This document shows positions 1-64,000 of a DNA stretch of 64,000 bases, piece after piece; position 1 is the first letter of the stretch; each line of letters begins with the position of its first letter. Position numbers and translations under genes: made by a program. Below the pieces are notes generated by a model. It had not been told where the DNA came from. It saw only the letters and a program-made list of their open reading frames with translations, and ran no database searches. Source of the DNA: Pseudoxanthomonas japonensis (GTDB lineage Bacteria; Pseudomonadota; Gammaproteobacteria; Xanthomonadales; Xanthomonadaceae); the NCBI RefSeq assembly GCF_010093445.1, contig NZ_PDWW01000005.1, forward strand, positions 1 to 64,000, read 5' to 3'.

Positions 1-170
1 TTCGGGCTATGGATCGAGGTCGATGTGCGGCGGCCCTGGCTCCTACACGTGCTCGAACACAGCGGCCTGTCGGCCTGCCGCACATCGCTCTCCGCCACAA
101 CTCTAGGGGTAACCGCAGACACAAGCGGGCCATGCCCGCGACCATCACCCGGCGTGCACGCCGGGCTGGC
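1..170. other. Left-edge segment without a recognised gene
   Basis: I see no convincing gene here. It lies downstream of the leftward phosphoesterase gene. It contains a perfect 18-base palindrome at 148-165 (cccggcgtgcacgccggg). That palindrome could form a hairpin after the stop codon at 171, but it has no T-run, so it is not a clear intrinsic terminator. The rightward reading frame through this segment runs antisense to the next gene and is treated as a shadow. Confidence 0.4.
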
Positions 171-962
171 CTACGCGGCGCGTTGCGCGTCCTGCGGCAC
201 CAGGCGCAGCCGCGGCGCCACGTCGGCCAGCACCTTGCCCGTGTGCGACAGCAGGCACAAGGTGCCGTCGGCCTCCTCGCTGAGCGCGGTCAGGCTTTCC
301 ACCCAGTCACCGTCGTTGGCGTAGATCAGGCCGTCGCGCTGCAGCAGCGAGGCACGATGGATATGGCCGCAGACGATGCCGTCCAGGCTGCGGCGGCGTG
401 CATCGTCCAGCCCCGCCTGCACGAAGCGGGCGATGTAGCGCTCGGCCGCGTCGCTCTGCCGCTTGAGGTACTCGGCCAGCGACCAGTAGCGCAGGCCGAA
501 GCGACGGCGCAGCTGATTGGTCAGGCGGTTGCCGGTGAGGATGCGGTAGTACAGCCAGTCGCCGAACCTTTCCTGCAGCCCGCCGAAATGGGTGATGCCA
601 TCGTAGTCGTCGCCGTGGGTCACCAGCAGGCGCCGGCCGTCCAGCGTGGTGTGGATGGCCCGGCGGCGCACCTGCATGGCCGGCAGCACCAGGCCGCAGA
701 ACCGGCGGATCGCGCGGTCATGGTTACCCGGCACGTAGATCAGTTCGGTGCCGTCGCGCGCCAGCGCGTGCAACGCCTCGACCACGCGGTTGTGGGCGGC
801 ATCCCACGACGCGCGGCGCTGCGCCATCCACCACAGGTCGACGATGTCGCCGACCAGATACAGCCGACGGCAGCGCAGTCCGGACAGGAAGTCGGCGAAC
901 TCGGCGGCATGGCAATGTTTGGAGCCGAGATGGACGTCGGAGACGAAGACCGCGCGCCGCAT
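171..962 (-). CDS. LpxH-like calcineurin-type metallophosphoesterase
   Basis: This 263-residue protein has the complete calcineurin-like metallophosphoesterase signature: SDVH (D9, H11), VGDIVD (D39), GNHD (80-82), a THGDD stretch near 110-116 and GHIH near residue 196. This is the COG2908 group that includes UDP-2,3-diacylglucosamine diphosphatase (LpxH, lipid A synthesis), and the protein is probably a cytoplasmic or membrane-peripheral pyrophosphatase. Whether it is the true LpxH or a paralogue cannot be decided from the sequence. The ATG at 962 is chosen because it sits directly before the first conserved strand; the longer open frame upstream overlaps the acyltransferase gene. It lies 23 bases after that gene on the same strand, which suggests a two-gene operon with a membrane-lipid theme. 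Confidence 0.8.
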   Translation of the reverse strand: MRRAVFVSDVHLGSKHCHAAEFADFLSGLRCRRLYLVGDIVDLWWMAQRRASWDAAHNRVVEALHALARDGTELIYVPGNHDRAIRRFCGLVLPAMQVRRRAIHTTLDGRRLLVTHGDDYDGITHFGGLQERFGDWLYYRILTGNRLTNQLRRRFGLRYWSLAEYLKRQSDAAERYIARFVQAGLDDARRRSLDGIVCGHIHRASLLQRDGLIYANDGDWVESLTALSEEADGTLCLLSHTGKVLADVAPRLRLVPQDAQRAA

Positions 963-985
963 CGGGGGTGGCGCGGTCCGCGGGC

Positions 986-2719
986 TCACGCCGCGGTCTC
1001 CACCGGAGGCCGGCGGTCGCCGAGATAGCGCTCGCGCTTCTTCGGACGGATGCGGTGCAGGTCCACTTCGATCAGGCCATCGATCGAGTCGCTGAAATCC
1101 GGATCGACGCCGAACGCCAGGAAGCGCGCGCCACCGGGTTCGCACAGGTCGGTGTACTGCCTGTAGAGCATCGGCACGCTCGCCCCGAGCGTGTCGAGAT
1201 TGGCCTTGAGCACGCGGAATCCGGTGTCGGCATCCAGCGCCTCGAACGACAGCGGCGTGGCGGCGTACTGGAACGGATGCCGGGGCCGGGCGTTGCCACA
1301 CGCGTCTCCGTAGTAGTGCGTGTAGTAGGCGACGATGCGTTCGCGCGCGTGCGCGGGCAGCGCGGCGCTCATCGACACCGCACCGAACAGGTAGCGCACG
1401 CCCGGATGCCGGCGCAGGTAGGCGCCGATGCCCTGCCACAGGTAGTCGATGCTGCGGCTGCCCCAGTACTCCGGCACCACGAAGCTGCGTCCCAGCTCCA
1501 TGCCGCCCGCCAGGCGCGGCAGCGCGTCGTCGGCGTAGTCGAACAGCGAGGCGGTGTACAGGCCTTTCAGTCCCTGTGCCGCGAGCACCGGCGCACCGCG
1601 GGCGATCCGGTACGCACCTGCGATCCTCCGCTGCGACGCGTCCCACAGCACGATGTGCTCGTACCAGGTGTCGAAGGCATCCACGTCCATCCGCTTGCCC
1701 GTGCCCTCGCCCACGGCACGGAAGGTCAGTTCGCGCAGGCGTCCGATCTCGCGCAGCAGCGGCGAGCCGCCCGCCAGCCGGCCGACACAGATGCGCTTGC
1801 CGTCGGTGGTCTGGCCCAGCACGTCCAGCGCGGCGATGCAGGCCTCCAGCACGTCGGGCGACAACGGCTCGACCAGCCGCTCGGCGACATCGACGGGCTC
1901 CGGCGACGCCGGCGTGGCGCGTCGTCCGAGCGCATACAGCGCCGCACGCACACCGGCGATCGCGGATGCGACGTCTTCCTCCGCATCCACGCGCAGCGCC
2001 CGTCCGACATGCAACTGCAGGCGCCGTTGGCTGCGGCGGAACATCTCGCGCGCCAGCAGCGCGGTTCCGGCCGGTTTGAACAGCGCCGAGGCGCCATAGA
2101 ACAGCGGTGAATTGCGCGCCTCCACGCGGATCGGCAGCACCGGCGTCCCGGTGGCGCGGGCGAAGCGCAGGAAGCCGCGACGCCAGCGCGTGTCGCGCAC
2201 GCCACGCGGACCCAACCGCGAGACTTCACCGGCTGGGAACACGATCACGCATTGCTCGGCCTCCAGCGCCTGTTCCACCGCGCGCACGCTATCGGCCGAT
2301 GGCTTGCCGCCCAGGATGCGCACCGGCAGCAGCAACTCCGCCAGTGGCGCGATGCCGGCCAGGACGTCGTTCGCGACGATCCTCACGTCCTGCCTCACGC
2401 GGCCCACGAGTTGCAGCAGTGCCAGCGCATCCAGCGCGCCGGAGGGATGGTTGGCGACGATCAGCAGCCGGCCTTGCGCGGGAATGCGCCGCTCCTCCGC
2501 CGGGTCGGCGATCGTCCGCATGTTGAGATGGTCGATGGCGGCATCGACGAAGGCGAGGCCATGCAGGTGACCATGGTCGGCCAGGAAGGCGTAGGCCTGG
2601 TCCAGCTTCGACCAGCGGCCCAGCGTGCGCAGCAACGGCCGGGTCAGCCGGGCGTGACGGCCTCGGAACCAGTGGGGATAACGTTCGGTGATCTGCTGTT
2701 CCAGCGGGCGCATGGGCAA
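986..2719 (-). CDS. Two-domain acyltransferase: PlsC-like plus GNAT (OlsF-like)
   Basis: This 577-residue protein appears to be a fusion. The N-terminal half (about 85-260) has the PlsC/lysophospholipid acyltransferase features: a NHPSGALDA block that resembles the NHx4D motif, and an FPAGEVSR block corresponding to the 'FPEG' substrate motif. The C-terminal half (about 310-560) resembles the GNAT-type N-acyltransferase of the OlsB/haemolysin family, with [10 protein letters not shown], a [11 protein letters not shown] strand and a [12 protein letters not shown] strand. This order matches OlsF, which makes ornithine lipids by N-acylation and then O-acylation, so phosphorus-free aminolipid synthesis is the leading idea. 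The amino-acid substrate is inferred. It is transcribed away from metK and followed by the phosphoesterase. Confidence 0.7.
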
Positions 2720-2893
2720 GGGCTGGCGGCGGGGTGTCGCCGCGCAGCCTGCGCCCGGCGGGCGACAGCGCCGTGTCCGTTTTCTGGCAGTCCGGTGACA
2801 ACGCCGGTCGACCTGCCCTTAACCCGGTGGCAACCCTGAACAGCGCAGAATGCACGCACCCGTCCCGGCGTGTATCATGCGCGCCCATCTTTT

Positions 2894-2913
2894 CATCCGA
2901 ATCAAAGGATATA
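2894..2913 (+). promoter_or_regulatory. Met-cycle motif CATCCG-N8-GATATA upstream of metK
   Basis: The CATCCG half is at 2894-2899 and GATATA at 2908-2913, ending six bases before the metK ATG. The same two hexamers with the same 8-base gap precede ahcY and metF. The site overlaps a plausible ribosome-binding sequence (AAAGGA, 2904-2909), and a possible -10 (TATCAT, 2873-2878) lies upstream. A bound repressor here could block both elongation and ribosome access. The binding protein is unknown. Confidence 0.55.
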
Positions 2914-2919
2914 AGCCCG

Positions 2920-4131
2920 ATGTCCAGCTACCTGTTCACCTCCGAATCGGTCTCCGAAGGCCATCCGGACAAGATCGCCGACCAGATTTCCGACGCCGTG
3001 CTGGACGCGATCCTGGCCCAGGACAAGCGCGCACGCGTGGCCTGCGAGACGCTGGTGAAGACGGGCGCCGCCATCGTGGCCGGCGAAGTCACCACCACCG
3101 CGTGGGTGGACATCGAATCGCTGGCCCGCAAGGTGATCAACGACATCGGCTACGACAACTCGGACGTCGGCTTCGACGGCCACACCTGCGCCATCATCAA
3201 CATGCTGGGCAAGCAGTCGCCCGACATCAACCAGGGCGTCGACCGCAAGAAGCCGGAAGAACAGGGCGCGGGCGACCAGGGCCTGATGTTCGGCTACGCC
3301 TGCAACGAGGCGCCGGAATTCATGCCCGCCCCGCTGTACTACAGCCACCGCCTGGTGGAACAGCAGGCCAAGGTGCGCAAGAAGGGCAAGCTGAAGTGGC
3401 TGCGTCCCGACGCCAAGTCGCAGGTCACCCTGCGCTACGACGGCAACACCGTGCTCGGTCTCGACGCCGTGGTGCTGTCGACCCAGCACGATCCGGACAT
3501 CAAGCAGAAGGACCTGATCGAGGCCGTGCGCGCCGAGATCCTGGTGCCCGTGCTGCCGAAGAAGTGGCTGGACGCGCTGCCGAAGAACAAGGTGCACATC
3601 AACCCGACGGGCAAGTTCGTCATCGGCGGCCCGGTGGGCGATTGCGGCCTGACCGGCCGCAAGATCATCGTCGACAGCTACGGCGGCATGGCCCGCCACG
3701 GCGGCGGCGCGTTCTCGGGCAAGGATCCGTCGAAGGTCGACCGTTCGGCCGCCTACGCCGCGCGCTACGTGGCCAAGAACATCGTGGCCGCCGGCTTGGC
3801 CGACAAGTGCGAAGTGCAGGTCTCCTACGCCATCGGCGTGGCCGAGCCGACCTCGATCTCGGTCACCACGTTCGGCACCGGCAAGGTCGGCGACGACGTG
3901 ATCGAGAAGCTGATCCGCAAGCACTTCGACCTGCGTCCGTACGGCATCACGAAGATGCTGGACCTGGAGCACCCGATCTACCAGCCGACCGCCAGCTACG
4001 GCCACTTCGGCCGCAAGCCGAAGGAAATCAGCTACGTCGACGCCGCCGGCAAGAAGCACACCGCGACCACCTTCTCGTGGGAGAAGACCGATCGCGCAGA
4101 GGCGCTGCGCAAGGACGCCAAGCTGAAGTGA
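2920..4131 (+). CDS. metK: S-adenosylmethionine synthetase
   Basis: Forms S-adenosylmethionine from ATP and methionine in the cytoplasm and supplies methyl groups to the cell. The 403-residue length is normal for the family. The N-terminal [20 protein letters not shown] signature, the [10 protein letters not shown] block, and the glycine-rich [19 protein letters not shown] block with its phosphate-binding residues are all present. The ATG at 2920 gives the family-typical N-terminus [10 protein letters not shown] and has AAAGGA 10 bases upstream; the upstream in-frame codons are not conserved-looking. It is divergent from the acyltransferase gene, with a 200-base shared promoter region, and is followed by two hairpins. 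The upstream motif shared with ahcY and metF suggests common control of the SAM cycle. Confidence 0.97.
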
Positions 4132-4139
4132 CGACCCGG

Positions 4140-4164
4140 CGCGCCTGCGGACGCAGGCGCCTTT
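4140..4164 (+). terminator. GC-rich hairpin after metK
   Basis: An 8-bp stem (GCGCCTGC at 4141-4148 with GCAGGCGC at 4153-4160) with a 4-base loop is followed by CTTT. It starts nine bases after the metK stop and is a plausible first transcription terminator. Confidence 0.6.
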
Positions 4165-4171
4165 GCCGGGC

Positions 4172-4200
4172 CGTCATCCCCGTGCAGGCGGGGATCCCGT
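4172..4200. repeat. Short hairpin repeat (catcccc...gggga type)
   Basis: ATCCCC at 4176-4181 and GGGGAT at 4190-4195 enclose a short loop. Sequences of this form (catccccg...cggggat) are common dispersed intergenic repeats in xanthomonads and other proteobacteria. Only this copy was noticed in the window, so calling it a repeat rests on general knowledge. Confidence 0.4.
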
Positions 4201-4215
4201 GCCTTTGATTCAGAG

Positions 4216-4244
4216 AACGGGCCGCTCATGCGGCCCGTTTGCTT
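4216..4244 (+). terminator. Strong intrinsic terminator of metK
   Basis: A perfect 10-bp stem (AACGGGCCGC at 4216-4225 with GCGGCCCGTT at 4230-4239) has a TCAT loop and is followed by TGCTTT. The remaining bases to 4390 contain another small inverted repeat (agcggagcttgctccgct, around 4255-4272) and no gene. Confidence 0.8.
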
Positions 4245-4390
4245 TGCCGTCATAGAGCGGAGCTTGCTCCGCTGCTTCTGTGCGCGCTCGCCCGCCCCCC
4301 CCAGCCGGGCAAGCTGGGCTCTACGCGAGGCGGTGCAACGCCGCGGGAAGAATGGGTTAGCCTGCCCGCCAGTTCTCCTGTGGACACGCC

Positions 4391-4891
4391 ATGGACACCC
4401 TGAAAAGCCACCAGCTATCGATGACGGTGCTGATGACCCCGGACATGGCCAACTTCTCCGGCAAGGTCCACGGCGGTGCCATCCTCAAGCTGCTCGACCA
4501 GGTGGCCTACGCCTGCGGCAGCCGCTACGCGGGCAAGTACGTGGTCACGCTGTCGGTGGACCAGGTGATGTTCCGCCAGGCGATCAACGTGGGCGAACTG
4601 GTGACCTTCCTGGCCTCGGTCAACCACACCGGTATCTCGTCGATGGAAATCGGCATCAAGGTGGTGGCCGAGGACATCCGCAAGCAGAGCGTGCGCCACG
4701 CCAACAGCTGCTTCTTCACCATGGTCGCGGTGGACGACGACGGCCGCCCCACCCCGGTGCCCGCGCTGGAACCCGGCACGCCCGACGAGGTCCGCCGCTT
4801 CGCCGCCGCTCGCCTGCGCCGGGAGTTGCGCGAGGAAATGGAGCAACGGCATGCCGCCCTGCTCGGCACGAAAGCGCACGCCGTCGACTGA
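4391..4891 (+). CDS. Hot-dog-fold acyl-CoA thioesterase
   Basis: This 166-residue protein has the single hot-dog domain of the YciA/BACH acyl-CoA hydrolases. The FSGKVHGGAILKLLDQ helix (22-37) carries the conserved HGG and the candidate catalytic Asp36, and the strands VTLSVDQVMF and SSMEIGIKVV follow. It should hydrolyse acyl-CoA to free acid and CoA in the cytoplasm; chain-length preference cannot be read. The C-terminal tail (about 130-166) is rich in Arg and Glu and probably helical. It ends 40 bases before uup and may be its own transcription unit. Confidence 0.88.
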   Translation: MDTLKSHQLSMTVLMTPDMANFSGKVHGGAILKLLDQVAYACGSRYAGKYVVTLSVDQVMFRQAINVGELVTFLASVNHTGISSMEIGIKVVAEDIRKQSVRHANSCFFTMVAVDDDGRPTPVPALEPGTPDEVRRFAAARLRRELREEMEQRHAALLGTKAHAVD

Positions 4892-4919
4892 GTACCGCCG
4901 GTGACCGACCCGCGCCCGG

Positions 4920-4925
4920 TACAAT
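4920..4925 (+). promoter_or_regulatory. -10 box TACAAT of a probably leaderless uup mRNA
   Basis: TACAAT is followed by exactly six bases and then the uup ATG at 4932. That would place the transcription start on or next to the start codon. No purine-rich ribosome-binding site fits between. The -35 region is poor. The same arrangement is seen before thiS, thiG and the RDD gene. Confidence 0.5.
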
Positions 4926-4931
4926 GGGCGC

Positions 4932-6797
<1,866 letters not shown>

Positions 6798-6813
6798 GGC
6801 GGCGGGATGCTGG

Positions 6814-6880
6814 TGTGGGAGCGACGTAAGTCGCGATGAAACATCGGTAACACGTCATCGCGACTTACGTCGCTCCCACA
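6814..6880. repeat. REP-like palindrome, 26-base perfect arms
   Basis: The arm at 6814-6839 (begins tgtgggagcgacgtaagt) is repeated inverted and without mismatch at 6855-6880, around a 15-base centre. A related element with 23-base arms is at 60021-60090. It sits between the convergent ends of uup and ppc, where it may act as a two-way transcription barrier. Such short palindromes are typically spread by REP-associated tyrosine transposases. Confidence 0.75.
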
Positions 6881-6893
6881 CCGGGATCCCACA

Positions 6894-9617
6894 TCACCCG
6901 GTGTTCTGCACGCCCTGCGACACGCCGTTGATGCTGGCGACCAGCGCGTGCAGCAGCGCGTCGTCCTCGCGGTCGCTGTCGCGCCAGCGCTTCAGCAGGT
7001 CGGCCTGCATCACGCTGATCGGGTCGATGTAGGGATTGCGCAGGCGGATCGACAGCGCCAGCCGCTGGTCGTGCTGCAACAGCCACTCGTTGCCGTTGAG
7101 CGCCATCACCCACTTCGCCGCGGCGGCATGCTCGTGCTGCACGCGCGGGAAGAATTCGCCGTGCAGGTCGCCCGACATCTTCGAGTACATCTCGGCGATG
7201 CTCAGGTCGCCCTTGGCCAGCACCATCGAGATGTCGTCCAGGAAGGTCTTGAAGAACGGCCAGTCGCGCGCCATCTCCTTCAGCGCCTCCTCGCCGTACG
7301 TGTCCACGGCGGCCTGCAGGCCGGTACCCACGCCGTACCAGCCGGGAATCACCGCGCGCGCCTGGCTCCACGCGAACACCCACGGGATCGCCCGCAGGTT
7401 GCCGAGCGCCGCGTCCTGTCCCAGCCGGCGCGACGGGCGCGAGCCCAGCGTCATCCGCTCGATCACGTCGATCGGCGTGGCGGCACGGAAGTAGTCCATG
7501 AAGCGCGGCGACTGCACGAACGCGCGATAGGCCTGCGAGCTCTCCTGCGCGACCAGCGCCATGATCTCGCGCCATGTCGCCTCGCGCGGCTCCGGCGGAC
7601 GCGGGCGCAGGCTCGACAGCAGCACCGCACCGACCGACTGTTCCAGCGAACGCAGTGCCAGCGCACGGATGCCGTACTTGCGGTGGATCACTTCGCCCTG
7701 CTCGGTCACGCGCAGGCGGCCATCGACGCTGCCACGCGGCGCCGCTTCCAGCGCACGCGTGGTCTTGCCGCCGCCGCGGACGATCGAGCCGCCGCGTCCG
7801 TGGAAGAACGTCAGCTTGATGTCCAGCTCCTGGGCGGCATCGACCAGGTCGACCTGCGCCCGCTGCAGGCCCCAGCGCGAGGCGGCGATGCCGCCGTCCT
7901 TGCCGCTGTCGGAATAGCCCAGCATCACCATCTGCACGTTGTCGCGGGCCGCAAGGTGCGCGCGGTAGACCGGATCGGCCAGCAGGTCGCGCAGCACCCC
8001 GGTGCCGTGGCCGAGGTCGTCGATGGTCTCGAACAGCGGCGCGATATCGAGCGGCACCTGTCCTGCGTCATCGACCAGCCCGCCCCGGCGCGCGAGCGCC
8101 AGCACGGTCAGCACGTCGGCGCGGCTGTGCGCCATGCTGATGATGTAGGTGCCCAATGCATCGGTGCCGTGGCGCGCGCGCGCATCGGCCAGGGCGCGGA
8201 AGACGGCGTCCAGGCGCTCGTTGCCTTCCTGATCCGATGCCGGCAGCACGTTCTTGCCACTGGCGTAGGCACCGAGTTGCGCGGCGCGCTCGACAGCGGC
8301 GCGCTCCTCCCATCCGTCATCCCCGAGCGCGCTCGCGACAGCGCGCGCATGCACGCTGGATTCCTGCCGCACGTCCAGTCGCGCGAGGTGGAAGCCGAAC
8401 GTGCGCACGCGCCAGGCCAGCCGGCGGATCGCGAACCAGCCCGCATGGATGCCGCGGTTGGCTTCCAGGCTGTGCAGGATCAGGTCGACGTCGCCGGCGA
8501 GTTCTTCCGGTGACGTGTAGGCCTCGGGCCTGTCTTCCAGCGTGGCCTGCAGGCGCGCGCGCATCAGGTCGTTGAGCAGGCGGTACGGCATGTCGCCGTG
8601 GCGCGGGCGCGACTTCTTCGCGGCCTCGGGCATCAGCGCGCGGTACGCTTCCACGCGTGACAGCACCCCGGGCGACACGCCGATCACCGAGGTGGACTGG
8701 CTCAGCAGCGTGGTGAGCTGGCGCAGCTCCTTCAGGTAGCGGGTGAGGATGGAGCGGCGCTGTGCATTCAGGGTGGCGGTGATCGTGCCGGCATCCACGT
8801 TCGGATTGCCGTCCATGTCGCCGCCCACCCACGTACCGAAGCGCAGGACCCGCGGCAGGTGCGCGGCGACCTGAGGCGCGGCGCCGTAGACGTCGGTGAT
8901 CGCGTTCTCGAAGGTTTCGTACAGCACCGGAATGACGCGGTAGAGCACTTCGATGAGGTAGAAACCGACGTGTTCGCGCTCGTCCTCGACGCCCGGGCGC
9001 ACCGGCGACGAATCGGAGGTCTGCCAGGCCGACGTCAGCGCCATGCGGAAGCGCGCGGTGTCGGTGGCCAGTTCGCCCGGCGTGCGCGTGCCGTCCAGCC
9101 CGTTGATCAGGCTGGCCACCATCAGCTGCTCCTTCTCCAGCAGCGCGCGGCGCACGGCTTCGGTCGGGTGCGCGGTGAACACCGGCTCCACGTCGATGCG
9201 CGGCAGCCAGTCGGCCAGTTCGTCCAGCGTCACGCCCTGCGCCTTGAGCTTGGACAGCGTGTCGTGCAGTCCGTCGGGCTGCGGTCGCGCACTGCCGGCG
9301 CGCTGATACTCGCGCCGTCGGCGGATGCGGTGCACGCGCTCGGCGATGTTGACCACCTGGAAATACGTACTGAACGCGCGGATCAGCGCCTCGGCCTGGG
9401 CCGGCGCCTGCCCGTCGAGCAGTCCGGCCAGCGACTGCGGCGGTTCGCCCGCCTGACGGCGCGCGATGGCGGTGGTGCGCACGCGCTCCACGTCGGCCAG
9501 GAACTGCGGCGACACCTGTTCGGCCAGCATGTCGCCGACCAGGGCGCCCAGACGGCGCACGTCTTCACGCAGGGGGACATCGGGGGGAGCGAATTCGAGA
9601 CTGCGGGGGCTGTTCAT
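6894..9617 (-). CDS. ppc: Phosphoenolpyruvate carboxylase
   Basis: Carboxylates phosphoenolpyruvate with bicarbonate to oxaloacetate, an anaplerotic step of the TCA cycle. The 907-residue length is normal. Catalytic blocks are present in order: FTAHPTEA with the catalytic histidine, [47 protein letters not shown], and the conserved C-terminus ending QNTG. The ATG at 9617 gives [12 protein letters not shown] and then the first conserved helix; an ATG 27 codons upstream adds residues with no family character. It is divergent from ahcY. Confidence 0.96.
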
Positions 9618-9741
9618 GCGTGGCGCGTGGATCCCGTCGTTCGGTTGGCCTGTATTGGTATTGTCCCGGCGGACAACTGGTCTGCTGCAAGGCAGCATTC
9701 CGGAGCCTACCCGATCAGGGGTGATACGTGCGCCATCGTTT

Positions 9742-9761
9742 CATCCGGAACCAGCGATATA
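9742..9761 (+). promoter_or_regulatory. Met-cycle motif CATCCG-N8-GATATA upstream of ahcY
   Basis: CATCCG is at 9742-9747 and GATATA at 9756-9761. The GATATA half overlaps the -10 hexamer TATAAT (9758-9763), so a protein bound here would compete with RNA polymerase. The same motif and spacing occur before metK and metF. Confidence 0.6.
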
Positions 9762-9763
9762 AT
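9758..9763 (+). promoter_or_regulatory. Consensus -10 box TATAAT of ahcY
   Basis: A perfect TATAAT lies about 12 bases before the first base of the SAH riboswitch, which fits a transcription start near 9770. The -35 region (around 9735-9740, atcgtt) is weak. Confidence 0.65.
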
Positions 9764-9772
9764 GGCGCCCCT

Positions 9773-9846
9773 TCGCCGAGGGGCGCTGCGACCGTGACCT
9801 GGAGTCCGGCCAGGCTCGGTGGAACGAACCTGCAACGGCGCCCGGC
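9773..9846 (+). ncRNA. SAH riboswitch in the ahcY leader
   Basis: The leader has the conserved order of the S-adenosylhomocysteine riboswitch: CCGAG (9776-9780), GGGCGCTGCGACC, then CCAGGCTCGG, and a final AACGGCGCCC (9834-9843). Two long-range pairings can be drawn by eye: GGGCGC (9781-9786) with GCGCCC (9838-9843), and CCGAG (9776-9780) with CTCGG (9815-9819). The second would be the pseudoknot. In characterised members, SAH binding turns on expression of SAH-recycling genes. The element ends about 40 bases before the ahcY ATG, so control of translation initiation is plausible; no terminator stem is obvious. Confidence 0.88.
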
Positions 9847-9884
9847 CAACCTGCGACCCTGATCGCACAGACCGGAGCAATGCC

Positions 9885-11327
9885 ATGAACGCAGTACGCA
9901 AGTTCTCGACCGAGGGTGACTACAAAGTCGCCGACATTTCGCTGGCCGATTGGGGCCGCAAGGAACTCGACATCGCCGAGCACGAGATGCCCGGCCTGAT
10001 GTCGATCCGCCGCAAGCACGCCGCCACCACGCCGCTGAAGGGCGTGCGCGTGACCGGCTCGCTGCACATGACCATCCAGACCGCCGTGCTGATCGAGACG
10101 CTGAAGGACATCGGCGCCGACGTGCGCTGGGCCTCGTGCAACATCTTCTCGACGCAGGACCACGCCGCCGCCGCGATCGCCGCGACCGGTACGCCGGTGT
10201 TCGCGTGGAAGGGCGAGACGCTGGAAGAGTATTGGGACTGCACGCTGGACGCGCTGTCGTTCCCCGACGGCAAGGGCGGCTTCCTCGGCCCGCAGCTCGT
10301 CGTCGATGACGGCGGCGACGTGACGCTGCTGATCCACAAGGGTTACGAGCTGGAACAGGGCGACGAGAGCTGGGTCGACAGCGCATCGGGCAGCCACGAG
10401 GAACAGGTGATCAAGGACCTGCTCAAGCGCGTCGCCAAGGAACGCCCGGGCTACTGGACCAGGGTCGTCGCCGACTGGAAGGGCGTGTCGGAAGAAACCA
10501 CCACCGGCGTGCACCGCCTCTACCAGCTGGCCGAACAGGGCAAGCTGCTGATCCCGGCGATCAACGTCAACGACTCGGTCACCAAGTCGAAGTTCGACAA
10601 CCTGTACGGCTGCCGCGAGTCGCTGGCCGACGGCCTGAAGCGCGCGCTCGACGTGATGCTGGCCGGCAAGGTCGCCGTGGTCTGCGGCTACGGCGACGTG
10701 GGCAAGGGTTCGGCGGCATCGCTGCGCGCCTACGGCGCCCGCGTCATCGTCACCGAGATCGATCCGATCTGCGCGCTGCAGGCGGCGATGGAAGGCTATG
10801 AAGTCACCACCGTCGAGGACACCCTCGGCCGCGCCGACATCTACGTCACCACCACCGGCAACAAGGACATCATCACCCTCGCCCACATGAAGGCGATGAA
10901 GGACCAGGCGATCGTCTGCAACATCGGCCACTTCGACAACGAGATCCAGGTCGATGCGCTGTACGCCTCGGGCGCCACGCGCACCAACATCAAGCCGCAG
11001 GTCGACAAGTTCACGTTCGGCAACGGCAACGCGATCTTCCTGCTCGCCGAAGGCCGCCTGGTGAACCTGGGCTGCGCCACCGGCCACCCGAGCTTCGTGA
11101 TGTCGAACTCGTTCTCGAACCAGACGCTCGCGCAGATCGACCTGTGGGCGAACAAGGACGCGTACGAGTCTAAGGTCTACATCCTGCCCAAGCAGCTCGA
11201 CGAGGAAGTCGCGCGCCTGCACCTGGAGAAGATCGGCGTGAAGCTGACCACGCTGACCAAGGACCAGGCCGACTACCTGGGCGTGTCGGTCGAAGGCCCG
11301 TACAAGCCGGATCACTACCGCTACTGA
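9885..11327 (+). CDS. ahcY: Adenosylhomocysteinase
   Basis: Hydrolyses S-adenosylhomocysteine to adenosine and homocysteine in the cytoplasm and relieves product inhibition of methyltransferases. The 480-residue protein includes the NAD-binding glycine-rich [18 protein letters not shown] block, the substrate-binding [14 protein letters not shown] and [16 protein letters not shown] blocks, and the C-terminal family ending KPDHYRY. The ATG at 9885 gives the standard N-terminus and has CGGAG nine bases upstream. It is controlled by the SAH riboswitch and probably by the CATCCG/GATATA element. A strong terminator follows, so it is not co-transcribed with the sugar genes downstream. Confidence 0.97.
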
Positions 11328-11353
11328 TCGCTGCGGTTCCGCTGCGACAACGG

Positions 11354-11385
11354 AACGGGCGCCTTCGGGCGCCCGTTCTGCATTT
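11354..11385 (+). terminator. Intrinsic terminator of ahcY
   Basis: A 10-bp perfect stem (AACGGGCGCC at 11354-11363 with GGCGCCCGTT at 11368-11377) has a stable TTCG tetraloop and is followed by CTGCATTT. Confidence 0.8.
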
Positions 11386-11541
11386 CACGCAGCGAGTGGC
11401 CGTCGCACGCCTTCCTCCGCAACCATTTCGATACCGCTGGGCGCTTGCCTCGCTTCGGCGATCATCGCAAGCTTGGCCGCCGTACCGTCGCCCACGCCTG
11501 CATCGGGTCTGCGGCGCGACGACCCAGCACCGGGAGTGGAC

Positions 11542-12942
11542 ATGCAACGCGACCAGGGGAGCGGCGGTATCGCGCACCCCGCCGACAAGGCACCATCTTC
11601 GACGGAACCCCGGTTGGGCGAAAAGGTCGGCTACGGCGTCGGCGACTTCGGCTTCAATCTCTACTGGGCGAACATCTCGGCGTTCCTGCTGATCTTCTAC
11701 ACCGACGTGATGGGGCTGGCCGCCGCCGCGGTCGGCACCATGATGCTGGTCACCAAGATCGTGGATGCCGTCACCGACCCGTTGATGGGCGCATTGGCCG
11801 ATCGCACCCGCAGCCGCTTCGGCCGCTTCCGTCCCTACCTGCTCTACGGCGCGCTGCCGCTGGCGTTCACCGGCGTGCTGACCTGGACCGTGCCCGACCT
11901 GGGCGACGGCGGAAAACTGGTGTGGGCCTATGCGACCTTCACCCTGATGATGCTCGCCTACACCGTGCTGAGCATCCCCTACTCCGCGCTGTCGGGCGTG
12001 ATCACCGCCGACAGCCAGCAGCGCACGCAGCTGATCAGCTTCCGCTTCATCGCGGCGTTCGCCGGCACGATGGCGGTGAACTGGCTGACGCTGGACCTGG
12101 TGCGCTGGCTGGGACGCGGCGACGAAGCGCTGGGTTGGCAGCTGACATTGTCGCTGTACGGCGTGATCGCCACGGCGGCCTTCGTCACGGTGGCGCTGAC
12201 CACGCGGGAACGCGTGGCGCCGCCGGCCCAGCAGGCCAGCAACGTGCGCCAGGATGTCGTCGACCTGCTGCACAACCGGCCGTGGATGGTGCTGTTCGCG
12301 CTGGCCCTGATCATCATGGTGACCATCGTGATGCGCGGTGGCTCACTGGCCTACTACCTGAAGTACCACCTCGGACGGCCCGACCTGACCGGCTTGTTCC
12401 TGGGCACCTACGCGCTCGCCCTGGCCGTCGGCGCCGGGCTGACGCCGTTGATGACGCGCTACGTGGACAAGCGGCGACTGATGGCAGGGCTGATGGCGGG
12501 CGTCGGAATAGCGAGTTGCGCAATGTTCTTCATCCCGCCCGGATCCGTCTGGTGGATGTTCGCCCTCAATCTGCTGGTCGGGCTGATGCTGGGCCCCAAA
12601 TCGCCGTTGGCGTTCTCCATGTACGCCGACTGCGCCGACTACACCGAGTGGAAGACCGGACGCCGTGCCACCGCGATGACCTTCGCCGCAGCGACGTTCT
12701 CGCAGAAGCTCGGCGGTGCGCTGGCCTCGGCCACGATCGCATGGATCCTCGCAGCCATGGGCTACGTGGCGAACGCGTCGCAGTCGGACGCATCGCGGCT
12801 GGGCATCGTGCTGCTGCTGACGGTGATTCCGGGCGGCGTCGCGCTGCTGGCGGCGTGGGTGATGCGCTTCTATCCCCTCGACGGCGCCACCCTCGCGCAG
12901 GTGCAGGCCGACCTGCGGGCGCGGCGGGAGGTAACGGCATGA
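11542..12942 (+). CDS. GPH-family sugar:cation symporter (candidate cellobionate importer)
   Basis: This 466-residue integral membrane protein has about 12 hydrophobic segments. It has the glycoside-pentoside-hexuronide symporter pattern: [16 protein letters not shown] near the start, then [30 protein letters not shown] in the first cytoplasmic loop. It should import a sugar or sugar acid with H+ or Na+. The ATG at 11542 is preferred because GGGAG lies five bases upstream; a further 23 codons are open upstream. It overlaps the GH94 gene by ATGA and precedes gluconokinase, so the likely substrate is a gluconate-containing disaccharide such as cellobionate. That assignment is by context only. 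Confidence 0.82.
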
Positions 12943-15311
12943 CGGACGTCCCGTACGGCTTCCAGGAAGCAGGCCGCCGCTTCGTCCTGACCAGCCCCAC
13001 CGCGATGCCCTCCGCGTCGACGTTCCTGTGGAACCGCCGGATGCTGCTGCAGCTCAACTGCCGCGGCTTCGCCACCGCGCAGTTCATGCAGCCGGAGCCG
13101 GCCAAGTACGCGCACGCGCCTACGCTGGAGGCCAAGACCTTCATGCAGCCGGAGCAGCCGTATTACGCGCACCATCCGGGCCGCTTCTGCTACGTGAAGG
13201 ACGAGGAGGACGGCGCGCTGTTCTCGGTACCGCACGAGCCGGTGCGCCGCGCGCCGGAGGCCTTCGCGTTTTCGGTCGGCCTGAGCGACGTCGCGTGGCG
13301 CGTGCAGTGCGCGGGCATCGAGGTGGAAATGAGCGTCGTGCTGCCCACCGACGACGTGGCGGAACTGTGGACGCTGCGCGTGCGCAACCGCGCCGGCCGG
13401 CGACGACGGGTGAGCCTGTATCCGTATTTCCCGGTCGGCTACATGTCATGGATGAACCAGTCCGGCCGCCATCGCGCCGAGCTGGGCGGCATCGTCTGCG
13501 ACAGCATCGCGCCGTACCAGAAGGTCGAGGACTACTTCCGCCAGCGCGACTTCAAGGACCGCACCGTGCTGCTCTACGAACAGGCACCGGATGCGTGGGA
13601 GGCCAACCAGGCGCAGTTCGAAGGCGAAGGCGGGTTGCACGCGCCGCAGGCCATCGCCGGCCAGGATCGCCTGGGCGGCGGCGACGCGGCCTACGAGATG
13701 CCCACCGCGGTGCTGCAGTATCGCGTCGACCTGGAGGACGACGAGGTACGGGAGTATCGCTTCGTGTTCGCGCCCGCGCGCGACGACGACGAGATCCGGC
13801 AGCTCCGCACCCGGCATCTGTCGCCGCACGGGTTTTCCGACGCCGCTGCCGCCGGCGGGGCATACATCGATGCCGGTAGCGGCTGCCTGAGCATCGAAAC
13901 GCCCGACCCCTGGCTGGATGCCTTCGCCAACCATTGGCTGCCTCGGCAGGTGTTCTACCACGGCGACGTGAATCGCCTGACGACGGACCCGCAGACGCGC
14001 AACTACCTGCAGGACCACATGGGCATGGGCTACCTGCGCCCCGAGGTTGCGCGCACCGCTTTCCTGCATGCGCTCTCGCAGCAGGAACCGTCGGGCGCGA
14101 TGCCGGACGGCATCCTGCTGACGGAAGGCGCGGAGCTGAAGTACATCAACCAGATTCCCCACACCGACCACGCGGTCTGGCTGCCGGTCTGCCTGCGCGC
14201 CTACCTGGACGAAACCGGCGACGATGCCCTGCTGGACGCGCCGGTGACCGATCGCGAGGGTCACGTCGCAACGGTGTCCGAGCGCATCACCCGGGCGATG
14301 CGCTGGCTGCTGCAGGCCCGCGACGCACGCGGTCTCAGCTACATCGCACAGGGCGACTGGTGCGATCCGATGAACATGGTGGGCTGGCGTGGACGCGGCG
14401 TGTCCGGCTGGCTGACGCTGGCCACCGCCCACGCGCTGAAGCAGTGGGCGGAGATCTGTGCGCGACGCGGTGAGGATGCGCTCGCCGGGGAATGCCGCCA
14501 GGGGGCGGACGCCTGCAACAACGCCATGGATAGCCACCTCTGGGATGGCGACTGGTACGGCCGCGGCATCACCGATGACGGCGTCGCCTTCGGCGTCGGC
14601 AACGATCGGGAAGGCCGCATCTTCCTGAATCCCCAGAGCTGGGCCATGTTGAGTGGCGCCGCCGACGCGGCCAAACGCACGCGCATGCTGGCCGCCATCG
14701 ATGCGCACCTGGTATCGCCCTACGGCGTGGCGATGTTCGACCCGCCGTACACGCGCATGCGCGAGGACGTGGGCCGGGTGACACAGAAGTTCCCCGGCTC
14801 GGCGGAGAACGGTTCGGTCTACAACCATGCCGCGGCGTTCTACCTCTACAGCCTCTATCGGGTCGGTGACGCCGACCGGGCCTGGCAGGTGTTGCGCGCC
14901 ATGCTACCGATGCCCGACGCCACCGACTGCCTGCAGCGCGGGCAGTTGCCGGTGTTCGTGCCGAACTACTACCGCGGCGCGTGGCGCCTGCATCCGCGTA
15001 CCGCGGGCCGTTCCAGCCAGTTGTTCAACACCGGCACGGCGGCGTGGCTGTACCGCTGCCTGGTGGAGGAACTGTTCGGGCTGCGTGGCGAGGGCGATGC
15101 GCTGCGGATCGCGCCGCAGCTGCCCTCGCACTGGCGGTCGGCGCGCGCGACGCGCAGCTTCCGGGGCGCGACGTTCGAGGTCGCCATCGAACGGGTGGAC
15201 GGCATCGCGGAGACGCGGGTCGCCGTGGATGGTGTCTGGCAGGACGACACCAGGCTGCGCGGCTTCGACGCTGGCCGCACGTACCAGGTGCGCGTCGAGC
15301 TGCCGGCATGA
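12939..15311 (+). CDS. GH94 phosphorylase, probable cellobionic acid phosphorylase
   Basis: This 790-residue cytoplasmic protein has the GH94 architecture: an N-terminal beta-sandwich (about 1-290), then an (alpha/alpha)6 barrel. The loop [14 protein letters not shown] (470-483) contains D473 and D476, one of which should be the general acid; many cellobiose phosphorylases read GDWND here. The phosphate-site region is represented by [20 protein letters not shown] (about 610-629). Cellobionate phosphorylases, described from Xanthomonas campestris and Neurospora, convert cellobionate and phosphate into alpha-glucose 1-phosphate and gluconate. A gluconokinase gene follows directly with a 4-base overlap, which fits cellobionate better than cellobiose. 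It is translationally coupled to the upstream transporter. Confidence 0.8.
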
Positions 15312-15820
15312 GCGGGCACGTCCGCGTCGTCGTGGTGATGGGCGTGTCGGGCAGCGGCAAGACCACGCTGGCGCGCGCCTTGGCCGATGCCTGGCCGGCG
15401 ACGTTCCTCGATGCCGACGACGTCCACAGCCTGGCCGCGAAAACGCGGATGGCTGGAGGTCAGCCACTCACCGACCGCATGCGCGCGCCCTGGGTGCGCC
15501 GGATCGCCTTGGACCTGCAACGCCGGGTGGCGGCGGGCGAGCGCGTGGTGCTGGCGTTCTCCGGCCTGCGCCAGCGTCATCGCGACCGGCTGCGTGCGAC
15601 CGGACTGCCGATGAAATTCCTGTTCCTGCACGGCGACGCGGCGCTGATCGCGGCGCGTATGCAGGCACGTCGTGGCCATTACATGCCGGCATCGCTGCTG
15701 GACAGCCAGTTCGCCACGCTGGAGACGCCCGTGGACGAAGCCGATGTCGTGCGGATCGACGCGGCCGAACCGCCCGCCGTACAGCTGCGGCTTGCCTTGG
15801 CGGCGCTGCAGCCGGATTGA
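15308..15820 (+). CDS. gntK: Gluconokinase
   Basis: This 170-residue P-loop kinase of the GntK type phosphorylates D-gluconate to 6-phosphogluconate. Walker [10 protein letters not shown] is at about 12-20. LDADDVHS and the following [20 protein letters not shown] match the gluconokinase substrate loop, which usually reads NKxKMxxGxPLxDxDRxPW. The ATG overlaps the stop of the GH94 gene, so the products are probably made in step. It would feed gluconate released by the phosphorylase into the pentose-phosphate or Entner-Doudoroff route. Length and motifs are normal. Confidence 0.9.
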
Positions 15821-15827
15821 GCGGACG

Positions 15828-16385
15828 CTACGGACGCCAGTTGGCATTGCGCTCCCAGAACGCGACGCTCCGCCGATAGGCCTCGCGATCGATCGGCACG
15901 CCCGAGCCACCCTCCTCCACGCCCAGCGCGTTGCGCATCATCGTGATGGGCGCCATCGGGATCTCTTCCGGCGTCTGCGTGTACAGGCAACCGACGATGC
16001 CCCAGTCGCCCTCGATCGGCGCCCCCTCCTTCGCCAGCTGCACCGCGCTGTAGAGGATCACGACCAGGTAGTCGGCCACCGGCGGTTCCACGCCTTCGAA
16101 CCAGCGCACCAGCACGGGCAGTTCGGACGACGAGCGCGCCTCGTAGGACGAGCGGAGCAGATGCCGGTTGTCGTCGGTGATGGGGACCGTCAGGCAGCGG
16201 GTCGACGTCCAGTTGCGATGCACGTGCAGCCGGCAGAACGGCGCATAGCCGTCGAGCACGGCCACGGGCGCTTCCCCGCTGAGGCGCTGCTCGAAAGCTT
16301 CGGGAGTGCAGTCCTGGATGGCATTGCGGCGCCGGTCGGCGGGAAAGAGGCGGGTGCGGGCGAACGGGGTGAGGACGATCGTCAT
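15828..16385 (-). CDS. DUF3228 family protein
   Basis: This 185-residue protein of unknown function is conserved in xanthomonads and recognisable as DUF3228. Conserved-looking stretches are LTPFARTRLFPADRRRNA at the start, LHVHRNWTSTRCLTVPIT, LPVLVRWFEGVEPPVA, and PITMMRNALGVEEGGSGVP near the end. No signal peptide or membrane segment is present. The ATG at 16385 is chosen because the preceding open frame runs into the metF promoter and has no family character. It converges on gntK, with a seven-base gap, and is divergent from metF. Confidence 0.75.
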   Translation of the reverse strand: MTIVLTPFARTRLFPADRRRNAIQDCTPEAFEQRLSGEAPVAVLDGYAPFCRLHVHRNWTSTRCLTVPITDDNRHLLRSSYEARSSSELPVLVRWFEGVEPPVADYLVVILYSAVQLAKEGAPIEGDWGIVGCLYTQTPEEIPMAPITMMRNALGVEEGGSGVPIDREAYRRSVAFWERNANWRP

Positions 16386-16483
16386 GCAGTGGCCTCCGGA
16401 ATCATCGCGACAGCGTACCCGCGACGCCCTGTCGCCGCGTCCGGCGCCGTGCATGCCGTCGGGAGCGCGAGTTGATCAACATC

Positions 16484-16503
16484 CATCCGGATGAAGCGAT
16501 ATA
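16484..16503 (+). promoter_or_regulatory. Met-cycle motif CATCCG-N8-GATATA upstream of metF
   Basis: CATCCG is at 16484-16489 and GATATA at 16498-16503. The right half overlaps a -10-like TATACT (16500-16505), as in the ahcY promoter. The left half is part of a 10-base palindrome CATCCGGATG. The metF ATG is 30 bases downstream. Confidence 0.6.
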
Positions 16504-16532
16504 CTTCCCGCACGACCCGAACGGCGCTGCCC

Positions 16533-17366
16533 ATGCCCTCCCTGAGTTTCGAGTTCTACCCGCCCAAGACCGACGAGCAGCGCGCGCAGCTGGACCGCAC
16601 CGCCGGCAAGCTGAAGGCGTATGGACCGGAATATGTGTCCTGCACGTTCGGCGCGGGCGGCTCCACGCTCAGCTACACCTCCGAGACGGTCCGCCACCTC
16701 AACCAGCACCATGGTTTCGACGCCGCGCCGCACCTGTCCTGCGTGGGCGGCAGCCGCGAGGAAATCCGCGAACTGCTGCGCCTCTATCGCGCGCTGGGCT
16801 GCAAGCGCATCGTCGCGCTGCGCGGCGACCTGCCGTCCGGCATGGGGCATCCAGGCGACCTGCGCTACGCGTCGGAGCTGATCGACTTCATCCGGGCCGA
16901 GCATGGCGACACCTTCCACATCGAAGTCGGCGCCTACCCCGAGACGCATCCGCAGGCGGAAGACGCGCTGACCGACCTGCGCCACTTCAAGGCCAAGGTC
17001 GACGCCGGTGCGGACGGCGCGATCACCCAGTACTTCTACAACCCGGATGCGTATTTCCACTTCGTCGATGCGGTGCGCAGGCTGGGCGTGGAGATTCCGA
17101 TCATTCCGGGCATCATGCCGATCTCCAACTTCTCGCAGTTGCGGCGGTTCTCGGAAGCCTGCGGGGCGGAGATCCCGCGCTGGATCGGCAAGCGCATGCA
17201 GGCGCTCGGCGACGACGCCGAGGCGATCCGCGATTTCGGCGCCGACGTGGTGGCCAACCTGTGCGAACGCCTCGTCGCAGGCGGCGCACCGTCGCTGCAT
17301 TTCTACACGCTCAATCTGGCCAAGCCGACCCAGACCGTCCTGTCGCGGCTGGGCTGGAAGGCCTGA
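16533..17366 (+). CDS. metF: Methylenetetrahydrofolate reductase
   Basis: Reduces 5,10-methylene-THF to 5-methyl-THF, the methyl donor for methionine synthesis; it is an FAD-dependent TIM-barrel enzyme. The 277-residue protein has SFEFYPPKT at its start, VSCTFGAGGST, the ALRGDLP substrate loop, IEVGAYPE, a GADGAITQYFYN block and IIPGIMPI. The ATG at 16533 gives the family-typical N-terminus; an in-frame ATG at 16491 falls inside the promoter motif and is rejected. In related bacteria metF is usually close to ahcY; here the sugar cassette and the DUF3228 gene separate them. Confidence 0.95.
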   Translation: MPSLSFEFYPPKTDEQRAQLDRTAGKLKAYGPEYVSCTFGAGGSTLSYTSETVRHLNQHHGFDAAPHLSCVGGSREEIRELLRLYRALGCKRIVALRGDLPSGMGHPGDLRYASELIDFIRAEHGDTFHIEVGAYPETHPQAEDALTDLRHFKAKVDAGADGAITQYFYNPDAYFHFVDAVRRLGVEIPIIPGIMPISNFSQLRRFSEACGAEIPRWIGKRMQALGDDAEAIRDFGADVVANLCERLVAGGAPSLHFYTLNLAKPTQTVLSRLGWKA

Positions 17367-17460
17367 GTTCCCTGCTGGCCGTCCGACCGGCAGGTGAATG
17401 GCAACGCCGTTCCGTGCGCGCGTGCCATGACCGGATGGACGCGCCGCATTAGGCTGCGGC

Positions 17461-18048
17461 ATGCGATCCGTTCTCCTCCTCGCCTGCCTGTTGGTCCTCG
17501 CCGGATTTCGTGCGCCACCCGCGGCGGCTCAACAGCAGGGCGTGCAGCGTTGCACCACGATGTCCGGCGAAACGGTCTACACCGACAAGCGCTGCGAGGA
17601 CGTGGGCGCCATGGATCGCCTGCCGTCGACCACCAGCACGAACCCCACCGGTGCGCTGTACCGCGGCGGCTGTTCGCGCACGCTCAGCGACCTGGTGATG
17701 CAGGTGTCGTCCGCGATCCAGGCACGGGACGTGAACCGCCTCGCCGGGGTCTACCACTGGACGGGCACGTCGGATGCCGGCGCGCTGCGCGTCCTCGACC
17801 GGCTGGACGTCGTGGTGCAGCGCCCGCTGGTCGATATCGTGCCGATCCGCCCCGCCCCCGCACCGGTACTCGATGCGGAAGGCGCGGTGGTCGATGCGAA
17901 CCAGGACGGCTACTACCCGCAGACCACCACCCAACGGCAGCGTCCGGTCGGACTGCGCGTGGTACAGACGCTGAAGAACAGCGCGACGCCCGCGGACACG
18001 ACGTTCGGATTGCGGCGGGCCTACAACTGCTTCTGGATCACGCTCTAG
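17461..18048 (+). CDS. Secreted protein with a DUF4124-like N-terminus
   Basis: This 195-residue protein has a clear signal peptide (MRSVLLLACLLVLAGF, likely cleaved near AAA-QQQ at about 23). Just after it, QRCTTMSGETVYTDKRCED resembles the short cysteine-pair DUF4124 motif common in xanthomonad periplasmic proteins. Two more cysteines occur at about 71 and 190. Function is unknown. A TAGGCT at 17450-17455, five bases before the ATG, suggests a near-leaderless transcript. Its stop shares a CTAG with the stop of the histidine kinase gene on the opposite strand. Confidence 0.75.
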   Translation: MRSVLLLACLLVLAGFRAPPAAAQQQGVQRCTTMSGETVYTDKRCEDVGAMDRLPSTTSTNPTGALYRGGCSRTLSDLVMQVSSAIQARDVNRLAGVYHWTGTSDAGALRVLDRLDVVVQRPLVDIVPIRPAPAPVLDAEGAVVDANQDGYYPQTTTQRQRPVGLRVVQTLKNSATPADTTFGLRRAYNCFWITL

Positions 18049-19439
18049 CGGGCGTCGGCATCCTCAGGCGCGCGCGACGGCATGCCACCCGGCTCGTCGG
18101 ACGGCGCGCCGCGATCCGGCGTGAACCGCAGCGTGGCCACCACCCCCTTCGGCTCGCCCGGGCGCACGCCCACCTGCCACCCGTACAACGCGCACAGGCG
18201 GCTGACGATCGACAGGCCGATGCCGCCACCCTGCGAGTGCCCGGCATGGGTGCCACGGTAGCCACGTTCGAACAGGCGCGCCGCGTCCTCCTTGCTCAGG
18301 CCGGGACCGGAGTCGATCACCTCCACGGCATCCGGCAGCAGGCGCACGACCACCTCGCCTTCCTTGGTGTACTTCACCGCGTTGCCGATCAGGTTGCCCA
18401 AGGCGACCGACAGCGCGGCCTCGGGCGAATCGACGGTCACACCGCCCTCGCCTTCGACGCGCAGCACCAGCGGCTTGCCGCCCAAGGTCGCGCGATGTGC
18501 GTCGAGCAACTGGTCGACGACGCGCGCGACATCGGTGTTGCCATGCCCGCGCTCGTTGCGCGACAACAACAGCAGCGCGCTGATCAGGTCCGTGCACTGC
18601 TGCTCGGCGCGCTGGATGCGCTGGATGCGGGTGCGCGTCTTCTCGTCCATGTCGGGACGCGACAGCATCAGCTCGACCGAACCGCGGATGATGGCCAGCG
18701 GCGTACGCAGCTCGTGGCTGACGTCGGCGTTGAACTCGCGGTCGCGTTGCACGACTTCGGTCAGGCGGCCGGAGTAGTCGTCCAGTGCCTTGGCGAGCTC
18801 ACCGACCTCGTCCTGCGGGAAATGCGGGGCAAGCGGGCGCGGGTTGCTGCTGCCGCGGTAAGCACGTAGCCGCGCCGCCAGTTCGGACACCGGGCTCATC
18901 ACGCGGGAGGCGGACCACCAGCCTATCAGGAGGGATATCGCCGTAAACACGACAACGACGCCCACCAAGGCGTTGTTGAACTTGCTCTTCGCTTTGACCG
19001 ACTCGGTCTTGTCATAGGCGATGAAAAACCAAGCCTCCGGAGTCTTCTGGACCGCAAGCCAGTAAGAAAATGGCGATCCGTCCTGATCCGTGCCACTTAC
19101 GGTATGGATACCGTTCGGAAGTTCGTACCACTCGGGTTGATCGACCTTCAACTGCGCGAACTTGTCCGGCGCAAACGCGTAGGCACGCATCGTCTGCACG
19201 CGGAGATCGCGCTCTCGCCCCCCGCTTTCCACGTAGCGTCGCTGATACTCGCTGATGTTCTGATTGATCGCGTCGACGACCAGATCTTCTTCAACACGAT
19301 TCCGCACCCAGTTCGCCGAGAACGCCAGCAACAAGGTCAGGCCGAAGCCCAGCAGCACGAACGACAGGATGATGCGGGTGCGCAGCCGCCGCCGGAAGCG
19401 GCGGTGGCGGCGGGGTTTCGACGACTCAGTTGCTGGCAT
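18045..19439 (-). CDS. Two-component sensor histidine kinase
   Basis: This 464-residue membrane kinase has an Arg-rich start, TM1 (about 22-42), a periplasmic sensor region of about 110 residues, TM2 (about 156-175) and a HAMP-like linker. The H-box FNADVSHELRTP carries the phospho-acceptor His242. An N-box (NLIGNAVKYT), G1 (DSGPGL), F-box and G2 (GGGIGLSIV) make up the ATPase domain. It should phosphorylate the response regulator encoded just upstream, whose gene overlaps it by 14 bases. The signal is unknown, and I do not recognise the sensor region as a known fold. Confidence 0.92.
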   Translation of the reverse strand: MPATESSKPRRHRRFRRRLRTRIILSFVLLGFGLTLLLAFSANWVRNRVEEDLVVDAINQNISEYQRRYVESGGRERDLRVQTMRAYAFAPDKFAQLKVDQPEWYELPNGIHTVSGTDQDGSPFSYWLAVQKTPEAWFFIAYDKTESVKAKSKFNNALVGVVVVFTAISLLIGWWSASRVMSPVSELAARLRAYRGSSNPRPLAPHFPQDEVGELAKALDDYSGRLTEVVQRDREFNADVSHELRTPLAIIRGSVELMLSRPDMDEKTRTRIQRIQRAEQQCTDLISALLLLSRNERGHGNTDVARVVDQLLDAHRATLGGKPLVLRVEGEGGVTVDSPEAALSVALGNLIGNAVKYTKEGEVVVRLLPDAVEVIDSGPGLSKEDAARLFERGYRGTHAGHSQGGGIGLSIVSRLCALYGWQVGVRPGEPKGVVATLRFTPDRGAPSDEPGGMPSRAPEDADAR

Positions 19440-20109
19440 CGGGCGCGGCGATGCGGTATCCGATGCCGTGGCGCGTCTGGATGTAGGGCGAGTCGAACGG
19501 CTTGTCCACCACGGCGCGCAGGCCGTGGATGTGCACGCGCAGGGAATCCGAGTCCGGCAGCTCCTCGCCCCACACGCGCGTTTCCAGTTCCTGACGCGTC
19601 ACCACGGCGGGCGACGCTTCCATCAAGGCCTGCAGGATCTTCAAGGCGGTCGGGTTCAACTGCAGCAGCTTGCCCTGGCGACGGACTTCCAGCGTGTCCA
19701 AGTTGTACTCCAGTTCGCCGACTTCCAGCACGCGCGTCTGCACGCCCTTGCCGCGGCGCGACAGCGCGTTCAGACGCACCTCGACTTCCTGCAGCGCGAA
19801 CGGCTTGATCAGGTAGTCGTCGGCACCGGAATCGAAGCCGGCCAGCTTGTTGTCCAGCGAATCGCGCGCGGTCAGCATCAGCACCGGCGTCTGCTTGCGC
19901 GCCTCGTTGCGGAGCTTGCGGCAGACCTCCAGCCCGTCCATGCCAGGCAGGTTGAGGTCGAGGACGATCGCATCGAACTCATGCACCACCGCCAAGTGCA
20001 GACCAGTCACGCCGTCGGCCGCGAAGTCGACGGTATGCCCCCGCTCTTCCAGGTAGTCGCCCAGGTTGGCGGCGATGTCGCTGTTGTCTTCAATGACCAA
20101 GATGCGCAT
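19426..20109 (-). CDS. OmpR-family response regulator
   Basis: This 227-residue protein has an N-terminal receiver domain with acidic pocket E7/D8, phospho-acceptor D51 (VLDLNLPG), T80 and K102 (IKPFA). A C-terminal winged-helix DNA-binding domain follows (about 130-222), ending with the typical RHGIGYRI strand. It is the partner of the kinase gene that overlaps its 3' end. It lies four bases after the small secreted protein gene on the same strand, so all three are likely one transcript. Target genes are unknown. Confidence 0.93.
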   Translation of the reverse strand: MRILVIEDNSDIAANLGDYLEERGHTVDFAADGVTGLHLAVVHEFDAIVLDLNLPGMDGLEVCRKLRNEARKQTPVLMLTARDSLDNKLAGFDSGADDYLIKPFALQEVEVRLNALSRRGKGVQTRVLEVGELEYNLDTLEVRRQGKLLQLNPTALKILQALMEASPAVVTRQELETRVWGEELPDSDSLRVHIHGLRAVVDKPFDSPYIQTRHGIGYRIAAPDASN

Positions 20110-20113
20110 CGTA

Positions 20114-20614
20114 TCAACGCGACTCGAGAATAGGCTGACGGAAGGTTTTGCTCATCTCATTTTGACTGTCTTCACGCATGCGTCGGCGCTCCGCCACGGT
20201 GTAGCACTGAGTCGTGGCCCGGTGCGAGCCCACCTTTTTCTCTCGCGTGCACACCTGCCGACTGTCTTCATGGGCGCGCGTCAAGATGGTATTAACCAGC
20301 TCCTGGTCGTTGAACACTTTGACCTTGTCGCTCGCCGACAGCTGATCTACGCCACCCGTCCGCAGCAGCGAGTCGCCGATGCGGTTCAGCGCGTCTCGCA
20401 CATCCTGGCGATCCTGCTGGGAGATTTCGGAATAGGTTTCTCCGTCACCCATTTGAGTCAGGATCTGTTCTCTCTGCTGCTCGAATGGCACGGAGACATT
20501 GAGTCGCTGCGGCTTGTCGGCGCTACTACCGGCAGCTGCGCTCATGGCGCCGTGTGCCACTGGGATGACCAGCAGCATGATGGAGACAAGTACCAATTTA
20601 CGCATGCCTTTCAC
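20114..20614 (-). CDS. Small secreted protein leading the two-component operon
   Basis: This 166-residue protein begins with a signal peptide (KLVLVSIMLLVIPVAHG, cleavage near AHGA at about 23). The mature part is polar and mostly helical, with two cysteines near the end (QVCTREK and TTQCYTV) that could form a disulfide. I do not recognise a domain. Its position, four bases ahead of a response regulator and kinase pair, suggests a periplasmic accessory or signal-modulating role, by inference only. ATGs at 20614 and 20605 are both possible; GAGGTGAAAGGC just upstream favours one of these two. Confidence 0.7.
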   Translation of the reverse strand: MKGMRKLVLVSIMLLVIPVAHGAMSAAAGSSADKPQRLNVSVPFEQQREQILTQMGDGETYSEISQQDRQDVRDALNRIGDSLLRTGGVDQLSASDKVKVFNDQELVNTILTRAHEDSRQVCTREKKVGSHRATTQCYTVAERRRMREDSQNEMSKTFRQPILESR

Positions 20615-20965
20615 CTCGCTCGAAATGTCTCATCCTCAAACTCCCCGATGTTGCTGTCGCCACGCCCCCACCAGCGTTGTACCGGGAGTGCGTCGGCGTG
20701 GCACGAACGTTGATTCTTGCATACGTGCGTGGGGCCGGGCCAAGGCTCTTTGCGGAAAAAACAAGGCCCAGGCGGGTGGTCGCCCGCCTGGGCCAAACAA
20801 TTGCCCCGATTACCGTAATCCTGTGCTTTCCAGATGTATCCACCGGGAGGAACGCAGAGCTTCGGTCCGGACAAGGCTACGCGGTTTTCGATTAAACCAC
20901 CGTTAAAGAGCGCGTTAATTCTGCGTGAAATCGCGGCTCGTGATCACGGGCTGCAGCCCCGAGCC
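20615..20965. other. Intergenic region between rimK and the secreted-protein operon
   Basis: This 351-base stretch holds the rimK transcript end (hairpin at 20755-20794) and, to its left, the promoter region of the leftward two-component operon. Several overlapping small frames exist. One leftward frame (about 20611-20874, TTG start, 87 codons with several cysteines) runs through the terminator hairpin and has no convincing ribosome-binding site, so no gene is called. Confidence 0.5.
20755..20794 (-). terminator. Intrinsic terminator for the leftward rimK transcript
   Basis: Read leftward, a 12-bp perfect stem (GGCCCAGGCGGG with CCCGCCTGGGCC, 20765-20794) with a 6-base loop is followed by TTGTTTTTT (20755-20764). 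It lies about 170 bases beyond the rimK stop. No other leftward gene lies between. Confidence 0.85.
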
Positions 20966-21841
20966 CTATTCAGCCCGGGCGGCGAGATGGTCAACGATGC
21001 AGCCCGCCACATCCACGCCGCAGACGGCCTCGATGCCCTCCAGGCCGGGCGTCGAATTCACCTCGAGCACCAGGGGACCGCGCTGGGCGCGAATCAGGTC
21101 CACCCCCGCGACGCCCAGCCCGAGCACCTTCGCAGCCCGGATGGCCACCGCCCGCTCTTCTTCCGTGGCCTCGGCCAGCAGCGCGGTACCGCCGCGGTGG
21201 AGGTTGGAACGGAAATCGCCCTCCGGCGCCTGCCGGCGCATCGACGCCACCACGTCGTCGCCCACCACGAAGCAGCGCAGGTCGGCGCCCTCAGCCTCGC
21301 CGATGAATTCCTGCACCACGAAGCTGGCATAGAGGCCCCGCAGGGCCTCCACCACGCTGCGCGAGGCGGAAGGCTTCTCGGTCAGCATCACACCGGCGCC
21401 CTGCGCGCCCTCGTTCAACTTGATGACGTGCGGAGGGGGGCCCAGCATCGACAACAGGTCTGCCGTGTCGTCGGGGTTGTCGCCGAAGACGGTCACCGGC
21501 AAGTCAATGCCCTGCGCCGCCAGCAACTGGTGCGCACGCAGTTTGTCGCGCGCCCTCAGGATGGCGTCGGAAGGATTGGGGCTGTAGGTGCCCATCAGCT
21601 CGAACTGCCGCAGCACCGCCGTGCCGTAACGGGTAATCGACGCACCGATACGGGGAATGACGGCGTCGTAGCCCGCCAGCGACCGCCCCTTGTAGCGCAG
21701 CTGGAATCCATTGGACGAGATGCGCATGTAGCAGCGCAGCGGATCCAGTACGCGGACCGTATGCCCGCGCTGCCGCGCCGCCTCGACCAGGCGGCGCGTC
21801 GAGTACAGCTTGCCGTTGCGCGACAGGATGGCGAGCTTCAT
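20966..21841 (-). CDS. rimK: RimK-type ATP-grasp ligase (ribosomal protein S6 glutamate ligase)
   Basis: This 291-residue cytoplasmic enzyme adds glutamate residues to the C-terminus of ribosomal protein S6 in characterised members. The N-terminal region starts [18 protein letters not shown]. The ATP-grasp domain contains [15 protein letters not shown], a strand [21 protein letters not shown], and the Mg-binding end VAGVDLIR with [15 protein letters not shown]. Length and all motifs are typical. It is monocistronic with its own terminator and lies next to tRNA-Gly. Confidence 0.93.
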
Positions 21842-21918
21842 GGAGAGTCAGTCAGCGGGGGTCACGCAGAGCATGCCACGCCCGGAAGCCGGGGCGATGA
21901 CAGGACGAGGGAGCGGAA

Positions 21919-21992
21919 TGGAGCGGGTGATGGGAATCGAACCCACGCTAGCAGCTTGGGAAGCTGCAGTTCTACCATTGAACTACACCCGC
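21919..21992 (-). tRNA. tRNA-Gly (anticodon CCC)
   Basis: Read leftward from 21992, the acceptor stem GCGGGTG (21986-21992) pairs with CACCCGC (21923-21929). The anticodon stem GCAGC/GCTGC encloses the loop TTCCCAA, giving anticodon CCC. The T-arm has GGTTCGATTCC. The 3' CCA is encoded (21919-21921). At 74 bases including CCA it looks intact. It would decode GGG codons. Confidence 0.95.
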
Positions 21993-22071
21993 ACGATGGC
22001 GCGAGTCTATGCCGCGGCGCGCGGCAAGGCAATGCGGCGCCCGGGGTGGGCGCCGCATTGCCCGGCGTGCA

Positions 22072-23904
22072 TCAGAAGCCGCCGCTCAATGTCATGAAGG
22101 CGGTGGTGTTGGTGCCGCCACCCTGGTTGACCGTGGTGTTCACGCCCAGGTTGGCGTCGAACCCGAACAGTTTCGTGCGCGCACCCAGCAGCAGCGTGCC
22201 GTAGCTGTCGTCGGTATCCAGGCCCGGCACCGCGTACGGCGCCGTTCCGGGCATCGACAACGACTGGGCGAACACTTCCGCCGCCGGGTCCTCGAACTCG
22301 CGGTCGATCGTCAGGCGGGCATACGGCGCCAGGTGATCGTTGATCGCATAGCTGACCTGCCAGCCGGCGCTGCCGATCAGCGAATCGAAATCCTGGTCCG
22401 GATACGCCAGCGCGGTCGAGTTGACGTTGCTTTCGCTGTAACCGTCCATCTCGATGGTCTGCGACACCACGCTCACCACCGGGCCATGGCGGAACGCGCC
22501 ATCACCGAACTCGTAGCCCGCGCTGGCACCGACGGTCAGGTTGGTGCCGTCCGGCGAGCCGCTGTGGCGACGCGTCACGCCGCCCAGCTGCACTTCGCGG
22601 TCCACGTCGTACGAGAGCCAGCTGTAGCTGACCTGCGCATTCGCCCACAGGTGATCGCCGTACCAGCCGGCGAAGCCGCCGAGCGTGGCATCGGATTCGT
22701 CGAAGCTGCCGCGGCGCAGGCCGAAGTCGTACTTCGCACGGCCGTAGCCCGCGAACGCGCCGTAGACCCAGGACCCGCTCGACCAGTCCACGCCGAACGT
22801 ACCCATCGGACCCGCGCCGTCGTACAGATTGCCGTCGTCATAGCGCAGGAAATCGCCGCGCACGTCGCCCCACCAGCGCATGCCGTCGGCCTCGGGCTTG
22901 CCTGCCACGTGCGACGCCACCCGATCGGCGCGAGCGCGGCCATGCACCGACGCCGTGTAGGGCAGCAGCGCGATCTGGCGCGGACCTTCCAGCACCGAGA
23001 CCGCGTACTGGGACAGGATGCCGTGGGCCTTCGACGAGGGATGCACGCCATCGGCGAAGGCGTACACGTCGGCCGCGTTGGGGGTGGCGTAGTTGAGCGG
23101 GCTGCAGGTGACCGACGAGGCGGTGATCTGCGGATTGCAGGCGGTGCCGGTGACGTTGCCGAACCCGTACTCGGCCGGGCTGGCCACGATCTCGCGCAGC
23201 AGCGTGAAGGTATCCAGCGGGATCACACGCAGGCCGGCGGTGTTGAGGGCGCCGAACAGCGAGGTGTTGTAGGTGGTGGCCAGCTGCGTGCCGGTGGCCT
23301 GCGCGGTCGCACCGCCGGCACGGAACTGCGGCGTCACGCCCAGGTCGGGAATCGTCGGCACCAGGATGTAGCGCGCGCCGGCGTTCTGCAGCGTGCCGAT
23401 GATGCCGACCTGCGCGGTCACGGCACCGCCGATCGTGGTCGTGGGATTGGCCCCACCGACCACTGCGAACAGGTCGTTCGCACCGCCCCACACCGTGTAC
23501 AGCGCATTCGGATCGGCGCGGCCGCCATTGGCGGACAGGTAACTGGTCAACTGCGTGGTCATCGACGGAATCGGACCCAGCGCACCCGAGGTATTGGTGC
23601 CCACGCGGGCGCCGCCGACGGCGTAGTTGGTGCCGCCCTGGTTGGAGCTGACGGCACCAGTGCCGTAGTACTCGGCCAGGTATTCGGACCACACCAGGCC
23701 CGGATTGGTGGTGAAGCGGCCGAGGATGGCGCCGTTCGGACCGACCGCCTGGATCAGCGCCGGGCGGAAGTGCCCGGAGTCGGTCAGGCTGTCGCCGAAG
23801 AAGACGGTCTGGGAATACGGACTGTCGCCGGCAAGGGCGGGCGCGGCCGCCACCGCCAGCGCAACGGCCAGCAGGGAACGGACGGGCGAGAAGGAACGCT
23901 TCAT
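22072..23904 (-). CDS. GDSL esterase autotransporter (EstA type)
   Basis: This 610-residue protein has a signal peptide (cleavage after ALA at about 25) and then a GDSL/SGNH hydrolase passenger. Its motifs are FFGDSLTDSG (nucleophile Ser39), GGAND (N143, D144) and DGVHPS (D285, H288). The C-terminal 280 or so residues alternate like an autotransporter beta-barrel and end with SGGF, a terminal aromatic typical of outer-membrane barrels. The esterase should be displayed on the cell surface, as with Pseudomonas EstA, which acts on lipids and affects motility and rhamnolipid production. The ATG at 23904 has GGAG about eight bases upstream; the open frame upstream lacks signal-peptide character. 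Confidence 0.92.
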   Translation of the reverse strand: MKRSFSPVRSLLAVALAVAAAPALAGDSPYSQTVFFGDSLTDSGHFRPALIQAVGPNGAILGRFTTNPGLVWSEYLAEYYGTGAVSSNQGGTNYAVGGARVGTNTSGALGPIPSMTTQLTSYLSANGGRADPNALYTVWGGANDLFAVVGGANPTTTIGGAVTAQVGIIGTLQNAGARYILVPTIPDLGVTPQFRAGGATAQATGTQLATTYNTSLFGALNTAGLRVIPLDTFTLLREIVASPAEYGFGNVTGTACNPQITASSVTCSPLNYATPNAADVYAFADGVHPSSKAHGILSQYAVSVLEGPRQIALLPYTASVHGRARADRVASHVAGKPEADGMRWWGDVRGDFLRYDDGNLYDGAGPMGTFGVDWSSGSWVYGAFAGYGRAKYDFGLRRGSFDESDATLGGFAGWYGDHLWANAQVSYSWLSYDVDREVQLGGVTRRHSGSPDGTNLTVGASAGYEFGDGAFRHGPVVSVVSQTIEMDGYSESNVNSTALAYPDQDFDSLIGSAGWQVSYAINDHLAPYARLTIDREFEDPAAEVFAQSLSMPGTAPYAVPGLDTDDSYGTLLLGARTKLFGFDANLGVNTTVNQGGGTNTTAFMTLSGGF

Positions 23905-24032
23905 GGAATCTCCGGGGCAAGGGATGGAAGGACTGCGCGCCGGCTCTGCCGTACGGCTGCGCATGGCGCGCATCGTTCCACCAAGCCCGTCGGCGTACAC
24001 GCTGCAATGCGGCAAGCCACCGCACCATCGGC

Positions 24033-24038
24033 GACAAT
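24033..24038 (+). promoter_or_regulatory. -10-like GACAAT before thiS
   Basis: GACAAT is followed by exactly six bases and the thiS ATG at 24045, the same geometry as upstream of uup. It suggests a leaderless thiS transcript. No TPP riboswitch-like sequence is visible in the 140 bases before thiS. Confidence 0.4.
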
Positions 24039-24044
24039 GCCGCC

Positions 24045-24245
24045 ATGGACATCCAGTTGAATGGGCAGCCGCAGGCGCTGCCCGAGCAGAGCACCATCGC
24101 CGACCTCCTCCACTCGCAGGGCCTGGCCGAGCGCCGCGTGGCCATCGAGGTCAACGGCGAGATCATCCCGCGCGGCCAGCACGCGCAGCACGCGCTCAAG
24201 GCCGGTGACCGCGTCGAGATCGTGCACGCGCTCGGCGGCGGCTGA
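24045..24245 (+). CDS. thiS: Thiamine biosynthesis sulfur carrier ThiS
   Basis: This 66-residue ubiquitin-like protein ends in Gly-Gly-Gly (HALGGG). Its C-terminal glycine is adenylated and thiocarboxylated to deliver sulfur for the thiazole ring of thiamine. The N-terminal strand MDIQLNGQP and the [12 protein letters not shown] block are typical. It is followed after 56 bases by thiG, its partner in thiazole synthesis. Length is normal. Confidence 0.93.
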
Positions 24246-24289
24246 GCGCCAGGGCTGTCGTCGACGGGACGCACCGGCGTCACATGGGC

Positions 24290-24295
24290 GATAAT
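24290..24295 (+). promoter_or_regulatory. -10-like GATAAT before thiG
   Basis: GATAAT is followed by six bases and the thiG ATG at 24302. It may be an internal promoter giving a leaderless thiG mRNA in addition to read-through from thiS. There is no good -35 sequence, so chance occurrence is possible. Confidence 0.4.
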
Positions 24296-24301
24296 CGCCG
24301 C

Positions 24302-25096
24302 ATGTCGAACACCGCCCCCCATGACCCGCTGGTGATCGCGGGCAAGACCTACCGTTCCCGCCTGCTGACCGGCACCGGCAAGTTCAAGGACTTCGAGGAA
24401 ACCCGCCTGGCCACCGAGGCCGCGGGCGCCGAGATCGTCACCGTCGCCATCCGCCGCACCAACCTGGGCCAGTCGCCCAACGAGCCCAATCTGCTCGACG
24501 TGCTGCCGCCGGACAGGTACACCATCCTGCCCAACACCGCCGGCTGCTATACCGCCGCCGACGCCGTGCGTACCTGCCGGCTGGCGCGCGAGCTGCTCGA
24601 CGGCCACACCCTGGTGAAGCTCGAAGTACTGGGCGACCAGAAGACCCTCTACCCCGACGTCGTGCAGACGCTGGCCGCCGCCGAGACGCTGGTGGCCGAC
24701 GGTTTCCAGGTGATGGTCTACACCAGCGACGACCCCATACTCGCCCGCCGTCTGGAAGAGATCGGTTGCGTGGCGGTCATGCCGCTGGCCGCGCCGATCG
24801 GTTCCGGCCTCGGTGTGCAGAACAAGTACAACCTGCTGGAAATCATCGAGAACGCCAAGGTGCCCGTGCTGGTCGATGCCGGCGTCGGCACCGCGTCCGA
24901 TGCGGCCATCGCGATGGAGCTGGGCTGCGACGGCGTGTTGATGAACACCGCCATCGCCGGCGCCAAGCATCCCGTGCTGATGGCCAGCGCCATGCGCAAG
25001 GCCGTCGAAGCCGGCCGCGAAGCCTTCCTGGCCGGCCGCATCCCGCGCAAGCGCAATGCCTCCGCGTCCAGCCCGATCGACGGCCTGATCGGCTGA
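24302..25096 (+). CDS. thiG: Thiazole synthase ThiG
   Basis: This 264-residue TIM-barrel enzyme makes the thiamine thiazole phosphate from deoxyxylulose 5-phosphate, dehydroglycine and ThiS-thiocarboxylate. Visible blocks: [21 protein letters not shown], the active-site lysine region [35 protein letters not shown], and a phosphate-binding end [11 protein letters not shown]. The ATG at 24302 gives the family-typical short N-terminus. The stop overlaps the trmB start by one base. Confidence 0.95.
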
Positions 25097-25848
25097 TGAC
25101 GGACCCGTTCTCCAGTCCCGGCGCCAAGACGCCGCCCAAGCCCTTCACCCTGACCGAAGGCCGGCGCGAAGTCCGCAGCTTCGTGCTGCGCCAGGGCCGC
25201 TTCACCGAGGCGCAGCAGCGCGCGTTCGACACGCAATGGCCGCGCTTCGGGCTGGATTACACCGGCGAACCGCGCGACTACGACGCGGTGTTCGGGCGCA
25301 CGGCACCACGCGTGCTGGAAATCGGCTTCGGCAACGGCGAGGCATTGCGCTTCGCCGCTGCGCACGACACGGCACGCGACTACCTCGGCCTGGAAGTGCA
25401 TGCGCCCGGCGTCGGCCGGTTGTTGAACGCGCTCGCCGAAGACGGCAGCGATCACGTGCGCATCTACCACCACGATGCGGTGGAAGTGCTGCAGCACGAG
25501 GTCGCCGACGGATCGCTGGACGAAGTCCGCATCTACTTCCCCGATCCGTGGCACAAGAAGCGCCACAACAAGCGCCGGCTGGTGCAACCGGCCTTCGCCG
25601 CCCTGATCGCACGCAAGCTGCGCCCGGGTGGCCGCCTGCACTGCGCCACCGACTGGGAGGCCTACGCCGAGCACATGTGGGACGTGCTGGACGCGACCCC
25701 GGGCCTGGCCAACCGCGCCGGACCTCGCGGCAGCGTGCCGCGCCCCGACTGGCGCCCGCAGACGCATTTCGAGACCCGCGGCCAGAAGCTCGGCCATGGG
25801 GTGTGGGATCTTCTGTACGACAAGCCGGGAATGGGGAGTGGGGACTAG
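25096..25848 (+). CDS. trmB: tRNA (guanine-N7-)-methyltransferase
   Basis: This 250-residue SAM-dependent enzyme makes m7G46 in tRNA. Motifs: [12 protein letters not shown] (SAM-binding), [30 protein letters not shown] (the diagnostic TrmB block) and [14 protein letters not shown]. The start overlaps the thiG stop (TGATG), so the two are translationally coupled. The last residues (PGMGSGD) and the stop codon come from a GGGAATGG-type repeat array that begins at 25827, so the native 3' end seems to have been replaced or extended by the repeat. Confidence 0.94.
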
Positions 25849-25855
25849 GGAATGG
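25827..25855. repeat. GGGAATGG-type short repeat array, left part
   Basis: Consecutive copies of an 8-base unit (gggaatgg, ggagtggg and variants) begin inside the trmB coding end. An array of the opposite orientation lies at 25917-25947, so the pair forms an imperfect inverted repeat of about 120 bases. The same arrangement occurs inside purL at 55391-55490. Confidence 0.7.
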
Positions 25856-25916
25856 ACGAGACGGCCCGCCCACGTCCCCGTGCACGTTTCAGGCCGCTAG
25901 GCAGATTGGTCTTCGC

Positions 25917-25947
25917 CGATTCCCGATTCCCGACTCCCGATTCCCGC
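25917..25947. repeat. CCCGATT-type short repeat array, right part
   Basis: About four consecutive units of cgattcc or cgactcc form the inverted partner of the array at 25827-25855. It ends nine bases before the ATG of the permease gene, so it occupies the place of a normal 5' untranslated region. Confidence 0.7.
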
Positions 25948-25955
25948 CTGCCGTA

Positions 25956-27824
25956 ATGGACAACGCGCTGACGCTGACCAACGACATGAAGCTCGTCCTC
26001 GGGCTGGTCGGCTTCACGATGGCGATGTTCCTGTTCGAGCGCATCCGCGCCGACCTGGTGGCGCTGGTGGTGCTGGTGGTGCTGGGCATCACCGGACTGA
26101 TCGCACCGGAAGAGATCTTCGGCGGCTTCTCCGGCAACGCGGTGATGAGCATCATCGCGACCATGATCCTGGGCGCCGGCCTGGACCGCACCGGCGCCTT
26201 GAACCGGTTGGCCTCCTGGCTGTTGCGGCGCGGGCACGGCATCGAGCAGCGGTTGCTGCTGATGACCACCGCCATCGCCAGCCTCAACTCGTCCTTCATG
26301 CAGAACCCGTCGGTGATGGCGCTGTTCATGCCGGTCGCCTCGCGCCTGTCCTCGCGCACCGGGCTGTCGATGCAGCGACTGCTGCTGCCGATCGCCGCCG
26401 CCATCGTCATGGGCGGCGCGTTCACCATGGTCGGCAACTCGCCGCTGATCCTGCTCAACGACCTGCTGGTGTCGGCCAACAACAACCTGCCGTCGGGCAT
26501 GGCCACGCTGGAACCATTGCGCATGTTCGCGCCGTGGCCGATCGGCCTGGCGCTGGTGATCGCCTCGCTGGTGTATTTCCGTTACTTCGGCGACCGCAAG
26601 CTCAAGGACGAGACGCAGGACAGCGACGGCGCGGTGACGCCCGCCCGCACCGAGAGCTACTTCGCCAACACCTACGGCATCGAAGGCGACGTGTTCGAAC
26701 TGGTGGTCAGCGCCGAGAGCCCGCTGGTCGGCATGTCGCTGGGCGAGGCCGAAGCACTGCACGACGCACCGCTGATGCTGGCGCTGCAGACCGGCAACGA
26801 CACGCGCCTGTCGCCGCCGGCGGACATGCGCATCTGGGTGGGCAGCGTGCTGGGCGTGATGGGGTCGCGACAGGACGTCGGCGACTTCGCGCAGAACCAG
26901 TTCCTGCGCATGTCCTCGCGCCTGCGCCACTTCGGCGACCTGTTCAATCCCAGCCGCGCCGGCATCTCCGAGGCGGTGGTGCCGCCCACGTCGAAGTTCA
27001 TCGGCAAGACCGCGCGCGAGTTGCGCCTGCGCAAGCAGAACGGCATCAGCCTGCTGGCGATCAACCGCGACAAGAAGGTCATCCGCGAGAACGTGCGCGA
27101 CGAGAAGCTGCGCGCCGGCGACATGCTGGTGTTCCACAGCATCTGGCAGGACTTGGGCCTGGCGGCGGAAAGCCGCGACTTCGTGGTGGTGACCGACTAT
27201 CCGAAGGGCGAGCAGCGGCCGCACAAGTTCAAGATCGCAATGACGATCTTCGCCATCACCATCCTCATCGCGCTGACCTCCAAGCTGCCCGTCGCACTGA
27301 CGCTGATGACCGGCGTCGCCGGCATGCTGCTGACCGGCGTGCTGCGGATGGACGAGGCCTACGGCGCGATCAACTGGAAGACGGTGTTCCTGATGGCGGG
27401 GCTGATTCCGCTGGGCTGGGCGATGGACAGCAGCGGTGCGGCGGCGTGGGTGGCCGGGCATACGGTCGAGCGCCTGCCGGACGGCATTCCGGTATGGGCG
27501 CTGGAAATCGCCATCGCCCTGCTGACCACCGCGTTCTCGCTGGTCATCAGCCACGTCGGCGCAACCATCGTGATGGTGCCGATGGCGATCAACCTGGCGC
27601 TCGCCGCGGGCGGCAATCCGACCGCGTTCGCGCTGATCGTGGCGCTGTCGGCGTCCAACAACCTGATGACCGCGTCGAACCCGGTGATCTCGATGATCGT
27701 TGGGCCCGCCAACTACACCTCGCGCCAGCTGTGGCGCGTCGGCGGGCCTCTGTCGCTGGTCTATACCGTCGTGGTGGTGCTCGTCGTCAATGCCATGTTC
27801 TGGTGGAACGGGCGCCCGGGATGA
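25956..27824 (+). CDS. SLC13/ArsB-type permease with TrkA-C domains
   Basis: This 622-residue inner-membrane protein has two blocks of hydrophobic segments (about 10-215 and 425-620) flanking a soluble middle of about 200 residues. The middle contains two TrkA-C (RCK_C)-like repeats: VFELVVSAESPLVGMSLGEAEAL, and VVPPTSKFIGKTARELRLRKQNGISLLAINRD. Repeated NPSVMAL and SASNNLMTASNPV stretches in the membrane parts fit the re-entrant loops of the DASS/IT superfamily. It probably imports an anion (sulfate, dicarboxylate or similar) by Na+ symport, with the soluble part as regulator. Its stop overlaps the next ATG. Confidence 0.82.
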   Translation: MDNALTLTNDMKLVLGLVGFTMAMFLFERIRADLVALVVLVVLGITGLIAPEEIFGGFSGNAVMSIIATMILGAGLDRTGALNRLASWLLRRGHGIEQRLLLMTTAIASLNSSFMQNPSVMALFMPVASRLSSRTGLSMQRLLLPIAAAIVMGGAFTMVGNSPLILLNDLLVSANNNLPSGMATLEPLRMFAPWPIGLALVIASLVYFRYFGDRKLKDETQDSDGAVTPARTESYFANTYGIEGDVFELVVSAESPLVGMSLGEAEALHDAPLMLALQTGNDTRLSPPADMRIWVGSVLGVMGSRQDVGDFAQNQFLRMSSRLRHFGDLFNPSRAGISEAVVPPTSKFIGKTARELRLRKQNGISLLAINRDKKVIRENVRDEKLRAGDMLVFHSIWQDLGLAAESRDFVVVTDYPKGEQRPHKFKIAMTIFAITILIALTSKLPVALTLMTGVAGMLLTGVLRMDEAYGAINWKTVFLMAGLIPLGWAMDSSGAAAWVAGHTVERLPDGIPVWALEIAIALLTTAFSLVISHVGATIVMVPMAINLALAAGGNPTAFALIVALSASNNLMTASNPVISMIVGPANYTSRQLWRVGGPLSLVYTVVVVLVVNAMFWWNGRPG

Positions 27825-28210
27825 CGTCGCCTTCGCTGGCACTGTCCCTGCTGCCCGAGCGCTACGCGGTCGCCCAACTGTCCGCCACCTCGCCCCTGCC
27901 CGCCTGGTGGCCGACCACCGGCATGCGGCACGCCGGCTGGACCGACGACGAACTGTCGCTGGTCTGCGAAGAAGCCCATGTTCCCGACGACGTCCGCTGC
28001 CAGCGCGGCTGGCGCATGTTCAAGCTGCAGGGGCCGTTCGACTTCGCGCTGACCGGCATCCTGAAGGCGGTACTGGATCCACTGGCGGCAGCCGGCGTGG
28101 GCATCTTCGCGATCTCCACGTTCGATACCGACTATGTGCTTGTCCAAGCGCATCAGCTGGAGCCGGCATGCGATGCTCTGTCGGCCTCAGGACACGGGGT
28201 CCTTCGATGA
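27821..28210 (+). CDS. ACT-domain protein
   Basis: This 129-residue cytoplasmic protein resembles the bacterial ACT-domain family related to CASTOR-type amino-acid sensors. Conserved-looking stretches: LPERYAVAQL at the start, DELSLVCEE, and FDFALTGILKAVLDPLAAAGVGIFAISTFDTDYVLV in the C-terminal half. It has no enzyme domain, so a ligand-sensing role is plausible. It overlaps both neighbours by four bases (ATGA), so it is probably co-translated with the permease and could sense the transported compound; that link is inference. Confidence 0.75.
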   Translation: MTSPSLALSLLPERYAVAQLSATSPLPAWWPTTGMRHAGWTDDELSLVCEEAHVPDDVRCQRGWRMFKLQGPFDFALTGILKAVLDPLAAAGVGIFAISTFDTDYVLVQAHQLEPACDALSASGHGVLR

Positions 28211-28665
28211 TCTCTCGCGCGTCGACGCATGTCCTCGCACTGGTTGCGGTGCTCGTCCTTGCAGCCTGTCACGCTGGTGAACCCCAAGCGCCACTCTTCG
28301 ATGCCGGCGACACCATCACGTGCCCGACCTTGAAAGTGAGGACGGCTTGGGTCCTGACCGTGCGCCAAGGACCCGACTTCCTGGTGTGCGAGTACCGTTT
28401 CGCCGACACACGCAAACCCATCGCATCCCTCTATATCGGAAACCATCCTGACACGCCGACGCTGAAGTTCGTTGGCTTTCATCCGGACGGTAGCGGAGAC
28501 GCTTGGTTCGCTGACGCCGCGGCGGGACGAATGTGGCCGCGCTCCTACTGGACCTTCCGCGAGAACGCCTCACGCTCCATGGCGACGACCGTGATCCGCA
28601 TCGAAGTCGACTCCTACGAAGAACTCAAGACGAAAGCCCGGATTGCTCAAGCACTCGAGCGATGA
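28207..28665 (+). CDS. Putative lipoprotein of unknown function
   Basis: This 152-residue protein has a lipoprotein signal peptide with lipobox LAAC (lipidated Cys at about 20). Two further cysteines (TITCPTL, FLVCEYR) lie in the mature part. No domain is recognised. Its codon use looks less GC-biased than the flanking genes. It is the third gene in an ATGA-overlapping chain after the permease and ACT genes and converges on the glycosyltransferase gene. Confidence 0.7.
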   Translation: MISRASTHVLALVAVLVLAACHAGEPQAPLFDAGDTITCPTLKVRTAWVLTVRQGPDFLVCEYRFADTRKPIASLYIGNHPDTPTLKFVGFHPDGSGDAWFADAAAGRMWPRSYWTFRENASRSMATTVIRIEVDSYEELKTKARIAQALER

Positions 28666-28678
28666 CGGCCCTGCGGAT

Positions 28679-29518
28679 TCAGCGTCTGTGCGACAAGATC
28701 CGCGCCAGTACGGCGCCGAAATGCAGCCAGATCGCGGCGAACACGCCCAGCTGCGTGACCAGGCCGTGTTGCACGGCCTCGAACTTGCGGAAGTAGCGCC
28801 ACAGGCCACGGTGCTTGTGCCATTCCACGAATACCGGACGCGCGCGGCTGGAGACGCCACGGATATGCAGCACGCGGATATCGTTGGCGACGGCGACCAT
28901 CGCGCCCGCGTCGCGCACACGCCGGCACAGGTCCATGTCCTCGGCGTGTAGACGGTAGCCCTCGTCGAAACCGCCGATCCTGTCGAACAGCGCGCGCGGC
29001 ATCAGCATCAGCGCGCCGGAGATGATGTCCACCGGCTGCACTGCCTGCCTATCGTCGGCAGGCACGCCCAGCTTCGACGCCGCAGCCGGCGAGCGCAGCA
29101 TCGCGGCGAACACCGGATCGCGGCGGCGCGCGGCCACATCGCGCACGCCGTCCTCATCCACCAGGTCGACACCCAGCATCGTCTCGCCCGCCGTGCCGAC
29201 CGCATGCGCGCGCAACCGGGACAAGGTGTCGGCTTCCACCATCAGGTCGGGATTGACGAACGCCAGCCACGACGCCTGCGTGTCGCGCGCACCCTGGTTG
29301 CAGCCGACGGCGAAGCCCGGGTTGTCCGGATTGGCGATGAAGCGCAGCCGCGCATCCTGCAAGGCATGCCGCTGCACGATCTCCATGGTGTCGTCGCTCG
29401 AGGCGTTGTCGACCACGCGGATCTCGTGCACGCCATGCGCGACGCGCAGCCGCATCAGGCAGTCGTCGATGCTGGACGCGCTCTCGTGCGTCACCACCAC
29501 CGCGGCAATGCCGGACAC
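28679..29518 (-). CDS. Family 2 glycosyltransferase
   Basis: This protein is about 279 residues long with a GT-A fold. It has AAVVVTHESA at the start, RVVDNASSDDT (nucleotide-binding), NPDNPGFAVGCNQGA, FVNPDLMVEADTL (DxD-like region) and GGFDEGYRLHAEDMDLCRRVRDAG, the pattern of rhamnosyl-type GT2 enzymes. A hydrophobic stretch near the C-terminus (LGVFAAIWLHFGAVLARIL) may associate with the membrane. A GTG at 29518, just after the upstream gene's stop, gives the family-typical N-terminus; an ATG at 29575 is the longer alternative. It is last in the type II secretion operon. The acceptor is unknown, perhaps cell-surface polysaccharide. Confidence 0.85.
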   Translation of the reverse strand: MSGIAAVVVTHESASSIDDCLMRLRVAHGVHEIRVVDNASSDDTMEIVQRHALQDARLRFIANPDNPGFAVGCNQGARDTQASWLAFVNPDLMVEADTLSRLRAHAVGTAGETMLGVDLVDEDGVRDVAARRRDPVFAAMLRSPAAASKLGVPADDRQAVQPVDIISGALMLMPRALFDRIGGFDEGYRLHAEDMDLCRRVRDAGAMVAVANDIRVLHIRGVSSRARPVFVEWHKHRGLWRYFRKFEAVQHGLVTQLGVFAAIWLHFGAVLARILSHRR

Positions 29519-29519
29519 C

Positions 29520-30368
29520 TCAACCGAAGAGGTCACGCTGGCGCTCCGGCAAATCCGCTTGGGCATACAGCGCATGCAGCCGTTCGCGCGGCTGCCGCAG
29601 GGGATCCTCCATCAGGAAGGTCGCCAGCCGCGGCGTGAACGTGGGCCAGCGCGCGTTCAACGCATCCATGTCGCCATCCGCTGGACCGCCTTCGCCACCG
29701 CGCGCGACGAAAGCGGTTTCGCACAGGACATTCCGCCAGCCCAGGCCGGAGAGGCGCAGCGACAGGTCGACCAGCGCCGCGTACCACGAGGCGAAACTCG
29801 CGGCATCCAGTCCGCCGACACGCTTGCGCGCACTGCCGCGCAGCACCACCGCGTGCGCGACGGCGGCCGGCAGTTCGGGATGCAGGGGCGGTAGCGCCGC
29901 GCAGGCCAGCGCCGTGCGCTCGCGGTCCTCCGGCGGCGGCATCACCTCGCCGAGCCGGGGCCATGCCGCGGTTTCGCCGGCGTTGCACCACGGCGTGGCC
30001 GTGGCGATGGCGGCGTCGCGCGCCAGGCAGGCGGACAGCTGCTGCAGCCAGCCCGGCAGGGGCTGCGCGTCGGGGGCCAGCAGCACCACGTCGGCATCGC
30101 CGCAGGCGGACAGCATCTCGTCGACATGCGCCACTTCGCCGACCATCCGTGGCCGGCGCGTGTAGTCGGCCTGCAATGCGGTGCGGGCCAGCCAGCGCTC
30201 GATGATGGCCAGTCCGCGTGGCCCCGCCTGCGCGTCGTCCGCCAGCCACACGCGCGTGCCGGCGGGCGTGCCGGCATCGAGCGCGCCCAGGCAGGCATCC
30301 AGGGCATCGTCGTCCGTGCCGACCGGCAACAGGACGACCGGCAGGGGCGATGCGCTACCGGGGGTCAC
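29520..30368 (-). CDS. Glycosyltransferase-like protein downstream of gspD
   Basis: This protein of about 282 residues looks like a degenerate or divergent family 2 glycosyltransferase. It has LPVVLLPVGTDDDALDACLGAL at the start, ADVVLLAPDAQPLPGWL (compare the DxD region), IATATPWCNAG, and VGGLDAASFASWYAALVDLSLRLSGLGW at the end. I do not see a clean DxD, so activity is uncertain. The GTG at 30368 overlaps the gspD stop (GTGA), so translation is coupled to the secretin. It is followed directly by the second glycosyltransferase. Confidence 0.6.
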   Translation of the reverse strand: MTPGSASPLPVVLLPVGTDDDALDACLGALDAGTPAGTRVWLADDAQAGPRGLAIIERWLARTALQADYTRRPRMVGEVAHVDEMLSACGDADVVLLAPDAQPLPGWLQQLSACLARDAAIATATPWCNAGETAAWPRLGEVMPPPEDRERTALACAALPPLHPELPAAVAHAVVLRGSARKRVGGLDAASFASWYAALVDLSLRLSGLGWRNVLCETAFVARGGEGGPADGDMDALNARWPTFTPRLATFLMEDPLRQPRERLHALYAQADLPERQRDLFG

Positions 30369-32578
30369 TTCTTCGGCGGCGCGTAGAGCGGATCCAGGGC
30401 ACGGAAACGCTGGCCGTATTCGTCGGTCAGGTTGCGCGCTTCCTGCGGGTTGCGGACGATCGTCGGCGTGATCAGCACGATCACCTCGCTGCGCTCGCTG
30501 CTGGTGGACTTCCTGCCGAACAGCGCACCGATCACCGGCAGGCGGCTCAGGCCGGGAATGCCGGCGGATCCTTCCGTCGCACTGTCGCTGATGAGGCCCG
30601 CCAGCATCACGGTCTGCCCGGCTTCCACCGCGGCTTCGGTCTTCATGCGGCGCGTGTTGATGCGCACGTTGCCGTTGGCATCGGGTTCGCTGCCCGGCGA
30701 ACTGACTTCCTGCACGATGTCCAGGAACACCATGCCGTCGCGGGTGACGCGCGGGCGCACCTTCAGGATCACGCCGGTATCCAGGTACTGCACCTGGCTG
30801 AAGGTGTTGTCCGTGCCGAGTCCGGGATTGACGGTCACCGACGAGATCGGGATGCGGCTGCCGACGTTGAGGGTGGCCTCGGCGTTGTTGCGGACGAACA
30901 CGGAAGGCGTCTGCAGCAGGCGCACGTCGCTGACTTCGTCCAGCGCGGTGATCACCGCCGCGGCATCGTTCTTGACCAGCGTCCAGACGGCACCCGCGCC
31001 GCTCACGCCGCCGATGCTGCCGGCGAGCGTGCTCCACTTGCTGGGACCGCTCACCCCGGGCGTGCCGCCCGGCGGATTGAAGGGCCCAAGACCGTTGTCG
31101 GTCATCGCGCGCTCGAGGTACCAGTTGACGCCGTAGCTCAGGTCGCCGGTCAGCGAGACCTCCGCGATCTGCGCCTCGATATGCACCTGCATCGGCATCA
31201 CGTCGAGCTTCTCGACGACTTCGCGGATCGAGTTCCAGGCGCTGGGACTGGCGCGCACGAGCAAGGTGTTGGTCTCCTCGACCGCCGCCACGCCGACGCG
31301 GTTGCCGTCGACTTCCAGCGTGACCGCGCCGCTGCCGCTGTCGCGCTGATTGAGCGACAGCGAGCCGCTGCCCAGGCCACCGGTCCCGCTGCTGCTTCCG
31401 CTGCTGCCGAAGTCCACGCTGCCGCCGTTGCCGTTGAGGCCGCCGTCGTTGATCTGCACGGGGTCCGTGCCCGGCATCAGCGAGACGTTGCCCGCCCCAC
31501 CGGTCGACCGCTCGTTACCGGACCCGCTGCCGCCCGAGGACCCGAACACTTCCGACAGCCGCTGCGCGAGTTCGCGGGCCTTGATGTATTTCAGTTCGTA
31601 GGAGAACAGCCGGCTGCCTTCGCCCGCGCCGTCGATGCGTTCGAGCCACTGCTGGATCTGGTCCAGGTAGGCGGGCTGCGGTGTGATCACCAGCACCGCG
31701 TTGGCGCCTTCCAGCGGCATGAAGCGGAACATGCCGGCGCTCGGCGTCTTGCTGTCGTTGCCGAACACCTTCTCCAGGTCGGCGACCACGCGCGTCGCGC
31801 GACCCGACTGCAGCGGGAAGACGCCGACCGACATGCCGGACAGCCAGTCCACGTCGAAGATCTCGACGGTGCGCAGGTAGTTCTCCAGTTCGGTGCGCGT
31901 GCCCGCGAGCGTGATGACGTTGCGGGTGCCGTCGATGCTGACGATGGCGTTCGGGCGCGCGTATGGCTCCAGCACCTTCTTCATCTCGCTGGCGGAGATG
32001 AAGCGCAGCGGCACCACGCGCACCTCGTAACCGCGCGCGCTGGACGCCGGACCGGTGCGCGGCGCCACGCTGCCCGCGAGCGCCTGGTCGGACGGGATGA
32101 TGTTGTAGCGCCCGCCGCTGTAGACCAGGCGGGCGTTGTTCCAGCCGAGCACCATCTCCAGCAGGTTCAGCGCTTCGGCTGGCGACACCGGCTTGGGCGT
32201 GCCCAGCGTGACCGTGCCCTGCACGCCCGGTGCGATCACGTAGTTCTGCCCCAGCATGTCGCCGAGGATGGCCTTGACCACGGCATGGACGGACTCGCCT
32301 TCGAAGTTGAAGGTGGCCGACCCGCTGCTCGCACCGCCAAGCGAAGGCACCGGCGCGGCGGCCGCGCTGCGGTTGATCATCTGCCCGTTGCCGCGGCGGA
32401 CCTGCGCCTGCGGACCCGTCTCCGGCGCGTCGGCCTCGGACACCGGCGTGGTCTGCGCATTGCCCGGCACGATGCCCGTCGGCGTCGTCGCCCCGCGGTG
32501 CATCTCCGCCACGGGCGCGCTGGCGCACCCGGCCAGCAGGCCCAGGCAGAGGGAAAACAGGATCACACGTAACGTCAT
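30365..32578 (-). CDS. gspD: Type II secretion secretin GspD (XpsD)
   Basis: This 737-residue outer-membrane secretin forms the exit channel of the type II system. It has a lipoprotein signal with lipobox LAGC (Cys at about 18), a low-complexity linker, N-domains (N0 from about 88; N1-N3 to about 430) and a Gly/Ser-rich insertion near 380-425. The secretin core follows, with VEAGQTVMLAGLI and VLITPTIV near the C-terminus. The lipidated N-terminus fits XpsD of Xanthomonas. It is the last structural gene of the F-to-D operon and lies nine bases after gspN. Confidence 0.96.
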   Translation of the reverse strand: MTLRVILFSLCLGLLAGCASAPVAEMHRGATTPTGIVPGNAQTTPVSEADAPETGPQAQVRRGNGQMINRSAAAAPVPSLGGASSGSATFNFEGESVHAVVKAILGDMLGQNYVIAPGVQGTVTLGTPKPVSPAEALNLLEMVLGWNNARLVYSGGRYNIIPSDQALAGSVAPRTGPASSARGYEVRVVPLRFISASEMKKVLEPYARPNAIVSIDGTRNVITLAGTRTELENYLRTVEIFDVDWLSGMSVGVFPLQSGRATRVVADLEKVFGNDSKTPSAGMFRFMPLEGANAVLVITPQPAYLDQIQQWLERIDGAGEGSRLFSYELKYIKARELAQRLSEVFGSSGGSGSGNERSTGGAGNVSLMPGTDPVQINDGGLNGNGGSVDFGSSGSSSGTGGLGSGSLSLNQRDSGSGAVTLEVDGNRVGVAAVEETNTLLVRASPSAWNSIREVVEKLDVMPMQVHIEAQIAEVSLTGDLSYGVNWYLERAMTDNGLGPFNPPGGTPGVSGPSKWSTLAGSIGGVSGAGAVWTLVKNDAAAVITALDEVSDVRLLQTPSVFVRNNAEATLNVGSRIPISSVTVNPGLGTDNTFSQVQYLDTGVILKVRPRVTRDGMVFLDIVQEVSSPGSEPDANGNVRINTRRMKTEAAVEAGQTVMLAGLISDSATEGSAGIPGLSRLPVIGALFGRKSTSSERSEVIVLITPTIVRNPQEARNLTDEYGQRFRALDPLYAPPKK

Positions 32579-32587
32579 GCCGGCACT

Positions 32588-33421
32588 CTACTGTGTCTTG
32601 CCGGGCGTTGCCGGCGGCGTGGTGGGTTGCGCCTGCTGCTGGCGCAGCTGCGCGCGGCGCTGTTCGATGCGCTGGCGGATGGCTTCCATCTGCTCGTCGG
32701 TGGTCGACGTGGGCGGTGCAGGTGTCGTGGAGGGCGACGACGGGGTGGGCGTCATTGCAGACGGCGCGGATCCCTGTCCCTGCGTCGGGGGCGGAACCGT
32801 GGCTGGCATCGCCGCCGGCGCATTGTTGCCGCCGGTGGCGCGACCACCCGGCGCCGCCGATGGCGCAATGCCCGCCGGCGGCACGACAGGGTTCTGGCTG
32901 AGGATCTGCGTCGGCGGCTGCCCACCGGCGCCGTCGAAGACGCGCAGTTCCAGTTCGCGGCGACCTTCCGGCCCGTCGAACACCGCCCGGCGCGGTCCCA
33001 GTTCGCTCAACTGCCAGCCCGGGAACCCCGCCGGCGATTCACCCACCTTTACCCGCAGCCCTTCCCCACCCTGCGCAGGCTGCACGATGGCCAGCTCCAG
33101 CGCCGGCGTGATCAGCACGCTGGTCAGCACCAGGTCGAACGTGGGCGCGGCCGCCTCCTCGCCGGAGAGGAAGAACGGTTTGGGGCGACGATCTTCCGAG
33201 AACAGCGGGCGTGCCCCCACGTCGGCGTACCGGTCCAGCGCACCCAGACGCTCCGGCGGACTGGCGGGCAGGCGCGGCAGTGCCTGGACCAGGCCCGGAT
33301 CCGCAGGCAGCGGCGTGATGCGGCTGCCCAGCCCGAACAGGGCCAGCACGGCCACCAGCACGGCCCAGCCCGCCACGACGGCGAGCAGCCAAGTACGCAG
33401 GTTCCAGGTGTCAGCGCGCAC
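32588..33421 (-). CDS. gspN: Type II secretion protein GspN (XpsN)
   Basis: This 277-residue protein has one N-terminal transmembrane helix (about 10-32). The periplasmic region contains LFSEDRRPKPF, which resembles the homology region of GspC-like proteins. A long Pro/Ala/Thr-rich stretch and a C-terminal charged coiled coil (EQMEAIRQRIEQRRAQLRQQQ) follow. In Xanthomonas, XpsN takes the place of GspC and links the XpsL/M platform to the XpsD secretin. It overlaps gspM by 11 bases. Confidence 0.88.
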   Translation of the reverse strand: MRADTWNLRTWLLAVVAGWAVLVAVLALFGLGSRITPLPADPGLVQALPRLPASPPERLGALDRYADVGARPLFSEDRRPKPFFLSGEEAAAPTFDLVLTSVLITPALELAIVQPAQGGEGLRVKVGESPAGFPGWQLSELGPRRAVFDGPEGRRELELRVFDGAGGQPPTQILSQNPVVPPAGIAPSAAPGGRATGGNNAPAAMPATVPPPTQGQGSAPSAMTPTPSSPSTTPAPPTSTTDEQMEAIRQRIEQRRAQLRQQQAQPTTPPATPGKTQ

Positions 33422-34049
33422 CGGGCGCCTCCTGGGCCACGACCGGGGAAGGCTTGAGATAGCCGTACAGGTCGAAGTTCACGTCCAGTCCGCCGCTGCC
33501 GCTCTCGCTGGCCTGGAACGCGTAGCGCTGCGCGAGGATGTTGAGGTTCTCGACGAACAGCCGCGGGCTGCCGGACTCGATCTGGTGCAGCACCGAGGCC
33601 AGTTCGGGCGCGCCGCAGCGCAGGCGGACCTGGACCACCACGCGCGGGTAGACCTCGCGACCGGCCACGGCCAGCGGCGACTGGTTGGCGATGGCGCAAC
33701 TGCGGTTGCCCGGGCTGGCCTGCTTGACGATGGTTTCCAACCGCTGCACCAGCCCGGCGGTGGCCAGTTCCACCGTGGCCTCCGGCAGGAATCCCGGGCG
33801 CTGGGCCTGCTGCGCCAGCGCGGCCGCGAGTTCGCGCTGCACCTGCGGGGCCTGCTGCAGCTGGGTGCGGATGCGCAGTTCGCGTTCGCGCAGTTCGTCC
33901 ACGCGGGCGCCGACGTCCTGCATCGGTACCGTCCACCACGGATGCACCAGCACGAAGTAGCCCACCAGCAGCGCTGCCAGCAGCAGCGCCAGCGCCAGCC
34001 AGCGATCGCGGTCAGTCACGGCCGGCGGCATTCGCACCTCCCTGTGCAT
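33411..34049 (-). CDS. gspM: Type II secretion protein GspM (XpsM)
   Basis: This 212-residue bitopic inner-membrane protein has a short cytoplasmic N-terminus, a TM helix at about 18-35 and a periplasmic coiled coil (about 45-75). A ferredoxin-like domain follows, including LASVLHQIESGSPRLFVENLNILAQ. It pairs with GspL in the assembly platform. ATGs at 34049 and 34031 are both possible; both overlap the end of gspL. Confidence 0.88.
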   Translation of the reverse strand: MHREVRMPPAVTDRDRWLALALLLAALLVGYFVLVHPWWTVPMQDVGARVDELRERELRIRTQLQQAPQVQRELAAALAQQAQRPGFLPEATVELATAGLVQRLETIVKQASPGNRSCAIANQSPLAVAGREVYPRVVVQVRLRCGAPELASVLHQIESGSPRLFVENLNILAQRYAFQASESGSGGLDVNFDLYGYLKPSPVVAQEAPGAR

Positions 34050-35151
34050 TGGCGGACGGATCCTGCTTGCCCAGCAGTTCGGCGGTCAGCGTGAAGCGGT
34101 CCATGCGCGTGCGCGGATCCGGCTGCAGGGCACCGCTCAGCGCCGGGTTGCGCCACAACGGCGAACCCTGCAGGCGAGCCACCAGCCCCGAGGCTTCCGG
34201 ACTGAAGCCGATCAACGTCAACCGGTCGCCCTCGATGGCGAGTTTCTCGAGATAGGTGTTGTCGGGCAGCCGCCGGGTGACGTCATCCATCACTTCCAGC
34301 GCGGTGGGACGACGGGCGCTGGTCTGGTTCAACACGGTCGTGCCGGCGACCAGGTCGACCAGTTGCTGCCGCTGCGCGGCCACCTGCCGCGCCGCATCGG
34401 CGCGAAGATCGACCTGGGCGGCGAACGCATCGGCCGCGGCCCGCCGGTTGTCCAGCACCACCCATGCCGCGAACCAGATGGCGACCACCGCGACCGCCGC
34501 GAGCGCGAGGTGCAGCCCACGCTGCGGCGCCTGCCGCGAGACGCGCGCCGGCTCGGGCAACAGGTTGAGGCCGAGGACCGTGCCGTCCGCCTCTTCCACG
34601 TCCGCGCCGGCCATGCCGCCCGCCAGTGCACCCAGTCCGGACAGCCCGGCGGTGAAGGCAGCGGTCGGCACCACGGCCAGTTCGACCTCGAGTTGGGCGT
34701 CCGCACGCACGGTCAGCACGCGCGCGTCGAAGCAGGCCTCGTTCGCGGCGAACGGCGTCTGCCGGTCGAGTTCGAAGGTCAGCACATCGCGCAACCGGTC
34801 CGCCGCCGCGGCCGGCAGCAGGAGCCGGCGGCGAAGCGCCATGCCGGCAGGGACCAGCCACCAGCGCGGCAATCCGGCCAGGCGGTTGCCAAGCAGGGAC
34901 TGCAGTTCATCGGACGTCACCGTCACCGGCAGCCGCGCGAGCATCTGCCGCCGGGTGCCATCCAGCCACGTCATCTCGATCTCGTCGTCGCGGCGCTGGA
35001 ACAGCAGGCGGTCGCCGGTCAGCCCCAGCAGCACGCGCCAGCGCGCCGGCAACCAGGTCGCCAGCGCCTGTCCCCACCACGCGAGGAAACTGCGGGGACC
35101 CGGCCCGAGCCGTGCCCTGAGCCGCTGCAAGGTGTCGCGTACGCCGCTCAT
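34012..35151 (-). CDS. gspL: Type II secretion protein GspL (XpsL)
   Basis: This 379-residue protein has a cytoplasmic actin-like part that binds GspE, a single TM segment (about 230-250, [19 protein letters not shown]) and a periplasmic PilN-like ferredoxin domain. The C-terminal part includes [32 protein letters not shown]. It recruits the GspE ATPase to the inner membrane. Starts and ends overlap neighbouring genes, typical of this operon. Confidence 0.9.
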
Positions 35152-35999
35152 TGTGGTGACGCTCCCTCCTCCCAGCGCAACAAGGTATAGGCCGAACCCG
35201 GTACCGGGCTGGCACCCGCGCGCACCACCGTGCGAAGCGACGCCTCGCGGCCATCGGCCAGCCGCGCACGGCTCTCGATACTATACGTGCCGCTGCCGGT
35301 GCCGACGAGTTGGGGATTCACCGCGGCGCCCGCCGCATGGCGTTGCGCCAGCCACGCGGCCGAATCGACGCCCATGGCCTCCAGCACCGGGCCCTGCGCG
35401 TACATCGCATCGGGCTGCGCGCGCCCCGAGTACAGGGTCAGGAAGGGGGCCAGCCGCGCATAGAGGTCCGGCGTCATGCCGAGCACCTGCTCGACTTCCG
35501 CGATGGTTTCGAACGGCGCGTCCTTGGCGCCGTAGTCGCGTCCCGCCGCCGCGTAGTCCGCGTCCTCCGCGCCGCCCACCGGCTGGGTCAGGCTGTCGCC
35601 GTCGCGCCAGTCGACGATGGCCGCCGCCAGCGCATCGCTCGCACCGGGCGGCTCGCCGAGCGCCTGCATCAGGCGCGACAGCAAGGGCACGTCGGCCTGG
35701 TTCAGGTCGATCTTGCCGGTCTCGTCCACGATGCGCACCTGCACCTGCTGGCCATCGAAGGTCCAGGTGTACTGCCGCCCATTGGGCTGCCAGTGCGTCT
35801 CCGGATTGCGGTCGGACACGCGCACCAGGGCGTACTCGATGCCGGCACGCGCGATCTCCTGCGCCTGGGCGCCGCGGCTGCCCACCCGCGCCTGCAAGGC
35901 CTCCATGCGTGCGGTCAGCGCATAGGCACCGATCAGCGCGGTGAGCAGCGCCACCAGCCACAGCACGAGCAGCAGCGCGGCACCGCGCGCACGTTTCAT
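35148..35999 (-). CDS. gspK: Type II secretion minor pseudopilin GspK (XpsK)
   Basis: This 283-residue protein starts [24 protein letters not shown], the GspK-type prepilin leader and hydrophobic helix. GspK characteristically lacks the Glu5 found in other pseudopilins, and none is seen here. The large alpha-helical insert includes [19 protein letters not shown] and a helix-hairpin-helix-like [18 protein letters not shown]. It caps the pseudopilus tip with GspI and GspJ. The ATG at 35999 overlaps the gspJ stop. Confidence 0.93.
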
Positions 36000-36664
36000 G
36001 GCAGCACCGACGGGTTGCCGCCCGGCAGCAGGCCGCCGCCCGCGCCACCCTCGCTGCGGGCGAGCGTCACGACCAGGTCCGGCCAGCGCCCGCCGCGCAC
36101 GGCTTCCATCTCCATCTTCACCTGCAGGGGCAGCATGTCCGACGTCTCCCAGCGGTCCTGCCAGGGACCGAGCCGGTTGTCCGCATCGAGGCCGCGATAG
36201 CGGAAACGCACCGCCTTCAGGCCATCGGCGAGCCGTTCGGCGCGCAGCCCGCGCGCGGCAAGATCGATGTCCTCCAGCGACGCGTCCGGGCGCGCGACGG
36301 AGAACGCCACCTGCAGGCGCCCGGCGTCGTCCATCACCAGATCGTGCAGGTACGGTCCGCCGTAGCCGAGGTAATCCGGCAGGTCGGCCACGAACCGCAT
36401 GCGCTGCGGCGTGCCGATGAAGCGCGCCTGCCGCAGGGTGCTGCGGTCGGTGGCGAACACGATGGGCTGCGCCGATGCCAGCCGCGCGCGCAGATAGCCG
36501 TGCACCGCGCGCATGCGTTCGCTCGCCTGTGCCATGTCCTCGCCGCGCGTGACCACCGCCGTGGACGAGCGAAGCGTCGCGAAGGCCAGCGCCAGCCCCG
36601 CGGCCATCAGCACCAGCGCCACCAGCACCTCGATCAGCGTGAAGCCGCGCATCCGCGCGCGCAT
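35996..36664 (-). CDS. gspJ: Type II secretion minor pseudopilin GspJ (XpsJ)
   Basis: This 222-residue pseudopilin has a prepilin leader MRARMRG and the sequence [21 protein letters not shown]; cleavage is between G and F with Glu at +5. The C-terminal globular region includes [22 protein letters not shown]. It forms the tip complex with GspI and GspK. The ATG at 36664 overlaps the gspI stop, and the longer open frame upstream lies inside gspI. Confidence 0.92.
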
Positions 36665-37092
36665 CACGGCGACACCACCTGGTTGATGTCGCGTGGCGCC
36701 AGACGTAACGTACGCCATTCCATCGCCTGTCCACGCTCGCTGCCCCAGCGCACCGCCAGGCGCACGTCGAGGAGTTGCGGTGCGCCCGGGTCGAGCTGCG
36801 CACGCGCCGCCAGCGGATCGGCGAACGGGACGACGTCGAGCTGCCACTGGTAGCGGTCGCCTTCGAAACTGCCCTGCTGCCGTCCGGGCTTCAGTGCCTC
36901 CCCCGCGCCCAGCTGCGCCAGCAGCGACTGCGCATGCAACGTGGCACGACTGCTGTCCGCCGAATCGCGCACCTGCCGGCTCGCACCGGACAGCGACCCG
37001 AGCAGCAGGCTCAGCGCGAGCGCCAGCAGGGCGAACGCGACGATCACCTCGAGCAGGGTGAACCCGTGCTGGCGGCGGCGGGACGCGGTCAT
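36664..37092 (-). CDS. gspI: Type II secretion minor pseudopilin GspI (XpsI)
   Basis: This 142-residue protein has prepilin leader [10 protein letters not shown] followed by [21 protein letters not shown], Glu at +5 after the cleavage site. The C-terminal half includes [13 protein letters not shown] and [13 protein letters not shown], a typical small pseudopilin fold. It is translationally coupled on both sides by 1-4 base overlaps. Confidence 0.92.
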
Positions 37093-37535
37093 GGCGCCGG
37101 CACTTCGTCGCGGAACAACCAGGTCTCGCCGGTCAGCCAGGCCACGTCGATGCTCCACGCCGCCGTACCGGCCGACAGGGTGATGCGGCCACCGGTGGAA
37201 CCGCCATCGGGAAAGAACAGCACGCCGCCTTCGCCCGCGCGCGCCTGCGCTTCGCGCGCGCCGGTGAAGCGCACCGACAAGCCGTCGTTGATGTCGCCGC
37301 GACGGTCGCCCGCCGCTTCCCAGGCATGCGCACGCGGGTCGATGCGGAAACGCTGCGGCTGGCCGGTCGCGATGGCGCGCGCCCGCGTGTAGCGCAGCTG
37401 CGCAGCGATCTCCTTGGATTCGGAGCGCAGCCGCATGCCGTCCATGCCGCCGGTGAAGGCCATCGCCGCGAGGATGCCCGCCGCCGCGATCAGCGCCAGT
37501 ACCAGCAGGGTCTCGAGCAGCGTGAAGCCGTCCAT
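37089..37535 (-). CDS. gspH: Type II secretion minor pseudopilin GspH (XpsH)
   Basis: This protein is about 148 residues with FTLLETLLVLALIAAAG after a G at the prepilin cleavage site. From the ATG at 37535 the leader is only M-D-G and lacks the usual positive charges. An in-frame GTG at 37595 would add 20 residues, including GRRSRVHM, a more typical leader. Neither start has a strong ribosome-binding site, so the true start is open. The C-terminal region (GVLFFPDGGSTGGRITL) is typical of GspH/FimT. Confidence 0.88.
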   Translation of the reverse strand: MDGFTLLETLLVLALIAAAGILAAMAFTGGMDGMRLRSESKEIAAQLRYTRARAIATGQPQRFRIDPRAHAWEAAGDRRGDINDGLSVRFTGAREAQARAGEGGVLFFPDGGSTGGRITLSAGTAAWSIDVAWLTGETWLFRDEVPAP

Positions 37536-37612
37536 GTGGACGCGCGAGCGGCGTCCGTCGATGGATGGCTGCGCGGGGCCGGCACGGAAGGCCACGACGA
37601 CGGACGCCGTGC

Positions 37613-38047
37613 TTACTCGTTCTTGATGTCCGCGTTGACACTGTCGCCGCCGGGCTTGCCGTCGGCGCCCAGGCTGACCAGGTCGAAGCGCTGCGTTTCG
37701 CCGGGGATGCGGTACTCGATCGGGTTCTTCCACGGATCCTGCAACTCGCTCTCCTTCGCGTACGGCCCCAGCCAGCCCGTCGCGTTGCCCGGGTTGACCA
37801 CCAGATCGGACAGCTGCGCCGGATAGCGTCCGGTGTCGAGCTGGTAGTTCTCGATCTTGCCGGCCAGCGTCTGCACCTGCGATTGCGCCAGCTTCACCTT
37901 GCCGCTGTCCGCACCGCCCATCACCCGGCTGCCGACCAGGACCAGGATGCCGCCGATCAGCACCAGCACGATGATGATCTCGAGCAGGCTGAAACCCTGT
38001 TGCGAGCGCGGGGCGTGGAAGGCTTTCGTCGGACGCATGCGGGACAT
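37613..38047 (-). CDS. gspG: Type II secretion major pseudopilin GspG (XpsG)
   Basis: This 144-residue major pseudopilin has a long basic leader MSRMRPTKAFHAPRSQQG, then FSLLEIIIVLVLIGGIL with Glu at +5. The C-terminal half has the conserved GspG elements: IENYQLDTGRYP, GWLGPYAKESELQDPWKNP, and LVSLGADGKPGGDSVNADI, the last being the calcium-binding loop. It polymerises into the pseudopilus. It starts 23 bases after gspF. Confidence 0.95.
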   Translation of the reverse strand: MSRMRPTKAFHAPRSQQGFSLLEIIIVLVLIGGILVLVGSRVMGGADSGKVKLAQSQVQTLAGKIENYQLDTGRYPAQLSDLVVNPGNATGWLGPYAKESELQDPWKNPIEYRIPGETQRFDLVSLGADGKPGGDSVNADIKNE

Positions 38048-38070
38048 GGCGGTGGACTCTCCGGTGGTTC

Positions 38071-39285
38071 TCAGTTGATGGCGCCGGTCAGATCGTACAG
38101 CGGGACCAGCACGGCGATGATGACGACGCCGACCACCGCGGCCAGGACCAGCGTGATGGCGGGAACGAGGGCGGCCAGCATACGGTCCAGCACCTGAGCG
38201 GTTTCCTGCTCGAAGGTTTCGGCGGTCTTCAGCAACATGCCGTCGAGCGCGCCCGACTCCTCGCCCACCTGGATCATCTGCAACGCCAGCCGCGGGAAGC
38301 GCTTGCCCTTGCCGAGCGAGGCGGACAGGCCGTGGCCGTTCTTCACATCCTCGACCGCGGCATCCACATCCGCCGCCAGCGCCCGGTTGCCCAGCACGTT
38401 GCGGGCGATACCGAGGGCGGTGAGCAATGGAACGCCGTTCTTCAGCAGCGTACCCAGCGTGCGCGCCAGCCGCGCCGTTTCCAGGCGTGCCAGCAGCGGT
38501 CCGACCAGGGGCCGCCCGAGCAACCAGGCATCCAGACGGTCGCGGAACGCCGGATCGCGGCGACGGCGATCGAACCACAGCAGCGCCACCGCAGGCACGG
38601 CGACCAGCACGAACCAGTAGTCGCGCACGAACGCACCCACCCACAGCACCCCGCGCGTGAACCAGGGGAGCGCCACGTCCAGGCTCTCGTACATCACCGC
38701 GAACTGCGGCACCACGTAGCCCAGCAGGAACAGCAGCGCGAAACCGACCACGACCAGCAGGATCGCCGGATACACCAGCGCGTTGACCACGCGGCCCTTC
38801 AGCGCACGGCTGCGCTCCAGGTAATCGCCGAGCCGCTGAAGGGTGTCGTGCAGGCTGCCGCCGGCCTCGCCCGCGCGCACCATGTTGATGTAGAGCCGCG
38901 AGAACAGGCCGTGCTGCCGGTCCAGCGCCGCCGACAGCGGCGCACCGCCGCGCACGGCGTCGCGGATGTCGGTGATGACGCGACGCGCCTTTTCGTCTTC
39001 GGGCAGGTCCAGCAGGATGCCCAGCGCGCGGTCCAGCGGCTGACCCGCGCCCAGCAACGTGGCCAGCTGCTGCGTGAACTGCACCAGCCGGTCGCCGGCG
39101 AACGCGTTGGGTCGCCACAGTTGCCGCCAGTTCGTGCCACCGCCGGCGGCGGCAAGCGCGGCCTCGACGGGCAGGTGTCCCTGCTCCTGCAGGCGAGCCA
39201 CGACTTCGGCATCGCTGGCGGCCTCCATCTGGCCGTCCAGCATTTCACCGTGCGCATTGAGGGCCTTGTAACGGTAGAGCGGCAT
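38071..39285 (-). CDS. gspF: Type II secretion inner-membrane platform protein GspF (XpsF)
   Basis: This 404-residue polytopic protein starts MPLYRYKALNAHGEMLDG. It has two GspF repeats, each a cytoplasmic helical bundle followed by membrane segments. Conserved residues include FTQQLATLLGAGQPLDRAL and the second-copy counterpart LETARLARTLGTLLKNGVPLLTAL. It is the first gene of the leftward F-G-H-I-J-K-L-M-N-D operon. In Xanthomonas, gspE directly precedes gspF; here gspE is almost 10 kb away at 49118-50830. Confidence 0.95.
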   Translation of the reverse strand: MPLYRYKALNAHGEMLDGQMEAASDAEVVARLQEQGHLPVEAALAAAGGGTNWRQLWRPNAFAGDRLVQFTQQLATLLGAGQPLDRALGILLDLPEDEKARRVITDIRDAVRGGAPLSAALDRQHGLFSRLYINMVRAGEAGGSLHDTLQRLGDYLERSRALKGRVVNALVYPAILLVVVGFALLFLLGYVVPQFAVMYESLDVALPWFTRGVLWVGAFVRDYWFVLVAVPAVALLWFDRRRRDPAFRDRLDAWLLGRPLVGPLLARLETARLARTLGTLLKNGVPLLTALGIARNVLGNRALAADVDAAVEDVKNGHGLSASLGKGKRFPRLALQMIQVGEESGALDGMLLKTAETFEQETAQVLDRMLAALVPAITLVLAAVVGVVIIAVLVPLYDLTGAIN

Positions 39286-39413
39286 GCAGGCGACAGAAGC
39301 GGGAATGCGCCAACTTACCGTATTCCCCCGCCCAGCGTCATGCGCCCGCATCACGCCGCGCAACACCGCGACCCCGGTTGCACGGGGCCGCGGCGTTGCC
39401 CGTCACCGATACA

Positions 39414-41213
39414 TCAGGGAGCGGTGAAGCTGCCGCGCACGCTGACGTTGGAGAACGCCGTCTTGCCCACCAGCGACACGTAGTAGGTGCCGGCCTGCGG
39501 GTTGGCGATGTTGACCACTTCATTGTTGCCCGGGCGCACCGAACGCAGGTCGTAGTTCGTCGCCGTGGCCGCACTGCCGAACTTCACGTAGACGTCGGCA
39601 TTGCCGCTGCCACCGAAGCTGATGAACGACAGGTTCTTCGCCCCCGCCGGCACCACCAGTGCGTACTGCACCACCGCATCCTTGGCACCGGCGTTGCCGC
39701 CGATGGCCACGTTGTTGGTGAGCGGGGTCGCCGTCGGCGGTTCGCCGCCGCCCATGACCGCCTGCACCGCGGCCGCGGCATTGACGATGCCCGCACCGAT
39801 CGGACGGTTGGCCGGCGGCGCGACCGGGAACGGGCGCGCGGTGGACTTCAGGACCGCGAGCACCTGCGCCGGCGTCAGCGGCGTTTCCGCCACGCTCTGC
39901 ATCAGCGCGACGACGGCCGCCACATGCGGTGCCGCCATCGAGGTGCCGCCCATGCCGAAGTACGTTTCGGTGGTCGGAACCGTCGTGCCCGCATTGCCGG
40001 CGGACCAGACGTAGCCGCCCGGATTGCCGTCGACGCTGCCGCCGCCGCCCGGCGCGGAGATGTCGATGCGCGTGCCGTAGTTGGAATACGAGGCGATGCC
40101 GCCGGTGATGCGCGTGGCGCCCACGGTGATCACGCCGGCACAGTTGCCGGGCGAGAAGCCGTTGACGTTGCTTGCATCGTTGCCCGCGGCCACCACGACG
40201 GTGCTGCCGTTGGCGATGGCGATGTTGAATGCGTTCTGTTCGACCGCGCTGCAGGCACCCGAACCGCCGAGGCTGAGGTTGATGACCTCGGCCGGATTGG
40301 CGTTCGCAGGCACGCCGGCCACGGTACCGCCCGAGGCCCAGATCACCGCGTCGGAAATGTCGGAGGTGTAGCCGCCGCAGCGACCCAGCACGCGTGCCGG
40401 CACGACCTTGGCGTTGAACGCGCCGCCCGCCATGCCCTTCGCGTTGTTGCTGACCTCGGCGACGGTGCCGGCCACGTGCGTGCCGTGCCAGCTGCTGTCC
40501 TGCACCGGCGACCCGGCGTAGCACTCGCCCGCCACGGGATTCCAGTCGCCCTCGTCGCGCGGATTCGCATCGCGCCCGTCGCCGTCGCGCGAGACGAACG
40601 TGTCGCTGATGAAGTCGTAGCCCGGCAGGATGTTGGCGTCCATGTCGCTGTGCGCGGTGATGCCGGTGTCCAGCACGGCGACGACGACACCGGCGCCCGT
40701 CGCGTTGTCCCAGGCCGCCGGCAGGTTGATGCCGCCGACCGGATCCTTGAAATGCCACTGGTACTGGTTGTAGTAGGTGTCGTTGGGCACCAGGCGCGCA
40801 TAGCGCTTGGCATCCACTTCGACGAACTCGACTTCCGGATCGGTCGCCAACTGGCGCAGCAGGCTCTCCGCCTCCACGCGGTCCAGCTTGCGCGAGGTCT
40901 GCACCAGCTCTGCGCCGATACCGAGGCGGCGCAGCTTCGCCGCGCTGACCGCCTTGCCGTTCGACGGACCGAGCGAAGCGCGCGATACCGCGCCCACCAG
41001 CGAGCGCTGCAACGTGGCGCTGCTGGTACGCGCGCTGCTGCCATCGCGGTACTTCACGATGAAACGGTCGTAGGTTTCGCCGTCGCGCAAGCCGGCGGTG
41101 CTGACGTCGCCGGCGGACGCGGTCGCCGCGAAGGCTCCGAATGTGATTATTGCGGCGAGCGCAGCAACAAGGGGACGACGACGCGAAACGCGTGATGAGG
41201 ATTTTCGATTCAC
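39414..41213 (-). CDS. Secreted subtilisin-like (S8) serine protease
   Basis: This 599-residue preproprotein has a signal peptide (cleavage after ASA at about 34) and an inhibitor-I9-like propeptide (about 48-136, with FIVKYRDG and EVEFVEVDA). The peptidase S8 catalytic domain follows, with triad D182 (AVLDTGI), H243 (SSWHGTHVAGT) and S425 (GMGGTSMAAPH) and oxyanion N345. A C-terminal PPC-type beta domain (about 505-599, with YYVSLVGKTAFSNV) completes it. It should be exported through Sec and probably the neighbouring type II system. The start is a GTG at 41213 with an AGG-rich sequence before it. It occupies the usual place of gspE next to gspF. Confidence 0.93.
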   Translation of the reverse strand: MNRKSSSRVSRRRPLVAALAAIITFGAFAATASAGDVSTAGLRDGETYDRFIVKYRDGSSARTSSATLQRSLVGAVSRASLGPSNGKAVSAAKLRRLGIGAELVQTSRKLDRVEAESLLRQLATDPEVEFVEVDAKRYARLVPNDTYYNQYQWHFKDPVGGINLPAAWDNATGAGVVVAVLDTGITAHSDMDANILPGYDFISDTFVSRDGDGRDANPRDEGDWNPVAGECYAGSPVQDSSWHGTHVAGTVAEVSNNAKGMAGGAFNAKVVPARVLGRCGGYTSDISDAVIWASGGTVAGVPANANPAEVINLSLGGSGACSAVEQNAFNIAIANGSTVVVAAGNDASNVNGFSPGNCAGVITVGATRITGGIASYSNYGTRIDISAPGGGGSVDGNPGGYVWSAGNAGTTVPTTETYFGMGGTSMAAPHVAAVVALMQSVAETPLTPAQVLAVLKSTARPFPVAPPANRPIGAGIVNAAAAVQAVMGGGEPPTATPLTNNVAIGGNAGAKDAVVQYALVVPAGAKNLSFISFGGSGNADVYVKFGSAATATNYDLRSVRPGNNEVVNIANPQAGTYYVSLVGKTAFSNVSVRGSFTAP

Positions 41214-41817
41214 TTGACCTGCTCCATGTCTACAAGGATGAACGAACTGGGTAACCCGTTTACAACGTGCTTACTCAACGACTTGCGACTTCCGTTTCAA
41301 GGTGTGCTGCAAGTACCCCTGTTTACCTGCCACAGCACTCTTCACGCAGCGAACACATCCTCTATACACGGCCTACACGTGGATTTAACGCCTTGTTTTC
41401 AGCTGTTTCGTCGCGCTGGAACGAACGTAGCAAATCTCTCGCAAATTGCACAACGCGGATGTAGTGTTCGATCACACGGAGTTGTTGAGCGTCATCTCGG
41501 GATGAGGGGATGGGGAATGCGGGAATCTTTTGTCGGCGCTATTTCTTGTTTCGCTGTTTCACTTGCACGTCTTGCATTTCGCATTGCGCCTGCATCGCTT
41601 TCCTCGCGCATGCCGCGCCGCGTTCGCGGACGGCAGCAGAACACGCACCCTCTCTTCCTCGTCGCGTCCGCCACTTCGTGCAACGCGGTCATGTGTCGCC
41701 CCTGTCGCATGCCGCGCTGTCATTTCCCCTGACGTAGTCCGCCTCGAATTCCCGTGCCGCCTCCTGGCCCGGGCGCTGTCGTATTCCCCCGAAAACACAG
41801 AATGAAGGACGTGATCC
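41214..41817. other. Intergenic region between divergent protease and adhesin genes
   Basis: This 604-base stretch is noticeably poorer in G+C than its surroundings and must hold two divergent promoters. A rightward candidate is TTCACG (41341-41346), 16 bases, then TATACA (41363-41368). Several rightward frames are open, but they have low-complexity, non-protein-like translations and no ribosome-binding sites, so I call no gene. A long untranslated leader or small RNA for the adhesin is possible. Confidence 0.45.
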
Positions 41818-44800
41818 ATGAACAGGATTTACAGCAAGGTGTGGAACCCTTCCCTTGGCATGCTGGTGGTGGCCTCGGAGTTCGCGCGTCGCGCGCACGG
41901 CGTGATGTCGTCCGGTGCGCGCGTGCGTGCGCGGCTCGGCGTGACGCTGCTGGTCTCGGCCCTGCTCGCAGGTGCGCCGTTCGGCGCGGCGTTGGCGCAT
42001 GACAAACAGAAAGGCCAACCGCAGAACGACAAGCCTCAGATCGGAACGGGCCCCGCCTTCTGCGTGGATTCGCGCGGGAATCCCATCATCGATGGACGTC
42101 CCGGTGAGAACGCCGTCTCCTGCGGCGACGATGTCGACGCGTCCGGTCGCCATGCGGTCGCGGTCGGCTACAAGAGCATCGCCAACAAGGCGGGCGCCAC
42201 CGCGGTCGGCGGCTATGCCGAAGCAAAGGGTGTGAACGCCACCGCCGTGGGCTACGACAGCAACGCCACCGCGCAGGGCGCGACGGCGCTGGGCAGCCAG
42301 AGCAATGCGACCGGCGCGAATGCGACCGCGGTCGGCACGCTGGCGAACGCGACGGGCGCCGGCGCGAGTGCCGTGGGCACCGGCAGCCGTGCCACGGGCG
42401 CGTACGCCGGCGCGTTCGGCAGTTCGTCCACGGCCTCGGGCACGCAGGCGCTGGCTGCCGGCCACACCAGCACGGCGACCGGCATCGCCACCGTCGCGGT
42501 CGGCGGATTCGCCAACGCGTCGGGCAGTTTCGATACGGCGGTCGGCTATGGCGCGGATGCCAGCGGCGGCGACAGCACGGCATTGGGTTCCGGCTCCATC
42601 GCAACCGGATACAACAGCGTCGCGGTCGGTGGATCGCTGCTCGGCCTGCTGCCGACTGAAGCCTCCGGCGACTTCTCGACCGCGGTCGGTGGCGGCGCCT
42701 GGGCGCCGGGCACGAATGCCACGGCGATCGGCAATCTCGCATCGGCCAGCGCCGACAACAGCGTGGCGCTGGGTGGCGATTCCGTCGCCGACCGGGAAGA
42801 TTCCGTTTCCGTCGGTCGTGCCGGCGGCGAGCGGCAGATCACCAACGTAGCCGCGGGCACGGGAGGCACCGACGCGGTGAACCTCGATCAATTGAATGCC
42901 GTGGCCGAAGCGTCGGAGAACGCCACGCGCTACTTCAAGGCCAACGGTGCGAATGACGGTACGGATGACGCGGTCGCCAATGGCGACTACGCCACGGCCT
43001 CCGGCTCCGCCGCGCTCGCCGATGGCGTCGGTGCGACGGCGACGGGTTCCGGTGCGTTCGCACTGGCCAACGGTGCGACCGCGTCCGGCTTCAACGCTAC
43101 CGCGACGGGTGAGAACAGCGTCGCCAATGGTGCCGGTGCACAGGCGGCAGGCGCAGGCTCGGTTGCCGTGGGCGGACAGCGTCAGCTGCTCGATGAGAAC
43201 GGCGATCCGATCCTCGATGCCGACGGCAACCCGGTCTATGCCAGCACGGAAGCGACGGCGGATGACGCCACCGCTGTCGGTGCAGGCGCGGTCGCCGGTG
43301 AAGTCGGCAGCAGCGCGGTCGGTGCGGGCGCCAATGCCTCCGGCGCGTACTCATCGGCCATCGGCACCGAAGCATCGGCGTCAGGCACGCAGGCCACGGC
43401 GGTCGGTTTCCGCAGCGATGCGTCGGATGATGCAGCCACCGCCATCGGCGGCTACAGCAGCGCCTCCAGCTTCGGCGCCTCAGCCTTCGGCTACGGCGCG
43501 GAAGCCAGCGCCAACAGCGCCACGGCGCTGGGCTTCGGCGCCGTCGCCAGCAACTTCGACAGCACCGCGCTGGGTTCCAATGCCATCGCCAGCGGCGACA
43601 ACAGCGTGGCGGTGGGTGGTGCGTTCTTCGGCTTCCTGCCGACCGAAGCGTCGGGGGACTACTCCGTGGCCGTCGGCGGAGGCGCTTACACGCCGGGCTT
43701 CAACTCTGTCGCGTTGGGCAACCTCGCGACCGCCGAGGCCGACAACAGCGTGGCCATCGGTGGCGATTCGATCGCGGACCGCGAGGACACCGTGTCGGTC
43801 GGCAGCGCGGGCAGCGAACGGCAGATCACCAACGTCGCCGCCGGCACGGAAGGCACCGATGCGGTGAACCTCGATCAGCTCAACGCGGTCGCCGAGGCTT
43901 CGGAGAACGCCACGCGCTACTTCAAGGCCAATGGTGCAGAGGATGGCACCGATGACGCCACGGCCAATGGCGACTACGCCACGGCATCCGGCTCGGCGGC
44001 CTTCGCCGACGGCATCGGCGCCACCGCGACCGGCTCCGGCGCGTTCGCACTGGCGGACGGTGCGACGGCGACCGGCTTCAACGCCACGGCCACGGGTGCG
44101 AACAGCGTCGCCAACGGCAGCAGCGCGGAGGCCAGCGGCGATTCCAGCATCGCCATCGGCGGCTCGGTGGATGCCTTCGACGCCGACGGCAATCCGATCA
44201 ACGTCAATACGGTGGCGTCCGGTCTCGGCGCGACGGCGGTCGGTTCCGGCAGCCTGGCCTCGGGACTCGGCAGCTCCTCGTTCGGCGTGCTCAGCGAGGC
44301 GAGCGGCGAAGCCAGTTCCGCGTTCGGTTACGGCAGCACGGCGACCGGTTCGTATGCGTCGAGCTTCGGCCACGCGAGCGGTGCGACCGGCGACTACAGC
44401 GTCGCGGTCGGCGGACCGGCGGACCTGATTCCCGGGTTCGGCCTGCTGGTCTATACGCAGGCCAGCGGGTTCAGTGCAGCAGCGTTCGGGTCCGGCGCGA
44501 TCGCCGCAGGCGACTACAGCCTGGCGGCCGGCAGCCTGTCGGAGGCGTCGGGCATCGAGAGCACGGCCGCCGGCTTCTTCTCCTACGCGCCTGGCGATTA
44601 CGCCACCGCGCTGGGTGCGGAATCCTGGGCCAGCGGCGACAACAGCACGGCCGTCGGCTTCTACAGCACGGCGCTGGGCGACAACAGCGTGGCGCTCGGC
44701 GCCAACTCGACTGCCGACCGCGACAACACGGTGTCGGTCGGCGACGTGGGCAGCGAGCGGCAGATCACCAACGTGGCCGCCGGTACCGAGGGAACGGATG

Positions 44801-47800
44801 CGGTGAATCTGGATCAGCTCAACGCGGTCGCCGAAGCGTCGGGGAATGCCACGCGCTACTTCAAGGCGAACGGTGCGAATGACGGTACGGATGACGCGGT
44901 CGCCAATGGCGACTACGCCACGGCATCCGGCTCCGCGGCATTGGCGGACGGCGTCGGTGCGACGGCGACGGGTTCCGGTGCGTTCGCACTGGCCAACGGT
45001 GCGACCGCGTCCGGCTTCAACGCGACGGCGACGGGTGAGAACAGCGTCGCCAACGGTGCCGGTGCGCAGGCGTCGGGCGCCGGCGCGGTTGCCGTGGGCG
45101 GACAGCGCCAACTGCTCGACGAGAACGGCGATCCGATCCTCGATGCCGATGGCAATCCGGTCTACGCGAGCACGGAAGCGACGGCAGACGATGCCACGGC
45201 CGTGGGTGCCGGCGCGGTCGCCAGCGAGGTGGGTGCGAGCGCAGTAGGCGCAGGTGCGACGGCGTCGGGCGCCTACTCGTCCGCGGTCGGAACCGAAGCA
45301 TCAGCGTCGGGCATCCAGGCCACGGCCGTCGGTTTCCGCAGCGACGCGTCCGACGACGCCGCCACCGCCATCGGCGGTTACAGCAGCGCCTCCAACTTCG
45401 GTGCCTCGGCCTTCGGATACGGCGCGGAAGCCAGCGCCGACAGCGCCACGGCGCTGGGCTTCGGCGCGGTCGCCAGCAACTTCGACAGTACTGCGCTGGG
45501 CTCGAACGCCGTCGCCAGCGGCGACAACAGTGTGGCGGTGGGTGGTGCGTTCTTCGGTTTCCTGCCGACCGAAGCCTCTGGCGACTATTCGGTCGCCGTC
45601 GGTGGCGGCGCCTACACCCCGGGCTTCAACTCGGTGGCGCTGGGCAACCTCGCCACCGCGGAAGCCGACAACAGCGTGGCCATCGGTGGCGATTCGATCG
45701 CCGACCGTGAGGACACGGTGTCGGTCGGCAGTGCGGGCAGCGAACGGCAGATCACCAACGTCGCCGCCGGCACCGAGGGCACCGATGCGGTGAATCTGGA
45801 CCAGTTGAACGAAGTCGCCGAGGCTTCGGAGAACGCCACGCGCTACTTCAAGGCCAATGGTGCAGAGGATGGCACCGATGACGCCACGGTCAATGGCGAC
45901 TACGCCACGGCATCCGGCTCTGCCGCACTCGCCGATGGCGTTGGCGCAACGGCGACCGGCTCCGGTGCGTTCGCACTGGCGGACGGCGCAACCGCCACCG
46001 GCTTCAACGCCACCGCCACCGGCAGCAACAGCGTCGCCAACGGCGCTGGTGCACAGGCGGTCGGCGCAGGCTCGGTTGCCGTCGGCGGACAGCGCCAGCT
46101 GTTCGACGAGAACGGCGATCCGCTCCTCGATGCCGATGGCAATCCGGTCTACGCCAGCACCGAAGCGACGGCGGATGACGCCACCGCCGTGGGTGCAGGC
46201 GCGGTCGCCGGTGAAGTCGGCGCGAGCGCCGTCGGTGCGGGCGCGAACGCGTCCGGCGCCTACGCCACCGCACTGGGCACGGAAGCCTCCGCCTCGGAAA
46301 CGCAGTCCACCGCGGTGGGCTTCCGCAGCAGTGCGGGCGGCCTGGCCTCCACCACCGTCGGCGGCTACAGCAGCGCGGGTGGCGATTTCGCCTCGGCGTT
46401 CGGCTACGGCGCCGATGCGGCCGGCGGCGGTGCGACCGCGGTCGGCGAAGGCGCGAGCGCGGGCGGTGACGAGAGCACGGCCGTCGGCGGCACCACGTTC
46501 TTCGGCCTGATCAACACGCGCGCCAGCGGCACCGGCAGTTCGGCGTTCGGAAACGGCGCCTGGGCCACCGGCGAGTACAGCACCGCGCTCGGCCACAACA
46601 GCTACGCCGACGGCGACGACAGCGTGGCGGTGGGCGTGAATTCGGTGGCAGCGGCGACCAACAGCGTCGCGATCGGTGCGAACTCGTGGAACGACCGCGA
46701 CGACACCGTATCGGTCGGCGACGTGGGTGCGGAACGGCAGATCACCAACGTCGCGGCCGGTACCGAGGGCACGGATGCGGTGAACCTCGACCAGCTGAAT
46801 GCGATCGCCAACGCCTCGGAAAACGCCACGCGCTACTTCAAGGCGAACGGTGAAGGCGACGGCAGCGACGATGCCACCGCCAACGGCGACTACGCGACCG
46901 CCTCCGGTTCGGCCGCACTGGCCGATGGCGTCGGTGCGACCGCCACCGGCTCCGGTGCGTTCGCGCTGGCCGACGGCGCCACCGCGACCGGCTTCAACGC
47001 CACCGCCACCGGCGCGAACAGCGTCGCCAGCGGCGCGGGCGCGCAGGCGGCAGGGGCGGGCTCGGTCGCAGTCGGCGGACAGCGCCAGCTGCTCGACGAG
47101 GACGGCGAACCGATCCTGGATGCCGACGGCAATCCGGTCTACGCCAGCACCGAAGCGACGGCGGACGACGCGACGGCCCTCGGCGCAGGTGCAGTCGCCA
47201 GCGATACCGGCGCGACCGCGACGGGTGCCGGCGCCACGGCATCCGGTGCCTATGCCACCGCCACCGGCACCGAGAGCTCGGCATCGGGACTGCAGGCCAC
47301 GGCCACCGGCTTCCGCAGCGACGCCTCCGGCGACGGGTCGGCGGCCATCGGCAGCTACAGCAATGCATCCGCCTTCGCCGCGTCGGCGTTCGGCTACGGC
47401 GCGGAAGCGTCGCAGGAAAGCGCGACCGCACTGGGCTTCGGTGCCGTGGCGAGCAACTACGACAGCACGGCGCTGGGCTCGAACGCCATCGCCAGCGGCG
47501 ACAACAGCGTGGCCGTGGGCGGTGCGTTCTTCGGCTTTCTGCCGACCGAAGCGTCCGGCGACTACTCGGTCGCCGTCGGTGGCGGCGCCTACACACCGGG
47601 CGTCAACTCGGTGGCCGTCGGCAACCTCGCCACCGCCGAAGCCGACAACAGCGTGGCCATCGGCGGCGATTCGGTCGCCGACCGCGAGGACACCGTCTCC
47701 GTGGGCAGCGCCGGCAGCGAGCGGCAGGTCACCAACGTCGCGGCCGGCACCCAGGCCACCGACGCGGTGAACCTGTTCCAGCTGAGCTCCGTCGCCAGTG

Positions 47801-48597
47801 CGCTCGGCGGCGGTGCGGGCTTCTCCGGTGGCACGTTCATCGCGCCGAGCTACACGATCCAGGGCACGTCGTACAACAACGTGGGCGCGGCGTTCACTGC
47901 CGTCGACGCCAAGCTCAACGAGTTGTATGGCATGTACAGCGGATCGGGCAGCAGCACGACGACGGCGTCCGCCGGCACCGCGCCGCCTACGCAGGCCAGC
48001 CAGGGCCAGGTGGCCGGCGAGACGGCATCGGCGGCGGGCACCGGTGGTACCGCTTCGTCACCGACGCGTGGCACGGCCACGACCACGGATGCTGCCGGCA
48101 GCGGCGCCGTGGCCAGCAGCCAGCCTGCTGTCGCAACGCCGACGGATGCCACCGCGGCAGCCGACGTTCCCGCCGCGGCCGCGTCCTACGCCGATGCGGG
48201 CGACGCCAACACGCTCAGCAGCGCACAGTCCTACACCGACCAGTCCTCGGCGAGCACGCTGGCCAGCGCGAAGGCCTACGCCGACTTCCAGGTCAAGGCG
48301 CTGGAGGACGACTTCAACGCCTTCCGCGGCGATGTGGACCGCCGCTTCTCCGAGCAGGATCGCCGTCTGGACAAGATGGGCGCAATGAGCTCGGCGATGT
48401 TGAACATGGCGATCAACGCCGCCGGCAGCCGCAGTCCGCGTGGACGGGTCGCCGTGGGCGCGGGTTGGCAGAACGGCGAGAACGCCCTGTCGGTGGGCTA
48501 TTCGAAGCCGATCGGCGAGCGCGCCTCGTTCAGCATCGGCGGTGCGTTCAGCGGCGACGAGAAGTCCGCGGGTGTCGGCTTTGGTATAGACCTGTAA
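41818..48597 (+). CDS. Giant YadA-like trimeric autotransporter adhesin
   Basis: This 2259-residue type Vc autotransporter starts with an extended signal peptide (ESPR; MNRIYSKVWNPSLGMLVVASEFARR). The signal cleavage site is near ALA-HD at about 60. The head consists of dozens of 14-residue YadA/Hep_Hag repeats (xAxAxGxxSxAxGxx). Six YadA neck motifs (ERQITNVAAGT...DAVNLDQL) start at residues 338, 667, 980, 1309, 1639 and 1968. A short stalk rich in Ala, Thr and Ser follows, then a coiled coil with an RGD tripeptide (FRGDVDRRF) and the C-terminal YadA anchor (about 2200-2259), which forms the trimeric 12-stranded barrel. It should mediate adhesion or biofilm formation. It lies between gspE and gspF and is oppositely oriented to both. 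Confidence 0.95.
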   Translation: MNRIYSKVWNPSLGMLVVASEFARRAHGVMSSGARVRARLGVTLLVSALLAGAPFGAALAHDKQKGQPQNDKPQIGTGPAFCVDSRGNPIIDGRPGENAVSCGDDVDASGRHAVAVGYKSIANKAGATAVGGYAEAKGVNATAVGYDSNATAQGATALGSQSNATGANATAVGTLANATGAGASAVGTGSRATGAYAGAFGSSSTASGTQALAAGHTSTATGIATVAVGGFANASGSFDTAVGYGADASGGDSTALGSGSIATGYNSVAVGGSLLGLLPTEASGDFSTAVGGGAWAPGTNATAIGNLASASADNSVALGGDSVADREDSVSVGRAGGERQITNVAAGTGGTDAVNLDQLNAVAEASENATRYFKANGANDGTDDAVANGDYATASGSAALADGVGATATGSGAFALANGATASGFNATATGENSVANGAGAQAAGAGSVAVGGQRQLLDENGDPILDADGNPVYASTEATADDATAVGAGAVAGEVGSSAVGAGANASGAYSSAIGTEASASGTQATAVGFRSDASDDAATAIGGYSSASSFGASAFGYGAEASANSATALGFGAVASNFDSTALGSNAIASGDNSVAVGGAFFGFLPTEASGDYSVAVGGGAYTPGFNSVALGNLATAEADNSVAIGGDSIADREDTVSVGSAGSERQITNVAAGTEGTDAVNLDQLNAVAEASENATRYFKANGAEDGTDDATANGDYATASGSAAFADGIGATATGSGAFALADGATATGFNATATGANSVANGSSAEASGDSSIAIGGSVDAFDADGNPINVNTVASGLGATAVGSGSLASGLGSSSFGVLSEASGEASSAFGYGSTATGSYASSFGHASGATGDYSVAVGGPADLIPGFGLLVYTQASGFSAAAFGSGAIAAGDYSLAAGSLSEASGIESTAAGFFSYAPGDYATALGAESWASGDNSTAVGFYSTALGDNSVALGANSTADRDNTVSVGDVGSERQITNVAAGTEGTDAVNLDQLNAVAEASGNATRYFKANGANDGTDDAVANGDYATASGSAALADGVGATATGSGAFALANGATASGFNATATGENSVANGAGAQASGAGAVAVGGQRQLLDENGDPILDADGNPVYASTEATADDATAVGAGAVASEVGASAVGAGATASGAYSSAVGTEASASGIQATAVGFRSDASDDAATAIGGYSSASNFGASAFGYGAEASADSATALGFGAVASNFDSTALGSNAVASGDNSVAVGGAFFGFLPTEASGDYSVAVGGGAYTPGFNSVALGNLATAEADNSVAIGGDSIADREDTVSVGSAGSERQITNVAAGTEGTDAVNLDQLNEVAEASENATRYFKANGAEDGTDDATVNGDYATASGSAALADGVGATATGSGAFALADGATATGFNATATGSNSVANGAGAQAVGAGSVAVGGQRQLFDENGDPLLDADGNPVYASTEATADDATAVGAGAVAGEVGASAVGAGANASGAYATALGTEASASETQSTAVGFRSSAGGLASTTVGGYSSAGGDFASAFGYGADAAGGGATAVGEGASAGGDESTAVGGTTFFGLINTRASGTGSSAFGNGAWATGEYSTALGHNSYADGDDSVAVGVNSVAAATNSVAIGANSWNDRDDTVSVGDVGAERQITNVAAGTEGTDAVNLDQLNAIANASENATRYFKANGEGDGSDDATANGDYATASGSAALADGVGATATGSGAFALADGATATGFNATATGANSVASGAGAQAAGAGSVAVGGQRQLLDEDGEPILDADGNPVYASTEATADDATALGAGAVASDTGATATGAGATASGAYATATGTESSASGLQATATGFRSDASGDGSAAIGSYSNASAFAASAFGYGAEASQESATALGFGAVASNYDSTALGSNAIASGDNSVAVGGAFFGFLPTEASGDYSVAVGGGAYTPGVNSVAVGNLATAEADNSVAIGGDSVADREDTVSVGSAGSERQVTNVAAGTQATDAVNLFQLSSVASALGGGAGFSGGTFIAPSYTIQGTSYNNVGAAFTAVDAKLNELYGMYSGSGSSTTTASAGTAPPTQASQGQVAGETASAAGTGGTASSPTRGTATTTDAAGSGAVASSQPAVATPTDATAAADVPAAAASYADAGDANTLSSAQSYTDQSSASTLASAKAYADFQVKALEDDFNAFRGDVDRRFSEQDRRLDKMGAMSSAMLNMAINAAGSRSPRGRVAVGAGWQNGENALSVGYSKPIGERASFSIGGAFSGDEKSAGVGFGIDL
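42829..43815 (+). repeat. Adhesin long repeat unit 1 (987 bases)
   Basis: This is the first neck-to-neck unit, 329 codons. It contains the neck, an ATRYFKANGANDGTDD segment, a QRQLLDENGDPILDADG insertion and the FFGFLPTEASGDYSVAVGG block. It is nearly identical in protein sequence to units 3 and 5. Confidence 0.85.
43816..44754 (+). repeat. Adhesin long repeat unit 2 (939 bases, divergent)
   Basis: This unit has 313 codons. It starts like the others (neck and ATRYFKANGAEDGTDD), but the QRQLLDENGD segment is replaced by GGSVDAFDADGNPINVN. The second half (with PADLIPGFGLLVYTQASG) differs from the other units. Confidence 0.8.
44755..45741 (+). repeat. Adhesin long repeat unit 3 (987 bases)
   Basis: 329 codons, with the same segment order as unit 1 and only scattered residue differences. 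The near-identity points to recent duplication or gene conversion. Confidence 0.85.
45742..46731 (+). repeat. Adhesin long repeat unit 4 (990 bases, hybrid)
   Basis: 330 codons. The first half matches units 1 and 3 (QRQLFDENGDPLLDADG). The second half is different: it has FFGLINTRASGTGSSAFGNGAW in place of the FFGFLPTEASGDYS block. Confidence 0.8.
46732..47718 (+). repeat. Adhesin long repeat unit 5 (987 bases)
   Basis: 329 codons, the same design as units 1 and 3 (QRQLLDEDGEPILDADG and FFGFLPTEASGDYS). It ends at the sixth, slightly degenerate neck (ERQVTNVAAGTQATDAVNLFQL). Confidence 0.85.
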
Positions 48598-48616
48598 ACC
48601 GGTCGTCTTCATGAAG

Positions 48617-48650
48617 AAGGGCCCGGCAATGCCGGGCCCTTTCTTTTTCT
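48617..48650 (+). terminator. Intrinsic terminator of the adhesin gene
   Basis: An 11-bp perfect stem (AAGGGCCCGGC at 48617-48627 with GCCGGGCCCTT at 48631-48641) has a 3-base loop and is followed by TCTTTTTCT. It starts 19 bases after the adhesin stop. Confidence 0.9.
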
Positions 48651-48663
48651 CGTGTGCCCGGCT

Positions 48664-49113
48664 TCAGTCGCAGGCCATGCGTCCCTTCGGCAGCACGCGC
48701 GGATTGCCGATCGCGAAATGCGTCACCGGCTTCTCCCACATTTCGAACGACGAGATGCCGGGCGTCACGCCGCAGCTGCTGGTGTAGGTGAACTGCTCGC
48801 CGTCGGTCGAGACGTACAGGTCGAACTTGACCGCCTCGGCCAGTGTGCTGCTGACCATCAGTGTGGTCTGCGTGGCGTCGCCGCTGCGGGCGGCGCGCAG
48901 GTTGCCCGGTGCATCGCCGGCCGGCGCGGAGGCGACCACCTTGCCGTCGACGACCTCGACCTGAAGCGCCAACGACGGCGACGCATCGCCTATCGCGAAG
49001 CCGGCCGGCAGTTCGCCGCGCGCGAGCGTCTTCGGTGCGGGCTTGGCCGCCGACGCGATCACCGGCATCGCGCACAGCGCCATCACGACGTATCCGGTCA
49101 GCCTCCGCTTCAT
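48664..49113 (-). CDS. Small secreted protein next to gspE
   Basis: This 149-residue protein has a signal peptide (MKRRLTGYVVMALCAMPVIASA, cleavage near ASA-AK at about 22). The mature part is a compact, probably beta-rich domain with two cysteines (SSCGVTPG and the penultimate residue of RMACD) that could form a disulfide. No family is recognised. It begins four bases after the gspE stop on the same strand, so it is likely co-transcribed and may be a type II substrate or accessory. The adhesin terminator lies just beyond its stop. Confidence 0.75.
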   Translation of the reverse strand: MKRRLTGYVVMALCAMPVIASAAKPAPKTLARGELPAGFAIGDASPSLALQVEVVDGKVVASAPAGDAPGNLRAARSGDATQTTLMVSSTLAEAVKFDLYVSTDGEQFTYTSSCGVTPGISSFEMWEKPVTHFAIGNPRVLPKGRMACD

Positions 49114-49117
49114 CGCC

Positions 49118-50830
49118 TCAACCCTCCTCGGTGACCCGCAGCACTTCCTCGATGGTGGTCTCGCCGGACAGCGCCTTGACGATGCCGTCCTCGTACATGG
49201 TGCGCATGCCGTTCTCGCGCGCCAACTGTTCGATCTCGCCCATGCCGGCATGGCGCATGATCGCGCGGCGGATGCCGTCGTTCATCACCAGGAACTCGAC
49301 GATGGTGGTGCGGCCGAGATAGCCGGTCGGCGCGATGGCCGACCCGCGCGGGCGGTACAGGAAGATCTCGCCCTGCGGCTGGAAGCGACGCAGGCCGAAC
49401 TTCTCGATCTCTTCGGGCGATGCGGCGTACTTCTCCGCATGCGTCGGCTCCAGCCGGCGCACCAGGCGCTGGGCGAGGATGCCATTGATGGTGGAGGTCA
49501 TCAGGTAGTCCTCCACCCCCATATCGAGCATGCGCGTGATGCCGCCGGCCGCGTTGTTGGTGTGCAGCGTGCTGAGCACCAGGTGGCCGGTCAGCGCGGA
49601 CTGGATGGCGATGCGCGCGGTCTCGAGGTCGCGCATTTCGCCGATCATGATGATGTCCGGATCCTGGCGGACGATGCTGCGCAGTGCATGCGCAAAGTCG
49701 AGCCCGATCTGCGGCTTGGCCTGGATCTGGTTGATGCCTTCGATCTGGTACTCGACCGGGTCCTCCACAGTGATGATCTTGACGTCCGGCGTGTTGAGCT
49801 TGCTCAGCGCGGTGTACAGCGTGGTCGTCTTGCCCGAGCCTGTCGGACCGGTGACCAGCAGGATGCCGTGCGGCTGCTCCAGCACCTTCTGGAACTGCGG
49901 CAGGAAGGCGTCGGTGAAGCCGAGCTTCTTGAAATCGAACACCACCGTCTCGCGGTCGAGCAGGCGCATCACTACGCTCTCGCCGTGCGCGGTGGGCACG
50001 GTGCTGACGCGCAGGTCCAGCTCCTTGCCCTGCACGCGCAGCATGATGCGGCCGTCCTGCGGCAGGCGGCGCTCGGCGATGTTGAGCTTGGCCATGATCT
50101 TGACGCGGCTGATCACGGCCGCGGTGAGGTTGGCGGGCGGACTTTCGCCCTCCTCCAGCACGCCGTCGATGCGGTAGCGCACCTTCAGCCGGTTCTCGAA
50201 CGGCTCGATGTGGATGTCGGAGGCGCGCAGTTCCACCGCACGCTGGATGACCAGATTGACCAGGCGGATGACCGGCGCCTCGGAGGCGAGGTCGCGCAGG
50301 TGCTCGACATCGTCCAGGTCGGCAGTGGTTTCGCCATCCGCATTCTCGACGATGGCGCCCATCGCGCTGCGGCCCTGGCCGTAGTAGCGCTCGATGAGGT
50401 CGCTGATTTCCGAACGCAACGCGACCTGCGGCCGGATGGCGCGGCCGGTGGCCAGCCGCACGGCATCGAGTGCGTAGCGGTCCTGCGGATCCGCCATCAG
50501 CAGGTCGATGTGGGTCTCGTCCTCGCCCACCGGGCAGACATGGAACTGCTTGAGGAACCGCTGCGACAGCAGCACCGATTCCGGCGGCGCGTCCGGCGCG
50601 TCCTTGGCGTTGACCAGCGGCAGCCCGAGCACGTCGGCCACGGTCTCGGCGTGGTCGCGCTCGGACACCAGGCCCAGGCGCGACAGCAGCGCCAGCAGGC
50701 CACCGCCCGCCTCTTCCTGCAGCCGGCGCGCCCGCGCGAGGTCGGCCTCCTTCAGCCGTCCACGCGCCAGCAGCGCCGCGACGATGCGCTCGTCGTCGGA
50801 AAGCGTGGGGTCGGATACGGCTGCGTTCAC
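49118..50830 (-). CDS. gspE: Type II secretion ATPase GspE (XpsE)
   Basis: This 570-residue hexameric ATPase powers pseudopilus assembly. It has an N-terminal GspE_N/MshEN-like domain (about 1-150), then ASDIHIEPFENRLKVRYRIDG. Walker A is GPTGSGKTT (328-336), and Asp-box VEDPVEY, Walker B-like RQDPDIIMIGEMRD and His-box TGHLVLSTLHTN follow. The tetracysteine (CxxC) zinc module of many GspE proteins is absent between the His-box and the C-terminus. The GTG at 50830 is chosen because AAGGAGG lies immediately upstream. It is separated from the rest of the operon by the protease and adhesin genes. Confidence 0.95.
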   Translation of the reverse strand: MNAAVSDPTLSDDERIVAALLARGRLKEADLARARRLQEEAGGGLLALLSRLGLVSERDHAETVADVLGLPLVNAKDAPDAPPESVLLSQRFLKQFHVCPVGEDETHIDLLMADPQDRYALDAVRLATGRAIRPQVALRSEISDLIERYYGQGRSAMGAIVENADGETTADLDDVEHLRDLASEAPVIRLVNLVIQRAVELRASDIHIEPFENRLKVRYRIDGVLEEGESPPANLTAAVISRVKIMAKLNIAERRLPQDGRIMLRVQGKELDLRVSTVPTAHGESVVMRLLDRETVVFDFKKLGFTDAFLPQFQKVLEQPHGILLVTGPTGSGKTTTLYTALSKLNTPDVKIITVEDPVEYQIEGINQIQAKPQIGLDFAHALRSIVRQDPDIIMIGEMRDLETARIAIQSALTGHLVLSTLHTNNAAGGITRMLDMGVEDYLMTSTINGILAQRLVRRLEPTHAEKYAASPEEIEKFGLRRFQPQGEIFLYRPRGSAIAPTGYLGRTTIVEFLVMNDGIRRAIMRHAGMGEIEQLARENGMRTMYEDGIVKALSGETTIEEVLRVTEEG

Positions 50831-51215
50831 GGAGGCCTCCTTGAAGGCCCGGACTTTATCAGGTCCGGACGGGAGGGATTGTCGCGACGCGCGAAACGTG
50901 GCGCGAGGGAGCTTTTCGAGGCAGCTCCCTGCTCCCTGGAGAGGATTACCGTAAAGTCTGTCGCTTGTGAGGATGTCGTAACGCCGCGGCGTCACCTCCA
51001 CGATGCCCGGCGTACGAATGAGCGCTGCATGTGCAATCGCGAAATTTCAAAAAATGTTAATGGCTTGCACCTGGTGCGTCTGATACAAACTCCAGCAGTC
51101 TTATGGACATCGCATGTAGCAAGCGCTCCAGCGGGGAGTAGTTCTTCGTCTGGATGTCAGTTGCCGGGCATCCCAAGAACCGCCCTGACAGCATGGAAAG
51201 CGGAAATTGAAGCGA
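50831..51215. other. Intergenic region upstream of gspE and the lipoprotein gene
   Basis: The first part is the leftward gspE leader. From about 51030 to 51100 the sequence becomes markedly AT-richer (aaatttcaaaaaatgttaatgg), unlike the surrounding chromosome. A rightward promoter for the lipoprotein gene must lie here, but no pair of -35 and -10 boxes with proper spacing stands out. No gene is called. Confidence 0.45.
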
Positions 51216-51812
51216 ATGAACGCACGCCACATTTCACTAGTCTTCACCGCGCCCCTGCTTTTTCTGCTTGCAGCCTGCTGGGGCGGCTCCAATTTCGAGC
51301 CGCCGCTTGCCAAGACCAATCCCAGTCCGACGCAGCGCTACGAGATCACGGTAGAGCTGGTTGATCCACCGGCCGACGTCAAGAACATCTCTGGCGCTGC
51401 TTATTTCAGTATTCCTGACGTCATCTGCATGCCTACGCCGGACCGTATCGCCGGATACACCCCTGGCTCCCGCTACGAGAAGAAGTTCCCTCTCGTTCCG
51501 ACCGGAAACAACACCTACCGCGGTCACATCTTTCTCGATTGGCCCATCGACGAGGACTATTACGGGCTTGGGGTATGCAAGTGGGAGCTTGCTTACGTCG
51601 ACGCAACCGTTGCAAGAAGCAATGAATTCCTACAGATCACAAGGCTCAGTTCGGCCGAGCTCCTTTCCCTATCGGACGCTACTGCCTACTGCAGAGAAGA
51701 AATGCGTGACAAGTTCGATAAGACTTGCTTCACGCCAAGTGACCCTGCGCGCGCTGAAGAACTCGGCCTCATCTCTTATCTTGTGAAAGTAAAGCCATCA
51801 AGGACGAACTAA
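51216..51812 (+). CDS. Putative lipoprotein, candidate immunity protein
   Basis: This 198-residue protein has a lipoprotein signal (lipobox LAAC, Cys at about 21), so the mature part is anchored in a membrane facing the periplasm. Three or four further cysteines (DVICMP, GVCKWE, AYCREE, KTCFTP) suggest disulfides. No domain is recognised. Codon use is less GC-biased than in neighbouring housekeeping genes. It ends one base before the lipase-like gene. Lipoprotein genes placed directly before a hydrolase gene are typical immunity partners of antibacterial lipase effectors, so that role is suggested by inference. A TTG at 51207 is an alternative start. Confidence 0.65.
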   Translation: MNARHISLVFTAPLLFLLAACWGGSNFEPPLAKTNPSPTQRYEITVELVDPPADVKNISGAAYFSIPDVICMPTPDRIAGYTPGSRYEKKFPLVPTGNNTYRGHIFLDWPIDEDYYGLGVCKWELAYVDATVARSNEFLQITRLSSAELLSLSDATAYCREEMRDKFDKTCFTPSDPARAEELGLISYLVKVKPSRTN

Positions 51813-51813
51813 C

Positions 51814-53205
51814 ATGCCGACGTTTACTGAATCGCACGCAAGATTATCCGGAAAATCCTACGATCCCTATGATGACAAGATCGATACCAGTGCCTTTTTC
51901 TTAATGAAGGAAGTCAAAAGCTCATCGGGCTACCGCGGAACCATCCACAGGAATCTGGATACCGGAGACTACCTTGTATCCCACACCGGCACTGAGTTCG
52001 ATACCGACAAGCTGCGTGATGGCCTGCTCACCGATGCCCAGATGGCGCTGCTGAAGGTGAACCAGCAACTGGACGACGCCCGAGACCTGGTGGAGCTCGC
52101 CATCGAAATGGCCAAACGGGATGGCACCCGCGTCACTGTCACCGGACACTCCTTGGGAGGATTTCATACCCAAGTCACGTGCCACGAGTACGGACTAAAG
52201 GGCGAGACATTCAACGCTTATGGTGCAGCCGGACTCTATGACGTGCCCGAGGGCGGAAGCCAAGTCATCAACCATGTCCGCGCCAGCGACATGGTAGGCG
52301 CGGCGAACCGGCACTTCGGCGAAGTACGCGTCTACGCCACGCAGCAGGATGTCGATGTACTGCTCAATCAGGGTCCGGTACCCAGTCAGCAGAACCGATG
52401 GGAACTCATCAACGATCTGCGCACACTCGGTCCGGACGCCACCCACGGCGCAGTGCAGTTCCATGGCGACCACCGCACCGCCGAGCAACTGGCGGTCTAC
52501 GGCCCGAACTCACTTATCAATCACGAAAGCCAAGCTCTCTACAAGCAACACAGGCCCGAGTTCGACGCCTACCGGGAGAGCATCCGCTCGGCTGCGGAGG
52601 ATGCAGCGCTGGCTACGAAGCTCACCGGCGCGGGCATCGCCTACACGTCCGCGATCGGCTCCCAGTATGTGATGCACAAGGTCCGGCACGGCCTGATGAG
52701 CAACGAAGTTCACGACGAACTGAGGGAGCTTCGACGGGCGGGGCAACGCGCGACGGACGAGAGAAATCGCGACTTCGTGCCGCCCGATCGACCGCTGATC
52801 TATCGGGACAGTGCCGGCAGCCCCTTGGAACAGATCGACGGGCGGATGCAGGAGCTTCTCCGCGCTCCCACGCTGGAAGACAGCCAGTGCAAGCCGGAGC
52901 GCGGCAGTGGCTGGCCCTCGAGGCCCGCCGGCGATTCCGCACCGTCGCCGGTCTCGCTACGCGATGACCCCCTCTCCTACATCGACCGCATGGTGGCCGC
53001 CTATGACGCCAGCGACCAGGTCGACTTCCGTCTGATGACTCAGGCTGCAGCCAACGATTCTTATGCGAGGCGGGTGAGTGCGACTGCGGCGACCCAGGTG
53101 GATGCCGAAGAACGACAGCAGGCGCTGCTAGCGCAGGTCGCAGAACAACAAAGTGCGGAGCAGACGCAGGTCGCGGTGTCGGCCGGCATCGCACGCTCGA
53201 TCTGA
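51814..53205 (+). CDS. Lipase-like alpha/beta-hydrolase, candidate effector
   Basis: This 463-residue protein has no signal peptide. The first 220 or so residues form a class-3-lipase-like hydrolase with nucleophile elbow GHSLGG (Ser113), possible acid D159 (RASDMVGAANRH) and possible His217 or His220 (FHGDHRTAE); VSHTGTEFDTDKLRDG fits the DUF2974/Mbeg1-like group. The middle (about 245-290) is helical. The C-terminal 80 residues are Ala/Gln/Glu-rich (TQAAANDSYARRV, ERQQALLAQVAEQQSAEQTQ), resembling the glutamine-rich ends of xanthomonad secreted effectors. I do not see a clear XVIPCD module. A toxin delivered by a type IV or VI system is possible but unproven. Confidence 0.7.
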   Translation: MPTFTESHARLSGKSYDPYDDKIDTSAFFLMKEVKSSSGYRGTIHRNLDTGDYLVSHTGTEFDTDKLRDGLLTDAQMALLKVNQQLDDARDLVELAIEMAKRDGTRVTVTGHSLGGFHTQVTCHEYGLKGETFNAYGAAGLYDVPEGGSQVINHVRASDMVGAANRHFGEVRVYATQQDVDVLLNQGPVPSQQNRWELINDLRTLGPDATHGAVQFHGDHRTAEQLAVYGPNSLINHESQALYKQHRPEFDAYRESIRSAAEDAALATKLTGAGIAYTSAIGSQYVMHKVRHGLMSNEVHDELRELRRAGQRATDERNRDFVPPDRPLIYRDSAGSPLEQIDGRMQELLRAPTLEDSQCKPERGSGWPSRPAGDSAPSPVSLRDDPLSYIDRMVAAYDASDQVDFRLMTQAAANDSYARRVSATAATQVDAEERQQALLAQVAEQQSAEQTQVAVSAGIARSI

Positions 53206-53230
53206 CGCTAACGTTGCCAAGGAAAGCACG

Positions 53231-53803
53231 ATGGACACCAACCGCATCACCGACCTCGTCGCCAGTGCGTCAGCCCTCATGGAGCGGTTCGAGCGCCGTA
53301 CGCAACAGATCGAGGGCAGCCTGCAATCAGCGCGCCAGCAGCTCCAGGAGCTCTCGCAACACCTGCCTGAAACGCTCCGTCGGGCCGCCGATACGGAAAT
53401 GCAGCAGCTGCGGGGCAGTGTCGTGAGCGCCGTCGACGCAGGCATCGGACAATCCGTCTCGACCTACCAGGCGCGCCTGGAAACGTCCGGAAAGGATGTA
53501 CAGCACGCCTCGCAGGCACTGATGGCGCAGATCCACGCAGCGCGCACTCTCTACCGGCATCTAATGTGGAAGGTCGTCGGCGTCTGTCTCGCCAGCCTCG
53601 CCCTGATCGTTCTGGGCGGCGGCTGGCTTTCCCGCCACTATTACGACGAGATCCGCCGCTACCAACTATCGGCGCAGCTGCTGAAAGCCTACGACGCTGC
53701 CGACGTGACCCTGTGCGATGGCCGGCTGTGCGCCAACATCGACCCGAAAGGCGACGCGTTTGGCGAGGATGACCGGTATCGCCCGGTCCGGGATCGCCAG
53801 TGA
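53231..53803 (+). CDS. Coiled-coil membrane protein of unknown function
   Basis: This 190-residue protein has an N-terminal coiled coil (about 5-105, rich in Gln, Leu, Glu and Arg) and one transmembrane helix (about 114-135, VVGVCLASLALIVLGGGWL). A short tail contains two cysteines (TLCDGRLCANID). The layout resembles relaxation or mobilisation accessory membrane proteins, but no family can be assigned. It follows the lipase-like gene by 25 bases on the same strand and is probably its operon partner. Confidence 0.65.
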   Translation: MDTNRITDLVASASALMERFERRTQQIEGSLQSARQQLQELSQHLPETLRRAADTEMQQLRGSVVSAVDAGIGQSVSTYQARLETSGKDVQHASQALMAQIHAARTLYRHLMWKVVGVCLASLALIVLGGGWLSRHYYDEIRRYQLSAQLLKAYDAADVTLCDGRLCANIDPKGDAFGEDDRYRPVRDRQ

Positions 53804-53833
53804 GCGCCCGGACCGGCAACCCTCAACGCCTGC

Positions 53834-56800
53834 TCACCCGACCCACACCCGCGCATTGCGGAACATCCGCAGCCACGGCGAATCGTCCGGCCAGCCGGCC
53901 GGGTGCCAGCTGTGGTTGGCGCTGCGCGGGGTACGCTCCGGATGCGGCATCAGGATCGTCGCGCGGCCATCGTCGCTGGTCAGGCCGGTGATGCCGTCGG
54001 GCGAACCGTTCGGATTCAGCGGATACGTCGTCGCGACGGCACCGTCGCCATCCACGTAGCGCAACGCCACGCGCGCAGCCGCCTGGTCGACCGCACCGGC
54101 GAACGACGCTCGGCCTTCGCCATGCGCCACCGCGACCGGGATGCGCGAGCCGGCCATGCCGCGGAAGAACACCGACGGCGATTCCTGAACTTCCAGCAGC
54201 GCCACGCGCGCCTCGAACTGCTCGCTCTGGTTGCGCAGGAACTGCGGCCAGTGCTGCGCACCGGGAATGATGTCCTTCAGCTGGCTCATCATCTGGCAGC
54301 CGTTGCAGACGCCCAGCGAGAACGTGTCGGTCCGCGCGAAGAACGCCGCGAACGCGTCGCGCAGGGCGGAACGCTCGAGGATCGAGGTCGCCCAGCCGCG
54401 GCCCGCACCCAGTACGTCGCCGTAGCTGAAGCCGCCGCACGCGGCCAAGCCGCTGAAGCCGTCCAGCGCGACGCGGCCACTGATCAGGTCGCTCATGTGC
54501 ACGTCGAACGCGTCGAAGCCGGCGCGGGTGAACGCGGACGCCATCTCGATCTGTCCGTTGACGCCCTGCTCGCGCAGGATCGCGACCTTCGGCCGCTTGC
54601 CGGTGGCGATGAACGGGGCGGCGATGTCGTCGCCGGCGTCGAAGGAGAGCTTCGGCTTCAGCCCGGTGCGGCCGAACTGGCGCGCGGTATCGCGCTCCTC
54701 GTCGGCGGCGTCCGGGTTGTCGCGCAGCTTCTGCATCGCGTGCGTGACGGACCACCAGGCATCGAACAGTTCTTCCCAGCGCCATTCCGCCAGCACGTCG
54801 CCGTCCTGCTGCACACGTATCGTGGACGCCGTGGTCGGGCGTGCGATGCGCTGTGCGCACTCGGTCAGCGCATGACGCTCGACCAGGTCGGCGAACGCCG
54901 CACGGTCCTCGTCGGCCACCTGCACCACCGCACCGAGTTCCTCGGCGAACAGCGTGCGGAAGGCGTCATCGCCCCAGCCGTCGAGGTTGATGTCCAGGCC
55001 GCGATGCGAGGCGAACGCCATTTCGCACAGCGCCGCGAAGGCGCCACCGTCGCTGCGGTCGTGGTAGGCCAGCAACAGGCCGGCCTCGCGCGCATCGGCG
55101 ATCAGGTGGAAGAAATCGCGCAGGCGCTGCGGATCGTCGAGGTCCGGCACGCTTTCGTCGCGATCGTCGCCGGCGAACGCCGGCCACGCACCGTCGCCGC
55201 CGGACTGTGGATACACCTGCGCCAGCACCGAACCGCCGAGGCGCTTCTTGCCGGCACCCAGACCGATCAGCCACAGTTCGCTGTCGTCCTCGCGCGACAG
55301 CAACGGCGTCAGCTGCTGGCGCACGTCGGTGACCGGCGCGAACGCACTGATGATGAGGGAGACGGGGGAGACGGACTTGTGCGTTTCGCCGGGAATGGGG
55401 AGTGGGGAATGGGGAATGGAGAAAGCGACATCTCCGGTGGCCGACGCTTCCTGCTCCTGCCCACTCCCGATTCCCGATTCCCGATTCCCGACCTGCCACT
55501 GCGCCTGCATCGACAGCGAGTCCTTGCCGACCGGGATGCTGATATCCAGGTCCGGACACAGTTCCATGCCGACGGCCTTCACCGCATCGAACAGCAGCGC
55601 GTCTTCGCCCGGGTGGCCGGCAGCGGCCATCCAGTTGGCGGACAGCTTGACCCGGTGCAGCGATTCGACCGGCGCGGCGCACAGGTTGGTGATCGCTTCG
55701 CCGACCGCCATGCGGGCGGCGGCGGCGGCGTCCAGCAATGCCAGAGGCGTGCGTTCGCCGATCGCCATCGCTTCGCCGACGAAGCCTTCGTAACCACTCA
55801 GCGTGATGGCGCAGTCGGCGACCGGCATCTGCCACGGGCCGACCAGCTGGTCGCGCGCGGTCAGGCCGCCGACGCTGCGGTCGCCGATGGTGATGAGGAA
55901 CTGCTTTGATGCGACGGTCGGATGTGCGAGCACGCGAAGGCCGGCTTCGTGCAGGTCCAGGCCTTCCGTCTGCAGCGCGGGCCACCTGGGTGCCGGCGGG
56001 TGCGCGGTGTCGCGATGCATCTTCGGGGCCTTGCCGAACAGCACGTCCATCGGCAGGTCGATGGGATACGCCCCTCTCCCCTCGGCGACCGAAGGAAGTC
56101 CCTGTGGGAGAGAGGGGTTGGGGTGAGGGTTCGGCGGAGTAGAGCTGCCGGAGGGAATCGCGGACGCGGCAACATCCGCGATGCGCTGTTCTCCGGACTT
56201 CGTCGCACCCTCATCCGCCCTCCGGGCACCTTCTCCCGATGGGAGAAGGGAAGGATCATTCAACGCGCCATACCCGACCACCAACCGCTCTTCCTTCGTC
56301 GCCACGCCCACGGCCGCGAAAGGACACCGCTCGCGCTCGCAGATTGCCGCGAACTCGGCCAATCGCGCCTGCGGCACGCCGAGCACGTAGCGCTCCTGCG
56401 ATTCGTTGCACCACAGCTGCATCGGCGACAGCGAAGGATCGTCGCTGGGCACCTTGGCCAGGTCGATCACGCCGCCCACGCCGGAGTCGTGCAGCAGCTC
56501 GGGAATCGCGTTGGACAGGCCGCCCGCGCCGACGTCATGGAACCACAGGATCGGGTTGTCCGTGCCCATCGCCACGCAGCGGTCGATGACCTCCTGGCAG
56601 CGGCGCTCCATTTCCGGGTTGTCGCGCTGCACGCTGGCGAAATCGAGTTCCTCCGCGCTTTCGCCGGACGCCACCGAGCTGGCGGCACCACCGCCCAGGC
56701 CGATCAGCATCGCCGGTCCGCCGAGCACGATCACCGCGTCGCCGTCGGACAGCGTCCGCTTCTCCACCTGGATGCGGTCGATGGCGCCCAGACCACCGGC

Positions 56801-57997
56801 CAGCATGATCGGCTTGTCGTAGGCGCGCGTCAGGCCCGCGCCTTCCGGCAGTTCAAAGCTGCGGAAATAGCCGAGCAGGTTGGGTCGGCCGAACTCGTTG
56901 TTGAACGCGGCGCCGCCGAGCGGGCCGTCGAGCATGATCTCCAGCGCCGGCGCCATGCGCGGGTTCAGCGCGCGCGGCGCCTCCCACGGCTGCGGCAGCG
57001 TGGGAATGCGCAGGTGCGAGACCGAGAACCCGGTCAGGCCGGCCTTCGGCTTGCCGCCGCGGCCGGTCGCGCCTTCGTCGCGGATCTCGCCGCCGGCACC
57101 GGTGCTGGCACCGGGGAATGGCGCGATTGCGGTCGGGTGGTTGTGCGTTTCGACCTTGATGCAGAACGCCGAATCCAGCGTCGCCTCGAGGCGGTACTGG
57201 CCGCTGCCGTCGGGACGGAAGCGCGCCGCAGGATAGCCTTCCACCACCGCGGCGTTGTCGCTGTACGCGCTGAGCGTGTGCTCCGGCGTCTGCGCGTGGG
57301 TGTGCTTGATCATCCGGAACAGGGAGCGGTCCTGGTCCTTGCCGTCGATGGTCCAGCTGGCGTTGAAGATCTTGTGGCGGCAGTGCTCGGAATTCGCCTG
57401 CGCGAACATCATCAGCTCGACATCCGACGGATCGCGGCCGAGTTCGGTATAGCGCTCGCGCAGGTAGTCGATCTCGTCGTCGGCAAGGGCCAGGCCGAGG
57501 CGGGTGTTGGCGGCTTCCAGCTGCGCCAGCGGAATGCGCTCGAGTTCGCCACGCGTGGGCGCGGTGAACAGCGCCGACGCCTGTTCGCGCGTGGCGAGCA
57601 GCGACTGCGTCATCGGGTCGTGCAGCGCCTTCGCCAGCGCCGGCTGGTCGTCATTCCAGCCCTCCAGATCGATGCGCAGGCCGCGCTCGACGCGCTTCAC
57701 CGGCTGGCCGGCGCCGCGCAGCAGTTCGGTGGCCTTGCTCGCCCAGGGCGACAGCGTGCCCAGTCGCGGGGTGACGAAGCGCGACACCGCGCCGTCGGCC
57801 AGCGTCTCGTCCTGGTCGCCGGCATGCAGGATGCGGCGCAGCGTGGCCAGGTCCGGCGTGGCGCCGGCCTCGGGTTCGATGAAGTAGACGTGCCAGGCGC
57901 CGCGGATGCGGACGCCCGAAGCAATCGACTGGAGCCTGGATTCGAGCCGCGCGCGGCGGAAGTGCGACAAGGCCGGTTGGCCTTCGAGGACGATCAT
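53834..57997 (-). CDS. purL: Phosphoribosylformylglycinamidine synthase with two repeat-derived insertions
   Basis: Catalyses the ATP- and glutamine-dependent fourth step of purine synthesis. The single-chain form is 1387 residues, about 90 longer than E. coli PurL. Visible: FGAM-synthase blocks ([50 protein letters not shown]) and the C-terminal glutaminase GVCNGCQMM (nucleophile Cys at about 1232) with RPHPER-like MPHPERTP near the end. Two stretches do not look like PurL: about 579-640 ([14 protein letters not shown] and similar) and about 832-873 ([22 protein letters not shown]). Both coincide with dispersed repeats at 56071-56250 and 55391-55490 and keep the frame. A TACAAT (58039-58044, leftward) is a likely -10. 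Confidence 0.95.
55391..55490. repeat. Inverted GGGAATGG/CCCGATT repeat element inside purL
   Basis: The left array (55391-55419, units of gggaatgg and variants) and the right array (55464-55490, units of cgattcc) flank about 45 bases. The pair matches the element at 25827-25947. Read in the purL frame it encodes a 40-residue spacer without stop codons. Confidence 0.75.
56071..56250. repeat. Compound hairpin repeat insertion inside purL
   Basis: There are two hairpin-type repeats. The first, at 56071-56130, has arms CCCCTCTCCC and GGGAGAGAGGGG and is followed by ttggggtgaggg. The second, at 56207-56250, begins ccctcatccgccctccgggcacc and continues with ttctcccgatgggagaa. Both types are widely dispersed intergenic repeats in proteobacteria. 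Here they are in frame within purL and encode about 60 residues. Confidence 0.75.
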
Positions 57998-58077
57998 GTC
58001 CGGAACCGTGGGGGCGTGCCGTCAGGACGGGGCCCGCTATTGTAGCGAAGCCGGCGCGGGGCCGGCTTCGTTTCGGA

Positions 58078-58920
58078 TCAGGGAGCGGCACCTGCGGCGG
58101 CGGCCGGGGCCTTTTTCGCGGCCAGTTCGTCCAGTTTGGCCCGCAGCGCGGTCGGCGGCAGGTAACCGCCCAGCTGGATGCCTTCAGCCGAGAAGATCGC
58201 CGGGGTACCGCTCACGCCGACGCGCTGGCCGACGTCGAACTCCATGGTCACGGGGTTCTTGCAGTCGCGCGACGGGATCGACTTGCCGGCCTTGGCGTCG
58301 GTCAGCGCGCGCTTGCGGTCCGGGGCGCACCAGACCGAGATCATGTCCTTGTGGTCCTGGCTGCCCAGGCCCATGCGCGGGAACGCGAGGTATTCCACCG
58401 CGATGCCCTGGCGGTTGATCTCGGCGATCTCCTCGTGGAGCTTGCGGCAGTAGCCGCACTCGATGTCGGTGAACACGGTGACCGTGTACTTGGCGTTCGG
58501 CGGCGCGAACACGATCTTCTCGCCATGCGGGATGGTGGCGATGAGCTTGGTGCGGTACTGCGCCAGCGCAGCGCTGTTCTGCATCACGTCTTCCTGCTGC
58601 TGCAGGTCGATCACCGCGCCCTGCATCAGGTAACGGCCGTCGTCGCTGATGTACAGCAGCTGCCCGCCGGCGATCACCTCGCGGAAGCCCGGCAGCGGGG
58701 CCGCGCCGACATAATCGACCTGGGCACGCGGGTTGAGCTGCGCCACCGCGGAGCGCGCGCGCTCATCCGGCGTGGCGCCCTGTCCCGGCTTCAACTGGGG
58801 GGCCGGGGCCGGCGCGGCGGCGGCCTCCTGCTTGGCGGGCGGCTGCGGGGCCTGGGCGCAGGCAGTCAGGCTCAGGGCACCCAGCAGGGCGGCGGTGATC
58901 AGGCGAGGCATCAAGGGCAT
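58078..58920 (-). CDS. dsbC: DsbC-like periplasmic disulfide isomerase, apparently lipidated
   Basis: This 280-residue protein has an N-terminal DsbC_N dimerisation domain (about 50-125, including VDYVGAAPLPGFREVIAGGQLLYISDDGRYLMQG). A thioredoxin domain follows with active site CGYC (C155, C158) and cis-Pro loop SGTPAIF. Typical DsbC has a cleavable signal, but here the signal ends in a lipobox-like LTAC (Cys21) followed by a Pro/Ala-rich linker, so the protein may be an outer-membrane lipoprotein. It repairs wrong disulfides in exported proteins. It follows xerD closely, as in many gammaproteobacteria. The ATG at 58911 is a shorter alternative start. Confidence 0.9.
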   Translation of the reverse strand: MPLMPRLITAALLGALSLTACAQAPQPPAKQEAAAAPAPAPQLKPGQGATPDERARSAVAQLNPRAQVDYVGAAPLPGFREVIAGGQLLYISDDGRYLMQGAVIDLQQQEDVMQNSAALAQYRTKLIATIPHGEKIVFAPPNAKYTVTVFTDIECGYCRKLHEEIAEINRQGIAVEYLAFPRMGLGSQDHKDMISVWCAPDRKRALTDAKAGKSIPSRDCKNPVTMEFDVGQRVGVSGTPAIFSAEGIQLGGYLPPTALRAKLDELAAKKAPAAAAGAAP

Positions 58921-59019
58921 CCGGGAGTGGCCGCAGGGCGGCTGGCTGGCAGGAACAGGCCGCGATTCTGGCACAGGGCGGCGGCGGGGCGGCTTAACCG
59001 TGCGCCAGCGTGACATGGC

Positions 59020-59973
59020 TCACGCGCGCGGATGGTGCCGCCCATGCAGCTGTTTGAGGTGTTCGCGCGCGACCAGCGTGTAGATCTGGGTGGTCGACAG
59101 CGAGCTGTGCCCCAGCAGCAATTGCAGGGCCCGCAGGTCGGCGCCACGGTTCAGCAGGTGGGTGGCGAAGCTGTGCCGCAGCCCGTGCGGGCTGATGCGG
59201 ACCGGATCGATCCCGGCCGCGGCGGCATAGCGCTTCACCAAGGCCCAGAACTGCTGCCGGGTCGGTGGCTCGGCGGTGGCACCGACGAACAGGAACGGGA
59301 CGCTGCGCTTGCCTGCCAGCGCCGGCCGCGACTGCGCCAGATAGGTTTCCAGCCAGTGCTGGGACTCCTCGCCCAACGGCACCAGCCGGTCCTTGCTGCC
59401 CTTGCCGGTGACCCGCAATACGCCCTGCCGAAGGTTGACCGCCGTCGCCGGCAGCGTGACCAGTTCGCTGACCCGCAGGCCGGCCGCGTACATCAGCTCC
59501 AGCATGGCGCGGTCGCGCAGCCCTAGCGGCGAGGCGATGTCCGGTGCGGCCAGCAGTGCGTCGATCTCGGTTTCCGCCAGCGCCTTGGGCAGCGAGCGCG
59601 GCAGGCGCGGCGGCTCGAGCAGCGCCGTCGGGTCGTCGCGGCGCAGGCCGCGGCGCAGGCGATGGGCGAAGAAGGCACGCAGGGCGGACAGCAGGCGTGC
59701 ATTGCTGCGTGGCGAATAGCCTTCGCGCGTGCGCCACGCCAGGTAGTCGAACAGCGCGGCACGATCCGCCGCCGCCAGGCCGCCCTCGCGACCGTTGCGC
59801 CAGCGCGCGAAGCCCTCCAGGTCGCGCCGGTAGCTGTCCAGGGTCGGTCGCGCGAGACCGCTTTCGGCCCAGATGGCGTCGAGGAAAGCCGCGATGTCCG
59901 GCGCGTCGGCATCCGGAACAGGTGGCAGGGCGATCGCCTGCTGGCGGCGATCGGCGGGCGTGCGGGCAGTCAT
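59020..59973 (-). CDS. xerD: Site-specific tyrosine recombinase XerD
   Basis: This 317-residue recombinase resolves chromosome dimers at dif with XerC and FtsK. The N-terminal SAM-like core-binding domain (about 25-115) is followed by the catalytic domain with R167 (AGLRVSEL), K191 (GKGSKDR), H263/R266 ([14 protein letters not shown]), H289 (LLGHSS) and nucleophile Tyr298 (TTQIYTL). All catalytic residues are present, and the Xer-type signature and length argue against a phage integrase. It is on the same strand and 99 bases upstream of dsbC. Confidence 0.93.
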
Positions 59974-60020
59974 GCGGGAAGCTTAGGCGATGCACCCGCT
60001 GCCGGGGTGCACCGGCTTCC

Positions 60021-60090
60021 TGTGGGAGCGACGTCAGTCGCGAAAAGAGGCCCCGCCGGATCGACCATCGCGACTGACGTCGCTCCCACA
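60021..60090. repeat. REP-like palindrome, 23-base perfect arms
   Basis: The arm at 60021-60043 (tgtgggagcgacgtcagtc...) is repeated inverted at 60068-60090 without mismatch, around a 24-base centre. It is a relative of the element at 6814-6880: the outer 13 bases are identical and the inner bases differ (gtcagtc versus gtaagtc). It sits between the divergent xerD and RDD genes. Confidence 0.75.
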
Positions 60091-60121
60091 ACACCAAGGG
60101 AGGTTGCCTGGGGTTAGCCGG

Positions 60122-60127
60122 TATCCT
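60122..60127 (+). promoter_or_regulatory. -10-like TATCCT before the RDD gene
   Basis: TATCCT is followed by exactly six bases and the ATG at 60134, again implying a leaderless transcript. No ribosome-binding site is present. Confidence 0.4.
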
Positions 60128-60133
60128 GTCGCG

Positions 60134-60607
60134 ATGACGGAACCCGCCTCCACGCCCGAAAAACCCCGTGCCCTGATCGGCTGGCGCCTGCTCGCCCTGC
60201 TCTACGATGTCTGGCCGGTGCTGGCGATGTGGCTCGCCGTGGCCATTCCGTTCGTCCTCGTCGACGTGGTGATCAGCGACAACGTCCGCCACAACATCGA
60301 GCCCTACAGCCTGATGTGGTGGCTGCTGTGGAGCTGCTGCTGGGGCGTTGCCGGGTTGTACGCCACCTTCAGCTGGCTGCGTGGCGGACAGACCCTGGGC
60401 ATGCGGCCATGGCGGTTGAAGGTGATCGCGGCCGACGGCGGCGCGCCGACGCTGGCCGCGTTGTGGCGCCGCTATGCACTGGCGACGCTGTCGATGCTGG
60501 CCGTGGGCCTGGGCTTCTGGTGGGCATGGCTGGACCGCGACCGGCTGGCCTTCCACGACCGCTTCAGCGGCACGCGCCTGGTGCGGCTGCCGAAGCGCCC
60601 GCGTTGA
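60134..60607 (+). CDS. RDD family membrane protein
   Basis: This 157-residue inner-membrane protein has three hydrophobic segments (about 15-40, 58-80, 115-135). It carries RDD-family features: ALIGWRLLALLYDVWPV in the first helix (the usual R-D pair is partly changed) and GQTLGMRPWRLKVI between helices 2 and 3. DRDRLAFHDRFSGTRLV at the end matches the family's 'HDxxxxT' motif. Function is unclear; some members affect ion homeostasis. It is 16 bases before the FosX-like gene, so likely co-transcribed. Confidence 0.85.
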   Translation: MTEPASTPEKPRALIGWRLLALLYDVWPVLAMWLAVAIPFVLVDVVISDNVRHNIEPYSLMWWLLWSCCWGVAGLYATFSWLRGGQTLGMRPWRLKVIAADGGAPTLAALWRRYALATLSMLAVGLGFWWAWLDRDRLAFHDRFSGTRLVRLPKRPR

Positions 60608-60623
60608 GGCCGCGCGGGTACCG

Positions 60624-61028
60624 ATGAAAGGCATCAGCCACCTGACCTTCATCGTCCGCGATCTCGATCGCATGGCGACGTTCCTGTGCGAGGGTCTGGG
60701 CGCGCGGGAGGTGTACGACAGCGCGCACCGGAATTTCTCGCTGTCGCGCGAGAAATTCTTCGTCCTCGGAGACACCTGGCTGGCGGCCATGGAGGGCGAG
60801 CCGCCTGCAGAGCGCTCGTACCAGCATGTCGCCTTTGCGGTAAGCGAGCCCGACCTATCCCGCTACCGGGACAGACTCGAGGCGCTTGGCGTCGATATCC
60901 GCCCCCCACGCGAACGCGTGGAGGGCGAGGGCCTGTCGCTGTACTTCTACGACTTCGACAATCATCTGTTCGAGTTGCACACCGGCACGCTGGAGCAGCG
61001 GCTGGCGCGCTACGCGGACGGGCGATGA
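60624..61028 (+). CDS. fosX: FosX-like fosfomycin epoxide hydrolase (VOC superfamily)
   Basis: This 134-residue glyoxalase-fold protein closely resembles Listeria FosX. Metal ligands are H6 (ISHLTFIV), H68 (YQHVAF) and E117 (HLFELHTG). The residue that makes FosX a hydrolase is present as E43 (SLSREKFFVL), and the RVEGEG and YFYDFDNHLFELHTGTLEQRL blocks match. FosX adds water to fosfomycin and needs Mn2+, unlike the glutathione- or thiol-dependent FosA and FosB. The start has no strong ribosome-binding site, and coupling to the RDD gene upstream is possible. Intrinsic low-level resistance is the expected phenotype, not shown here. Confidence 0.88.
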   Translation: MKGISHLTFIVRDLDRMATFLCEGLGAREVYDSAHRNFSLSREKFFVLGDTWLAAMEGEPPAERSYQHVAFAVSEPDLSRYRDRLEALGVDIRPPRERVEGEGLSLYFYDFDNHLFELHTGTLEQRLARYADGR

Positions 61029-61089
61029 AGGCATCCAGGCAGTCCGGATGCGACCAGCGCCGGGCCATGCCCGTCCGCTGACCGATGCA

Positions 61090-62193
61090 TCAGCGGCTCC
61101 TGCGCCGGAACATCAGCCAGGAAATGCCCAGCAGGGCGAATGGCGGGATCGCGTAGGCGAGGCGGTAATCGAGCCGGAAGGCGCCGGCCAACCGCACGAA
61201 CATCGTCTGCAGCACGTAGAAGCCGACCGCGAACACGATGCCGAGGAACAGCCGCTTGCCCGTGCCGCCGCTGCGCAGGCTGCCGAAGGCGAACGGGATG
61301 GCGGCCAGGCACAGCGCCAGCACGTTGAGCGGATAGAACCAGCGCGCCCAGTACTGGTCCTCGTAGTCGCGCGCGTCCAGCCCGTTGCGCTTGCGGTAGT
61401 CGATGTTCTGGCTCAGCTCGTGGCTGGGCATGTTGCGTGCGCGTACCAGGCTGGACGACAGCACCGCCGCGTCCAGCTCCGACTCCCAGCGCTCGCCCAG
61501 CACCGTGGTCTGCACGGCAGAGCGTTCCTTGAAGGTGGTGCGGCGCACGTTCTTCAGCAGCCAGTAGCCGTCCAGGTGTTCGGCGGTGGCGGCATGCGCG
61601 ATCGAGGCCAGCCGACCGTCGTCGGCCAGCTCGTACATGCGCACGTCGCGCAGCTGCAGCGCCACCTTGCCGTCGGCCTGCGCCTTCTCTTCACCGCTCT
61701 GGGCATACAGGAAGGTGTTGCCTTCGCGCGCCCACAGACCCGAGTAGCGGTCCATCGCGACATTGCCGGTGCGCGCGGCCATCTTCAGTACGTCGGCCTG
61801 GCGCTGACCCCACGGCCCCAGCGTTTCGCCGCTGAACACCATCAGCACGGTCAGGATGCCCAGCGCCGCGGCGACCGACACGCTCAGGCGCAGGCGCGAC
61901 AGGCCCAGCGCGCGCAGCGCGGTCAGTTCGGAACTGGCGGCCAACTGGCCCAGGCCCATCAGCGAACCGATCACGGCCGCCGTGGGGAACATCGTGTAGG
62001 CACGGCGCGGCACGGTGTACAGCACCCACGCGACCGCATGGCCGAAGGTGTAGTTGCCTGTACCCAGATCGCCGATCTCGCCTGACAGCGCCATCACCAC
62101 GTCCAGGCCGACGAGCACCGCCCAAGTCAGCAGCACGGTGACCAGAACGACCTGGCCCACGTAGGTGTCGTGCAGGCGCGGCAACAGCCTCAT
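61090..62193 (-). CDS. lptG: LPS export permease LptG
   Basis: This 367-residue inner-membrane protein of the YjgP/YjgQ family has about three N-terminal membrane segments, a periplasmic jellyroll-like domain (about 135-265) and three C-terminal membrane segments. With LptF and the LptB ATPase it extracts lipopolysaccharide from the inner membrane. Conserved-looking parts: PTAAVIGSLMGLGQLAASSELTALRALG and NVLALCLAAIPFAFGSLR. It overlaps lptF by four bases and follows it on the same strand. Confidence 0.93.
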   Translation of the reverse strand: MRLLPRLHDTYVGQVVLVTVLLTWAVLVGLDVVMALSGEIGDLGTGNYTFGHAVAWVLYTVPRRAYTMFPTAAVIGSLMGLGQLAASSELTALRALGLSRLRLSVSVAAALGILTVLMVFSGETLGPWGQRQADVLKMAARTGNVAMDRYSGLWAREGNTFLYAQSGEEKAQADGKVALQLRDVRMYELADDGRLASIAHAATAEHLDGYWLLKNVRRTTFKERSAVQTTVLGERWESELDAAVLSSSLVRARNMPSHELSQNIDYRKRNGLDARDYEDQYWARWFYPLNVLALCLAAIPFAFGSLRSGGTGKRLFLGIVFAVGFYVLQTMFVRLAGAFRLDYRLAYAIPPFALLGISWLMFRRRSR

Positions 62194-63269
62194 GCGCGCC
62201 TCCGCGGCCGCGACAGCTGGCCGTCACGCAGATAGAACCAGAGGCCCGCCGCGAGCAGCGGCAAGGTCAGCCACCACAGGCCGGCCAGGCCCGGCAGCTT
62301 GCCGTCGGCCAGCAGTTGGGTGCCATTGAACATCAGGCTGATGCCGACCAGATAGGCCAGGAAGCCCAGCATCACCCGTCCGTAGCGGGTCTGCCGCGGT
62401 GAACTGCGCGACAGCGGCAGCGTCAGCAGCGCGAACGCCAGCGCCAGCAGCGGCGGCGTCAGGCGCGCGTGCAACTGCGCGTTCGCATCCGGGCGTGGGT
62501 CGGCCAGCAGCTGCGGCGTGGTCAGCAGCTCGGGATCGTCCTTGTCCAGCGTGTCGGCGCGGTCCGGCAGCGCGACCTCGTTGGACTTGTAGCGGATCAG
62601 GCGGTAATCCAGCCCCGCACCATCGGGACCCTCGACCCGGAAGCCATCGTCCAGGCGCAGGTAGCGGTTGCGTTCGCCTTCGAAGAACATCTGCCCGGAC
62701 TTGGCCGTCACCACGTCGATGCGGCCCTCGTTCGCACGATGCATGAACACCTTGCTGAGGCCGGTGCCGTCGGGCGACAGCGCGCTGACGTACACCACGG
62801 CACCGCTGGACAGCACGGTGAACTTGCCGGCATCCAGGCCCGACACCACCAGGCTGCGGTTGGCGTGTTCCAGCATGGTCTGCGCGGTACGCAGCGCCCA
62901 CGGGCCCAGCCACAGCGAGCACAGGCCGACCGCGATCACGACCGGCACCACCAGCATCATCAGCGGCCGCAGCAGGCGGCGCGGCCCGATGCCGGCCGCC
63001 GTCAGCACCGCCATTTCCGAATCCCGGTACAGGCGCGAGAACGCCAGCAGCAGGCCCAGCATCAGCGCCAGCGGGATGATGTAGGGCATGTAATTGATGA
63101 ACTGCAGGCCCAGTTGGGACAACAGCAGCCGCGCCGGCACCTTGCCGTCGGCCACGTCGCCCAGCAGGTCCGCCATCACGCCGCCCACGCTGACCATCAA
63201 CAGGATGATCAGGGTGGCCAGGAAGCTCTGGGTGAATTCCCGGAAGAGGTAGCGGTCCAGCTTCGGCAT
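62190..63269 (-). CDS. lptF: LPS export permease LptF
   Basis: This 359-residue partner of LptG has the same fold. It starts MPKLDRYLFREFTQSFLATL and has MPYIIPLALMLGLLLAFSRLYRDSEMAVLTAAGIG, a periplasmic domain (about 130-265) and PPLLALAFALLTLPLSRSSPRQTR before the last helices. The ATG at 63269 gives the family-typical N-terminus; the upstream open frame (to 63344) runs through the promoter region. It is divergent from pepA, as in related bacteria. Confidence 0.93.
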   Translation of the reverse strand: MPKLDRYLFREFTQSFLATLIILLMVSVGGVMADLLGDVADGKVPARLLLSQLGLQFINYMPYIIPLALMLGLLLAFSRLYRDSEMAVLTAAGIGPRRLLRPLMMLVVPVVIAVGLCSLWLGPWALRTAQTMLEHANRSLVVSGLDAGKFTVLSSGAVVYVSALSPDGTGLSKVFMHRANEGRIDVVTAKSGQMFFEGERNRYLRLDDGFRVEGPDGAGLDYRLIRYKSNEVALPDRADTLDKDDPELLTTPQLLADPRPDANAQLHARLTPPLLALAFALLTLPLSRSSPRQTRYGRVMLGFLAYLVGISLMFNGTQLLADGKLPGLAGLWWLTLPLLAAGLWFYLRDGQLSRPRRRA

Positions 63270-63367
63270 CAGGGGGGCTTGATTTACAATCTCGGGCTTG
63301 TGCGCCGCATCTGCGGCGGCGGTCTCTGCGGTCCGGGATGGCATCCGCCACCTTCATCCGGCCCGCG

Positions 63368-63373
63368 ATTGTA
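63368..63373 (-). promoter_or_regulatory. Candidate -10 box TACAAT for lptF-lptG
   Basis: Read leftward, TACAAT lies about 95 bases upstream of the lptF start in the divergent lptF/pepA promoter region. No good -35 sequence is visible. Confidence 0.35.
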
Positions 63374-63398
63374 CGTAACTGAACCGGGAATCTGATCA

Positions 63399-64000
63399 AT
63401 GACGCTGGAATTCACCCTGAACCATGACGCCCCCGCCCAAGCCGGCGTCGACTGCGTCGTGGTAGGCGCCTACGCCGACAAGAGCCTGACCTCGGCCGGC
63501 CAGGCGGTGGACGCGGCCAGCGGTGGCAAGCTGTCGGCGCTGCTGCAGCGGGGCGACATCGGCGGCAAGACCGGCAAGACCACCCTGCTGCACGACCTGC
63601 CGGGCGTGACCGCGCCGCGCGTGCTGGTGGTGGGCCTGGGCGAAACCGCCAAGTTCGGCGTGGCGCAGTACCTGAAGGCCATCGGCGATGCCGCACGGAC
63701 CCTGAAGCTCGGCCCGGTCCGCAGCGCGCTGTTCACCCTCTCGGAAGTGACGGTCAAGGACCGCGACGCAGCGTGGAAGATCCGCCAGGCGGTGATCGCC
63801 GCCGACCACGCCTGCTACCGCTACACCGCCACGCTGGGCAAGAAGAAGAACGACGACCCGGGCCTGACGTCCTTCGCCGTCAGCGGCGACGATGAGCAGG
63901 CGCTGGCGCAGGGCATCGCGATCGCCGCCGGCGTGCAGGTCACCCGCGAACTGGGCAACCTGCCGCCGAACATCTGCAACCCGGCCTACCTGGCCGAGCA
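63399..64000 (+). CDS. pepA: Leucyl aminopeptidase PepA (N-terminal part, runs off the window)
   Basis: The first 200 codons encode the N-terminal macro-like domain of an M17 aminopeptidase: [54 protein letters not shown]. The linker [19 protein letters not shown] precedes the catalytic domain, which lies beyond the window. PepA cleaves N-terminal leucine and other residues using two metal ions. In E. coli it also binds DNA, as a transcription factor and as an accessory factor in Xer recombination at plasmid sites. The frame is intact to the window edge. Confidence 0.93.

Follow-up and report, generated by a model that had tools for sequence, protein, structure and literature searches.

SahR belongs to the ArsR family, responds to SAH, binds a 20-bp palindrome and has ahcY, metH, metF, metK and its own gene as core targets, according to the portions of the 2014 study considered here (PMC4239095). 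The same portions describe SamR, a distant SahR homologue (approximately 30% identity) that was predicted in Xanthomonadales and adjoins metH1 and metH2. The published SamR site is a 24-bp palindrome that has ATC-10 nt-GAT in common with SahR sites, and the published targets are metB, metE (in Xylella), metF, metK, metX2 and hom (PMC4239095). Since metK was the sole SAM-cycle gene detected in this regulon, SAM was favoured as the effector of SamR, with the choice between SAM and SAH left unsettled (PMC4239095). MetR, in these excerpts, controls metE and one metF in Xanthomonadales (PMC4239095). A 2016 survey records SamR for 4 genomes and, as we read its table, 17 sites (PMC5343134).

The DNA analyzed here (the window) comprises 64,000 nucleotides of one contig of Pseudoxanthomonas japonensis. 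An initial annotation had pointed to identical hexamers with an 8-base gap, CATCCG-N8-GATATA, directly upstream of the SAM-cycle genes metK, ahcY and metF, and had interpreted them as an operator for a common regulator. A scan of the window returned exact + strand copies at 2894-2913, 9742-9761 and 16484-16503, and direct comparison of the three yielded the same 14 invariant positions out of 20 that had been counted before. The whole genome (4,075,313 bases in 74 contigs) holds no exact match beyond these three, where base composition would lead one to expect about 0.09. Places with up to three mismatches numbered 21 in the window, against a shuffle mean of 19.7; none of the near matches in the window had one mismatch and just one had two. 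The restriction of exact matches to the upstream DNA of three SAM-cycle genes counts in favour of the reading that we consider very likely on the basis of the comparisons below, namely that all three serve as SamR operators.

When the same promoters are compared across relatives, the symmetric unit is a 24-bp palindrome, ATC-N5-ATC-N2-GAT-N5-GAT, which consists of two overlapping ATC-N10-GAT cores offset by 8 bp. The idea of an operator for a common regulator held, in that the element matches the SamR operator as described in the 2014 study, while its limits had to be redrawn, the 20-mer being an off-centre portion of the palindrome. The putative SamR-type operators are located on the + strand at 2887..2910 for metK (ATC at 2887 and 2895, GAT at 2908; model score 20.9 bits), at 9735..9758 for ahcY (ATC at 9735 and 9743, GAT at 9756; 20.2 bits) and at 16477..16500 for metF (inner ATC at 16485, GAT at 16498; 20.4 bits). 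Identity to the own reverse complement amounts to 18/24 positions at metK, 16/24 at ahcY and 12/24 at metF, whose copy is without the outer-left ATC.

The three genes downstream are open reading frames on the + strand with the following family matches: metK (SAM synthetase, 2920..4131; Pfam S-AdoMet_synt domains), ahcY (SAH hydrolase, 9885..11327; Pfam AdoHcyase) and metF (methylenetetrahydrofolate reductase, 16533..17366; TIGR00676 above its cut-off). Matches to them were found in 60/60, 59/60 and 60/60 genomes of the order, respectively. The best named match of AhcY is a Rhodanobacter record with 90% identity, and MetF is 91% identical to a Pseudoxanthomonas record.

The position of the element relative to the promoter differs among the three genes. 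The right half of the 20-mer overlaps the likely -10 boxes of ahcY, TATAAT (9758..9763, +), and metF, TATACT (16500..16505, +), as the initial annotation had stated, and the terminal TATA of the 20-mer is in part a reflection of these boxes and not of the operator alone. At metK the right half lies on the likely ribosome-binding region and not on a -10 box, with AAGGA (2905-2909) overlapping the operator. The likely -10 box of metK is TATCAT (2873..2878, +), which is visibly kept in many relatives; if this assignment is right, the metK operator would likely sit just past the transcription start. A promoter scan gave a promoter-like match for the metF box and no promoter at the candidates of metK (2873-2878) and ahcY (9758-9763), both of which were assigned from sequence. 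The SAH riboswitch of ahcY, on which the initial annotation had seen the operator layered, was recovered downstream of the ahcY site as a covariance-model match to RF01057 (9772..9850, +) with 60.1 bits, the gathering cut-off being 37.

A candidate regulator gene is present in the genome. In a profile search the ArsR HTH family had eight matches and the methionine synthase activation domain (Met_synt_B12) had one, which is metH2. One of the ArsR genes lies directly before metH1-metH2 on contig 16, outside the window, and corresponds to samR (samR 5196-6125, metH1 6122-7207, followed by metH2, in the coordinates of record L040; metH1 carries a Homocysteine S-methyltransferase domain, S-methyl_trans). 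Its product of 309 residues combines an HTH_5 (ArsR) with a Methyltransf_11 domain, and its SAM-binding motif, DIASGDG, shows no variation among the 30 SamR sequences closest to it, all from one family. The sequence ATCTCTATATCGCGATAGGAAGAT, in which all four half-sites are present, abuts the samR start codon. Of the regulators that the initial annotation had named for comparison (MetJ, MetR and SahR), the SahR-like SamR would fit, whereas MetJ falls away, with no match to PF01340 in this genome and a positive control in E. coli.

In order to follow the palindrome across the order, we read upstream DNA in 60 chosen genomes (9 of this genus, 20 from as many other genera of the family, 22 of a second family and 9 others), namely for metK in 60, metF in 60, ahcY in 59 and samR in 43 of them; ahcY counts cover the 55 genes with a recognizable riboswitch core, four genes without one being left out. 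ATC-N10-GAT was found upstream of samR in 43/43, of metK in 58/60, of metF in 44/60 and of ahcY in 25/55 genomes. Control spacings of 4-9 and 11-17 mostly occurred in 0-4 genomes per gene, the raised cases being N4 at metK (20/60) and N6, N14 and N17 at metF (14, 13 and 6 of 60). The N18 spacing of the full palindrome was present at metK in 58, metF in 21, ahcY in 24 and samR in 43 genomes. Upstream of samR, 42 of the 43 genomes contain all 12 half-site letters and the other contains 11/12.

The ahcY site is unevenly distributed, being present in 9/9 genomes of this genus, 6/20 of the other genera of the family, 9/22 of the second family and 1/4 of the others. Among named records, 9/27 showed ATC-N10-GAT within 300 bases of ahcY, and seven of these nine matches immediately precede the riboswitch (two Dokdonella, two Pseudoxanthomonas, one Thermomonas, a Lysobacterales and a Nevskiales record). 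In record L064 the match lies further upstream, and that of L063 comes after the riboswitch core and was excluded from the sites. No ATC-N10-GAT was found at ahcY in the Xanthomonas and Stenotrophomonas records examined, which may explain why the 2014 study does not list this gene. The metK site of named records is situated 25-26 bases before the start codon in 10 of the 11 that were readable, and the Nevskiales record has its metK match only at 104. The 16/60 genomes without a metF site include five in which metF follows 78-186 bases behind ahcY, and the ahcY promoter may serve metF there.

For a search of whole genomes, a sequence-only model (R1) was trained on 48 of 49 sites before samR, metK, metF and ahcY, among them all three sites of the window; the metF site of genome G239 was judged spurious and dropped, as metF follows ahcY there. 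On the + strand of the window, R1 returned just the metK, ahcY and metF sites plus a reverse reading of the metF site. At E<=0.1 it retrieved from this genome the sites of the four training genes and three new palindromic places, which are as follows: (i) before metX, followed by metB-like and hom genes, (ii) before metE, both outside the window, and (iii) in the interval that separates a TonB-dependent receptor gene from a DUF3574 gene. Two weaker candidates of this genome, C17:8837 (E 1.2) and C11:361434 (E 2.1), were discarded, being located within or next to unrelated reading frames.

The same threshold applied to 14 genomes (those of this genus plus five more, each from a different genus) gave 91 rows, representing 74 distinct sites. 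The initial annotation had suggested looking for clustering before methionine genes, and 73 of the 74 sites indeed precede samR (beside metH), metK, metF, ahcY, metX, metE or one TonB-receptor locus. Matches at the training genes (metK 14, samR 13, ahcY 10, metF 8) are largely expected, since the model was built from them. A further 28 sites precede genes that were not used for training: metX (12), the receptor/DUF3574 locus (10) and metE (6). The one other site (G013:C1:927671) adjoins another TonB receptor, with 33% identity, and is kept separate from the locus count. When 34 genomes from the same class but from outside the family were searched, R1 gave 3 matches, with about 3.4 expected by chance. 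Together with the conservation in relatives, these comparisons support the interpretation given in the initial annotation.

Several of the predicted targets also carry riboswitches. A SAM-I riboswitch (RF00162) follows the metX site in 12/12 cases detected by R1, and a cobalamin riboswitch (RF00174) accompanies the metE site in 6/6 detected cases, that is, in 6 of the 14 genomes. One genome thereby holds three riboswitch classes beside one type of operator: SAH at ahcY, SAM-I at metX-metB-hom and cobalamin at metE. At metE the two elements coincide, as the operator starts 25-26 bases inside the riboswitch match in 6/6 and corresponds, in two structure alignments, to a hairpin of the cobalamin aptamer that we take to be helix P2. 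RNA of the metE site folded far better than shuffled sequences, with z of -4.9 and -6.5, while the metK and ahcY sites did not clearly do so (z of -1.2 and -0.9). The ATC and GAT letters are kept at metE though the hairpin alone needs none of them, which argues for a double use of this stretch.

The folding of the metE site raises the question of whether the element might work as a leader RNA structure and not as DNA. The metE palindrome, being an aptamer hairpin with strong folding scores, speaks for such a role, against which stand the near-shuffle scores at metK and ahcY and the overlap of the ahcY and metF elements with the -10 box, where they are probably untranscribed; we regard it as extremely improbable. 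A plain conserved promoter layout, in which GATATA would be a -10 box extended upstream without any regulator taking part, draws on that same overlap with TATAAT and TATACT. It does not suit metK, where the element lies past the likely -10 box on the ribosome-binding region, nor samR, where it abuts the start codon, nor metE, where it is inside a riboswitch. The motif is moreover palindromic, and its left half and N10 spacing are kept at differing promoter positions, so that this layout seems very improbable as well.

A different methionine regulator, such as MetR, MetJ or a second ArsR protein, might bind the site in place of SamR. The eight ArsR HTH matches in the genome leave room for this, as does the control of metE and one metF by MetR in the published picture of Xanthomonadales, as excerpted (PMC4239095). 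A comparison of genomes by the presence of samR did not discriminate, which tells against SamR and likewise leaves room for another regulator. Among 26 further genomes, 22 had a metK match and 21 a readable upstream region, and the metK site was present in 8/10 genomes that have a strong samR match, compared with 6/11 that have none, the absence of samR being uncertain because most samR-negative assemblies are fragmented. G129 (rated 99% complete, 290 contigs) keeps the metK site without a strong samR match. The site is absent from G011 and G021 (99% complete; best samR E 5e-9 and 9.5e-10), but also from the samR-bearing G066 and G030 of the same family; among the 60 genomes, samR is present and the metK site absent in G005 and G030. 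Against another regulator stand the missing MetJ, the presence of the site before samR-metH itself and its agreement with the ATC-10 nt-GAT reported for SamR (PMC4239095). We consider a different regulator quite improbable and retain SamR as the protein that most probably binds the three elements.

The motif, its conservation and spacing, the genes that it precedes and the regulator gene are observed, while binding, repression and effector are predicted parts of the mechanism that we posit. SamR, an ArsR-family winged-helix domain fused to a methyltransferase-type domain for binding SAM or SAH, would bind the 24-bp palindrome. The operator lies on the -10 box at ahcY and metF, on the likely -35 region at metX, downstream of the likely -10 box at metK and metE, and against the start codon at samR. 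This varying register fits a repressor that blocks polymerase and not a promoter element, and repression is what we propose. SamR would block transcription by occupying the -10 region of ahcY and metF, the likely -35 region of metX and the first transcribed bases of metK, metE and probably samR, and would release or tighten with changes in the SAM/SAH state. The riboswitches of ahcY, metX-metB-hom and metE may then act as a second check at the RNA level.

The conservation of the ahcY operator in this genus weakens the reasoning that favoured SAM as effector and keeps SAH in consideration. SAH turns the SAH riboswitch on; if it also releases SamR, operator and riboswitch of ahcY would act in the same direction. 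As a tentative proposal, in which we place limited confidence, SamR may share three of its targets with SAH, SAM-I and cobalamin riboswitches, one class per target, its metE operator may double as P2, and SamR may sense SAH or the SAM/SAH ratio and not SAM alone, the last point being suggested by the inclusion of ahcY in its regulon. Should this be true, it would be a natural case in which transcriptional control and RNA-level control by related metabolites are stacked, and the metE stretch would be under the constraints of both DNA binding and RNA folding.

In the open literature searched, no title or abstract opening names ahcY or the receptor locus as a SamR target, or mentions an operator inside the metE riboswitch, and passages of PMC11124144 contained nothing relevant. 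Compared with the SamR regulon as excerpted, the system described here has in common a SahR-like gene beside metH1-metH2, the 24-bp palindrome with ATC-10 nt-GAT, and the targets metK and metF in the window and metX with metB-like and hom genes as well as metE elsewhere in the genome. It differs in that ahcY is also a candidate target (9/9 genomes of the genus), in that a TonB-receptor/DUF3574 locus is added, and in that three targets also carry riboswitches. With SahR, as far as the excerpts describe it, it shares the ATC-N10-GAT core, but two such cores overlap here with an 8-bp offset in 24 bp, whereas the whole SahR site measures 20 bp. The SAH riboswitch RF01057 is present before ahcY and is here preceded by an operator in promoter DNA. 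A published operon that combines a SahR-like DNA-binding regulator with a riboswitch likewise has both layers, in another lineage and with another riboswitch class; here, three riboswitch classes would be combined with one regulator, and the metE operator lies inside the aptamer. The regulator itself is already known, and what appears to be new relative to the published text considered here are ahcY and the receptor as candidate targets and the pairing with SAH, SAM-I and cobalamin riboswitches. With an ahcY operator conserved in the genus, the question of the SamR effector becomes approachable through a single promoter.

Predicted SamR-type operators are paired with riboswitches at two further methionine loci of the window's own genome (G000). 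Upstream of the metX-metB-hom row, a predicted operator stands together with a SAM-I riboswitch (the two at L375:3831-4003, contig C26), and this pairing recurs in all 12 metX matches of the operator model. Before metE, the predicted operator (L377:5257-5280, contig C11) overlaps a cobalamin riboswitch match, which encloses the operator in each of the six genomes having such a site (loci L377, L390, L407, L419, L420 and L423). In both structure alignments printed (L377 and L419), the P2 hairpin of the aptamer is the predicted metE operator.

At metK, a terminator-like stem (window 2867-2885) lies immediately 5' of the predicted operator and overlaps the likely -10 region. In five genomes (G268, G239, G185, G225 and G274), metF is located 78-186 bases downstream of ahcY; a search upstream of metF for an operator of its own found none in these genomes, and a predicted SamR-type ahcY operator is present in four of them.

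The genome's top operator score (21.6 bits) belongs to a predicted site between the genes for a TonB-dependent receptor and a DUF3574 protein (L376:741-5636, contig C3). Next in the row is a 527-residue protein of membrane-transporter-like appearance, for which a Pfam search gave no match. The receptor/DUF3574 locus has an adjoining operator match in 10 of the 14 genomes searched, and we posit that it may be an uptake locus belonging to the methionine regulon.
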